Shown piece by piece: positions 1 through 64,000 of a DNA stretch of 64,000 nt. How positions within the stretch are numbered: the first letter of the stretch is position 1; each line of letters starts with the position of its first letter. A program made the translations under genes and the position numbers. The stretch comes from Diplosphaera chodatii (taxonomy: Eukaryota > Chlorophyta > Trebouxiophyceae > Prasiolales > Stichococcaceae), in contig JAALGY010000017.1 of assembly GCA_032358165.1 (NCBI GenBank), positions 1,240,001 to 1,304,000 on the forward strand. Direction: 5' to 3'. The notes below the pieces were generated by a model, which was not told the origin of the DNA, ran no database searches, and saw only the letters and a list, made by a program, of their open reading frames with translations.

Positions 1-3000
1 CTGGGATCACGCCCACATGCTCCGTCGCCACTCCGTCTGCACCACCGCAGGCGACATGTGTTCTGCCCGGCGACACGCGGCCCCCGCGGCGGCGCCGGCC
101 GCGGCCGTGGCCGTGGCAGGCAGGGCAACACTCCGAGGCGCCAGGACTCGAAGGAGGCGGACGCGGCAGGAGCCGCCTCAGCGAACGCTGTCCAGAACGC
201 CGTGAACGCCGTAAGGGACTTCGGTCAGCAGCTCGCGGGTCGGATGAACGGTGGCGCCGCTGCATCCTCACAATCGCAGGGCATGGTGAGCAGGCCTTTC
301 CACTTGTTCTCTGTGCAGAACCGTGCTGCATGATCCAAATGGAACATGCATGGCTGCCCAATGTCATGTACGCTCATGATTGGACACATGAAATGCCGCT
401 GAGTGAGCAGACCCTCGCATGCGTTGTGCTGCAGGATGCAGCTGATGAGCGGGCGCGTGCAAATCAGGAAGCAGAGGATGCTATTCGCGCATTCAAGGAA
501 GCGTCGGAGGCGCGCTACAAGGCAGAGTCTGCTGCACCAAAGTCGCCCCCCCAGCAGGTGCAGTGCTTCTGCAACCTGACTGTGTGTTGTTGCAGTCACT
601 GGAATGCTTTTGTTGCCGTGTCCGTGCAGCATCATCCTGAAGTATGCCACCTCTTGATCGCCTTTTGGCTTGATAGCACACTGGGATTGTCAGCTGTGCA
701 ACCGCCAGCTCGCTGTTGGGCCTGCAGGAGGATGCAGGGCGTGGCCAGGTGCAGAAGGTGCCCGCCCACTTGAGTGCAGCTGATGAGCGGCTGCGGCGAG
801 AGCGTGCAAATCAGGAAGCAGAGGATGCTGTTCGCGCATTCAAGCAAGCGTCTGAGGCGCGCTACAAGGCAAACCCATCACCAAAGTCGGCCCCCCAGCA
901 GCAGGTGCAGAGACCTGCCTGCATGTTGTTGCAGTGGCTGGAATGCTTTTGTTGCCGTGTCTGTGCAGCATCGTCCCGAAAGATGCCACCTCTTCATCGC
1001 CCTATGGCCTTGGTAGCACATGGGGATTCTCAGATGTGCAACACCAGCGCGCTGCTGGCTCTGCAGGGGAAGGCTGTGGCTGCCGATGAGCGGGCGCGGC
1101 GTGAGCGTGCGAACCAGGAAGCAGAGGATGCTGTTCGCGCATTTAAGGAAGCATCCGATGCGCGCTACAAGGCAGAGTCTGCTGCACCAAAGGCCCCCCA
1201 GCAGCAGGTGCAGTGCTTCTGCAACCTGCCTGCGTGTTGTTGCAGTGGCTTGAATGCATTTGTTGCCGTTCCCATGCAGCAGCATCCTGAAAATGCCATC
1301 TCTTGATCGCCTTATGGCTTGATAGCACATGGGTTTGTCAGATGTGCAATGCAAGCGCGCTGCTGGGCCTGCAGGCGGATACAGGGCGTGGCCAGGTGCA
1401 AAAGGTGCCCGCCCACTTGAGTGCAGCTGATGAGCGGGCGCGGCGAGAGCGTGCGAATCAGGAAGCAGAGGATGCTGTTCGCGCATTCAAGCAAGCGTCT
1501 GAGGCGCGCTACAAGGCAAACCCATCACCAAAGTCGGCCCCCCAGCAGCAGGTGCAGTGCTTCTGCAACCTGCCTGCATATTGCTGCAGTGGCTGGAATG
1601 CTGTTATTATTGCCGTGTCCGTGCAGCACCGTCCCGAAAGATGCCATCTCTTCATCACCCTATGGCTTCATACCACACGGCAATTATCAGATGTGCAACA
1701 CCAGCGCGCTGCTGGCTCTGCAGGGGAAGACTGCGGCTGCCGATGAGCGGGCGCGGCGTGAGCGTGCGAACCAGGAAGCAGAGGATGCTGTTCGCGCATT
1801 CAAGGAAGCGTCCGAGGCGCGCTACAAGACGGAGTCTGCTGCACCAAAGTCGCCCCCCCAGCAGCAGGTGCAGTGCTTCTGCAACCTGCCTGCATGTGTT
1901 GCAGTGGCTTGAATGCTTTTGTTGCCGTGCCCGCGCAGCATCATCCTAAAATCTGCCATCTCTTCATTGCCTTATGGCTTGATAGCACATGGGTTTGTCA
2001 GATGTGCAATGCAAGCGCGGTGTTGGGCCTGCAGGCGGATACAGGGCGTGGCCAGGTGCAGAAGGTGCCCGCCCACTTGAGTGCAGCTGATGAGCGGCTG
2101 CGGCGAGAGCGTGCGAATCAGGAAGCAGAGGATGCTGTTCGCGCATTCAAGCAAGCGTCTGAGGCGCGCTACAAGGCAAACCCATCACCAAAGTCGGCCC
2201 CCCAGCAGCAGGTGCAGTGCTTCTGCAACCTGCCTGCATATTGCTGCAGTGGCTGGAATGCCGTTATCATTGCCGTGTCTGTGCAGCACCGTCCCGAAAG
2301 ATGCCACCTCTTTATCGTCCTATGGCTTGATAGCACATGGGGAATATCAAATGTGCAACACCAGCGCGCTGCTGGCTCTGCAGGGGAAGACTGCGGCTGC
2401 CGATGAGCGGGCGCGGCGTGAGCGTGCGAACCAGGAAGCAGAGGATGCTCTTCGCGCATTCAAGGAAGCATCCAATGCGCGCTACAAGGCAGAGTCTGCT
2501 GCACCAAAGGCCCCCCAGCAGCAGGTGCAGTGCTTCTGCAACCTGCCTGCGTGTTGTTGCAGTGGCTTGAATGCTTTTGTTGCCGTTCCCATGCAGCAGC
2601 ATCCTGAAAATGACATCTCTTTATCTTCTTACGGCTTCATAGCACATGGGTTTGTCAGATGTGCAATGCAAGCGCGGTGTTGGGCCTGCAGGCGGATACA
2701 GGGCGTGGCCAGGTGCAGAAGGTGCCCGCCCACTTGAGTGCATCTGATGAGCGGGCGCGGCGAGAGCGTGCGAATCAGGAAGCAGAGGATGCTGTTCGCG
2801 CATTCAAGCAAGCGTCTGAGGCGCGCTACAAGGCAAACCCATCACCAAAGTCGGCCCCCCAGCAGCAGGTGCAGTGCTTCTGCAACCTGCCTGCATATTG
2901 CTGCTGTGGCTGGAATGCTGTTATCATTGCCGTGTCTGTGCAGCACCGTCCCGAAAGATGCCACCTCTTTATCGCCCTATGGCTTGATAGCACATGGGGA

Positions 3001-6000
3001 GTATCAGATGTGCAACACCAGCGCGTTGCTGGCTCTGCAGGGGAAGACTGCGGCTGCCGATGAGCGGGCGCGGCGTGAGCGTGCGAACCAGGAAGCAGAG
3101 GATGCTCTTCGCGCATTCAAGGAAGCATCCAATGCGCGCTACAAGGCAGAGTCTGCTGCACCAAAGGCCCCCCAGCAGCAGGTGCAGTGCTTCTGCAACC
3201 TGCCTGCGTGTTGTTGCAGTGGCTTGAATGCTTTTGTTGCCGTTCCCATGCAGCAGCATCCTGAAAATGCCATCTCTTTATCTTCTTACGGCTTGATAGC
3301 ACATGGGTTTGTCAGATGTGCAATGCAAGCGCGGTGTTGGGCCTGCAGGCGGATACAGGGCGTGGCCAGGTGCAAAAGGTGCCCACCACCTTGAGTGCAT
3401 CTGATGAGCGGGCGCGGCGAGAGCGTGCGAATCAGGAAGCAGAGGATGCTGTTCGCGCATTCAAGCAAGCGTCTGAGGCGCGCTACAAGGCAAACCCATC
3501 ACCAAAGTCGGCCCCCCAGCAGCAGGTGCAGTGCTTCTGCAACCTGCCTGCATATTGCTGCAGTGGCTGGAATGCCGTTATCTTTGCCGTGTCTGTGCAG
3601 CACCGTCCCGAAAGATGCCACCTCTTTATCGTCCTATGGCTTGATAGCACATGGGGAATATCAAATGTGCAACACCAGCGCGCTGCTGGCTCTGCAGGGG
3701 AGGACTGCGGCTGCCGATGAGCGGGCGCGGCGTGAGCGTGCGAACCAGGAAGCAGAGGATGCTCTTCGCGCATTCAAGGAAGCATCCAATGCGCGCTACA
3801 AGGCAGAGTCTGCTGCACCAAAGGCCCCCCAGCAGCAGGTGCAGTGCTTCTGCAATCTGCCTGCGTGTTGTTGCAGTGGCTTGAATGCTTTTGTTGCCGT
3901 TCCCATGCAGCATCATCCTGAAAATAACATCTCTTTATCTTCTTACGGCTTGATAGCACATGAGATTGTCAGATGTGCAATGCAAGCGCGCCATTGGGCC
4001 TGCAGGCGGATACAGGGCGTGGCCAGGTGCAAAAGGTGCCCACCACCTTGAGTGCATCTGATGAGCGGGCGCGGCGAGAGCGTGCGAATCAGGAAGCAGA
4101 GGATGCTGTTCGCGCATTCAAGCAAGCGTCTGAGGCGCGCTACAAGGCAAACCCATCACCAAAGTCGGCCCCCCAGCAGCAGGTGCAGTGCTTCTGCAAC
4201 CTGCCTGCATATTGCTGCAGTGGCTGGAATGCCGTTATCATTGCCGTGTCTGTGCAGCACCGTCCCGAAAGATGCCACCTCTTTATCGTCCTATGGCTTG
4301 ATAGCACATGGGGAATATCAAATGTGCAACACCAGTGCGCTGCTGGCTCTGCAGGGGAAGACTGCGGCTGCCGATGAGCGGGCGCGGCGTGAGCGTGCGA
4401 ACCAGGAAGCAGAGGATGCTCTTCGCGCATTCAAGGAAGCATCCAATGCGCGCTACAAGGCAGAGTCTGCTGCACCAAAGGCCCCCCAGCAGCAGGTGCA
4501 GTGCTTCTGCAACCTGCCTGCGTGTTGTTGCAGTGGCTTGAATGCTTTTGTTGCCGTTCCCATGCAGCAGCATCCTGAAAATGACATCTCTTTATCTTCT
4601 TACGGCTTCATAGCACATGGGTTTGTCAGATGTGCAATGCAAGCGCGGTGTTGGGCCTGCAGGCGGATACAGGGCGTGGCCAGGTGCAGAAGGTGCCCGC
4701 CCACTTGAGTGCATCTGATGAGCGGGCGCGGCGAGAGCGTGCGAATCAGGAAGCAGAGGATGCTGTTCGCGCATTCAAGCAAGCGTCTGAGGCGCGCTAC
4801 AAGGCAAACCCATCACCAAAGTCGGCCCCCCAGCAGCAGGTGCAGTGCTTCTGCAACCTGCCTGCATATTGCTGCTGTGGCTGGAATGCTGTTATCATTG
4901 CCGTGTCTGTGCAGCACCGTCCCGAAAGATGCCACCTCTTTATCGCCCTATGGCTTGATAGCACATGGGGAGTATCAGATGTGCAACACCAGCGCGTTGC
5001 TGGCTCTGCAGGGGAAGACTGCGGCTGCCGATGAGCGGGCGCGGCGTGAGCGTGCGAACCAGGAAGCAGAGGATGCTCTTCGCGCATTCAAGGAAGCATC
5101 CAATGCGCGCTACAAGGCAGAGTCTGCTGCACCAAAGGCCCCCCAGCAGCAGGTGCAGTGCTTCTGCAATCTGCCTGCGTGTTGTTGCAGTGGCTTGAAT
5201 GCATTTGTTGCCGTTCCCATGCAGCAGCATCCTGAAAATAACAGCTCTTTATCTTCTTACGGCTTGATAGCACATGGGATTGTCAGATGTGCAATGTAAG
5301 CGCGCCATTGGGCCTGCAGGAGGATACAGGGCGTGGCCAGGTGCAAAAGGTGCCCACCACCTTGAGTGCATCTGATGAGCGGCTGCGGCGAGAGCGTGCG
5401 AATCAGGAAGCAGAGGATGCTGTTCGCGCATTCAAGCAAGCGTCTGAGGCGCGCTACAAGGCAAACCCTTCACCAAAGTCGGCCCCCCAGCAGCAGGTGC
5501 AGTGCTTCTGCAACCTGCCTGCATGTTGTTGCAGTGGCTGGAATGCTTTTGTTGCCGTGTCTGTGCAGCACCGTCCCGAAAGATGCCACCTCTTTATCGC
5601 CCTTTGGCTTGATAGCACATGGGGAGTATCAGATGTGCAACACCAGCGCGCTGCTGGCTCTGCAGGGGAAGACTGCGGCTGCCGATGAGCGGGCGCGGCG
5701 TGAGCGTGCGAACCAGGAAGCAGAGGATGCTCTTCGCGCATTCAAGGAAGCATCCAATGCGCGCTACAAGACGGAGTCTGCTGCACCAAAGGCCCCCCAG
5801 CAGCAGGTGCAGTGCTTCTGCAACCTGCCTGCATGTGTTGCACTGGCTGGAATGCTTTTGTTGCCGTGCCCGCGCAGCACCATCCTAAAGTCTGCCCTCT
5901 CTTCATAGCCTTATGGATTGATAGCACATGGGTTTGTCAGATGTGCAATGCCAGCTCGCTGTTGGGCCTGCAGGAGGATGCAGGGCGTGGTCAGGTGCAG

Positions 6001-9000
6001 AAGGTGCCCGCCCACTTGAGTGCATCTGATGAGCGGCTGCGGCGAGAGCGTGCGAACCAGGAAGCAGAGGATGCTGTTCGCGCATTCAAGCAAGCGTCTG
6101 AGGCGCGCTACAAGGCAAACCCATCACCAAAGTCGGCCCCCCAGCAGCAGGTGCAGTGCTTCTGGACCTGCCTGCATGTTGTTGCAGCGGCTGGAATTCT
6201 GTTGTTACCGTGTCTGTGCAGCTCCATCCTGAAATGTGCCATCCCTTCGTCGCCTTACGGCTTGGTAGCACATGTGGATTGTCAGATGTGCAACACCAGG
6301 GCGCTGCTGGCTCTGCAGGGGAAGGCTGTGGCTGCCGATGAGCGGGCACGGCGTGAGCGTGCGAACCAGGAAGCAGAGGATGCTCTTCGCGCATTCAAGC
6401 AAGCGTCTGAGGCGCGCTACAAGGCAGAGTCTACTGCACCAAAGTCGCCACCCCAGCAGCAGGTGCAGCGCTTCTGCAACCTGCCTGCATGTTATTGCAG
6501 TGGCTGGAATGCTTTTGTTGCCGTGTCTGCGCAGCATCATCCTGAAAACTGCCATCTATTCATCGCCTTGTGGCTTGATAGCACACTGCGATTGTCAGAT
6601 GTGCAATGCCAGCGTGCTGTTGGGCCTGCAGGAGGATGCAGGGCGTGGCCAGGTGCAAAAGGTGCCCACCACCTTGAGTGCATCTGATGAGCGGGCGCGG
6701 CGAGAGCGTGCGAATCAGGAAGCAGAGGATGCTGTTCGCGCATTCAAGCAAGCGTCTGAGGCGCGCTACAAGGCAAACCCTTCACCAAAGTCGGCCCCCC
6801 AGCAGCAGGTGCAGTGCTTCTGGACCTGCCTGCATGTTGTTGCAGCGGCTGGAATGCTTTTGTTACCGTGTCTGTGCAGCTCCATCCTGAAATACGCCGT
6901 CCTTCGTCGCCTTACGGCTTGGTAGCACATGTGGATTGTCAGATGTGCAACACCAGGCGCTTCTGGCTCTGCAGGGGAAGGCTGTGGCTGCCGATGAGCG
7001 GGCGCGGCGAGAGCGTGCGAACCAGGAAGCAGAGGATGCTCTTCGCGCATTCAAGCAAGCGTCTGAGGCGCGCTACAAGGCAGAGTCTGCTGCACCAAAG
7101 ACGCGCCCCCAGCAGGTGCAGTGCTTCTGCAACCTGACTGCGTGTTGTTGCAGTCACTGTGCAGCTTTTGTTGCCATGTCCGTGCAGCATCATCCTGAAA
7201 AATGCCATCTCTTCATGGCCCTATGGCTTGATAGCACCCTGGGATTGTCAGATGTGCAACGCCAGCTCGCTGTTGGGCCTGCAGGAGGATGCAGGGCGTG
7301 GCCAGGCACAAAAGGTGCCCGCCACCTTGAGTGCAGCTGATGAGCGGCTGCGGCGAGAGCGTGCGAATCAGGAAGCAGAGGATGCTGTTCGCGCATTCAA
7401 GCAAGCGTCTGAGGCGCGCTACAAGGCAAACCCTTCACCAAAGTCGGCCCCCCAGCAGCAGGTGCAGTGCTTCTGGACCTGCCTGCATGTTGTTGCAGCG
7501 GCTGGAATTCTGTTGTTACCGTGTCTGTGCAGCTCCATCCTGAAATATGCCATCCCTTCGTCGCCTTACGGCTTGGTAGCACATGTGGGTTGTCAGATGT
7601 GCAACACCAGGGCGCTGCTGGCTCTGCAGGGGAAGGCTGTGGCTGCCGATGAGCGGGCACGGCGTGAGCGTGCGAACCAGGAAGCAGAGGATGCTCTTCG
7701 CGCATTCAAGCAAGCGTCTGAGGCGCGCTACAAGGCAGAGTCTGCTGCACCAAAGACGCGCCCCCAGCAGGTGCAGTGCTTCTGCAGTCTGACTGCGTGT
7801 TGTTGCAGTCACTGGAATGCTTTTGTTGCCATGTCCGTGCAGCTTTTGTTGCCATGTCCGTGCAGCATCATCCTGAAAAATGCCATCTCTTCATTGCCCT
7901 ATGGCTTGATAGCACCCTGGGATTGCCAGATGTGCAACGCCAGCTCGCTGTTGGGCCTGCAGGAGGATGCAGGGCGTGGCCAGGCACAGAAGGTGCCCGC
8001 CACCTTGAGTGCAGCTGATGAGCGGGCGCGGCGAGAGCGTGCGAATCAGGAAGCAGAGGATGCTGTGCGCGCATTCAAGCGAGCGTCTGAGGCGCGCTAC
8101 AAGGCAAACCCTTCACCAAAGTCGGCCCCCCAGCAGCAGGTGCAGTGCTTCTGGACCTGCCTGCATGTTGTTGCAGCGGCTGGAATGCTTTTGTTACCGT
8201 GTCTGTGCAGCTCCATCCTGAAATACGCCGTCCCTTTGTCGCCTTACGGCTTGGTAGCACATGTGGATTGTCAGATGTGCAACACCAGGGTGCTGCTGGC
8301 TCTGCAGGGGAAGGCTGTGGCTGCCGATGAGCGGGCGCGGCGTGAGCGTGCGAACCAGGAAGCAGAGGATGCTCTTCGCGCATTCAAGCAAGCGTCTGAG
8401 GCGCGCTACAAGGCAGAGTCTGCTGCACCAAAGACGCGCCCCCAGCAGGTGCAGCGCTTCTGCAACCTGCCTGCATAGTGCTGCAGTGGCTGGAATGCTT
8501 TTGTTGCCATGTCCGTGCAGCATCATCCTGAAGTGTGCCATCTATTCATAGCCTTATGGCTTGATAGCACACTGGGATTGTCAGATGTGCAATGCCTGCA
8601 CGCTGTTGGGCCTGCAGGAGGATACAGGGCGTGGCCAGGCACAAAAGGTGCCCGCCACCCTAAGTGCATCTGATGAGCGGGCGCGGCGAGAGCGTGCGAA
8701 TCAGGAAGCAGAGGATGCTATCCGCGCTTTCAAACAAGGGTCCCAGGCGGGCCGCAAGGCAGACCCTGCTGCATCAAAGGCGCGCCCCCAGCAGCAGGTG
8801 CAGTGCTTCTGCAACCTGCCTGCATTGTGCTGCAGTGGCTGGAATGCTTTTTGTTGCGGAGTCTGTGCAGCACCATCGTGATTCATGCCATGTCTTCGTC
8901 GCCGTACGGCTTGATAAGCATGCGGGGATTGTCAGATGTGCAACACCAGGGCGCTGCTGGCTCTGCAGGGGAAGACTGCGGCTGCCGATGAGGCGGCGCG

Positions 9001-11586
9001 GCGACAGCGTGCGAATCAGGAAGCAGAGGATGCTATTCGCGCATTCAAGCAAGGGTCCCAGCCGGGCCGCAAGGCAGACCCTGCTGCATCAAAGGCGCGC
9101 CCCCAGCAGCAGGTGCAGTGCTTCTGCAACCTGCCTGCATAGTGCTGCAGTGGCTGGAATGCTTTGGTTGCGGAGTCTGTGCAGCACCATCGTAATTCAT
9201 GCCATGTCTTCGTCGCCGTACGGCTTGATAAGCATGCGGGGATTGTCAGATGTGCAACACCAGGGCGCTGCTGGCTCTGCAGGGGAAGACTGCGGCTGCT
9301 GATGAGGCGGCGCGGCGACAGCGTGCGAATCAGGAAGCAGAGGATGCTATCCGCGCATTCAAGCAAGGGTCCCAGCCGGGCCGCAAGGCAGACCCTGCTG
9401 CATCAAAGGCACGCCCCTTTGCAGCAGCTGCAGTGCTTCTGCAACCTGCCCACACGTTGTTGCAGTGGCTGGAATGCTTTTGTTGCCGTGTCTGTGCAGC
9501 ATCATCCTGAATATGCCAACTCTTCATCGCCTCGTGGCTCGATAAGCACATGGGATTATCAGATATGCAACGCCAGTGCGCTGCTGGCTTTGCAGGGGGG
9601 TTCTGCCGCTGCCGATGAGCGGGCGCGGCGAGAGCGTGCAAATCAGGAAGCAGAGGATGCTATCCGTGCATTCAAGGAGGCATCCCGCAAGGCAGAGTCG
9701 CTGGCGTCTGACGTGCAGCGGGGAGCAGAATCACTGGCATCTGATGTGCAGCGTGGCGCAAGCAAAGCAGCCAGCGAGCTGCGGGGTGGCCTGGACACAG
9801 CCACAGCAGAGGCACAGCGTGCCGCTGACAACATCTCACGGGGTGAGCCTCCGCATGGATCCAGCTGGGCTGCGCTCCAGGGAGGTGCATTTAGGGTTTG
9901 GAATGTGCAGCAGGCCCTCCAGGGATCTGCGGGGTTCCCTGATGAGGATTCAGGCTGTGTCCTAGCTCATCTGTCACAGTGGTGCATGCAGGATGCCTCA
10001 CGTTTCCCTTGCGGATGATGTGCAAGCTGTGCATCTGCGCCCTGTTGAGTGAGTGGGCTGCTGTGTGCTCGCGTCAGGCTCGCCCTACCGGCGCGGGCGG
10101 GCGCTGATCTCCGACGCAGCGCCGCTGACGGCGATGGACGCCGGCGGCGGCGGCGGGGACGCCGTGCCGCACCTCAAGACGCGGGTGCTGGCGCACGTGG
10201 CGGGGCTGGACCGCGGCTTTGCCGCCACCACCCGCCAGGTGCGCCGAGGGAGCGCAGGCTGCACATCCGGCTTGGGGGGCCCTGGTCCCTGACAGCGTGA
10301 TGCTGGCACGCCGCCCAGGCAGCGCGCGACAGCTGGACTGTTTGCCGCAGCTGTGCTGCTGGTCTGCAGCACTGGTGGCCGACATCCAGTGCTGTGCCGC
10401 TGTGCTGCAGGCGGGCCTGGTGGAGGCGGCCGTCAACGACCTGGTGGCCGCAGCCGGCCCCGTGGACCTGAAGTCGTCGTCGTCCGAGGACAGCCAGCGG
10501 ACGCAGCTGGGCGGCACGTGGCGCCTGGTGTACTCCTCGGGCTTTGCCGCCACGCGCTCCACCGGCGGCAGCCGCCCCGGCTTCCCCATCAAGCTGATGC
10601 CCGCCGACCTTGGCCAGGCGCGCCGCTTGCCCCAATCAAAAGTGCACTGGTTCTCTGCCGCTGCGCCCTCATACCCGGGGCCTTACCACCTGTGTGCTCC
10701 CAGCTCCGGCTGTCCCGTCCATGTGCTTGTGTGTCGTGAGACTACCCCCTCGTCCTGCTGGCACACGAGCTCGCCAGCAGCCAGGGTGCCTTGCTTTGGT
10801 GCCATTTTGCCAGCAATCATGGTTGCTGCAGCATTGAAGTCTGGGTGTGCTGACGCTGCAGCGTGTGTGCTGCAGGTGTACCAGGGCATCGACGAGCAGC
10901 TGGAGGAGCTGGACAATGTGGTGGAGCTGCGGTCCATGGCGCTGCCCTCGCTGCCGTTCGCGCCCAAGAACCAGGACGCCGAGGCGCTGCTCACGCTGAA
11001 GCACAGCCTCGGCATCAACGAGCCCCGCACCCTGGAGATCACCTACACCGGCACCGACGTCAGCCTGCAGGGTGGGTCGGACCCCGGTGTGCATCTACCC
11101 CTATGCGCCACATGCCTGCAGGCTGCCTGTGTTCATTGGCTGTGCATCTGGCCCATGGGGTGCAGCGGGAACTGGGTTGAGGGTGCGCTGTGGCTGGTGT
11201 CCAGGCGGCATCGGCGGGCTGCTGAACAATGTGCCCGAATTCACGTTGCCAGAGCTGCCGGAGGGCCTGCGCCCGAGCTCCGAGAAGCGCTCCGCCACCT
11301 TCGACGTCATCTTCCTGGATGAGGTACGTGCCCTGGGGTGGTTGCACGGTGATGTCCTGACGGTCGAGCTGTACTTGGCGTACCATCAGCGGGTTGCCGC
11401 CTGTACCTTGTCAATGGCAAGGCACATCAGTGTCGCGCATGCTGCGGTTGTACAGCCGCTGCTGCTCACAGTGGATGCATTGCTGGGCAGGAGTGTGCGG
11501 ACCCTGAACCAGGTGTCTTTGTGCTGCAGGATCTGAGAGTGACGCGCGGTGATCGCAACGAGATTCGCGTCTTCTTGCGCACATGA
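1..11586 (+). CDS. Repeat-expanded plastid fibrillin (PAP) protein, 5' partial
   Basis: The reading frame is open at the left edge, so the N-terminus is missing. The first visible coding block (to 285) is Arg/Gly-rich (RGRGRG) and could belong to a transit peptide. Then come 29 repeat exons (435-557 through 9596-9842). The C-terminal exons are 10078-10238, 10411-10617, 10876-11071, 11205-11323 and 11530-11586. These encode a PAP/fibrillin domain: GTWRLVYSSGFA, the VYQGID and LDNVVELR blocks, and a FDVIFLDE...LRVTRGDRNEIRVF end. Fibrillins are lipid-binding plastid proteins of plastoglobules and thylakoids. All junctions keep phase and total at least 1,896 residues here, whereas ordinary fibrillins are a few hundred. 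Intron 10618-10875 starts with GC. The last repeat exon ends in a tail with two copies of ESLASDVQRG. The fibrillin call is firm; the role of the repeat arm is unknown. Confidence 0.85.
435..9842 (+). repeat. Tandem array of 29 repeat exons with their introns
   Basis: Each repeat exon carries the core RRERANQEAEDA.RAFK followed by an A.RYKA segment and a Pro/Gln end. Two classes alternate. A-type exons are 177 nt (for example 728-904, 1375-1551, 2035-2211) and start EDAGRGQ or ADTGRGQ. B-type exons are 141 or 144 nt (1067-1207, 1724-1867, 2384-2524) and start GK.AAADER. One A exon, one B exon and two introns of about 160-170 nt make a 657-bp unit. Almost every exon begins after CTGCAG (the last after TTTGCAG) and nearly all end CAG|GTGCAG; all are phase 0 and multiples of three except the last, 9596-9842. 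Introns are almost as similar between units as exons, implying recent amplification or gene conversion. The predicted peptide is strongly charged and helix-prone. Confidence 0.9.
2312..5240 (+). repeat. Higher-order duplication of a three-unit (1,971-bp) block
   Basis: Within the 657-bp array, units three apart resemble each other more than adjacent units. The translated stretch at 2659-3063 recurs identically at 4630-5034, exactly 1,971 bp (3 x 657) away, and 2621-2803 recurs at 4592-4774. Intron-specific variants, such as a Cys in place of Ser near 2907 and 4878, travel with the block. This indicates a block duplication on top of unit duplication. A tandem misassembly could give the same picture. 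Confidence 0.7.
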
Positions 11587-12594
11587 AATGTCTGTTTGCG
11601 GGAGTAGGACAATGCAGCCGGCTGCACATGTGGGATGGCAGACCATTGCTGTTAGTTTTGTTCTGCACTGGTGGTAGATTCACATGGATGATGTTCGTTC
11701 CGTGCAGTTGATGCTAGCAGTATTTTCTGGTGTTTCATATACTGGGATTGTCTGTCAGGCGGGATGTCCTAGCGGCCAAGAAGGTACAGGGAGAGTCAAA
11801 ATCATCAATCGCCAAGGCCGCCACATCTATCCACACCAAACAAAGAGACAACGGCATGCTATTTGGACCGTTGGTGGCTGCACAAAAATAGTCCCGGCCC
11901 AGGGGCCTTGCACAGCCGACAGTCTTGCCATCGGCAACCCACACAAAAGCACCCGAGCCATGCATGCAGTAGTCCTGCATAAATGGTCCCTTGAGAAAAG
12001 GGAAACCACGCGCAAACAATTCTGATCCACAAACCCAATCGTGTGTTCCCTAGAATCAGTTTGTCTGTTGCAAGTGCCGCCCAGCCGAGCGTAGAACTTC
12101 TTGACGGGGAGCCTACCGTGGCGGCACGGTCATGCTGCAGCAGCCCCCCTAGGTTCAGACTGTCGGACCCCGGGCTGGCCTGGCCGCTGCATCGACAAGC
12201 AGCGGGCGCATGCCAGCCCGGTTGCTGTGTGGGCCCCTCCGGACGACATGCAAACAAAGGAAATGGCGTGCCCCGCTGCGCCGCTGGCCAACGGCCCCGC
12301 CGCGCACAAAATCAGCGGCACTGCTGCGGGCACCCAGCCGAAAGACCCACTGGAGACTCCCTCTGCCCCACCGGGCCGCCTGCTGCCACGGTTTCGCCAG
12401 CTTCACGGGTGCAGCAGGGCCTGCGGCGCTGATGGAGCGAACAGGGCACGCTGGCGCAGCAGGCCCGAGCACATCTGCCTGACGCTGGCATCGCTACCAG
12501 CTGCATGTCGACCGCTTACAGCGGAGCGCCCCTGGCAAGCCAGACACCAAGCGCACGCATGCCTGGGCACTCCCGGCTGCCGATGGTCGGGCTG
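11587..12594. other. Convergent intergenic region with one unassigned minus ORF
   Basis: This is the shared 3' region of the fibrillin gene (+) and the NAB1-like gene (-). It is less GC-rich than its surroundings. A minus-strand open frame of 94 codons at 11735-12019 has protein-like composition, but it has no ATG at its start, no recognisable motif and no obvious splice partner. No TGTAA was found just after the fibrillin stop. Otherwise nothing is recognised. Confidence 0.5.
12516..12520 (-). terminator. TGTAA polyadenylation signal for the NAB1-like gene
   Basis: TGTAA on the minus strand lies about 75 nt after the stop codon at 12595. TGTAA is the usual chlorophyte polyadenylation signal. 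Position and strand fit; usage is inferred. Confidence 0.45.
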
Positions 12595-15500
12595 TCACGC
12601 AAAGCGGTCGATGCGGACTGTGACTGCCCTGCCACCGATGTCCGCATTGTTCATCGTCTGCACCGCTGCCTGTGCGTCCTCTGGCGCTGGGAAAGAAACC
12701 GTGCCAAAACCCCTGCATGACACGCCTGAAAGTCAGCCAGCAGCCTGGCAGCTGTCCACACATGAGAGCTGTCCACACATGAGAGCTCTTTCAAGTGGGT
12801 TGGCAGGCAGTGCCCGCTCCATGCCGAGCTGCTGGACTGTGACATGCCCACCACCTGCACGTAGTGTCTCACCGCTGCATGTGCTGCTGTACTGTGATTG
12901 CGGGTCCGCAGCGCCAGGCACACCTGGAGCGGCCGCTGGAGTCGATGATGACGTCGGCGCGCTCGATGTTTGCGACGCCCGCCTCCACGAACGCGTCCTT
13001 CAGCTGCTGCCAGCTGCACGTCCACGGCAGGTTGTGCACCACCACCTGCCAAGCCAAGGAGCCTCCTCAGAGCTGAGAGGACTCCTGTCACCATGCAACC
13101 TGGAAGCTGAATGCCCAGCACACCCAGAGGCATGCCGAACCCGACCAACAAGCAAGTGTCTGTGCATCATGTCATCCACAATGTTTGTTACCAACGGCGA
13201 GTTTAATGCTGTCATTGCCACACATGTTCTGATGGACACGCAGGAGCAGACGGACCTGCAGGCCGCTGGAGATGCCGGGGGTGCCGGGCGGCGGCCGCCG
13301 GTCCGCGACGCCGCCCCCCGGGTACCTGCCGCTGCGGGGCGCGCCCAGCGGCGGCGGCTGCTGCCCCGGCGGCTGCTGCTGGGGCGGCGGCTGCTGCTGT
13401 CCCGGGTACCCGCCCGGCGCCCCAGGGTACCCCATCGGCCCCGGCGGCAGGGCCCCGCCGGGCATGCCGGCCATGCTGCCCATGCCGCCCGGGCCCCCCA
13501 TCAGCGGCGGCCGCATGCCTGCGCACCAGCACTTGCCTGTGTTGCACGCTCCGTGCAGGGGGGCGGTCGCACTCCCAGGAAGGTGTTCACTTGTGCAGCT
13601 CTGTTGCCAGGTGTCTGTAGGCACGACTGGACAGCAGAGAAGTTGCTTTACACCACAGTGCCAACATGGCAGAGCCTCTTGCCTGCTGGCATACGCTGGA
13701 CGGGCCGCTGCGGCGTGCCAAACATGCCGGGCATGCCCCCCGGCGGCCCGTACCCGCCGCCGCCGCCGCCCCCGGGGTAGGCCCCGCCCGGGGGCCCGCT
13801 GCCATACATGCCGGCGGGCGGCCAGCCCATGAGCTGCCCGTACCCCTGCATCAGCTGCTGCTGCTGGTGCTGCTGCGCGGGCGTGAGGCTGCCCAGCGGG
13901 GCGTGCGGCGGCGGCGGCCCCCCGCCCCGCCGCTGCTGCAGCTGCGGCCGCTTCGGCGCGCCCTGCAGGCGACCCAACCCCCATGTGGCAAGGAGGTGAT
14001 TGCAGCAGACCCGCATGTGCGAGAGGCCGATTGCAGTAGAGGGTGCATGAATCTGAATCATGAAGGTGAGATGCTGCTGTGGACAGCAAACAACTCGTTG
14101 GGATACGTTCATGCGTCTCCCTGATGCCAGGCGACCTGGCAACCGTTCCACAGCAACACTAGCTACACTGTTGACCTGTTAACTTGTTGACCTGCACTTT
14201 GGGGGCTGATCAGCTGTGAGGGGGCTGACTGGGGGGTAGCACCCACCAAGGGGGGCGCGCCGCCGGGCCCTGTGACATTGATGGCCTTGTTGCGGCCGTC
14301 CTCGCCTGGCTCCACGTCAAACTCCACCTCCTCGCCCTCCCGCAGGCTGCGGAAGCCCTCCGCGCGTATCGAGGTCTGCAAGGACAGGGTCGCAGGGAGA
14401 TCATCTCAGATCCGGTGCAGGTGCGCTCAAGATGGTGCAACATCGCTGCCCCCGTGCCCCTGCACGCTGCTGCCGCGCCCTGGACGCCCTTGCAGCACCA
14501 CAGATCTTATGTGCCAGAAGCAGCGGCCTCACTACACGGTTCCCAGCAGAGACAGGGCAGCATTCCCCCAGCTGGCGGCGGCTGTGCACATGCATGGCTG
14601 CCCAGCCCACCATCTTGAGCAAACTCGCTGTGCACGGCTGCAAAGGCCGCAGACTGCCTCTGGAGATATGCTGATGGGTGCGCAGGCAGGCGGGGCCAAG
14701 CCGGCGGCCCGCAAGCCGCCTGGGTCTTTGTCAGCTGACGATACGGGAAAAGCGACCAAAAGCGCCCGAGCCGCCGGCGCGATCAGCGTGCGGCACTGCT
14801 GGACCCGGCCTGACTGATGCAGATGTGACAGAGACGCGACAGAGCACCGCGCACAGCGGTGGAATCCGGCTTCCGCGCTGCCCGAAACGAGCGGGTGCCG
14901 CGGTCTGAGTTTTCGCAGCCCGCGGCCCGCGCAAATGCGATGCAGCACCGTCTGAAGTGCCACGACTTGTGTTGCGCCACACTCACAGGGCCGAAGCACG
15001 CGCCGCAGAGCATCACCGTGGGTGCAGACTATCCGGCAGTCCGGGCAGGAGCGGCTCGTGGCTGTGCCCACCGCTCGGCAGCGCCCCACCCGCGCCGACA
15101 CGGCAGGATAGCAACCTTGCCCACCTGGTGTACGAACAGGTCGTGCTGCGCGGCCGCTTCCGGCTCGGCGGGCGCGTCGTCCGGCTGGATAAATCCGAAG
15201 CCTGCAGAAGGAAAGCACAGAACGGCCCAGTTGCACCTCGGATCCCATGCCTCGTCGGCCCGGCAAACACGCTAACACAAGACGCAGTGTCTGCAAAGAG
15301 GCAGTGCGGCTGCTGGTGGCACCCATCAGCGGCTGATCGCAGCGCCGCACCCACAAGCCCGAGTCTGTCAACCCACCTTTAGAAGCATTGAACCATCGCA
15401 CTGATCCCGTCCGTCGCTGTTCCGCCTCTGCAGGGACGGTCAGCGTGTCAGCAGCCTGGCCTGAGAGCACCGCCGCAGCAGGCGCTGGCGTGCGTGCACC

Positions 15501-15602
15501 AGCAGCGCACACACCGCCAGCCCCTGGTCGCTGCTCGAGGCTCAGCCCCGCCACTGCATCAGCGGCGGCGTCCGCCTCCCCGCTAGACTGCGCGTGCTCC
15601 AT
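12595..15602 (-). CDS. NAB1: NAB1-like cold-shock-domain and RRM RNA-binding protein
   Basis: Seven exons: 15602-15377, 15201-15125, 14375-14247, 13962-13695, 13518-13256, 13045-12924, 12712-12595, giving about 400 residues. The ATG at 15602 opens an Ala-rich leader. A cold shock domain follows, spread over exons 1-3: [21 protein letters not shown] and [18 protein letters not shown] Gly/Pro/Gln-rich linker fills exons 4-5. The C-terminal RRM has VVVHNLPW near residue 322 and GFGTVSF near 363. This order and these motifs match Chlamydomonas NAB1, a cytosolic translational repressor of light-harvesting mRNAs. The linker is much longer than in NAB1 (247 residues total, from memory). Of the NAB1 redox pair Cys181/Cys226, the first is kept (WTC, about residue 331) and the second is Val here. 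The exon 4 donor could be GT at 13694 or an in-phase GC a few bases downstream. Confidence 0.88.
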
Positions 15603-16234
15603 GGCCGCGCGCACCCCCCGTGCAACGCGTTCCCCGTGCTGCGGAGGCTGTGGCCGCAAGCGTGCGCAATCAAGATCAAGAGATTTGGCTCTTGCCCAAC
15701 ACCATAAACCCTACACCCAAGCACCAGGAATTCTGGATCCAGCCGTGCAAATGCATCCACGGTGCAAGGAGCATACTTGCGACTGAGGAGAGTGGAGAAT
15801 TGTGCAAAGCAGGCCAGTAAGCCTGCAGGTTCCATGCCATTCCGACTGTTTCACAGCTGGATGTCTTCACAGCGCAGCAAATTCCTGTTCATGTGAAGGT
15901 TCTTTGAGCCTCAAAACATGCAGCGGATCTATCTCTATTCGCCAATTCCACCTGGCATGGTTCACAATCTGGAATGAACGCCAGGACCCTGTTGTCCATA
16001 TTGTTCTGGCGACGGTCTTCGCATCATGAAGCAGCCTTGCAGACCATGCCAGCTTGGGCGTGAGCTGCAGACACCCTTGCAGTGCAGCGGAGCGATGCAC
16101 CAGTGGCTGGGCATCATGTTGACGATACGAAACACAGAAAGGCATCCGCCCGTGCGCCAAACCTCTGGTGTCCACCAGTACAGCAACACCAGTAGGGGTT
16201 CGACTGACGTCACGGCAGCACAGGGAGCCAGTCT
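15603..16234. other. Intergenic region upstream of the NAB1-like gene
   Basis: This lies between the start of the NAB1-like gene and the 3' end of KIN17, both on the minus strand, so it should hold the NAB1-like promoter and the KIN17 3' UTR. No clear TATA box, TGTAA on the minus strand or further coding exon was found. Confidence 0.5.
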
Positions 16235-18923
16235 TCAGCTGCGCAGCTTGCAAATGTCCTCGTACTCTGCTGCAACCTCGGGCTTGCCATCGGCGTGCAC
16301 GCGTATCCGCGCCTGGAATTTCTCCTCCTGGATCGACAGCAGCGTGGCGGTTGCGCCACGGTGTTGCCCTGCCAGCACCGCCTGCACGATCCAGCAAGAC
16401 TCTTGGGAACACATCCCCAAATGAGTGTCAGCGTGAGTTCGCTCACTTCCTCTGGCAGCAGCAAAGCAATGCACACCGCTATGGTTGATGCGGCTAAACA
16501 TCTAGCGGTGGGTCAAGGAAGGGACGGCGGTGGAAGCTCACCACCGTCCCTCCGGGCTGCGGGATGACTGTCTCCAGCTGCGAGTCGTGAATCTGCACTG
16601 CTGCGCTGCCGTCCGTGAGCTCCACCTCCGCTGTCTGCACCACCCAATGAAGATGTTCGTCTGCAGCGTGCGTCATGTTGCAGAGCATTCGGTGACACCA
16701 ACTTCACATGCACATTGCAGCAGACTGAATGTCTTCCGACCCACTGCAGGGTACACTCCGAGCAGTCGACCCACCTGCTTGTTGATGAGGCGGACGACGT
16801 TGCCCTTCTTCCTGTACAGGCCCTCTGCCTTGAGCTCTGGTGACATGATCTTCACGACCAGGCCCTTACGCAGCCAGGCGCCCCTGCGTGTGTGCAACAC
16901 ATGCGCACCATCAGCATACATCGTCACATGTCCACAGCAGCAGCCGCCGTGTGTGTGTGCTACTTGCCTGTCTGTCTCGGTCGAAATGCACAGCAGGTGC
17001 ACAGGTGTGGCGGCATACCTCTTGTCCAGCTCGCACGCTCACCTGCTGTTCTGCCCCTGCTGCTGCTCCTGCTGCTGCTGCTGCTCCCGCGCCTGCTTTG
17101 CGGCCTTCGCCTGCTTGTCCAGCTGCATCACCTGCTCCAGCTTGCTTCGCGGCTTGGCCGGCTGACCGTCCGTTCGCTGCCGTTTGCTGCAGTTCGGCAT
17201 GCGGACCCGGACTAGAACGCTGGGGTATATGGGTAAAGCCGCTGTTCATGTGATGCGACAACCTGTTGCTTGAAACCATCCCGGCACGCACCTGTCCCTG
17301 TCGTCGTCTGCCTCTGCGAAGGACGCCACCGCCGGCTTGGGCACCGGCTTCACCTCGCCCGCAGCTGCCACACGGCTCGGCTTGGCCAACGCGCCAAAGT
17401 TCAGCGGCTGGTCGTCCTCCTGCGCATGCCCCACGACACCAAGACATCAAGACATCTGTTGCATCGGCATGCGTCTCAATGTGACAACGAGCCGGCATGA
17501 CGTGCGCAACCCCCGCACGTCTCACGCCCGGTCCTGCAGGTCAGACCTGTGGCCGCAGCTGCAGCAGGGCGGCCACTCGACACCCTGCACCCGCACACGT
17601 ACCTGCCGCTCCAGCAGGCTGGAGTTGTTCACCGCCTCCTCCGCGTCAGCGCCCAGCTCCGCCGCCCGCTCAATCTGCGCCTGCAGCGCCCGCGCGTGCC
17701 GCTCCTCCTCCTCCCGCTCCGCCCTGTACCGAAATCGTCAAGGATCTCTGGTGACATTCAAGACTTCACATGACACTGTTTGGAAGCCCTCAGCAGCTCC
17801 CAGCATTCTGCTCTCCGCTGTGCTCTGCGCAGGAAGACTACAAGAGGTAGCCGCTGAGCCACTTCCTCCAATGCTTCTCCACAGTGCTCCCTGGTGCTGC
17901 TAATCATCGGCCCGCTCTGCCTTGCAGCCTGTCTCATGCCACCAGAACACGACTGCACAACAAGCCCGGCGGTCATGGTCACGCCCTGCCTTGTCTCTGT
18001 GGCCATGTCTGGATGTTCGTACCATGCTGTACAGCGCCCAGATATCAGGCTGCTCCCATGTCAAGGCTGCCACAGGTGCAAGTGCACACTTGCATGTAAA
18101 GCAGCATGCCTGTCGCGCTTCACGCGGCGCTCGTGGGACAGCTCCGCCATGGGGTCCGCCTGGATGAGGGAGATGAACCAGCCCTTGGGCGTCTCGTCCA
18201 CCCGGCACTTGCCCTCCTTGCCCAGGTGCTTCACAAACTCCGTGAGCGTGAGCCACTTGGTGGCGTTCATGTGGATGTGGTGCCTGCGTTTGTCCATGTA
18301 GTGGAACTTGTTAGCAACGTCCCACAGGCCAACACACGCAGTGGTGGTGACCAGTGTTGCAAGGAGCCCAGCAAGATGGTTGCTGTTCTGACGGAGTCAC
18401 ACACTTGTCTGCAATGAAGTCGTTGTAGACGTTTTTTGCAGCCACACGAGAGAAAGGATGCGCTCGCCGCAGCAGCTCGAGGAAGGAGCTCTCAAACTCC
18501 TGCGAAGCACCAGGCAGCAGGTTACGCTTATGTCTGCCGGGGGGGCTGCCACGCTTAATCACAGAGCATTGGCCCCCACTGCTCCCTTCATGCGTACTGA
18601 CCTCAGAGAAGCCTTCGACGACGCGGTCTGGCGCCTCGCCAAACACCATCATCTGCCGCTTATGCGAGTCGGAGCTGAGGTGGCACTTGAAGCCATTCTC
18701 ATCGCGGCACTGCTTGCCGCACATCTGGCAGTACCATCGCAGCTTCTGCAGCCCCTTTGACTTGATGCGGTTGGCTATCTGCGGTCATGTCGTGAACATG
18801 TCTGAGGCCAGTACTCCATCAACGTGGCAACAAGCAGCGGGTTGGCAACAAGCAGCGGGTGAGTGACAGTGGCTCCAGCTGCGAACCCACCGCCTTGGGG
18901 CTCAGGAAGTCGTTCTTGCCCAT
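16235..18923 (-). CDS. KIN17: KIN17 DNA/RNA-binding zinc finger and KOW protein
   Basis: Ten exons: 18923-18891, 18778-18602, 18499-18405, 18283-18110, 17723-17603, 17419-17292, 17186-17043, 16883-16775, 16634-16542, 16381-16235, about 406 residues. The start MGKNDFLSPKA is typical of the family. Exon 2 has IANRIKSKGLQKLRWYCQMC and the rest of the C2H2-type zinc finger. Exons 3-4 carry the kin17 winged-helix region (KHHIHMNATKW, VDETPKGW). A Lys/Gln-rich coiled stretch follows, then two SH3-like parts with WLRKGLVVKIM and a KOW-type end AGQHRGATATLL...EYEDICKL. KIN17 is a nuclear protein linked to DNA replication, repair and splicing complexes. The protein is complete. Exon 4 ends at a GC donor (18109), which is the only option found that keeps the phase. 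Confidence 0.9.
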
Positions 18924-19492
18924 GGCGCCACCCTATTTAGTTGTTAGCTGAGCAGAGTGCAGGCCTGATACTGTCAATGTGCTGAATGGAGCAGGGCGTC
19001 AGGACTGCCTGCCCAGTTCAGGACTAACCGCAGCAGGTTATGTCCTGGGCGCAGAAGGGCACGAAGAAGGTGCACCATCCGCGATGCTCCTCGAGCAGCT
19101 GTGAAGACTGACAGCGACTGTAAGACTGCAGCTTTTGCCAACGCAAAGTGACTCTCGCTTAGTTGGTCGCTGTGCCATGCAAATGTGCACAGCCAAAATG
19201 TGCTTCTCACGACAGTAAAATGGACCTGCGCACTGCGACGCACAGTGGACCGCTGCAGGATATAAGACGTTGAGTTGGCAGGGTGCAGCACCGTGCAAGC
19301 TGAGTGGGTTACGTAATTTCACAAGGGGCAAAACATAGGAAGCCTCGTTGCCTTGCGCGCGGCTTGCTGATATGTCAGGTCGAACGCCGGAAACGCGCGC
19401 CGTGAGCTAGCAATGAGACGAGTGTATGATTGCACACACCGGGCGGCACGCAGTGCGGCATCCGTGGCGAGAATATACAGCAGTAGTATGTG
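18924..19492. promoter_or_regulatory. Divergent promoter region of KIN17 and the subtilase gene
   Basis: The two genes start 569 bp apart on opposite strands. A TATAAG-containing site at 19260-19266, about 230 bp before the subtilase ATG, is a candidate TATA box on the plus strand. No other motif is clear. Confidence 0.35.
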
Positions 19493-22400
19493 ATGATGAT
19501 GTTGCGCCATCTGCTGCTTGTTGCGGTCGCCCTCTGTACCGTGGATATTGTGATTTCAACAAAAAGCATCAGATGCAATGGTGCCAGACGGTTGGTGCAT
19601 CTGCGCAGCGGTCACATAGATCCGTGCAGCACAGCCGCGGCAAGGTGGGTGCACGGTGCTGGGCACGACTCTGCTGACGCATGTTTCAGGAAGCGCGTCC
19701 TTCCGTCAAGCAGGCAGACTCATCAGGGGAGTGAAAGTGTTTGTGATGTCGCAGGTCGACGCGCAAGCTCACTCAGGTATCGGAGCTGGCCTACGGGACA
19801 GCCTCAGCAGACAAGCAGCAGGTGCAGCTGAGGCAAGATCGACGATACCATCGTCATGTCGCCTTACAGCATGACTCAGATTTCAAGATACATTTGTTTA
19901 CGGTCTCCGGTTTCTGGGAGCTTGCATGACCATCACAGCAGCAATGGTGCAGCACATGCTCAAGCAACGCCTGCTTGCCTTGCAGTTTATCATTGCGTTC
20001 GATCAGCGCTGCTCGCCGGCGTCAATCGGTCAGTTTGATAGAACACTATCCGGCCTCGGCGGAAGAGCCATCAGCTACCTGCCGGACGATGCGGTGCTGG
20101 CACTGCTGCCCGTGTGGTCAGCCGTGGCTGTGGGCCAACTGCCAGGTGCTGCAGCACCGCTGCAGCTTGGACAACTTGCATGTTGCTGGAGTCCTCAGTT
20201 TGAGCTGTACACTGTGAAGGTGTGGCATGGGTGGGCGAGTATCAGCCCGAGCAGCGGCAGTCGCCCGAGCTGGCAGGCCTGCTGCAGGCGGTGCGGCAGC
20301 AGGGTGCGCAGCGGGTGGCAGACACGCTGCGGCTGGCACAGGAGCTGCCGGACATGCGCCAGCAGTCGCCCGCAGTTCAGCTTCGGCACGAGCCATGGCA
20401 TACAGTGGACACCGACCAGGCCACAGACCTGGCCGGGGGCGGCGTGCTGCTGGTGTCACTGGACGTGATGCTGGTGCACCACATCATCCCACTCGCAGCG
20501 GCGCTGTCGCCGGAGAGCAGGCGCGAGGCGCAGGACCGCATACTGCAGGTCGTGTCTCACGGCAGTGGAGCCGCAAGTGTGGGTGAGGACGCAGCAGCTG
20601 CAGCGCACACCATCAGCAGCATCGAGGTGAGCCAGGCATCATCTGGTTGATGACTTCTCCTGCAGTGCGCATGGTAACGAATCAACATAGGTCGGTCCTC
20701 CCTGCGTGCAGTCTGGGCTTGCAGCTGTGTGCGGCATCAGCATACGTGCGTGCTCGGTCCACGCCGTCGGGGAGGGGCGCCTGGTGGTGAGGGCGCCTCT
20801 GGACCGTCTGTCGGCTGTGGCAGCGCTGCTGGCAGCGCAGCCCGGGGTGCACTGGGTGACGCTGCACGCCTCGCCGCGGGCAGCCAACTTTTACGGCACA
20901 GCGGTCTCGCAGTGCGGCGCTGCGGAAAGCACGTACGATGTGGGCAACCTGTACAACGCCTCGTTCCCGTACAACGATGGGGCGAAGCACCCGCTGTGGG
21001 ACGCCGGCCTCAGGGTGAAAACCGCACTCACGGTTGCAAGTATTGTGCGTTGTTCGCTGGCAACTCGCACTGTGAGGAGCCTGGTGCAAAGTAGGCCCTG
21101 CATGGGCTCAATTTTGGTGTATATGCACAGCTCATGAGCATGTTGCAACGTGGGTGCTCACAACCGCAGGGCGCAGGCCAGATACTGGCGATGGGTGACA
21201 CCGGCATGGATCTGGATAGCTGCTTCTTCCGCGACTCCAACATCCCGCCAATTAGCACGGGCAACTGGCCAAACGACTCCACAGGTACATTCACTTGGCC
21301 ATACCCAGTTTGCTGCTACTGCCAGTTGGCATGCTGCTAACGTTGGACGAGCCTGCTTTCCTTCTGCATGCATTGCACCTGTTCAAGGAGGTGCAGCTGG
21401 ACAACACGCCCATGTGAAACTGACCACCGGCTTCGTGCAATGTGTTCTGGATGCAGGTCACAAGCTGTACAACAGCACGGTGCACCGCAAGGTGGCCATG
21501 TACCGAGCGCTGATGGACACAGGTGATGGAGATGGCCATGGCACTCACTGCGCTGGCAGCGCTGTGGGCTCCTTCAACAATGGTGAGTGGAAGGGTGCAG
21601 ACCAAGCTTGTTAAACCGCCTCAGCTGTGCCATCACTCCTCAAGTCTGCATGTGCTAGAGTATGCAAAACTGGCGGCGTATGCATACACGAATGCTGGTA
21701 TTGATGCTGGCTTGCAGGGGTGCTCTCCTGGTGGGTCGGCATGGCGCCCCTTGCCAGGATTGCATTCACAGACATTGGTTCCGGCAACACCGGCTCCCTC
21801 GCTGGCGTGCCGTACAACCTGACAACGGGCTACTTCCCGTGGCCATATGTGATGTGAGATGCGGCTGCCGGCCTGCACATGCGCGAGCAGGCATGCCAAC
21901 CTGCGTCGACACAACGACAATCGCAGCATTCAGCCATCGTGTCACACCTCCTCATTGCAGCGGGGCGAGGGTCAGCTCGGAGTCATGGACGACCACCGCC
22001 TCGGCGTATGACATCAACTCGCAGAACACCGACATGTTTGCCTGGCTGTTCCAGGTGGATGCTGTAGCAGTAACCCCTCGCTGTACATACAGCATCAACG
22101 GCACCAAGGCGTGTGATACTCCCTCCCATGGTTTGCACATGCAGGACTTCTTGCCTGTCTTTGCTGCTGGCAATTATGGCGCCCGCCTGGTTGACGGCAC
22201 CATCGCTTCGCCTTCTACTGCCAAGAACTGCATGTCCGTGGGTGCGCGTCCAACCACTTTCATGTTGTATAGGACTATGAGGTACTTCAGTACTGTCAAA
22301 GCATGAACGATATGCGTGCTGCAGGTGCCTCACTCACGTCCCTGTACAAGGACAGCAGCTCCTTCCCAATCTACCAGCCAGTGCTCAACCTCAACAGCGT

Positions 22401-25400
22401 CATCTACACAGCTACCATTATCGGCGGTCTCAAGGCACACTTGCCTATGCTCAAGCACTGCATGAAGCTACCATCACATGCTGATAAGCAGTCGGTGGCC
22501 CTGCCCTCAGCAGCCCGTGCTCATCTCTTGCTGTGCCCATCACTGCTTTGTATGCAGGGCGGGGGTGCTGATGGGCAGTCGTACACGGTCATGCAAGCCG
22601 GCTTTGGGGCATCAATGGCTGCCCTCGTCAGCTCTACTGCCTCCGCACCGCTATCACTAATCAGGGCTGACCCAGCGGACGGCTGCACGCCATTCAACCG
22701 ACCCACGGCATTTGCCGGCAAGGCGGTCATCATGGAGCGTGGCAACTGCTCCTTCCAGGCAAAGGCAAGGAAATGCACAGGCTGTCAATGTTCAAACTCA
22801 ATTGGAGGCAGCAATCAGTTTCATGCCTTGATTGTGTACACACTGCACGGGTGCTCTCCTTTAATCTGATAACAACAGGGAGTGACACTCAAATCATGCC
22901 TTTGCAGGTGGTCAATGCACAGGCTGCAAATGCAGTGGCTGTGTTCATCAGCAACACGGAGAACACGGGCTTCATGCGCATGAACCCTGATGACCCGACA
23001 CCCGGCTTCGATCCGCCGACCATCAGTATCCCATCAGCATCTCTGCCACGGAACTCTGCCAGGCCGATGTTTGCAGCGCTCACTAGCGGACAGGTGTGTC
23101 TCTGTACCCCACGTTCCTGTGAGCAGATAGAAAAGTGGGAGTATGAGGTGAAGCTGCAGGTGTGGAGGTGAGTATGAGGTGTGGAGGTGGAGCTGCAGGT
23201 TGTAGCAGTGCCTGCAGTTGCCTGCAGGCAGCCCTCTGATGCCTGTGATGTTGCTCTTGCAGGTGCTGAAAGTGAGGATTGCAAGCGCCTCGCTGCCACG
23301 CAAGCGCTTCGAGAGCCTGGCCTTCTTCACCAGCATCGGTCCGACACCGGACGGCCGCATCAAGCCTGACATCGTTGCGCCGGGCACCACCATCTCCGCA
23401 CATCAGTGCGTGGGCGTCCAGCGTCGCTAATCGCTGCTTCACACACATGTAGCACATCTTGCTTAGCAACTCAAGGACCGCTTGGTACAGAGTGATGTGC
23501 CATTTGCCGCACATCTGCAGTCGGAGTTTGATTTCACGCTTTTACTAGTTTGTACTGCCGCCCGCAGGGGCAGCAGCGGCAATGTGGGGCAGAGCAGCTG
23601 TGAGGTGGGCATCGACATGGGGACGTCCATGGCGACACCCATCGTGGCCGGCGCGGCGGTGCTGGTCCGCCAGTACTTCGAGGACGGGTGGTACCCCAAT
23701 GGCAGCCCCGTGAGCCAGTTTGGCTTCAACCCGTCAGCGCCGATGGTGAAGGCCGTCATGCTGGGTGCGCCTCAGCAGTGTCAATGCTCAGCCTGGTCTG
23801 CAGAATCGGACCAGTGCACGAGTGTGTTGATCTCGCCCCTCAGACTGCTTCTGGATAGGTCTGAAGATGCTTGCACATTGATGTTGCTTTGCAGGCGGCG
23901 CAGCATCGATGCAGGGTGTGACGCCTAGCAGTAACACCTTGTATGATGGCGTGCCACTAGAGCCAGCGCCGTCAGTTCGGCAGGTGGGCACTGGGGGCTG
24001 AATGTACATGTGCATCAGCGGTGGCCATGAGTGTGAAATACCTCACACTAGGTCCGGAGTGCTGGATGGCCCCGAGCTGGCCATGCTGTTGCAGGGCTTT
24101 GGCAGGCTACTGCTCACAAACTCCTTGCCACTCGATTCGGTACCTGGCGGCCCAAACATGCAGGTGATGCCTGGTTAATCTAGCTATTCATGGTGGCTTG
24201 ACTGTAGGGTAGGGTTGTTACACCTTGCCCTACTTGGTGAAAGTGTTTGCCAGGGCTGGTGGGTGTACAATGAGTATGCCCTTCGTAGCATGTTGCAAGC
24301 GGCGTGCTCCTGTCGCCCTGCTTCTAATGTATGTTACTACCTAATGCCGTCATCTGTGCAGATTGTGGATCAAGCACCCATGCTGACACCGGGCGAGACC
24401 CACAAGTACTGCGTGCGCGCAACCGGCGGCGCCATTGCCATCACCCTCGCCTGGGCTGACTTCCCATGCAGGTAGGTCCACAGACCGGCTGGCCAGCCTG
24501 AGGCTTGGTGAAATTGACACCTGGCAACCTGTGGCACTCAAGGGGCTTTCGGGCATCCGCGCAATGGCGACCGTTGCTTCTGTGGCTTCTGTGCAGCCCG
24601 TCCGCCCGGACATGTCTAGTGAACGACCTGGATCTGACGGTCCAAGCCAGCGGCCTGGCCGGCTACACCCTGTACGGCAACGGCCAGCCAGACAGACTGA
24701 ACAATGTTGAGCGGGTGTGCATGTCTCCACAGCCTGTCGTGTCATGAGCCTGCTGATGCTCGAGCCAACTCCTTGGTAAGGGTCAAGGGGTATGGTTCAG
24801 TATGCTCTTACACTCAGGTTCCACACAGCGGCGCAAGGCCGGTTCTCTGTGCAGACACCCAGCAGCGGTGGCTGGGTGCACAGTGATAGCCTTGTGTATC
24901 CCATTTAGGTGACCATCGACGACCTGGATCCCGGCATCGTGGTCATCACCATCATGGCGGTGACGCTGCCGCTGGAGCAGACCTACTCGCTGGCGGTGCA
25001 GGGGCAGTTTGACGGGCAGCTGGCTACTCCCTACAACCCCGGCTGGGACCACACTGCCTCCACGGTGCCGCATGCATGATGTGATCCTGTTCACATCTGT
25101 GAAGGATCGCAATCTGTACACCATGCTGTCAGCATCGTTGGTGCCATCGTTGGTATGCAGTGGGCGTTTTGCTCGTGGTTGACTGGTCGTGGATTTTCCT
25201 TGCAGCTGTGCAACCAGCCAACTTTCAATGTCACTGGGCCGTCTGGCATCATCAACGACAATGCCGCCTCCTTCAGCTTCATTGCAAATGGAGGTGCGCG
25301 CTGTGCAGTTCAACCGAGTCATTTGCAGGCGTCTCCACCCACAGCGTGGGACTTGATCTGCAGCTGATTGTATGGCGTAAGTGGGAGCGCTCATCAATGC

Positions 25401-28400
25401 GACGTGGTGCTGATGTCATTTGTCCATCTGTGGGGCAGTGTGTACAGATGCCGCTACACTGTATGTCCACTCGCAGCAACCCCCAGCGGTGTCCAATGTC
25501 GGCTGGCAACTGTGGCTGGAGCCACGTCGCCAGTGCCACTGCAGAACTGGGCCACCTGCAGCTCTCTGCGCTCCTACAGCAACCTGCTGGATGCCTCCTA
25601 CGTCTTCAGCGTGCGTGCCACAGGCGAGTGTTCAGTTTTCAGCAAGATGTTTGGGTTTGTACAACCTGTAGGCGAGCAGTATATAGTGTTACATCTGGCC
25701 CTCTCGTGAGCATATACGAGGTGCTTGTCAGCCGTGCAGAGCACTCCTCGACCCCCCGATGCATTTGAGACCCATTCAGTTGCCTGCAGGCTTTGCGCTG
25801 CAAACCTCGCGGCTGTTCACGGTCGACACCGCGGTGCCGCGTATCAGCGTCACAAGTTTCACAGCCAACCTCCGGCGCGCAGCCGCCGTGTTCACCGGCG
25901 CTGATGCCTCGGCCATCTCCTTCCGCTGCAAGCTGGACAGGTCAGCACCACATCCTCAATGGTTGGGCACCAGTCTCGCTGGCTCTGCTGTCGTTCACAG
26001 TGCCCGTCAGCCAGCATGCATGCGGGCATGACCATGGTCTGCATTGCAGGACATCGTCGAGCACCGTCACGAGTAGTGTGCCGCTGGTGCCGACAGACCC
26101 ACCAACGCTCCTGGGCCAGTATCAGCCATGCACTAGCCCTGTGGTGAGATTACCGATGTGGAACCGACTGCATGTTGCACCTCGCAGCCCACTGAATGGA
26201 CAACTTCACTTTCACGGCTTGGATTGTGCTCAACAGCTTGGGAGAAGGGTGCCAACCTGACAACAGAACCACACAAAAAGAAAGCCAAGGCTCCTGTCAT
26301 ATATAGGCATTCTCATCGCTGCCGGATGGCGGCTACACGCTGTCCATTCAGGCGCAGGATGGCGCTGGCAATACCAATGGCACGCCTGTTACACGCTCCT
26401 GGACAGTCGCAGCACCCTCCGGCAGCTATGCCCAGATCACGGTACACCCCCATCACGCTTTCAGTGTCGATGTGAACAACAGACACCAACAAAGGCTTGC
26501 ACTTCGAGCTGAGGTTGCAATTTGTGCATTTGCCTGTCACCCTGCCATCCCTGATGTCTTGCAGGGAGTGAATGCCACCTCCGGCCGGATCAGCTTCTCC
26601 TCATTCGTCACCACAGCTGGCGCCACTCCCCCGGCGCTGCAGTGCCGCGTGCAGCAGCAGTCGGATGCAACAGACTCGAACGTGGACGCCACCTCCAACT
26701 ACACATCCTGCACTAGTCCCCAGGTCATCTGCACCATGCAGATGCAGACGCACTGTGTCAACAATATACTACATCGACTGAGATACTTGCTTCAGAATAG
26801 GAACAATCAGCGGGCCATGTCATCAAGATCTGCACATGCAGACGTTTTCCGGGCTGAATGACGGCGTCTACACCTTCTCAGCTCGGACAGCCGGTACATA
26901 CGCCGGCTACCAGTCGTCCGTGCAAATCACGGTCGGCGCTGTGGCGCCGAGGACATCCATTGTGGCCGCCCCGGTGGCCACGTCTTCAACGGTCACCACT
27001 CTGAAGACAGCGCGCTTCGCCTGGGTCTCCAGCGGCGACGTCACCTTCGGCTGCAGCCTCGTGCGCAACGGGGCAGCCGGCAACTACTCCACCTGCGTCA
27101 GCCCGCGGTGGGTTGGTCTGCCCCTTACCCTACTGCTGCTTCTGCATGCATGAATTTCACATCCTGGTAATTGATGGCAATGCCCCATGCGCACTGGTAG
27201 TGGCATATGATGTCATGCTGTTGCCTGAGCATGATACTGGTTATTCTTCGGAATGCTCAAACCAGGATGCAGAGGGTCACCAAGTGTGCAGCTTCTCCTG
27301 CGCTTCATGGGCAGCACAACATGGCCAGCCCTGACAGCGCTGCACCTTCCATGCTGGCGCGGTTTGCGCGCAGGTCGTACCCGGACCTGGCAGACGGCCG
27401 GTACACCTTCAGCGTGTTTGGCACCAGCAGCGCCGGCGTCGCTGGGCAACCCGCCGTGGTGGACTTCACGGTGGACACCACAGCCCCCACAACCCAGCTC
27501 AGCTTCACCCCGGCGTGCGCATGTGTCATTGTGTCCTGTGCAATGCTGAGCACCCGACAGCAAGCCGCCAGCAGGTGTGCATTCCGTTGATATGCTTGGG
27601 GATGTGACGAGAACGTACCTGCGCCCGACCAGAGGTACAGTCAAAGCCAAGGGCACATCCCATGCTCAGCCAATGGCCCATAACCACGCCAGTCTGCCTG
27701 GGCGCAGGGACTCGCAGACGCCGGCCGTCATCACGGGGCCTGCCGGCGACCAGCAGATCACGCTGCTGTCGCACACCTTCAGCATCGCCTTCTCCACTGA
27801 CGACGGCACGGATGGCTCCGGCACCAGCACGTGGGTCATGAGCGATACAGCAGGGCAACGCAGAATGTTGTCGCTGACCTTCCAAATGGACAATGACAAT
27901 CCAAAAGCAGTTTGACATCATCCCGCAGGGTCATGGGCCGCCTGGCGCCCCGCACCAGCACAAGCCTCACACGCAGCCAGGTCACACAGCAGCTGCAGGT
28001 GACACACCCTGCAGCCAGCAGCAAGTTTAGCAGCCTGGGAGCCCAGTGGTACACTGCAGTGAGTAGCAAGACCTCAGCTGCAGTGGATCCTGCCACAGAC
28101 ACGGCAGCAGGCGGGTCTGCATATAGGACAGGTGCAGCCATCAGCAGGCTGGCGCTGCCCTTTGCCATTGCTGCCGCCGGCGCGAAGGCTCAACATGCCA
28201 ACAATGCGACGCCGCCAGCTGGTGCCCAATCGGCGGCGGCGGCGGCGGGAGCGTCAACAGAGTTCCAGGTCATCACCTCGCCGCTGGTGGTCACCCTGGC
28301 AGACGGGGCGTACACCTTTGCGCTGTACGCCATAGATGAGGCGGGCAACGCCGGCAGCACCAGTGAGTACAGGGTGGTGGTGGGCTCCGGGGCCTTTGCC

Positions 28401-28553
28401 CCGCAGCCGCCGTCGCCGCCGCCCCCCTTGCAGCCGCCGCCGCCAGGCAACTCCAGCCAGTACGCAGTACACAGGCACAGGATCTGTGGAGTGTATGCAG
28501 GTGCGGCATTCACATGTTTGGCCGCAGCAGCAGTGGCAGCACTTACTTTGTAG
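19493..28553 (+). CDS. Secreted subtilisin-like serine protease with PA and Ig-like domains
   Basis: About 30 exons, roughly 1,643 residues. The ATG at 19493 opens a signal peptide (LRHLLLVAVALCTV). The propeptide-like part has FIIAFDQRC and RAISYLPDDAVLAL. Catalytic residues are Asp in GDTGMDLDSC (about 360), His in DGHGTHCAGS (about 416) and Ser in GTSMATP (about 775). A protease-associated insert (VIMERGNCSFQ...NAQAANAVAVFISN) lies between His and Ser. Downstream are repeated Ig-like modules with a Cys pair and YTFS motifs (25477 to 27830), a Pro-rich stretch (PPSPPPPLQPPPP) and a hydrophobic C-terminus suggesting a GPI anchor or wall attachment. The catalytic triad is intact. GC donors fit at 22765 and 25624, and possibly 22435. 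Exon 2 and the last intron are the least certain. Likely extracellular or cell-surface; substrate unknown. Confidence 0.82.
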
Positions 28554-29139
28554 TCAGCAACCTGCTAGATCAGGCAGCATGTGGTAGAAGCATATTTGTT
28601 TGGCATTGATCGTTTCGTTCCGAAAACTGAATTTACAATTTGCAAGGGATAGTAAATTTTGCGCAGGCAATGAAAGAACTCTGACGCGCTGGGCAACCCC
28701 GCATACGCCACACAAGTTGCAATCAAATTCATATCACAAAGTCATTGCCTCCAGACCATGAAGAGCAGCAATCAAATTCTGTTTGATATCAAGTTGTGGC
28801 TACTGCAAGCTTGGAGCCATCAACAAACGAGACAAAGCGCGCATTGGGCCAGCCAAGCGCCGCTGCTAATTGATACGAGGTGCAGCTGATCACCAAACTC
28901 TCACATGGTTCCTCATGTGGGCCAGCGCCGCTGTCAACCCCTCGACGATGCCCCCCCTCAAACCGAATACCTTGCCTCGCGGCCAGAGCGGCGCTGGCTC
29001 TGAATATGAGCGCCGCCCGTGCCACGAGATAAGGCCCAGATGCCCACCGTGGCACCATCCGAATCTGTGCCAACTTGTAGCGTCAGAATCTTGCATGGAG
29101 AGGACCGAGGCCCTGTGCTGCAAGGAAGACCCATCCGCC
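28554..29139. other. Convergent 3' intergenic region
   Basis: This AT-richer stretch lies between the subtilase (+) and the ELF3-like gene (-). A TGTAA on the minus strand at 28633-28637 could serve the ELF3-like gene, about 500 nt after its stop. No coding signal was recognised. Confidence 0.45.
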
Positions 29140-31508
29140 TCAGCCGCAACCCGAGAATGAAAGCAGTATGCCGGCAGCAGACTCCAGTGCTGCAGGTGGT
29201 GCAGCAGACTCGGGATCATCGGCAACCCCCTCGATGCCGGCCTTGGAGCAGCCCGAGCTGATGGACTCAGCAGCACGCTTCCGACCTGTGGCCACGCCGC
29301 GCTTCAGTCCATGCTGCCTCTTGCTCTTGGTAGTTGTAGCAGAGGCCCGAGGTACGGCAATGGTCACGCCCCGGGGAGACACGCTGTTTCCATTGCGGTC
29401 AGGGTCGCTGTTCTGCCCGATGTGCTCCTCGCGGGAGGAGGGGGTCGACGTCGAGCGGGAGCGCTTCTTGGGGGGCACGGCAATGGGCGTCGGCGGGGAG
29501 CGCTTGCCCCCACCCGCAGCGGCGCGCACCGGCCTGGTGTGCACAGGCTTGGGCTGCTGCAGCGCAGGCGCAGCGGGCTGCTCAGCAGCGTGTGCGTCCT
29601 GGCTCGAGTAGAAAGCGTTGGCGCTGTTGACGCCAGCAGGCAATGGCGCGGCAGCAAAGCCGGCCTGCGTGGCTTGCCACCACTTGACGGGCTCGGCGCT
29701 CCGGACGCCAGCAGCAGCGGGCACCTGCCCTGCAGCGGCGGCCTCTGCCTCATCAGCCGGCAGGGCACCTGCACCAGGCAGCTGTCCCTGGCCGTACAGC
29801 ACAGACATGTGCTGTTGATGCTGCTGGTGGGCCGTGAGCGGCATGCCAGGCTGCGCCTGCATCCCGGAGCACAGCATCTGCTGCTGCATCTGGCACGCCG
29901 CCAGCTGCTGCTGCATGAGCGCCTGCTGCTGCGCCAGCGCCGCCTGCTGCATGGCCAGCTGCTGCTGGCCGCCATACTGTGTTGCGTACCACGCCGACAT
30001 TGGGTCGAAAGCTGCTGCCGGCCCGTACATGCCCTGCGCCGCAGCCTGCTGCTGCTGCTGCTGCTGCATCATCAGCATCAGCGAGGGCTGCTGCTGCATG
30101 CCGTGCACGCACTGCTGCTGCGGCTGCTGCTGCTGCTGCTGCGTGGGCTGCTGCGGAGAGGAGCTGCCCTGCCGCTGCAACACAGCCTGCTGCAGCTGCT
30201 GCTGGGGTGTCGGCAGCGGCTGTCCAGGCTGAGCAGCCTGCCGGGCGGTGTGCACCACAGGTGCTGCGTTGACTGCAGCGGCGGGCTTGGTCGGTGCTGC
30301 AGCGACAGCAGCGTGTGCCGGGGGTGACGACTTGACAGCAGCAGACGGTGCTGCAGCCAGCACACGCGCCAGTGCCATGTGATACAGTTCAGGCTCCTCA
30401 CATGCGGCCACCAGCTGGCGCTGCCGGCGCGTCGCAGCATGTAGCGCAAAGATCTGTGAATTGAACACGCCCTGCTGTGAGAGCAGCATCTCGCGAGCGC
30501 GGCCGTAGCCTGCCAGGCCCAGCTGCTGCCGCATGCGGGCCGCCGGCGCGAGAGCACGGCCAGCGGCGGAAGCACTACCCGCCGACAGCTGCGGGGCGTT
30601 CCCCGGCGTCGCAGCCTCCGCCGCCGACGCCCCGGCCAGGTGAGCGGCGAGCCGGGCCGCCTGAGAGTCCCGGGTGGCGCTCCCGCCGCAGGTGCTGCCG
30701 GTCCTGGCGGGCAGCTGCGTCATGCTGGACGCATGCGGCAGGCTGCTGGGCGCGGCGCTGGGGGCGGACGGCACCCTCAGCGCCGGCGGCTGCGGGGTGG
30801 CCAGCGGCGGCGGCGGCGGCAGCTGCAGCACGGCGGCAGCCTCGGGCAGGGGTCCCGAGCCCCGCGGCCCGCCCAGCAGACGCATCAGGTACTCGTCCTT
30901 CTCGTTGGGGTTACGCGCTGGAGTCGGCATCTGGTTGGCGATGCGCTCCAGGCCCCGGGTGAAGGTGCCCACGCTGGACGCCTCCAGCAGGCTGCACCCA
31001 TCCTGCAGTTGCAGAGATGCATGCAGCGTCCGAACCCTGCTGCAAGGACACCGACAAGATTGTAGCTTGCGGTGCGAACCTGCCCCTGACAGGGCTGTCC
31101 GGCAAGGTCAAGCGTCGCGAAGTTGTTGCGAGGGCGGTGACAAAGCGGGCGAGCAATCAGCCGCACCTGGCCTGAGCGCCGGGCCCACGACAGATCGTCG
31201 AGGGACTGCATCGAGCGCTGCGCGGCTGATCGCTTGCGGGTCAAGTCACCAAAGGCTAGCTGTGGGATGCCGGCCACCTGCTCGTGGGACGACTCATTTG
31301 AGCCCCGCCGCAGCCCCGCTGTGTCCTGCTGCTGCGTCTGCTGAACACCTGCTGCTTCGCTGGCGCCCGCTGGCACCTGAGCCTGCTTCAGGCTGTCCTG
31401 TTGCAGTGGACTGGGCCAGAAGCTCGGCCCTAGCCCGCACTTGCCTCCCTGCATGTGCGCCAGCGGCAGTAGCATCGTGCTGCTGGCTGCGTGCGCCAGC
31501 GCGGCCAT
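29140..31508 (-). CDS. ELF3-like glutamine-rich protein, copy 1
   Basis: Two exons, 31508-31167 and 31002-29140, about 734 residues; the phase-0 junction joins RRSGQ to DGCSLLE. The key block is GYGRAREMLLSQQGVFNSQI followed by FALHAATRRQRQLVA. It resembles the conserved plant ELF3 block in which an Arg/Ala-rich helix precedes QQ.VF..Q.F.LH and a K/R-rich QK segment. ELF3 is the scaffold of the circadian evening complex in land plants. The rest is Gln/Ala/Pro-rich with long Q runs. The C-terminus has a basic PPKKRSRS stretch that could be a nuclear signal. KDEYLMRLLGG is shared with copy 2 (48603-53382). The first in-frame ATG after an upstream stop is at 31508; an extra 5' exon is possible. 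The ELF3 assignment rests on one block and overall composition. Confidence 0.6.
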
Positions 31509-31881
31509 GTCGCAAGACTTATGCGCTGGATACACACTGGGCACCCACGGCCCGCATCGCCGCCCCGCGGAGTTCGGCAGCACTGCAACAGATGACGATA
31601 CAGAAGGGGCAGCCGGTGCATGCCGCACACGCTGTGGCTCTCAAACAATCAGGAGATACTGTTTGCGGACGCAATCTTGTGTGTCTGGCAAACCCTAATC
31701 TAATGCCTGCAGCAAAGTGTATTAACTCAGGATTACCAGGCCAGTGCTAGGTCGATGTTACGATGTGTGGCTGTTCAACCAAGAGAGAGACGACAACACA
31801 CGGTGTGTGTACTACTCCGAAAACGGCGAGTGGTTTGACAATCATTCAGCGCTAGTCCCAGAGCGATCATGGCTGCATGCA
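31509..31881. other. Upstream region of ELF3-like copy 1 and 3' end of the HAD gene
   Basis: Both flanking genes are on the minus strand. The frame of the ELF3-like exon stays open to a stop at 31641-31643 without an ATG. No promoter element or polyadenylation signal was recognised. Confidence 0.4.
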
Positions 31882-32841
31882 TCATGCGCTGACCAGTGCG
31901 CCCAGGGGCTCGAGCACAAAGCGCTCTATCGCCTCTGCAACGCCCTCCTCGTCGTTGGTGCTGACCACCACGTCCGAAACCGCTCGAAGCTCTGGCACCG
32001 CGTTGCCCATCGCCACAGCCAGACCCACCATTTGCGCCATCTCTACATCATTCTCGCCATCGCCCATCGCCATGACGTTCTTCGGATCAATATCTAGCAT
32101 TTCCAGCAGCCGCCGCAGCCCGTCACCCTTGGACGCGCCCTGTGGCAGGACCTCGAGCATGCCCGGCAGTGCCGTTGTGATGTGTGCACGTTCGCCCAGT
32201 GCTGCCTCGATGGCTGGCCTCTGCTCCTGCATGACATCTACTGGCGCAAGCAGGATGTACTTCTGGATTGGCACACTGGTGCCCATGATCTCCTCTAGGT
32301 TCTCGGTCAGCTCAGGAACTGGCTCGCCATACCAAACCAGCCTGTCGGTGTGCTCGTCAATGACGTTTGAGAACACGCGGTCACCAGAGTATGCTGCAAA
32401 TGTCAGGCCCATTGAACGTGCTAGCGTAAGGCCTTCGAGAGCAATCTCGCGCTCCAAGTCTCTAGAGTACAGCACCTTGCCTGCAGCGTCCATGATTATC
32501 AGGCCCTGTGTGAAGACGCCGGCAACAGGTGGCCCTATCTGCGGGAGGATCTCTGCCCATGGGCCCTTCGCTTTGCCAGTCGCCACCACTACTTTAATGC
32601 CGAGGCTGGCTGCTGTCTGAAAGGCACGTGCGGTGCGCTCTGTAAGCTCCTGCTTGCGGTTCAGCAGTGTGCCATCCACATCAGTGGCGATCAATTTGAT
32701 GTCTCCAGCATTCAGCATGCATGTCGTTGCTGCTGACGCTGCCGCACGCCTGGCAGTCCTGCGGTGCGCTACCTGCACGCAGCGTCTGACGGATGTGGGT
32801 GCTCTCAGCTGCACAACCCCGCAGCTTTGCAGGGTCTGCAT
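31882..32841 (-). CDS. HAD-superfamily Cof-type phosphatase, probably organelle-targeted
   Basis: Single exon of 319 residues from the ATG at 32841. All HAD motifs are present: DVDGTLL (nucleophile Asp), VVVATGK, the conserved Lys in ASKGDGL, and MGDGENDVEM. The cap lies between motifs II and III, as in Cof/HAD-IIB enzymes that dephosphorylate sugar phosphates, FMN or PLP; the substrate cannot be told here. About 60 residues before the first motif are rich in Arg, Ala, Ser and Thr (SVRRC..RRTARRAAASAAT) and look like a chloroplast or mitochondrial transit peptide. The frame continues upstream to a possible acceptor near 32924, so a 5' exon may exist. Lacking introns in the body is unusual among its neighbours. 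Confidence 0.87.
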   Translation of the reverse strand: MQTLQSCGVVQLRAPTSVRRCVQVAHRRTARRAAASAATTCMLNAGDIKLIATDVDGTLLNRKQELTERTARAFQTAASLGIKVVVATGKAKGPWAEILPQIGPPVAGVFTQGLIIMDAAGKVLYSRDLEREIALEGLTLARSMGLTFAAYSGDRVFSNVIDEHTDRLVWYGEPVPELTENLEEIMGTSVPIQKYILLAPVDVMQEQRPAIEAALGERAHITTALPGMLEVLPQGASKGDGLRRLLEMLDIDPKNVMAMGDGENDVEMAQMVGLAVAMGNAVPELRAVSDVVVSTNDEEGVAEAIERFVLEPLGALVSA

Positions 32842-33174
32842 CCAATCCCGCTCTTGGCCTGTGTCCAGCTGCAACTGTGCCGAGTCACAGCAAAATGCCA
32901 ACTGGATGATCCAGCGGGTCGCCTGCAGCAGGGGTGCCTACGTTGAGCTCGTATGTGCAGCTACCAAGCTCGCCTTCCGTATGGGCGAAAACTTGATGTC
33001 GGTGTCAAAGATGACCGTCTGAGCACATAGATCAATGTGATTTCGCAAAGGGAGAGCGCTGCACCGCTGCTCCTGTCCTCGAAGCTGTGGCCATGACTCA
33101 TGATGCTGCTGTGTCATGCTGACTGTATCGTGCAACAGCTTTAGTTTCGAGGTGGGGCAAGATGCAACGTTGTG

Positions 33175-33182
33175 CTATATAG
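33175..33182 (-). promoter_or_regulatory. Candidate TATA box (CTATATAG) upstream of the HAD gene
   Basis: The palindromic octamer lies about 335 bp upstream of the HAD ATG. The distance would leave room for a leader exon and intron, in keeping with the possible acceptor near 32924. Function is inferred. Confidence 0.3.
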
Positions 33183-33278
33183 GGCTACAGGCTTTGCTAA
33201 AAGCAGGCCCAAGAGTACGTCTTGCAAGGATTCACCTCAACACATGTGCTGGCGGCGCAGTGCCATAAATCACCACAT

Positions 33279-33283
33279 TTACA
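33279..33283 (-). terminator. TGTAA polyadenylation signal for histone H2A
   Basis: TGTAA on the minus strand lies about 140 nt after the H2A stop. No histone-type stem-loop was recognised in this stretch, which fits a polyadenylated histone mRNA. Confidence 0.4.
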
Positions 33284-33421
33284 GTGCACACCACCACAGC
33301 CGCTGACAGCGTGAAACTGCTCACTGCTGACATTGGCTGCCACTGGAAACGTGTTCAAATGTGCAAGTGTGTTTTTGGCGGTCTACAGACACACACCCAC
33401 ATCTACTCTCCAGTTGCCACA

Positions 33422-34444
33422 CTACTCGTCGTCAGCAGTCCAGCCCGGCAGGTGCCCTGAACCCTGCTGCTTGGCCTTCCTTGGTTTAGGAAGGAGCACC
33501 GCATGGATATGTGGGAGTACCCCTCCTTGTGCAATCGTCACACTGCAGGCCAGGGTAGATGCATGTTGCATGCAAGATGACCAATACAGCAGGGTCGTGC
33601 ATGCAACAGCATCAGCACGACGTACTTGTCCAGAAGCTTGCTGAGCTCCTCGTCGTTCCGCACCGCCAGCTGGATATGCCGCGGATTTATGCGGCGCTTC
33701 TTGTTGTCGCGGGCGGCATTGCCAGCCAGCTCCAGGACCTCAGCTGCACACGTCAGCACGCAGCCGCGTCACTGCTGGTAGAGCCTGGTGTGCAGCCAGT
33801 TGATATGCATCGAAATATGCAATGCGACATCAAATCACTATACAAGGCAGGCCGCAATGCATGAATGCACATCGTTGCACGATGTCCAAACCTGCCAGGT
33901 ACTCGAGCACAGCCGCAAGGTACACTGGAGCGCCTGCCGCCATGCGCTGTGCATATTTACCCTTCTTGAGATACCTACACCATCAATCACATGCAGTCGT
34001 TCGTTGGCTGCGTATCCTGCTGTGTCTGTGATCAGGATGCTGCAGTAACTGAAAATCAACTGCAAGGTACTGCGACAGGATTCAAACCGTCTGATGCGGC
34101 TGACGGGGAACTGCAGCCCTGCCTGCATCACAGCATCGAGACCAAGTTTAGCACTGCTGCAGTGACACCCAAGAATGCTGCTGGCCTCGCTCTTCAAGAC
34201 CTCAAGCACCAGGCTTTTATGTGCATGCAACGGTATACTTTTACTGACCTTGCTGCTCTGCGTCACTGGTGTTTCAAGGCACACGGAAGGTTGTCAGATT
34301 GTTGTCAGGGACAGCGGGACGGTTACAGTACGTTGGATGCATGTTGCAGATACTTCATGCTGACATGCACAGTGCAACGGATCATACAGGCAGACCTTTT
34401 GCAGAGCGGGGCTCTGCAGTAGTGGCTTTGCCTCGTCCTGACAT
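33422..34444 (-). CDS. Histone H2A, six exons
   Basis: Exons: 34444-34396, 34265-34249, 34122-34088, 33974-33892, 33743-33626, 33542-33422, giving 140 residues. The start [75 protein letters not shown] and [19 protein letters not shown] together cover the whole H2A fold, a core subunit of the nucleosome. The C-terminal tail ends GWTADDE and lacks the SQE/D motif of H2A.X. Exon 2 is only 17 nt (VTQSSK). Replication-dependent H2A genes are usually intronless, so this one may be a replication-independent copy; that is an inference from gene structure only. Confidence 0.9.
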
Positions 34445-34905
34445 GGTGGATCTATGGGCGTCGTGACTGTGAACACGGAGATGTTGCTGTTCCGCTAGAT
34501 GTGCAGGGGACGACCACAGCTGAGAACCATGTAAGGCTAGCATCCAACTGGCCGCTAGGTTTTCCGCCAGGAATTTGCGTTGGTTCTACAACTTGTCCGC
34601 TGGCAAAACTTCAATATGTGCGAGGAAATTACTGCTTTAAAGTGCTTTCTGAACCATTACATCGTGCAAAACACCGCCCAGCAAGAATCAAACTGTTGAC
34701 GTGTTCAACTGCTATCAGTCGACATCTGTGGACATCGAGTGGGTGCTCTGCAACTGCCAAGCAGTTTGGACAAGGCGGTTCCACCAGCTCAAAACACTTT
34801 CGAATCTGGTAAGCTGCCTTTGCTATGTGCCTGCCATGCATGCTGCGCTGGCTGAAAGCCTGTGTCACGCGTGCCTGCAGGTGCGTTCATAACCCCCAAA
34901 CCACC
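34445..34905. other. Intergenic region between H2A and HSP70
   Basis: This should contain the H2A promoter and the HSP70 3' UTR (both genes minus strand). A TGTAA on the minus strand at 34657-34661, about 245 nt after the HSP70 stop, is a possible poly(A) signal. Nothing else is recognised. Confidence 0.4.
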
Positions 34906-37005
34906 TCACTTCTTGTCGTCTGACTCTGTGAACTCGGCATCAACGACGTTGTCGGCGCCGGCGCCGGCGCTGCCTGCTGCGTCACCGCCCGGGGCGCCGC
35001 CCGCTGCTGAGGGGTCAGGGCCTGAGGCGCCTGGCTGGCTGTACATGGCCTTGCCCATCTCCATGGTCTCTGTTTGCAGAGCCTCTGTGGCCGCCTTGAT
35101 CTTGTCGGTGTCCTCGCCCTTGAGCGCCTCCTCCAGCTCCTTTACCTTGGCCTCCACCTTTGACACGGTGTCCGCCGGCACCTTGTCACCCAGCTCCTTG
35201 ATCTGCTTCTGCACCTGGTACACCAGGCTGTCGCCCGAGTTGCGGATGTCCACAGCCTCCCGCTGCTTCTTGTCTTCCTCGCTGAACTTCTCTGCATCTG
35301 ACACCATGCGGTCCACCTCGTCGCTGGAGAGTGTGGAGGCGCCGGTGATCTTGATGTCTGTCTGCCGCCCGCTGCCCTTGTCAGTCGCACTGACTGACAG
35401 GATACCATTGGCATCGATGTCAAACTTGACCTCGATCTGCGGGACGCCACGGGGCGCTGTGGGGATGCCATCCAGGCGGAAGTTGCCGAGCGACTTGTTG
35501 TCCCTCACAAACTCACGCTCACCCTGCAGCACATTGATCTCAACAGACGTCTGGCCGTCAGCGGCTGTGGAGAAGGTCTCCGACTTGCTGGTGGGCAGCG
35601 TGGTGTTGCGGGTGATGAGCTTCGTCATGACGCCGCCGAGCGTCTCCAGACCCAGGCTGAGCGGCGTCACATCCAGCAGCACGATGTCTGACACCTCGCC
35701 AGCCAGCACGCCGGCCTGCACAGCAGCGCCCAGCGCCACCACCTCATCGGGGTTCACGCTGACATTGGGCTCCTTCTTCGCCAGCTTGGAGACCAGGTCG
35801 ATGACGGCAGGGATACGGGTGGAGCCGCCAACCAGGATGACCTCATTCAGGTCGTTCAGGTCCAGCTTGGCATCCCGCAGCGCTGCCTCCACTGGCACCC
35901 GGCACCTGTCAAGCAGGTCGGAGCACAGCTGCTCGAACTTAGCACGGGACAGTGTGCTGTCGATGTGCTTGGGTCCGTCTGCTGTCGCCGTGATGAACGG
36001 CAGGCTGATGCTGGTGCTGCTCAGGTTGGACAGCTCGATCTTCGCCTTCTCTGCTGCCTCTGTCAGCCGCTGCAGTGCCTGGCGGTCCTTGCGCAGGTCG
36101 ATGCCCTCGTTCTTCTGGAAGTCATCAGCCAGGTAGTCCACGATGCGCTTGTCGAAGTCGTCACCACCCAGGTGTGTGTCGCCCGAGGTGGACAGCACCT
36201 CGAACACGCCATCGCCCACCTCCAGCACGGACACATCGAAGGTGCCACCACCCAGATCGAACACCAGGATCGTCTCATTTGACTTCTTGTCAAAGCCATA
36301 TGCAAGCGACGCTGCCGTCGGCTCATTGATGATGCGCAGCACATCCAGGCCTGCAATGCGGCCAGCGTCCTTGGTCGCCTGGCGCTGCGAGTCGTTGAAG
36401 TATGCTGGCACTGTGATGACTGCCTTCGTCACCTTGTCGCCAAGGAACTTGGCGGCATCATCAGTCAGCTTGCGCAGCACCAGTGCGCTGATCTCCTCTG
36501 GCGCAAACTCCTTGGCTGCGTGTGCTGATGCAATCTTGACATTGCCGGTAGAGTCGTTAATGAGGCGGTATGGTACCTGCTTGCTCTCATCCTTGACCTC
36601 GTCCATCTTGCGGCCAATGAAGCGCTTGACTGAGAAGAAGGTGTTCTCTGGGTTCACCACCGCCTGACGCTTTGCAATCTGGCCAACCAGACGGTCGCCG
36701 GTCTTTGTGAACGCCACGACGGAGGGCGTCGTGCGGGCGCCCTCCTGGTTGCTGACGATGGTGGGCTTGCCACCCTCCATGGCCGCCACTGCACTGTTGG
36801 TTGTGCCCAAATCCACGCCGACAACCTTCTCAGCCTTCACGACCGACTGCCGGGCGGCGCTGCGGCGCGCAGCTTTGCAGGGAGCTGCCAGGGGCGCTGA
36901 GGCACCAAAGTGGCGTGCGGGCAGGCCCCGGCGGGCGCCCAGGCGGGTGGCCGCGAAGCCATTGGCCGCCGGCGTGTGTGGTTGTTGCATATTCATTGTC
37001 TGCAT
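34906..37005 (-). CDS. HSP70B: Chloroplast HSP70 chaperone, intronless
   Basis: Single open frame of 699 residues from the ATG at 37005. The first 55 or so residues are rich in Arg/Ala ([23 protein letters not shown]), as in a chloroplast transit peptide. The ATPase domain starts [19 protein letters not shown] and has [27 protein letters not shown] and [11 protein letters not shown]. The substrate-binding domain and lid follow ([29 protein letters not shown]). The C-terminus [10 protein letters not shown] is the plastid-type ending rather than the cytosolic EEVD or ER HDEL. Length fits stromal HSP70s, which act in protein folding and import with DnaJ and GrpE partners. It has no introns in an intron-dense neighbourhood. 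The symbol follows Chlamydomonas usage. Confidence 0.95.
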
Positions 37006-37564
37006 GAGTGCAATCTGCTGCCTACACTTTGTGTATCAACAACTAGCGGTGCAAAGCAAGTTTGAACAACGCGGTCTGAGCTTGATGTTGACGTTTCTCG
37101 ATGCTGAGAGCGGGACACCTCCGGCACTGACACGGGTGTGAGGCTGTCCTATACCCTGCACCGGGTGCTTCCAGCAGCTTCTGGCGCCTGCTGTGGACCA
37201 TGCATCGATGCATGCACAACACCAACAGACCGATAACGGGTGCGTTGGGTTACGAAGGTGGCTCGTGGTCTGCAGAGACATGATACCAGTAATCGACATC
37301 GCTGATGGCCCGTGAAAAGCAGACACAGTCAACAGTTTGGGTGCAAGATTGCTGCCACCAGAGTCGACCAAACAGATATGGCAGTGTCAATGTTATTGTC
37401 AGCCGGGGGCACACAGCCACGCGACAGCAACTGACCCTGCCCGTTCAGCTGCGCCACCGAGAGCTGTCGTAACAAGTTCCTGATCCGGCCTGACACGATG
37501 CTGTGTGTTCTGCGCCGAGCACACCGATGGCTGCCGTCTGTCCGTAGCACGCCCGTGCCTGCCG
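37006..37564. other. Intergenic region upstream of HSP70 and downstream of the Ca2+-ATPase
   Basis: Apart from the candidate TATA and heat-shock element at 37149-37181, no coding or RNA signal is recognised. Confidence 0.4.
37149..37181 (-). promoter_or_regulatory. Candidate HSP70 TATA box and heat-shock element
   Basis: Read on the minus strand, GGTATAGG lies near 37149-37156, about 145 bp before the HSP70 ATG. Directly upstream, 37169-37181 matches the TTCnnGAAnnTTC heat-shock element with one mismatch (GCA in place of GAA on the plus strand). Order and spacing fit a heat-inducible promoter. Based on pattern only. Confidence 0.35.
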
Positions 37565-43894
<6,330 letters not shown>

Positions 43895-44179
43895 CTTGCT
43901 TGGCGCCAACTGGACAGGCGCGATGTGCGCGGCCGCCTGCCCGCCGCAACGCTGATACGGCACTGTTCCTCTGGAAAACACGTGCACAAGTCCGAGTGGC
44001 AGCCTGCTGCACGCAGAAAGCGGCTGTCAGTGGCACGCTCAACGGCTCAAGGGCGGGTCACTTGCGACCTGCTGCTGCCTTCAGCCAATGAGAACACCGG
44101 ATGCAGAACCGCAGTGTACGCGGTTGCAACCGTGCGCAGGAACACAGCAGTGGCCCTGAGCTGGCTGCTGCCAAGTTGC
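43895..44179. promoter_or_regulatory. Short divergent promoter region, Ca2+-ATPase and exonuclease genes
   Basis: The chosen ATGs are 285 bp apart on opposite strands, so regulatory sequence must be shared or overlap the transcripts. The exonuclease frame stays open leftward across this interval into the first Ca2+-ATPase exon, so its true start is uncertain. No TATA box was recognised. Confidence 0.35.
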
Positions 44180-46231
44180 ATGTGGCCCAGCTGCCGGAGC
44201 TCGTCCGCTGAAGCAGCCTCCGTTGTATCTTGCGCGACTCCGCTGGCACACCGAGCGCACCTCGCAAGCTCATTGATAGCAGCATCAGCCAGGCAACAGC
44301 GCCGCACTCACAGTTTTCTGGGGAGCCAACAGTCACTGATCTCCTTGCAACACCTCTACCGGCACCAAACTCACCTGGCGGCTGCCGAAGCGCAGGAAGT
44401 TTGGACATCAAGCATCGGCACCGCGGCTGTGCTTATTGTCGACGCCACAAACCGAGCCAGCGTGTCTGCAGCAGACGCACGTGCCTACAAGCATGTGGGA
44501 GCCACTCTGCAGAGCACTTTCGAGGCCTGGCTGGCCTTTCTGCGCAGCCTGCTGCAGCCACAGCTGTGCATCGCAGCCTTTGATCCTCCCCAGGTAGCAT
44601 GCATTGCAGTGCTGGAGAGGTCGTATCATCTACATGTGGCCCTTGCAGCGATGCGACAAGCGGTTGACACGCAAGTCATACCCATGCAGGGCACACCTGG
44701 GAGCTTACGGCAGCAGGCAGTGCCAGGATATCGCAAACAGCGCCATGCAAAGGCGCAGCGGCGGCAAGTGGCAGCACAGACGAACAGGCCTCAGCAGGCA
44801 CAGCAGCAGCATCTGCAGCAGGAGCAGCAGTCCAGAGTGCCCTACCTGCACAGCATTGCCAGAGCAGCAGGGTACACTGTGATCGAGTCCACAGACGGTT
44901 GGGAAGCAGACGACGTAATTGGAGCTCTTTGTGCAGCTGCTGATGCCGCAGGCACTCAAGGTGGGTAGCTGATAGGCATTCAGCAGATATCGGGCCCTGC
45001 ACCACATTGTTGCTAGCAGCTCATCGGTCGGATATTGCAAGCGAGAGGCACATTGTGCATGCAGACGTACACGTCGGCAAGCGGCAGTGGCCAGTGGTTG
45101 TGGCTAGCGCAGACTCGGATTTTGCTGGTGTCCTGAGCAGCCACGTGGCATGGCTGCAACTGCTGCGCCCCAGCAGCAAGTTCCCAAACGGCTGCCAGCT
45201 GGTCACTGCTGACGACTTCGAGGCAGTGCATGGCTTCCCGGCCACAGCACATGCCGCCTTCCTGGCATTGTCAGGTGTGGGGTTGGATGCCTGTTCCATG
45301 GCGGAGTGTGATTGGCAAGCAGTGCTGTCGACCATCGTCCTGCACAATGAGTCGGGTACATGGATGTCAGCTTAAAGCAAGTGGTGCAATGGATGTGCAG
45401 CTGTGATGTGATCGTCATCGTGTGGAGTCAACAGGCAAGCCGGAGGCCGGCATTCGCGGCGTCGGCATCGGTGACAGAGCAGCAGGCAAGTTGGTCAGAA
45501 GATATTGCACCGTGGATGCAATACTGGCAGCAGCTGAGGGAAGCGAGCTCGCCGGCTGGGGCGTCAATGTGCGGCGCGCATTCACCAGCAGCAATGTGGC
45601 GGCGACAGCAGAGCACCTGAGGCGCAACGCCGCCGCTGTGAGCATCTGTCGGGATGTAAGCATTCTCGAGCCTGCGGTGACGGCAGCAGTGCAGGCAGCC
45701 GTCATCACCAGCTGCGGGACGACAAGCCAGGCGCTGCAACCTACAGCAGATTGCGGCAGCAGGCAGACACCAGCATGTGGCCCAGCTTCTCCTGCGCTCC
45801 AAGCTGAGCGCGGGCGTGCGCGGCAGTTGGCATGGATGCGTCCTGATGCGGCGCTGCGTTGGCGGCACGTGCGGCCGCACGCGCAGGCCCTGAGCAGCCA
45901 GCTTGCCGCTGCCGGCGTCCCGCACGCCGTGCAGCATGCGCTGCAGAATGGCTGCATTGTGGATGTTGCGGTGTTTGACCGCCCTGCAGCAGCGTGCTCA
46001 GAGGGCGCAGCACTCTGTGCGGTCATGCTGCGTGCAGCACCTGACCTACTGCTCAGCCATGATGATAGAGATGCTGCAGTCTCAGGCAATGTTAAAGCAC
46101 GGCTTACCGGGCGGGCATTGCAGCACCGTAAGCTGCTGTCAAGCATGTGCAACAAAGTAATAGATGTCGATTGTACTGGGACCCTTGCCTTTGCAGACAC
46201 CGTTGCAAGCATCTGCCAAGACTGGAGATAA
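44180..46231 (+). CDS. Organellar-type 5'-3' exonuclease with C-terminal RAP-like domain
   Basis: Exons 44180-44593, 44690-44960, 45065-45274 and 45435-46231 give about 563 residues. From the ATG at 44180 a Ser/Ala/Arg-rich leader looks like an organelle targeting peptide. The exonuclease core follows: AAVLIVDATNRAS, AAFDPPQ, LRQQAVPGYRKQR, DGWEADDVIGAL, VVVASADSDFAG, and the helix-hairpin-helix GIRGVGIGDRAAGKLVRRY. These match the Pol I-type 5'-3' exonuclease family found in plant organelles. The usual GD..D..PG metal motif is replaced by SGKPEAGI. The last 120 residues (GCIVDVAVF, ARLTGRALQHRKLL, VIDVD) resemble a RAP domain, a putative RNA-binding module of organelle proteins. An alternative exon 3 donor at 45356 is in phase but disrupts the family alignment. 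A TGTAA follows at 46309. Confidence 0.72.
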
Positions 46232-46308
46232 ACACGTGTGGGTACGACTGCCTCCCCAAACAATCAATCAAGATACTTCAAAGTTTATCTCGTGCTACTG
46301 TAACCACT

Positions 46309-46313
46309 GGTGA
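46309..46313 (+). terminator. TGTAA polyadenylation signal for the exonuclease gene
   Basis: TGTAA lies about 80 nt after the TAA stop at 46231, on the same strand. Confidence 0.5.
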
Positions 46314-46454
46314 AGCTATAGCGACAAAGCATCGTCATGATGTGCTCATCACGGCAATTAGGCTGGTCGAATCAGCAGCAAGTTGAGGATCTGCCAATGA
46401 AAGTCAGTACTAGATGTTCACAGTATGCAAGAACCTGCAGAGTCACCAGCCCTT

Positions 46455-47994
46455 TCATGGCTTTGCCATGCTGGCTGGGGTATCTTCTGCGTCGTCCCCT
46501 TCTGCTTCATCTGCAGACATATATGGAACAGGTTCGGGGCCAGGTGCAGGCCACTCATGCCACTTGCGCTCTCGCCTTGACGTGTGCATGACTGTGACCA
46601 TGCAACCTGTGACCACCCATTCACTTGCCCTGACTGCTGACCTGTCTCTGTTAGTGCAGGAGGAATCTCCATCCTGTTGCTGTGCAGATCACGAGACGAA
46701 TGCCTGACGTGGTGGCTGTCCTCTGGACCCTGCACACGTACGCAGGGCGATGCACATATACAAGCCGAATGCAGACATACGAGCACAAGCTGTCGTGATT
46801 CATGGTTATGGCAGAATGCTAGCTTACAAGCATCATTGGCACAGCGCTTTAGAAGCTAGGCGAAGCATAGGCACTAGAACACATGTACATGCACACCAGC
46901 CATTGCAGGAGCTCCTTGGTGCTGTCGCGCCGCTCCATCCTGACAATCGCCTGGATGGCACCCGAGTCACGCGCCAGCTTCTGATAGCTGCCCCTCTCCC
47001 TCAGCAGGCAGTGCAGGTGATCAGCCGCCCTGCAAAGGCAGACGGGAGCCGGTATCAGTGCGCTGCAGCGTGGAGCTGTTCGCTGGATGATGACGTGATG
47101 TGATTCAGGCAGCACTTGGGTAGCCTTTCGTCCATGTGTGGCTTGTCCTCAGGACATGCACAGAGCAGAGATGCCCTGCAACTCACCATGCCCTGAGGTC
47201 CCTGCGCTTGTGCTCGGACCCATCCGACTGCATTAGCTGCACCAACTCTGGCACAGCCGACTTCGCCTGCAAGCAGCAAGTGCAGAAGTTGGGGACACGA
47301 TGGCACGATTGCCTTGGGAGTACGATGTTGTCCGAAGCGCACGCCAGGGTGTGATGCAGCAACAGCAATGGCGCATAGCCTCACCTGGAGGGCGACCAGG
47401 GCCTCCAGCGCTGCCATCTGCACGGACTCGTTGTGCGTGCGCGTCAGCAGGGCTTCCAGAGCCTCGATGCCCCCTGCTGCTTTGATCTCATGCAGGTGCT
47501 CCGGTGACTCCTGCGGTGCCAAAAGAGACCGATTGCACACCACACACGGGTGTGCATTGCGATGCGCTCACATCACATGTGCACTGCCGTACGTGACATT
47601 GTGAGCACACCTTGGCATGCTTCGCCAGCGCCTCGCATGAGCGGGTCTGTACCAGCGCCACATTCCCTTCACCCAGCCGTGCTATGAGCACCTCCGTCGT
47701 CGCCGGCTTCGTCAGGTTGCCCAGACCCTGCAGGAAGGCGCTGAAGGTACCCTGCTGGGGCTGTTGCTGTGGCTGTTGCTGCTGCTCCTGCTCAGTGCCT
47801 GAAGGAGGAGGGGTGCCCATGCTGGCCAGTGCCCCTGCGAGCGTCGTCGACTGCCGGCTGCAGCAGTATTCGCTATCGCGTCACACCCGCCGAATGTCCA
47901 CGGTCGCGATGGCGGCTGCGGTGTCGTGCCGCGCCTCGAGCAGCTCACGAGCAGCTGATGGCTGAGTGAGGCCGTGCTCCGCAAGCGCAGGCTG
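46455..47994 (-). CDS. ARM/HEAT-type repeat protein, 5' end unresolved
   Basis: Supported exons: 47850-47611, 47510-47385, 47266-47187, 47029-46895 and 46575-46455, preceded by one ending at 47887 whose upstream limit is unclear (open to at least 47994). Armadillo-like helices are visible: EVLIARLGEGNVALVQTRSC, AAGGIEALEALLTRTHNESV, AKSAVPELVQLMQSDGSE and AADHLHCLLRERGSYQKLAR followed by DSGAIQAIV. A Gln-rich run precedes them. The proposed acidic C-terminus has WHEWPAPGPEP and ends at 46455. The alternative is a stop at 46849 with a TGTAA at 46828-46824, which would drop the last exon. ARM proteins are binding scaffolds; no specific function can be given. No start codon was identified, so the model is incomplete. 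Confidence 0.55.
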
Positions 47995-48602
47995 ACACGC
48001 AGCAGCCTGACGTGAATCTCGTATACACGTGCGTAGTTCCGATGCGTGCAACGCAGGTGCGCGGGCGAACGTACTGCAAAGTGCAAGTGTGGTGTAGGAA
48101 TCGCGCTAGGGCCGCCGTTTCACCGCCGGGAACGGACCTCACAAGTCTCCACTGCGCTTTCATTGGGCCAATCGTGGGGTTGCGCCTCACACGACTGGTA
48201 ACTTGCGCTCGTAGTAGAATCGCACTGCCTTCGCAGACAGCACCGAGCAGGTTGCGCGCTAAGGCAGCGGCCTCACGGCGAGTGCACGCGGAGATCGCCA
48301 CCCAGCAGTGCACACAAACAAGCTGCTGTGTTTCTGTGCGCACCCGCAGGCGTCAGGATCACTGTTTTGCGGGTAAGGCATGTCCCCTTCTGTTTTTTGT
48401 CCATGCGACATTTTGCGCACACAACCAGCTCAGCATCCACTCGCACACCACACATTCATGTTGATGAGTACCGTTGCATCAAATGACAAAGCATGAAGCA
48501 AGCTCGGTCTGCGGCTACCTTTGCACAGGAGGGGGGCCCCTCCGCTTATCTTTCCTGAATCCACGACGGGCAGCAGGGTGATGGGCGGCGGCAGGGGACG
48601 CC
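47995..48602. other. Divergent region between the ARM gene and ELF3-like copy 2
   Basis: This should contain the missing first exon(s) and promoter of the ARM gene (-) and the promoter of ELF3-like copy 2 (+). A minus-strand open frame at 47945-48343 includes EAAALARNLLGAV but does not connect in phase. No element can be assigned. Confidence 0.35.
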
Positions 48603-51600
48603 ATGCAGCACAGCCCGCAGCCTGCAGACAGCCAGCAGGCTGCAGTGCCGCAGCACTTCTCAGCCCACTCCCACGGTGGGCCTCCTGTGCCGCTCGCACC
48701 CTTTCTCGCGCGCAGATGCAGGGCTCAAACGCCAGGTGGTGACTGAGATATTTCATTCCGTCTGCTCCTCCAGGCAGCGGGTTCTCGATGCCGTGGCTCA
48801 ATCAGATGGGGTACGGCATCCCCGGGCTGCCGCAGTGGCCGACCTCCATGCCGGAGTCGTCCACGCAGCGCGTCGCCAGCGGCATCCTGGGCTGGGGCGC
48901 TGATGACTGCGGCGCATGGGGGGCGCCCTCACACTCGGTGCCCACCCGAGTCTGCAAATGAGACTGAGGCCATGCGTCCATCTACCGGCCCGCTGGTGCA
49001 TCCTATGAAGCTGTGACCTGCATTGCACGCAGGCGCCACCATGGCAGCAGCAGCAGCCGCAGCAGTCGCAGCCGCATCCTGTGGCGCTTGATGGGCAGCG
49101 GCAGGCGAGTGCGCACCACCCAGTGGCGCTGCAGCAGGCGCACGAGCCGCAGCACCAGCAACACGCCCAGCACAGCGCGCCGACGCTGCTAGTTAATGGC
49201 GCCCTGTCCGCGCAGCAGCAGCAGCAGCAGCAGCAGCAGCGCCATGCTGGGCCCCCGGCTGCTGCAGCACCCGGCCGCAGCAGGCCGCAGCGCCGCTCGC
49301 CGCTGGCCAACGGCAGCATGCCGCCACCGGACCCACCGTGAGCCACAGCAGCTGCGCGCCGGACGAGCGTCTGCGCTGCAGTCCTGCTTTGTGACGTCGT
49401 GGCTAGCCTGCATGCAAAGGAACAATGCTGACGTGTGTCCGTCCTGGGCCACCACAGGCATCGCAGCGACACTGGCCCATCCAGGGGCGACACAGGCGGT
49501 GCAGCACGAGTCACGGGCAGCTCAGGCAGCCGGCCCATCCGACCACAGCCGCGGTCCTTCTCGGGCAGCCTGTCAGCCAGGGTGGGTCGGATGCCCGCAG
49601 TGTTGCTGTGCACAGCGGCGTCCAATTGCACGGGAGCCTGAGTTCCACTCTGCGGACTCCCTTTGTGAACGAAAGAAACTGTTGACCGTGGTGTTGCAGG
49701 GAGCCAAGAACTTCAGTGCAGAGGAGGTATCGGCAGCGATCTCCCGTGAGTTCGGCCACTCGCTTGCAGATCACAACCAGGAGGGCTCAGCCACCTCAGA
49801 CGAGGTTCACCACCCAAAGTGAGCGCAACATCTTGGCATGTGTATCATGGTGTGCAAGCTGTCAGTATATCCTGCGCTCGGCTCAGGCTGCACGGCTCAA
49901 GCTGGCAAGGTCGCCTTTCAAATTGACTGACCTGGCTCCTGTTGCACAGCCACATTCGTCAGTGTTGAAGTGTGCTGCTGTCGGATGCAGGCTGATCCCG
50001 CGGGCAGGTGCGGGGCCTAAGCTGCGGCAGAGCGGTGATCAGATCGATGAGTACCTGATGCGGCTGCTGCGGGTGGGTGCAGCCAATGAGGCCGAGGCGC
50101 GCCTGTACGCCCAGGTCAGCACCATGTCCTGATCTGTCAAGCCAGAGCTTTGGCAGTGTTTGACGTGGCGACACTGCATGTCCTACCTATGATCACGGTC
50201 AAAGCTTTGGCAGGCTTGCGCCGGTGGACAGAGAATTCGACCGTTGTGCAGGGCAAGCGTGTAGCGCTGGTGACGCAGCCGCCGCATCAGGCAGACGATC
50301 ACCGGCGCAACAGCGACGCAGCATCTGAGAAAGCTGCAGTGCGGCAGCTGACGGCGATCGTGCGCGCTGCATCACAGCTGCCACCTCTCCAGCAGCTGCA
50401 GCAGCAGCAGCCCCAGCCTCAGCCTCAGCCTCAGCCTCAGCCTCAGCCTCAGCAGCCTCCAGCACAGCAGGCGGCCCAGCAACCGCCGACACAGCAGCCC
50501 CTGCATCAGCAGCCAGATGCAGATGGGCGGCCACCGCCGCCGCTGCAGAAGCGCCCTTCAAATCGGCAGCTGGCACTGCCGCCGCCGACAACAGGTGCAT
50601 TCGAGACATACATGTCTTCACCTGACAACCGTTTCCAACGACTGTCACATGCGTACCAAGTGTTCTCATGCACTGGAGCAGTGCAACCTCCTTGAGCTCC
50701 CAATGTCGTATTCATGTATTCATCTCTTACAATGCTGCCGCAGAGCCGGCAGCGCCAAATTCGGTGGGCTCGCAGCACGCCAAGGTCAGCTCCTCCCGCG
50801 GCCGCTCGCGGGGCGATATGCATGTCACAGGGGAGGATGTGGCGGACTCGGCGGCCGCCGCTCGGGGGGCACGAGGCGCTGTGTCGCTGACACCCTCCCG
50901 CGGCAACACAGCCAGCCGCCATCCCAGGTGAGCATGCAGACGACCTGCGAGGTTTTGAGTTCACAAGATTGGTAGTTGGTTGAGGTGGACTGTGTGCTTG
51001 TAGCTGATCCTGCAACACAACGTCGTACGGGCCCTTCGCCGTCATTCTTTGAGCAACCGGAGAGTCAGAGTCATGCACGCTGCTTGCTGCAGGGGGGCCC
51101 CAGGCGGCTCCAGCGGCTCTGACCGCCCCGCGATCAGCGAGTGGCGCGGCGAGGCGAGGCTGACAGAGTCCGCCGCCGGCCGCGGCGACGGCCATGGGCC
51201 GCTGCAGCCGCCGCGGCCACCCTCGAGGGCCTGGGCATCCGCGGGCGCTGCGCCGCCGCAGCCAGAGGACCAGTTGCCTACAGCAGCCACAGCAGGGGGC
51301 CAGCAGCAGCCTTGCGAAGCTAATGCACGCCTCATGTGCACCGCAGAGATGCTCCACCATCACCAACAGCAGCAAGACTTCCTATCAGGTACATGTCTTG
51401 CTGGGAATGCGTACTGTCAACTTATTTGGGGGGTGTGCTTGCAGAACAGACCTCATGTAGGCCCTGTCCTTCCGCAGGTTGCCTGCCAAAGGCGGCGCAG
51501 CTCAGCGAGAACCTCATCGGTTTCCGGCCCCCAGCGATCGGCAGTCGGGCCAACTCGGGCGCCGGCGGGGAGGCCAGTGGCGACGGCGGCCACCCACCCC

Positions 51601-53382
51601 GCAGTGCAGCGATGCCGAGGCTCAGCAGCGCTCCGCAGCAGCAGCAGAGCAGGGGTGTGGACACACGCCATCTGGAGCTGCAGCCTCACCAGCAGCAACT
51701 TGTGCTGCCGCCGCCCAGTCCGCCGCCATGCAGGCCTGCCCCACGGGCCGCAGACGCGGTGCAGCCAGCTGCAGCTGCTGCGATGGCGCTGCTCGGCTGG
51801 CGGCGCTACACCAGTGTTCGAAGCATCATGCAAGCCCAGGCGGCCGAGCTGACCCGGCAGCTTTCTGAGTTGCACAGGTGAGCACATGGCTTGTACCTTG
51901 CATCTGATATACCCATGCGGCCCACGGCGCTGTCAATACGAAGTACAGCAGTGGACCAGCAGCTCCCAGGCATTTTGAGCTGAGCTGCTGCGAAACCCCG
52001 TATGCAGGCTGGCCGCGGCACAACAGCAGCTGGCGATGCAGCATGCGCAACAGCAGCACCAGCAGCAACAGCAGCCCTGGCCAGCGCATCAGATGCCTGT
52101 AAGGCCGACTCCTCAGATGCCATGGCTCGGCGCAGGCCAGGTGCAGTTGTATTTTGAGTGGCGAGTGGCGAGTCGGAGCTGGCATGCTTGAGCCTGACGC
52201 GGGCCTTTACACAAGTGCACAAGCAGTTCCATCAGCAACCTCTACATGTGGCTGTCATGCAGCTTCCCGGTTTCGTGGGCATGCCGCTTGTGCCCATGAT
52301 TTCAGCTTGGGACCCTATGGCTGCATGGTGAGCCACGGCTACAGCATGAGGATGTCGAATCTGATACAGCTTGAGGCTGTGCGCCATTGAGCCTGAAGTG
52401 TGCCGACGGCAGTCGCAGAGCAGGCACTTGCACTGCAGGTATTCGCCTCAGGCGGCGCCCAGCATGATGCCCGGCGCCTTCGGCATGCCGCCGGGCGCAA
52501 TGCCCCCCATGGCGCTGCCTGGCAGCATGGCCGCCGCGCAGATCGGGCTGCAGACAGCCGGCAGCGGAGTGATGCTACCGCCGCCAGGTGTGATGCGATC
52601 ATGGCTTGCACTTGATGCATGGCAGATCTGCCAGGGCCAGATGGATGCTTGCCGATGCGCGTCTTCGTGCAGCCTGCGCATTAATGCCCTGCCAAGATGC
52701 CCTGTGTATGGCCTCCAGGGGTGCTGCCGCCAATGGGGTGGCCGGGGCCTGGCGCCATGCAGGCGCTGCCGGGCAGCGGGGCAATGGCGATGGGGCCTCA
52801 GGCTGGGCCGCCGCCCGCAGCAGCCTGGTTCACACCCCTGCAGGTAAGGCCCTAGAATGTCCCTCAAGAAGCTGAAGCTGTCGCTGGATCCCACATCAGC
52901 ATTCGACCTGATGCAGATCTTGATGTAGGCAGGCTGTGCTATGCACTGCCTTGGTTGTAGCCCACTACCTGCTGTCAGCTCCCGCCAGCTGCTAGCATGC
53001 TCTCTGCATGGTGCAGGTGCAACCCTTCGGTGGGCAGCCAGCAGGCAGCGCAGCGCCAGCAGCGTATGGCAGCATCGGCCTGCCCGGCGGGGCTGTGATC
53101 ATGCCGCCGATGCCCGGCCTGCCCGCCGGCATGGCCGCGATGCCCTACCCCCTGGTCACAGCAGCCAGCGGCAGAGGCACACCTGCACTGCAGATGCCAG
53201 CCGGCGGCTCGCCAGCATTTGGCATGGCCCCGTCACACAGTGCCATGCAGCAGCAGTGGCAGCGGCCCGGCAGCAGGCAAGACGCAGCAACGCCGGGGCC
53301 TGAGAAGGTCCAGCGGCGTTCACCTCAGACAGCACCAGAGGACGCACGGCAGCTCAAGCGGCAGAGACTGGGACAGCCTTAG
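48603..53382 (+). CDS. ELF3-like glutamine-rich protein, copy 2
   Basis: Fourteen exons spliced in phase: 48603-48735, 48774-48937, 49033-49337, 49458-49581, 49700-49818, 49991-50114, 50252-50594, 50744-50927, 51093-51388, 51478-51877, 52008-52140, 52452-52587, 52719-52843, 53017-53382; about 983 residues. The ELF3-type block is GWRRYTSVRSIMQAQAAELT followed by RQLSELHRLAAAQQQLA (around residues 700-745). It is equivalent to the block of copy 1 and to the plant R..R.AI..QQ..F..QLFELHRL pattern. DEYLMRLL is shared with copy 1. The remainder is low-complexity Gln, Pro, Gly and Met (Q9 run; QP repeats), resembling prion-like regions, with a short basic C-terminus (LKRQRLGQP). Copy 1 has two exons and this one fourteen. 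A circadian evening-complex role is inferred by family only. Confidence 0.6.
49213..49239 (+). repeat. (CAG)9 microsatellite in ELF3-like copy 2
   Basis: Nine consecutive CAG codons encode nine Gln in the third exon. Likely length-polymorphic; PolyQ length in Arabidopsis ELF3 varies naturally. Confidence 0.9.
50414..50449 (+). repeat. (CAGCCT)6 hexanucleotide repeat in ELF3-like copy 2
   Basis: Six exact copies of CAGCCT encode alternating Gln-Pro in the seventh exon, next to further CAG codons. Confidence 0.9.
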
Positions 53383-54255
53383 ATCAGTGCTCCTGACAGG
53401 GCGGGCCTGGACCTGCCGCATAACTGACACAGCATATCTGATGCAGACACCGAACACACCTTTTTGGAGGCAGATGAATTGTCAGGGTGACACTCATTGT
53501 GAGGAACGGGTGCTTGTCAGCCTGGCAGGTGGGCGTCCAGCCTGCGGCCAGCAGCTTCAGCATTCATGCCTGTGAGAGGATTCGTGGCGGAAATTGCTCT
53601 GCTAGCCGCGCCTATTGCTTTCGATTCGATTCAATGCTGATCGAGCAGCAAATATCTTTCAATTTGCATGACTGATTTTGTTTGCGGCCATCGAGCTGGT
53701 ACATTCGCTTGTGATACTCAGGATCGATAGTAACAGCCGTTCGGATGCTCATATACACTCGCATGTCGTGTATCGAAATAATCGACGGCCCGATCTTACT
53801 TGGACCGAGCCGATGACTGCTGATGACAAGGAGTGTCGAGCACTGCGAAAAGCTTGTTGAAGGCTGCTCAAATGCATTCTTAAACCACGTGCATGCATGC
53901 TCCGTGCTTGATCTTGCAAGCTCTCGGCTTTACACCGACGCGCGTGGCTCACGATTTGCAAACAGCAGCAAGCATCTGCAGGTGTGTATCCCTTGAGCCA
54001 GGCACAACACATCGCCGAACCACCATCGTCCTTCTGATCGAAGTCATGCATTGGCTTCAAACATGCTGGGCACCGTGACAACAGCCAGAGAGCGAACTTC
54101 ATGCTTCTGTGTACGCAACATGCATGCTGCACAACCCCGCAGCGCAGCATGCATACATCCCTGTATGTGCAACAACCGATAGTGTACTATGCTGTCACCA
54201 GATGCTAGCAGCGCTCACTGCTGTGGCGCTGCACCCTCGCCTGCAGGCAGCGAAC
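53383..54255. other. Intergenic region between ELF3-like copy 2 and SDR1
   Basis: Lower GC than the genes. The frame of SDR1 is open upstream with in-frame ATGs at 54202 and 54124, so the SDR1 N-terminus could extend here. No RNA gene, repeat or clear promoter motif was seen. Confidence 0.4.
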
Positions 54256-56477
54256 ATGGAGATCAGTGGCGGTAAATCTATGAAGGGGTCCTGGGCGTGT
54301 GTGACTGGCGCCTCATCCGGCATTGGTAAATGCCCATACGAGGCATGATGCTGCAGACACTTGTGCCACTGCGGATGCATACGCATGTGAAGTGGGGCGA
54401 ACCTGGTGTCGAAGTTTCCAGTATTGCTGATTCTAGTCCTCATGGAGTGCCAGGCAAGGCCATAGCCCTGGCGCTGGCTGGCGAGGGCATGAACCTGAAG
54501 CTGGTCGGACGCTCCACCGACAAGCTGCAGAAGGTGCGGGACATTGCGCTGTGTCAGCAGTGGCGGCGCCGACAGACTGCACGACTGACTTGACTGCTGC
54601 TATGATGCCTGGCACCACCCGCGGTGCTATCTGCATGGCCCACGCTGCAGACTTGGATAAACACCGAGACATTACAGGTTCAGTCGCATTGCCCGGTGCG
54701 CAGGTGGCCGATGAATGCAAGCAGAAGGGCTCGAAGGAGGCAAAGCCATGCTCTGTCGACCTCTCCAACACCGACAAACTGACAGACTTTGGGAAGAAGC
54801 TGCAGGTGTTTGTGATTGATTTGCAAGGTTAACCACGTGTGGTGAACACCTCAGGCGGCTGTGCACTACATCAGCCAAGCGTTCCCGGCTCAGTTTGATG
54901 GGCGACAGGGAACTGCCAAATGCTCTGCACAGGGCCTGCCTGCGATGGAGGTGCTCGTCAATGCCGCAGGGACATGGACGCCTCACGAGGTTTGCTGATA
55001 TATGCTTGTCGTCGGAGGGCAACCGGGCCTATGGCACCACACGTCGACCAGACATAGAAGACATCGAAACTCAAGCACTGCGTCTGCAGGGTCCGCTGGA
55101 TGGTGCGTGACCGCTGCTCTGTGCCGCTTGTGCATGGCACTCACCAGACACAGCAGCCGACCGTTGTTTGGTATGGTCCCACAATGTTGCTAGCAGCCAT
55201 AAAACTCATGAGCATGCAGGCAACATTGCCGACTGGGAGAAGGAGCTGAAGGTCAACGTGCACGCCCCAATGTGAGATTCTCCAGATATGTTGCCATTCG
55301 TGCAAATGTAATGCCCAAACCATCACGGCATGTGGCATCCTGTCATGCTTTTCCAACCGATGCAGGATCCTAACACGCATGGTGGCTCCTAATCTGGCTG
55401 CTAAGAAGTCTGGTGAGCCTCCATCACGACACAGTCAACTCGACAGACTGACTGGCACGCGATCAAATTGTAGATCACAATCTATACGGTTTATGTCGTG
55501 GAAGGAGTGTAAAGCTGTACTGCTGTACAATACGGTTTTCAGTGCAGGCCTGATTGTCAACATCGGCAGTGTCTGCGGCGTCCGCCCACAGAAGAAGGCC
55601 TGCGCATGTGCGCTGCGTGCTATGCAATGCCTTGCAGGTTTCACCCAGTCATCACTTTGCACACTTTGTTGGTGCAACAGCTGTCTTTACCTGAATACTG
55701 TGATGTAGATGGTGCTTCAAAATGGGCGCTGCGCGGCTGGTGCGGATCCGAAGCCTCACGTGTTTACAACCCTCTGCAATTTTACTAGCAACAAACCTAT
55801 CAATGAAGTTGTTGGTAGGTCGGTTTCAGCAATGGCTTGTTTCTGCAGGAGCCTGAGTTGCTACGAGAACCTGAAAAGCCATGGTGTCAAGGTGAGGGGG
55901 ACTGACAATCCTGAATGAGGACTTGGTCCTGCAAGGGTGCTGAAAGCATTACTGCAGCAATTTGTTACTTTGATAATCGATCTGGTGCCACTCTTATTTA
56001 TACGTTGAGTGCTCTTAGTAGTGACGCCACAGGTTCAGCTGATCAACCCAGGTCTGGGGCCACATGTCTGCGCTCGGCTGTGCATTCATGCCGGTTGTGT
56101 GGATGTATGTGGACCAGCCAGAGCGCATTGACCATCTGACAACAATGCACCATTGCTGCTGTTTGGTTGCTGGCGTGCTCACCGTGACTCTCTGGCACTG
56201 CAGGGATAGTGAACACGGCCTTGATTGACGAAGACATGGCGCAGCAGGTCCGTCATCAGGGGCCAAAGTGCAAGTGGATATGGCAGACAAGGCATGGTCA
56301 TCCCCATCACACTGACTGCTGCAACAAATCGATTTCACAGTTCTGCAGGTGGGCGGCCGGGACAAGATGCTGCAGCCGGAGGACATTGCTGCGGCCGTGC
56401 TGCTGGCAGTGCGCTCCCAACCCAACGCCTGCCCAGTGGAGATTACCATCCGTTCGCCTGTGGACCCCGACCTGTGA
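54256..56477 (+). CDS. Short-chain dehydrogenase/reductase, copy 1 (SDR1)
   Basis: Thirteen small exons give about 248 residues: 54256-54325, 54454-54533, 54704-54805, 54933-54989, 55090-55102, 55220-55271, 55366-55412, 55548-55607, 55709-55739, 55849-55891, 56033-56051, 56204-56247, 56349-56477. Classical SDR motifs: TGASSGIG for the NAD(P)-binding turn, VLVNAAG (NNAG variant), NIGSVCG (catalytic Ser), YGASK (catalytic Tyr and Lys) and LINPG. The intron after exon 8 splits the catalytic Tyr codon after its first base. Exons 5 and 11 are only 13 and 19 nt. All motifs needed for activity are present; the substrate is unknown. An in-frame upstream ATG at 54202 would add an N-terminal extension. 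Related copies lie at 57108 and 60566. Confidence 0.8.
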
Positions 56478-57107
56478 AGCGCAGGGATTTACTAGCTCGT
56501 AGGATTGCCATGGGTCATACGAGCTGAAGTGTGCCGTCTCCTACGGACATGCCGGAATGCAGAAGCGCAGTGTCACTTCTATCTGCAGTTTGGTGCGTGT
56601 TAGCGTTGTGCATATGAAGTGATCCGGTGATGCGTGCTATGCCCAGCCTAGTTGGTGTCACAGTGATCAGTGGGTGCAACCCAAGCACCTATATGCTTGA
56701 AACTGCTGCATGCTGTCGGCGGTACTGCAGGTACAGAATATCCCCGCATGGCATCGCATCGATAGCACAGCATCCTGACAGCCGCCGTTCAAATGAACAG
56801 CGGCAGTGCATCCACCTAGCTAGGAGCAGCCCAGTCATACATGTATGACATGTACAAGTCCAAAACATCGGACACCACAGTCGATATATATGGGCAACTC
56901 GACTCTGCTGCCTGCTCATCATCAACACATACCTGCAGCAACACCCGCAGCTGAAGCTTGCACTGCTCGTGGTTGGAATTGACACTGGTCTGCAGCCAAG
57001 GCAGGTTCAAGGTGTGCTCTTGCTTGGTGCGCTAGCTGATGCACACGGGTCACACCGCAGATGGTTCACTCTAGCCCCTTTCGACTCGGTGCTGTGCTGT
57101 TGTGCAG
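56478..57107. other. Intergenic region between SDR1 and SDR2
   Basis: No coding, RNA or repeat signal recognised. It should contain the SDR1 3' UTR and any SDR2 promoter. Confidence 0.4.
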
Positions 57108-57904
57108 ATGCCAGGTTCGCTTCCTGCCGGTGAGTTTGCGCTGGTCATAGGGAGTGGCAGGGGCATTGGCGCCGCCATTGCCCGTGAACTGGCAGAGGTG
57201 CGGCATATTCATGGTATCAAGCACTGTGGTACAAGCGCGCAGCTGTGAGCAGCGCATGCACCGTGCTGGAGTCAGCAGCGAGGCACCCGTGACTGCTGCT
57301 GCAGGAGGGCGCCTGTTTTGTGGCACGCATGGAGCTGCAGCTCAAAGAGGTGGGTGCACTTTATCACCGCCAGACAACATCTGCCCATCCTCAGAGGTAC
57401 CACCACTGCATGGCCTTCCACAGATGGATCTGGATGGTGCACCTCGGTGTTGATGACCAAGCCATAGTGCAGCCACACATCATGCCGATGGCCATGCAGT
57501 GTGTCACTATCTACTGCCTTGTTGTGGCTGCAGACCAATGAGGAGTGCAACGCATATGGCGTATATATGCCATGTGGGACCGCATGCAGCAGACCTGACA
57601 TGCATGCAGTCCCGTGACCTGTTGATACCAGGCCTGCTGTATGTATGTCAAAGCACAACCCCATCGATGTCATGGTTAAAGCCGCAGGTATGCTGCCAAT
57701 TCATTTCACAGACAGTAAGTGCCGCTTGGGTGCAAAGCTGGCATAACTTGGTGGATTGATGCAACAGGCTTGATGGCCCAAGTCTGGTCATCAAATCCCA
57801 GCGAAGGGTGCGCAGCAAGCAAGGGTGGTCTGGTCCTTTGCATGCTGCGTGCACGGCAGGTAGCAGAGCTGCATTGGGGGCACATTATGTATGTGCCGGT
57901 ATAG
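57108..57904 (+). pseudogene. Degenerate SDR copy 2 (SDR2)
   Basis: Putative exons 57108-57197, 57305-57349, 57534-57560, 57654-57687, then 57768 onward to a stop at 57902-57904. The start ALVIGSGRGIGAAIARELAE carries an intact dinucleotide-binding motif and is followed by EGACFVARMELQLKE and DVMVKAAG (NNAG variant). The 40-60 residues expected between this motif and the catalytic Ser/Tyr are largely absent, the next block reads EGCAASKGG with Cys where the catalytic Tyr should be, and the frame stops before the PG motif. About 110 residues in total, under half of an SDR. Most likely a decayed duplicate; a missed exon cannot be excluded. Confidence 0.5.
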
Positions 57905-58367
57905 TCCATGTCTCATCTGATGAAATGACGACTGCGCTCTGTGGCGCGGTCGTGTACACAAGTGAACCTCACACTACGCCCTACAGAGCCGGCCACATCG
58001 TGACCAGCCCCAACTTTATGCTAGAAAAACCAAACCCAAGCTGCGTGACGTCTGAAAGCACAGTTGGATACGACTGATAAAGCAGGAACACAGGCACTAA
58101 GCGTAATGCATTTGAAAGACTTGCTGCTTGCATGTTGGCAATGCAAGGCTAGCAAATTACGTCTAGATCTGGCATGTTGCTTCGACTATTGCAGCTTCTT
58201 TGTATCCATCAGTGACCATTCATGCATGTGATCTTCATGGCTGTTTTGCAGCGCCAGTGCGGTCACGCTGCTGATCACTCTTCGGCAGCCCCCGCAGCAG
58301 TGCAGCTTCTGTCACCAGCATGCCTGCACGACAAGCCTGTCTTCAATACCTCCATCTCACACTGACG
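57905..58367. other. Intergenic region after SDR2
   Basis: AT-richer stretch between the SDR2 remnant (+) and the DUF2306-like gene (-). No SDR C-terminal exon, polyadenylation signal or other feature was recognised. Confidence 0.4.
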
Positions 58368-59803
58368 TCATGAACCGCATGCTTGACGCGCAGCGTTCAC
58401 TATGAATCGCACACAAGATTGACTCTGAATCGGATATCTGATTGTCTCATGATTCAGCGCACCTACGGGGGACGACAGCCAGACGCCTGCAGCGTAGGCC
58501 CAGTGCCCCGGCAGCAGGAAGGAGGACAGCACGACGAAGATGTGCTTGAAGGGGAACACGCCGTAGGCCAGCCCCACCATGCGGACCATGCAGCGCTGGT
58601 GCGACACAATGTCTCGCCGCTTTGCTGCCGCGACGCCGGCAGCCAGATTGTAACCCGCAGCCGCAATCAGCGCTGCGAAACCTGCGCCTGATACCTGCAT
58701 AGCAGGTGGACGCGTCATCAGACAAGCCAGCCAAGGTGTCGATCGATGCCCAAGGAGGCTGCTGAACATGCCAAGTAGCCTTCAGTCCTGTCCAGAAGGG
58801 TGCTCAAGCAGCGGTCACAGCGGAGCAAGCCTTGCACCACAGCATCATTCACCTTCTCGGCGAGGCTGTCGGACCGCAGGTGCTCGATGGTGAAGACTGA
58901 GGCGCTGATGAGGGCGCCCGCCATGTTCAGCACCACCAGGCGCCCGATGATGCGGTGGCGCCTATAGTCCTCAGAGCGGAAGCTGTGCCAGATCTGCGCC
59001 GTGCGCCAGCCGGCATGTCAGCCGCCTCATGAGAGCCAAACAGCAACCAGCGCAGGCTGTTGCACAAGAAACCGCACCGATGCTGTTGGATGCATCAAGA
59101 GCCTGCTGCAAAACAAAGCAGCAGCACCTGGAGGGGCCACAGCACGCCGGCGGTGGCGATGAACGCCAGGTGCAGCATCATCATGCCGGGCAGCCGGTCC
59201 GCGAAGTAGGGGAAGTAGTGCACCATGGGCGCGAAGTGGCGGCGCGGCAGCAGCTCAATGGCACCTGCCCCCATCTTGAGCCCCTGCAGCGCCAAAGGCA
59301 TGCAGATCTGCACAAACCTGTATTGCTCACAGGACTGGAGGTGTGCATTGCACGTTACGTCACGAACGTGCGCGTGTCACCAAACTGCTGTTAGCAAACC
59401 TTATGCAATGCACAGGCACAAACGTCGTCAGTTCAGCATGCCCTGGCCGGTGCCGCGCCTGCTGCTGTGCATACTGGCCGCGGAGGCTGCAGGCCGCGGG
59501 GTCAGCGCCCGCGCACGCCGTCCACTGCGAGCTGGGCACCAGGCGGCTCAGCGCCGGGTCCGCCATGGCGAAGGTGCTGTTGACGCCCCACCGCACCCCA
59601 AAGAGCAGGAACCGCGCAGCATACCCCAGGATGGCCGTGCCGCTCGCCAGCACCACAGGGTCCGTCCAATCTGTGACTTTGCGTGTTTTACACAGCCGCA
59701 GGTACACCAGGGACCCTGCAGCGGTGGCAATGCACACCACGGCGATGTCCTGCGCCATGCTGCCTGGCACCAGCACACCACGATCCCGCAGTGTGCTCAT
59801 CAT
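58368..59803 (-). CDS. DUF2306-like multi-pass membrane protein
   Basis: Proposed exons: first from ATG 59803 (end uncertain, around 59450), second from about 59305 to 59128, then 58993-58853 and 58694-58368. Hydrophobic segments include AQDIAVVCIATAAGSLVYL, MMMLHLAFIATAGVLWPLQ, GRLVVLNMAGALISASVF and FAALIAAAGYNLAAGV. The HR.IGR and RDIVSHQRCMVR motifs with intervening helices fit the DUF2306 predicted membrane family, of unknown function. The first intron could start with GC or GT and its acceptor is ambiguous. The C-terminal 35 residues after WLSSP may be intronic, since an in-phase GT follows there. The gene sits opposite to, and between, SDR copies 2 and 3. Confidence 0.6.
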
Positions 59804-60400
59804 CGTGCTATGATGTTGCTGCCGTGCTGCAGGTTGCCCTCAGCCTGCGTCAATGGCAAAACCATGCAAGTAGTGTTGTATTCGCGCTGCGGGGTGCTGA
59901 GTCGGCAGGCATGCATCTCCACTGAAGCTCATTAACGGGCAGGCTGCCCCGTCAGCCGTCCAAGGCTGTTGAAAGTCTGCAGGTGCACAGCAGGGTCGTT
60001 GATGACACTCACAAGTCGGATCGCGCATGCTCAGGGGCGTCGATGGGGACGGCAAAGCAAGACGCAGCACGAACTTGCGTAGTTGCCACCTGGCAGCTTG
60101 CGCGCCAGGGAGTGCACTAGGGTTTCGTCACGGGCCGTGACTCACGGCCTGCAGGCGCCAACATGCTGCCACACCATGTTTGCCAGCCTCAAAACAACTA
60201 CCAGCGCTCTGATCGCGAAGCCGATCAACCACCCACTGCGGCGTGCTCTGACAGCGCGTAGACCCATTACGGGGGCCACCAACTGCAGCACGGTGAGAAT
60301 GCGTTTCGCAGGTGCATGCACTGCAAGTTCGATTAAATGGGAGCACCTCTGTTGCGGCACGATGTACATGCTGATTTGAACCTTCCCTGTATTGACTTGT
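59804..60400. other. Divergent intergenic region, DUF2306-like and SDR3
   Basis: Holds the promoters of both genes. Apart from the 91-bp duplication starting at 60401, no motif was recognised. Confidence 0.4.
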
Positions 60401-60584
60401 ACCTATGTCTGCTGCTGCAACGATGACCCTCGTCAATAGTAGTACTCAGCTCATGTGGGGATGAAGTGCAGATGGCCAAACTGCCATCGGTACCTATGTC
60501 TGCTGCTGCTACGATGACCCTCGTCAAATAGTAGTACTCAGCTCATGTGTGGGCCTGAAGTGCAGATGGCCAAACTGCTATCGG
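60401..60584 (+). repeat. Tandem duplication of about 91 bp spanning the SDR3 start
   Basis: 60401-60491 and 60492-60584 are near-identical, differing by a few substitutions and small insertions. Each copy contains ATGGCCAAACTG; the second provides the SDR3 start at 60566 and the first gives an upstream ATG at 60472. Confidence 0.9.
60472..60531 (+). other. Upstream ORF created by the duplication
   Basis: The ATG in the first repeat copy opens a 19-residue frame starting MAKLPSV and ending at TAG 60529-60531, before the SDR3 start at 60566. If transcribed in the leader it would be a uORF that could lower SDR3 translation. Transcription start unknown. Confidence 0.4.
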
Positions 60585-62919
60585 ACAAGCTGTGCGTCGT
60601 CACAGGTAGGTGAACTGTCATGTATGGATGTGCATGCTGGCAGTGTGAAGTGGCAGGCCTGAGCAGGTGTCATCCTGTCTGCAACCACAGCAGCAGACGC
60701 TTGGCCGCAGCGGCATGTGGCAGGTTCTGCCTGTGCTGTGCGCCAGATGGAAGGGCGACATGTTCCACTTGTCTGAGCAGGTGGCGGCAGAGGGATAGGG
60801 GCTGCCATCGCCCTGGAGTTTGCCAAGGTGAGGCTGCGGGTGGCCTTGCGTCGAGTGTCCTTCCAGCATGTCATCCTGCATGCCCTGCAATGGCTGGGGA
60901 TATGGAAACACGGCAGACGCAGCACCAATTCTTGTGCCTGCAGGAGGGCGCCACCCTGGCGCTCGTCGCCCGCTCGGAGGACCAGCTCAAGGAGGTGCCC
61001 GGCAATGTGCCATGCTCGTACATGTGGCTGCCAGGAAGTGGTTTTGAAGCCTGCCGTGACTTGCTGTGCAAATGGCAGCTGCTCATGCTGGTGGTGTTCA
61101 CCCAGACCTGATGCGTCCTGCCCAGACCTGATGCGTCCTGCGGCACGCTGCAGACGGCGGACAAGTGCAAGGCCGCGGGTGCGCCGGAGGTGGAGACGCA
61201 CGCGGCGGACCTCACGGATATCGACGGCCGCGAGAAGCTCATCTCGGAGCTGCTCGCGAAGCACACCACCGTCGATGTGCTGGTCAACAACGCGGGCATG
61301 GGCGTCCGGGGCACGCCGCTGGAAGGTGCGGCATCGGTGTGTTCATCCTGCACTGAGGCTGCTGCAAGTGCGGATGACCAATGTGATGCATCCATTGGAG
61401 TGTCAATGCACAGGCGAGGTATGGTCTGCATGCTGCAGGTGACCCGCGGGAGTGGGAGAAGATGCTGCACCTGAACCTGCACGCGCCGATGCACCTCACA
61501 CGGTTCGCAGCACCCTACTCCTTTGCTGCCAAGCACTGAGCTGCGAATCACGGTTAGTCCTTCACGCACGTTGAACCTGGGGTGTGTTGGCTCAACATAT
61601 GTCCTTGCTCCTGCACAGGCTGGTTGCGCCCGGCATGAAAGACAAGAAGAAGGTGCGACTCTGCCTCAGAACAGTCCTGCAATTCAGGGCCAAGCGATGG
61701 GTCCGGCGTACGCATGCGGAGCTGGGTCCATTGATTTGTGCCTTGCTGCAGGGCATCATCATCAACATGGGCTCAGTGGCTGCAGTGGAGCCAATGACAA
61801 GCGCCTGCGCCTGTGAGTTGCGCATGCACCTCAAGCAGTTTGCACGCTGATGCCGCATCCGCCATGTGACATGTGTGTTTTAACAGTGCTGATGTCTATG
61901 TGAGCTGCAGACGCGAGTACGAAGCATGGCTTGCGCGGTTGGTCATTAAGTTGAGTTTTTTGGGATTTTGCCACGCTGTTCGCCACAGGTCACATGTCAC
62001 GTCACTCAGTGTTATGTGTACACATCGATAGTAGTGTTTTGGCATTAGCATTAGTACCGCTATTGATATAGTGTCCCTGAACTTTTGATTCTGATTGAAA
62101 CAGTTGCTACCAGGCGCTGCGTCAGTATGGCATCAAGGTCGTCTGCATCAACCCAGGTGCGGGCCGCAACCTTCAATTGACTCCCGCTTGTTGAGGCCAG
62201 GGTTACGTCGCACGATGCACGTATGCATACGTAGCCGGCTTATGCACGCGTATGCACGGCTGCACGGCAGTTTTCGAGACGTATACACGGCTGTCGGGCA
62301 CAGTCTGACGATTTGATCTAAAAGGGATCGCAGCTGAAAAGGTGCGCCGTGTAGCGTTTTCATGGCCCTGAAAGCTTGCACAGGGGCCTGACGGTGTTCT
62401 GAGAGATCTCTAGAGCGTTGCTGTGCACGGTGGCACCGGCTGCAGCTCAGAATGCCCATTTTAGCTGAGCCGAGCATTAGTAATCAGCTTGCTGATTGTT
62501 GCTGACGTAAGCTAGGATCGTTGCACGTGCACGCACGGGTGCATGCGGCAGGCCAAAAATGCCGTTCTTCGTAAGCCTAGCTGAGACAGCATGACGTAGT
62601 AGCCAGCTCGGTATAAATGGGACTTTCCGACCATGCAAGAGTGTCTGTCTTGCAGGGATGGTCAACACTGACATGCCGCCAAAGGGAATGAAGACAGAGA
62701 TGATGATCCAGCCAGAGGCAAGAGTAGCTCTCACCAGCAGCCTGATGCCAGTGAAGCCAGCTGACATGTTTGTACAACGAATTTTGGACCATCAACCTCT
62801 CCGCGTCTGTTGTGCAGGACGTGGCGGCAGCAGTCATGCTGGCGGTGAAGACCAAGCAGTCATGCACGCCTCAGGACATCACGCTGAGACCCACAGAGCC
62901 CGTGCAGCCCCTTAATTGA
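60566..62919 (+). CDS. Short-chain dehydrogenase/reductase, copy 3 (SDR3)
   Basis: Eleven exons give about 238 residues: 60566-60605, 60781-60827, 60944-60994, 61154-61325, 61439-61502, 61619-61652, 61752-61812, 61911-61941, 62104-62156, 62656-62717, 62818-62919. Motifs: VTGGGRGIG, EGATLALVARSEDQLKE, DVLVNNAG, EWEKMLHLNLHAPM, IIINMGSVA (catalytic Ser), YASTK (catalytic Tyr/Lys), VVCINPG and QPEDVAAAVMLAV. As in SDR1, an intron splits the catalytic Tyr codon after its first base and the next exon is also 31 nt, pointing to common origin by duplication. The tenth exon ends at a GC donor (62718), supported by the QPED motif in SDR1. The start follows a local duplication. Complete enzyme, substrate unknown. 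A TGTAA follows at 62985. Confidence 0.83.
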
Positions 62920-63663
62920 GAGGTGGCCTGCAGCTTTTTGCAACGGTCCTCAACAGGGACAGGACTACGGTAGTTTGAGATGGTTGTAACATTTGCTTGC
63001 AAGTCGGTCAGTGCGTATCGCATGATGCACTGTTGCATGACGGAGCCGCCACCTTGATAGTTGACGGCAAGTTTGCAGGCAGCCCTAATGGGCAAGGTGT
63101 TCACCCAGCGTATGGCTCGACGTGCATGTCTCAGCACGGTGTCAATGTGGATAGGAACACCCTCAGACACATCCTCAAGTGCAACACCAACATCCGGAGC
63201 AACCAGTTCAAAGAGCTGGACGTCAATGCCATGACCTCGCAACGACGCAGTTGACATGAGAGCCCCGCTGTATAACCTGAAGCCTCCTGTGTGCGGCGCT
63301 CTGTCGTTTCTACGACCCATCAGCTCAGCCCAGCGTCAGCTGTCCGTCTCGTCACCTCATGCCCGATGCCTCACTTGTGCATTAGGCGCCCAGCAGAAGT
63401 GAGATTGGTAGACGGCATGTTTCATCACCTCCGCGAGCGTGTGCCCCGCCTTGCCGGCGGCTCAGCTGCCGCTGCCACTGTTGCTTGCCGTTTGGACCTG
63501 CCAGCCGAGCAATTCATTCAGGATGCATCCCGCACATGTGCCAACTTGGCGTGAATCATGCAAGATCAGGTCCACAATGTGTTGAGTAGTCTCAGACACT
63601 GGCAAGCTTTGCTGGCTCCATGCAGAGCAGAAACCATCAAGGTGGTGCACATCATTGGCGGAC
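62920..63663. other. Region between SDR3 and the right-edge gene
   Basis: After the SDR3 3' UTR, a plus-strand open frame at 63291-63554 contains VRLVDGMFHHLRERVPRLAGG, which is protein-like, and a minus frame at 63462-63884 overlaps it. Neither could be tied to a family or joined in phase. Further exons of the right-edge minus gene may lie here. Confidence 0.3.
62985..62989 (+). terminator. TGTAA polyadenylation signal for SDR3
   Basis: TGTAA lies about 66 nt after the SDR3 stop on the same strand. Confidence 0.5.
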
Positions 63664-64000
63664 CTTGAGGCAGCAGCGGCGGCTGCAGGTGCTACAGACT
63701 TGCGGGTTGCACGTCGCGGCGGCTCAGCCACGGACGCTGCGTCCTGCTCCTGTGACGCTGCCCTGCATCCCGGCGGCATCGAAAGGGTGGTGAACAGCAG
63801 AGCTGATGCATATGGCTTTGCATTGGGATTCGTCCACAGGAACAGTGTGTGAAGCACATGCAGGCACGCCAAAACCCTGAGCATGCTGCAGCTTGTGCTG
63901 CTGGAGCCCGGTGGGCACCTGCGGGGGCGCTTGGCAGCGGGCGCCGCCGCCGCCGCCTCATGGGGTCCCGCCGCCCCTGCAGCGGTTGGGGTGGGGGCAG
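63664..64000 (-). CDS. Unidentified Ala-rich basic protein, partial at right edge
   Basis: Two exons are suggested on the minus strand: one from the window edge to 63919, ending AAAKRPRR, and one at 63762-63664 (SQEQDAASVAEPPRRATRKS). They join in phase 2 with GT donors and a GCAG acceptor. The peptide is rich in Ala and has basic KRPRR and RRATRKS clusters that could be nuclear signals. No family was recognised. The rest of the gene lies outside the window or in unresolved exons below 63664. Confidence 0.3.

Follow-up and report, generated by a model that had tools for sequence, protein, structure and literature searches.

The window analysed here, a 64,000-nucleotide stretch of an 85.6 Mb assembly of 55 contigs (G000:C15:1240001-1304000), opens with a long array of repeat exons that is followed by exons for a PAP/fibrillin domain. 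This arrangement raises the question of whether the array and the fibrillin exons constitute one gene and, if so, what a fibrillin would do with such an arm. A gene with the arm and the fibrillin domain was confirmed to be real, mostly as described in the initial annotation. The repeat was found on four contigs, that of the window (C15) and C47, C35, and C52 (57 matches; 62 of 62 candidates were scored). The C47 locus, on the minus strand, duplicates that of C15, and both flanks match by eye. The features of the C15 gene are as follows, where P0001 and P0002 are related proteins.

Window -53 to 285 (1 to 285 in the window), plus strand: exon 1, with the transit-peptide-like N-terminus and the start of the arm; aligned with P0002 from residue 1 onward and with C47.
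435-557, 728-904, 1067-1207, 1375-1551, 1724-1867, 2035-2211, 2384-2524, 2692-2868, 3041-3181, plus strand: repeat exons 1-9, from exon models.
3349-3525, 3698-3838, 4006-4182, 4355-4495, 4663-4839, 5012-5152, 5320-5496, 5666-5806, 5974-6150, plus strand: repeat exons 10-18, from exon models.
6319-6462, 6632-6808, 6975-7115, 7285-7461, 7630-7770, 7963-8139, 8308-8448, 8618-8797, 8969-9112, plus strand: repeat exons 19-27, from exon models.
9283-9432, plus strand: repeat copy 28, with the GTGCAG donor lost and a shifted donor after 9432 or skipping possible; exon model.
9596-9842, plus strand: repeat copy 29 and the tail (predicted amphipathic helix), ending in phase 1; the tail is common to P0001 and P0002.
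10078-10238, plus strand: fibrillin exon 1, from the PF04755 match over the five spliced exons.
10411-10617, plus strand: fibrillin exon 2 (GTWRLVYSSGFA), whose intron has a GC donor, as in C47; PF04755 and exon model.
10876-11071, plus strand: fibrillin exon 3 (VYQGID); PF04755 and exon model.
11205-11323, plus strand: fibrillin exon 4 (FDVIFLDE); PF04755 and exon model.
11530-11586, plus strand: fibrillin exon 5 with the stop codon (DLRVTRGDRNEIRVFLRT); PF04755 and exon model.

The ATG of the C15 gene was located at window position -53 (L009:9947), with 54 bases lying before the window, and an in-frame TAA is present 12 nt 5' of it. The gene ends at window position 11586. It had originally been enclosed within positions 1-11586, and its start must now be moved outside the window. 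The protein encoded from exon 1 starts MLPSSVVATVQQHVPVAHLGSRPHAPSPLRLHHRRRHVFCPATRG. The N-terminal 66 residues contain no acidic and 13 basic residues by composition count and are transit-peptide-like in composition only, so that the plastid location assumed at the outset is plausible. The predicted product is 1,864 aa without copy 28 and 1,914 aa with it. The earlier figure of more than 1,896 residues agrees with the longer form, which is 1,896 aa once the 18 aa that lie ahead of the window are subtracted. The predicted masses, transit peptides included, are 202.6 kDa for the C15 product without copy 28 (pI 9.88) and 163.7 kDa for the C47 product. Fibrillins are described in PMC11580037 as major proteins of plastid lipid globules, with subfamily sizes of 20-42 kDa, and both products lie above this range.

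TRF placed the C15 array at 2089-8618 and 8672-9676, with earlier copies from 435. In the exon models, repeats 1-27 have acceptors ending in TGCAG and CAG/GTGCAG donors, and each of the 27 has a length divisible by 3 (123-180 nt), is in phase 0, and is free of stops. From copy 2 to copy 27, a long type A (177-180 nt, consensus EDTGRGQVQKVPAHLSASDERARRERANQEAEDAVRAFKQASEARYKANPSPKSAPQQQ) alternates with a short type B (141-144 nt, consensus GKTAAADERARRERANQEAEDALRAFKEASNARYKAESAAPKAPQQQ), and the commonest step in the array is the A+B pair of ~657 bp. Copy 28 has CTGCAG in place of the GTGCAG donor of the other copies. It may be spliced from a phase-0 GTGCTT donor after 9432 or be skipped without change of frame, and therefore either 28 or 29 copies are used. 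The original count of 29 repeat exons in one frame thus holds for 27 canonical phase-0 exons and for copy 29 with its tail, but not securely for copy 28.

Over C15 and C47 together, the canonical repeat exons range from 120 to 180 nt, and 49 of 49 are multiples of 3 (27/27 and 22/22, respectively); the introns between repeats are divisible by 3 in 6 of 26 cases at C15 and 8 of 21 at C47, close to one third. Frame 0 of the repeat exons contains no stops, and the other two frames contain 13 and 69 (C15) and 11 and 38 (C47). Retention of the introns as coding sequence was rejected as a rule because an in-phase stop or a length that is not a multiple of 3 was found in 21 of the 26 C15 introns and 19 of the 21 C47 introns. 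An introner-type mobile intron was likewise rejected, since the repeat intron was matched at C15, C47, and C35 only (at least 41 matches, with 40 of 53 candidates scored), with no genome-wide family; the repeat intron of C52 was recognized by reading.

A composite query of 428 aa (three repeats, the tail, and the domain) matched at least eight proteins among the 7,998 candidates scored. P0002 aligns with the C15 protein from its residue 1 through the tail (E 2e-22 for that comparison), and P0001 aligns from the arm to the domain (E 9e-51). P0001 crosses the intron position that separates P0070 and P0085, two exon-sized hits of very similar sequence, and thus it probably originates from spliced RNA. 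Because these single-chain relatives are collinear from the N-terminus through the arm to the domain, and because C47 has the same architecture, the initial proposal that the array and the fibrillin exons belong to one gene is supported at the level of sequence comparison. The alternative, that the array and the fibrillin exons are two genes transcribed separately, is highly improbable: the arm and the domain lie in one chain in both P0001 and P0002, the same order of repeats and fibrillin recurs at C47, C35, and C52, and C47 retains the phase-1 junction at which the tail meets the domain.

The C-terminal exons, first assigned to the fibrillin family by their motifs, were compared with the PF04755 profile, and the assignment stands. 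The five-exon domain of C15 matches with E 3.5e-23 and 83.1 bits (curated cut-off 22) over profile positions 3-197 of 198, and it is by this measure a complete PAP/fibrillin domain. The best PDB match, a fibrillin 5 homolog, has an E of 0.03, and the domain is therefore not placed in a solved structure by sequence alone. A search with the domain alone gave 84 hits among 4,261 candidates, of which the best is P0009 (Astpho2, read as Asterochloris) at 50%. The closest relatives point to a trebouxiophyte green alga as the probable source. A subfamily number appears in 7 of the 84 hit names as displayed, and all seven give 6 (PAP6); judged from these displayed names, the domain appears closest to fibrillin 6. 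The fibrillin 6 hits listed from land plants are short, single-domain proteins (274 aa in Brachypodium), to which C15 adds an arm of 28-29 copies. Fibrillin 6 of plants is reported to reside at the membranes of the thylakoid and the envelope, and phytoene synthase co-precipitates with it (PMC11580037). The land-plant fibrillin 11 also has a large extra N-terminal module, but this is a kinase domain and not a set of repeats (PMC11580037).

The duplicate gene at C47 has 24 repeat copies and encodes 1,529 aa with no internal stops, in the same architecture as C15. Its last two repeats are fused at QQQ/GS, exactly the position of the predicted splice junction, and this fusion provides independent support for that junction. 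The fibrillin parts of the two genes, which have the GC donor of one intron in common, differ by a dN of 0.058 and a dS of 0.174 over 245 codons. Exon 1 of C47 (L021/L022) holds an intron with an exact junction that is absent from C15 (window 1-285). One intron of the C47 array carries a dispersed element, an insert of ~740 bp (C47:1791677-1791974 and adjoining bases, L021); a 298-bp piece of it occurs at six places in the genome, itself included, at 78-100%.

C35 and C52 form a second duplicated pair and encode a different fibrillin, with the N-terminus MQLYTKR and two repeat copies ahead of the fibrillin domain at each locus. The C35 fibrillin matches PF04755 with E 1.2e-48, and from its motifs the protein may resemble the FBN1/2 plastoglobulin type. 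PAP/fibrillin matches on the opposite (minus) strand adjoin the two-repeat genes (C35:254848-256063 and C52:278115-278270), which suggests that C35 and C52 hold head-to-head fibrillin pairs. At least two locus pairs, C15/C47 and C35/C52, are duplicated with flanking or gene-wide similarity, and two diverged subgenomes or haplotypes may be present in the assembly.

The history of the arrays was followed by comparing units of one exon plus one intron, 27 from C15 and 21 from C47. Within arrays the unit similarity is 0.92 (A) and 0.90 (B) for C15 and 0.91 (A) and 0.92 (B) for C47; between C15 and C47 it is 0.84 (A) and 0.83 (B), and between A and B within C15 it is 0.83. The higher similarity within than between arrays indicates that each array was homogenised separately. 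The unit tree separates A from B except for unit 27 (B), which falls with unit 26 (A). An exact self-match of 833 bp in C15, at an offset of 1,971 bp or three 657-bp pairs, is a sign of recent block duplication. The repeat introns (window 557-9595, C47 in L021/L022, L020:5536-5708, and L019:5762-5930) have a mean identity of 0.79 between C15 and C47, 0.81 between C35 and C15, and 0.78 between C52 and C15; the single-copy fibrillin introns of C15 and C47 give 0.58-0.75, and the shuffled control has a mean of 0.51. The introns between repeats are thus unusually conserved between loci, and gene conversion or a splicing constraint could explain this.

Values of pN/pS were determined within arrays for exons of the same length only (12 A and 10 B from C15, 10 A and 11 B from C47), leaving out C15 copies 1, 5, 19, 26, and 27 and C47 copy 1. 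The C47 values are 0.32 (A) and 0.08 (B), with off-frame controls of 0.92 and 1.3 for A and 1.94 and 9.44 for B. The C15 values are 0.76 (A) and 0.64 (B), with off-frame controls of 0.66 and 1.32 for A and 0.88 and 0.86 for B. Purifying selection on the repeats is clear at C47 and weak at C15, where the in-frame values lie so near the off-frame value of 0.66 for type A that the window's own copies are under weak constraint.

The initial annotation had described the repeat as charged and helix-prone, and the modeling agrees. AlphaFold was applied to the natural fused exon of C47, which comprises two repeats and the tail (139 aa), with an alignment of six sequences of the source genome. The model has helices at 14-44 and at 58-138, the latter with a block pLDDT of 84-96, joined by a low-confidence linker (45-57); the mean is 80.6 and the pTM 0.42. 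The arm would accordingly be built of one ~31-residue helix per repeat with a flexible linker, ending in an 81-residue tail helix. The C15 arm without copy 28 is 1,506 aa long, has a net charge of +60, is 35.7% charged, contains no Trp or Cys, and, relative to the charge-hydropathy line, falls on the disordered side. Amphipathicity of the repeat is weak (hydrophobic moment 0.36-0.41), and the string is therefore unlikely to coat lipid. In the repeat core, 0.70 of core positions are apolar (Ala counted) under a 7-residue pattern and 0.56 under an 11-residue pattern; this better fit to seven residues makes helix pairing or self-association possible. The 11-residue amphipathic periodicity reaches 0.88 in the tail and 0.81 in the arm of P0005. 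A tetratricopeptide origin was rejected, as the best PDB matches are designed TPR-like chains at E 0.14-0.2 and the modeled repeat is one helix, not a pair.

It was stated initially that no described protein has such an architecture, and this claim has to be narrowed. P0001-P0007, one of them from Trebouxia sp. C0010, and P0009 (by reading) have the arm, tail, and domain in the C15 order, with arms that read as helical and apolipoprotein- or LEA-like. P0002 also has its N-terminus in common with the C15 protein. Helical N-terminal arms on fibrillin therefore already exist in Trebouxia- and Asterochloris-type algae. These armed fibrillins are 375-687 aa long and the exon is not amplified in them, whereas the C15 product has 1,864-1,914 aa. 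The LEA-like end noted for the last repeat copy does appear to be an amphipathic helical tail, but it is an ancestral arm tail common to P0001 and P0002, and no Pfam LEA family was matched at E<=1 by the repeats, the tail, or P0001-P0007. Pfam apolipophorin-III was matched at E<=1 by seven of seven of P0001-P0007 (best 4.9e-5), all below the curated cut-off. P0005 scored at best 24.0 bits against PF01442 and 23.1 bits against PF07464, short of the cut-offs of 36.3 and 90, and neither profile was matched by the C15 repeats or tail. The relatives' arms, that of P0005 included, thus weakly resemble exchangeable apolipoproteins and apolipophorin-III, and the C15 tail has the 11-residue pattern; unlike in exchangeable apolipoproteins, the amplified repeat itself is weakly amphipathic. 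We infer a lipid-surface helix as the ancestral arm, of which the amplified exon represents the more polar part.

When the 57 repeat copies were made into a profile, it recognized a single unit in P0001 (residues 57-101; E 8.8e-6 for 1,000 sequences, 21.6 bits) and gave no match at E<=10 in the other 90 of the 91 proteins compared, including P0002, P0003, and P0004. In the control of 200 shuffles for each of nine relatives, of which 118-168 per relative were reported, the best score was 6.7 bits. P0002 aligns through the repeat part of the arm despite the lack of a profile match, and the case for a one-copy ancestor comes from P0001. Among 7,999 candidates scored, no giant relative outside the source genome was matched at E<=0.001, and no fibrillin with a repeat array was found in titles or abstract beginnings of the open-licence literature. 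Within these searches, what looks new is that one arm exon has been multiplied to 24-29 copies and that the copies of each of the two loci have been homogenised on their own.

The architecture of a giant repeat-armed fibrillin is, on the comparisons above, highly probable. We tentatively propose that one nuclear gene specifies a plastid protein of ~200 kDa consisting of a transit peptide, 28-29 short charged helices joined by Pro/Gln-rich linkers, the tail helix, and a fibrillin-6-like domain, and that the string grew as a two-exon unit, itself derived from a single ancestral arm exon, was unequally duplicated. Through its fibrillin domain and tail helix the protein would be anchored to the surface of a thylakoid, the envelope, or a lipid globule, and its cationic string would extend into the stroma as a multivalent tether for many copies of one partner or for itself, with reach and avidity set by repeat number. 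A candidate partner is the C35/C52 fibrillin with its two repeats; the recurrence of the repeat on this second fibrillin points to self-association or to a partner in common, which is the least supported step. This reading draws on the kept frame, the PF04755 match, the collinear relatives, the architecture of C47, the repeats of C35/C52, and the helix-linker model, and further on the net charge of the arm, the periodicity of the tail, the purifying selection at C47, and the membrane association reported for plant fibrillin 6 (PMC11580037). It is weakened by the weak constraint on the C15 copies, the lost donor of copy 28, and the failure to find a giant relative outside the source genome among the 7,999 candidates scored. 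Architecture and membrane- or globule-anchored tether taken jointly have, in our estimate, slightly less than an even chance of being right.

The main rival is neutral or nearly neutral expansion, in which the arm is a tolerated flexible spacer, phase-0 exons multiply cheaply by unequal crossing-over, and copy number is drift. Such growth explains much of the C15 pattern, namely the pN/pS values within the array, the strong homogenisation with its 833-bp exact self-match, the lost splice site of copy 28, and the different copy numbers of the duplicate loci (29 and 24). It accounts poorly for the frame kept in all canonical repeat exons, the low pN/pS values at C47, and the retention of more than 20 copies at both loci, and we consider it rather unlikely, though it is a stronger contender than the three that follow. 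A protective arm, LEA-like, hydrophilic, and conditionally helical, could shield membranes on water loss; the arm is indeed charged, Ala-rich, helix-forming, and without Trp or Cys, and Trebouxia, a lichen alga, is among the relatives. The missing Pfam LEA matches and the poor 11-residue pattern of the amplified core relative to the tail and the P0005 arm make a stress shield improbable.

The arm could also work as Rubisco linkers do, as a multivalent condensate linker that perhaps anchors pyrenoglobuli or thylakoid tubules within the matrix of the pyrenoid. PMC11570498 describes linkers as largely disordered chains with structured elements repeating every 20-120 residues, and the C15 arm, predicted to be a basic (pI 9.9) flexible chain with helices spaced 47-59 residues apart, may fit these rules. 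A pyrenoid role is attractive since linkers of like design are known and, according to PMC10744234, Asterochloris-type pyrenoids hold pyrenoglobuli along thylakoid tubules. The arm possibly resembles EPYC1 and CsLinker in its repeated helices, flexible basic chain, and similar spacing (PMC11570498), but it differs from them in lacking a sequence match, in its longer helices (~31 residues against ~10 in CsLinker), in its greater number of copies, and in its C-terminal folded lipid-binding domain. No solved Rubisco-linker complex was matched among PDB sequences at E<=10, which is weak evidence as linkers are poorly conserved. We give this explanation a small chance. An equally speculative extension makes the protein a multivalent organiser, in which tens of near-identical helical stickers on the membrane-bound fibrillin, together with the two on the second fibrillin, would network lipid globules among thylakoids or in the pyrenoid; unequal crossing-over would tune the number of stickers.

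We know of no described multivalent scaffold that has a fibrillin as its base. If the arm is a tether, the way in which algae organise their thylakoids, plastoglobules, or pyrenoglobuli becomes directly testable. The one-unit P0001, the two-copy genes of C35/C52, and the arrays of 24-29 copies form a natural series in which the contribution of a multivalent arm to a lipid-surface protein could be tested. The gene is also a case of protein lengthening through duplication of phase-0 exons, in which two loci were homogenised separately and two repeats fused naturally at the predicted splice junction.

The minus-strand gene upstream of the C15 fibrillin gene is presumably a trehalose-phosphate synthase, as read from the motifs of its ORFs. 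A 91-bp tandem repeat in two copies at window 60399-60584 is the sole array scoring at least 120 in 11000-64000.
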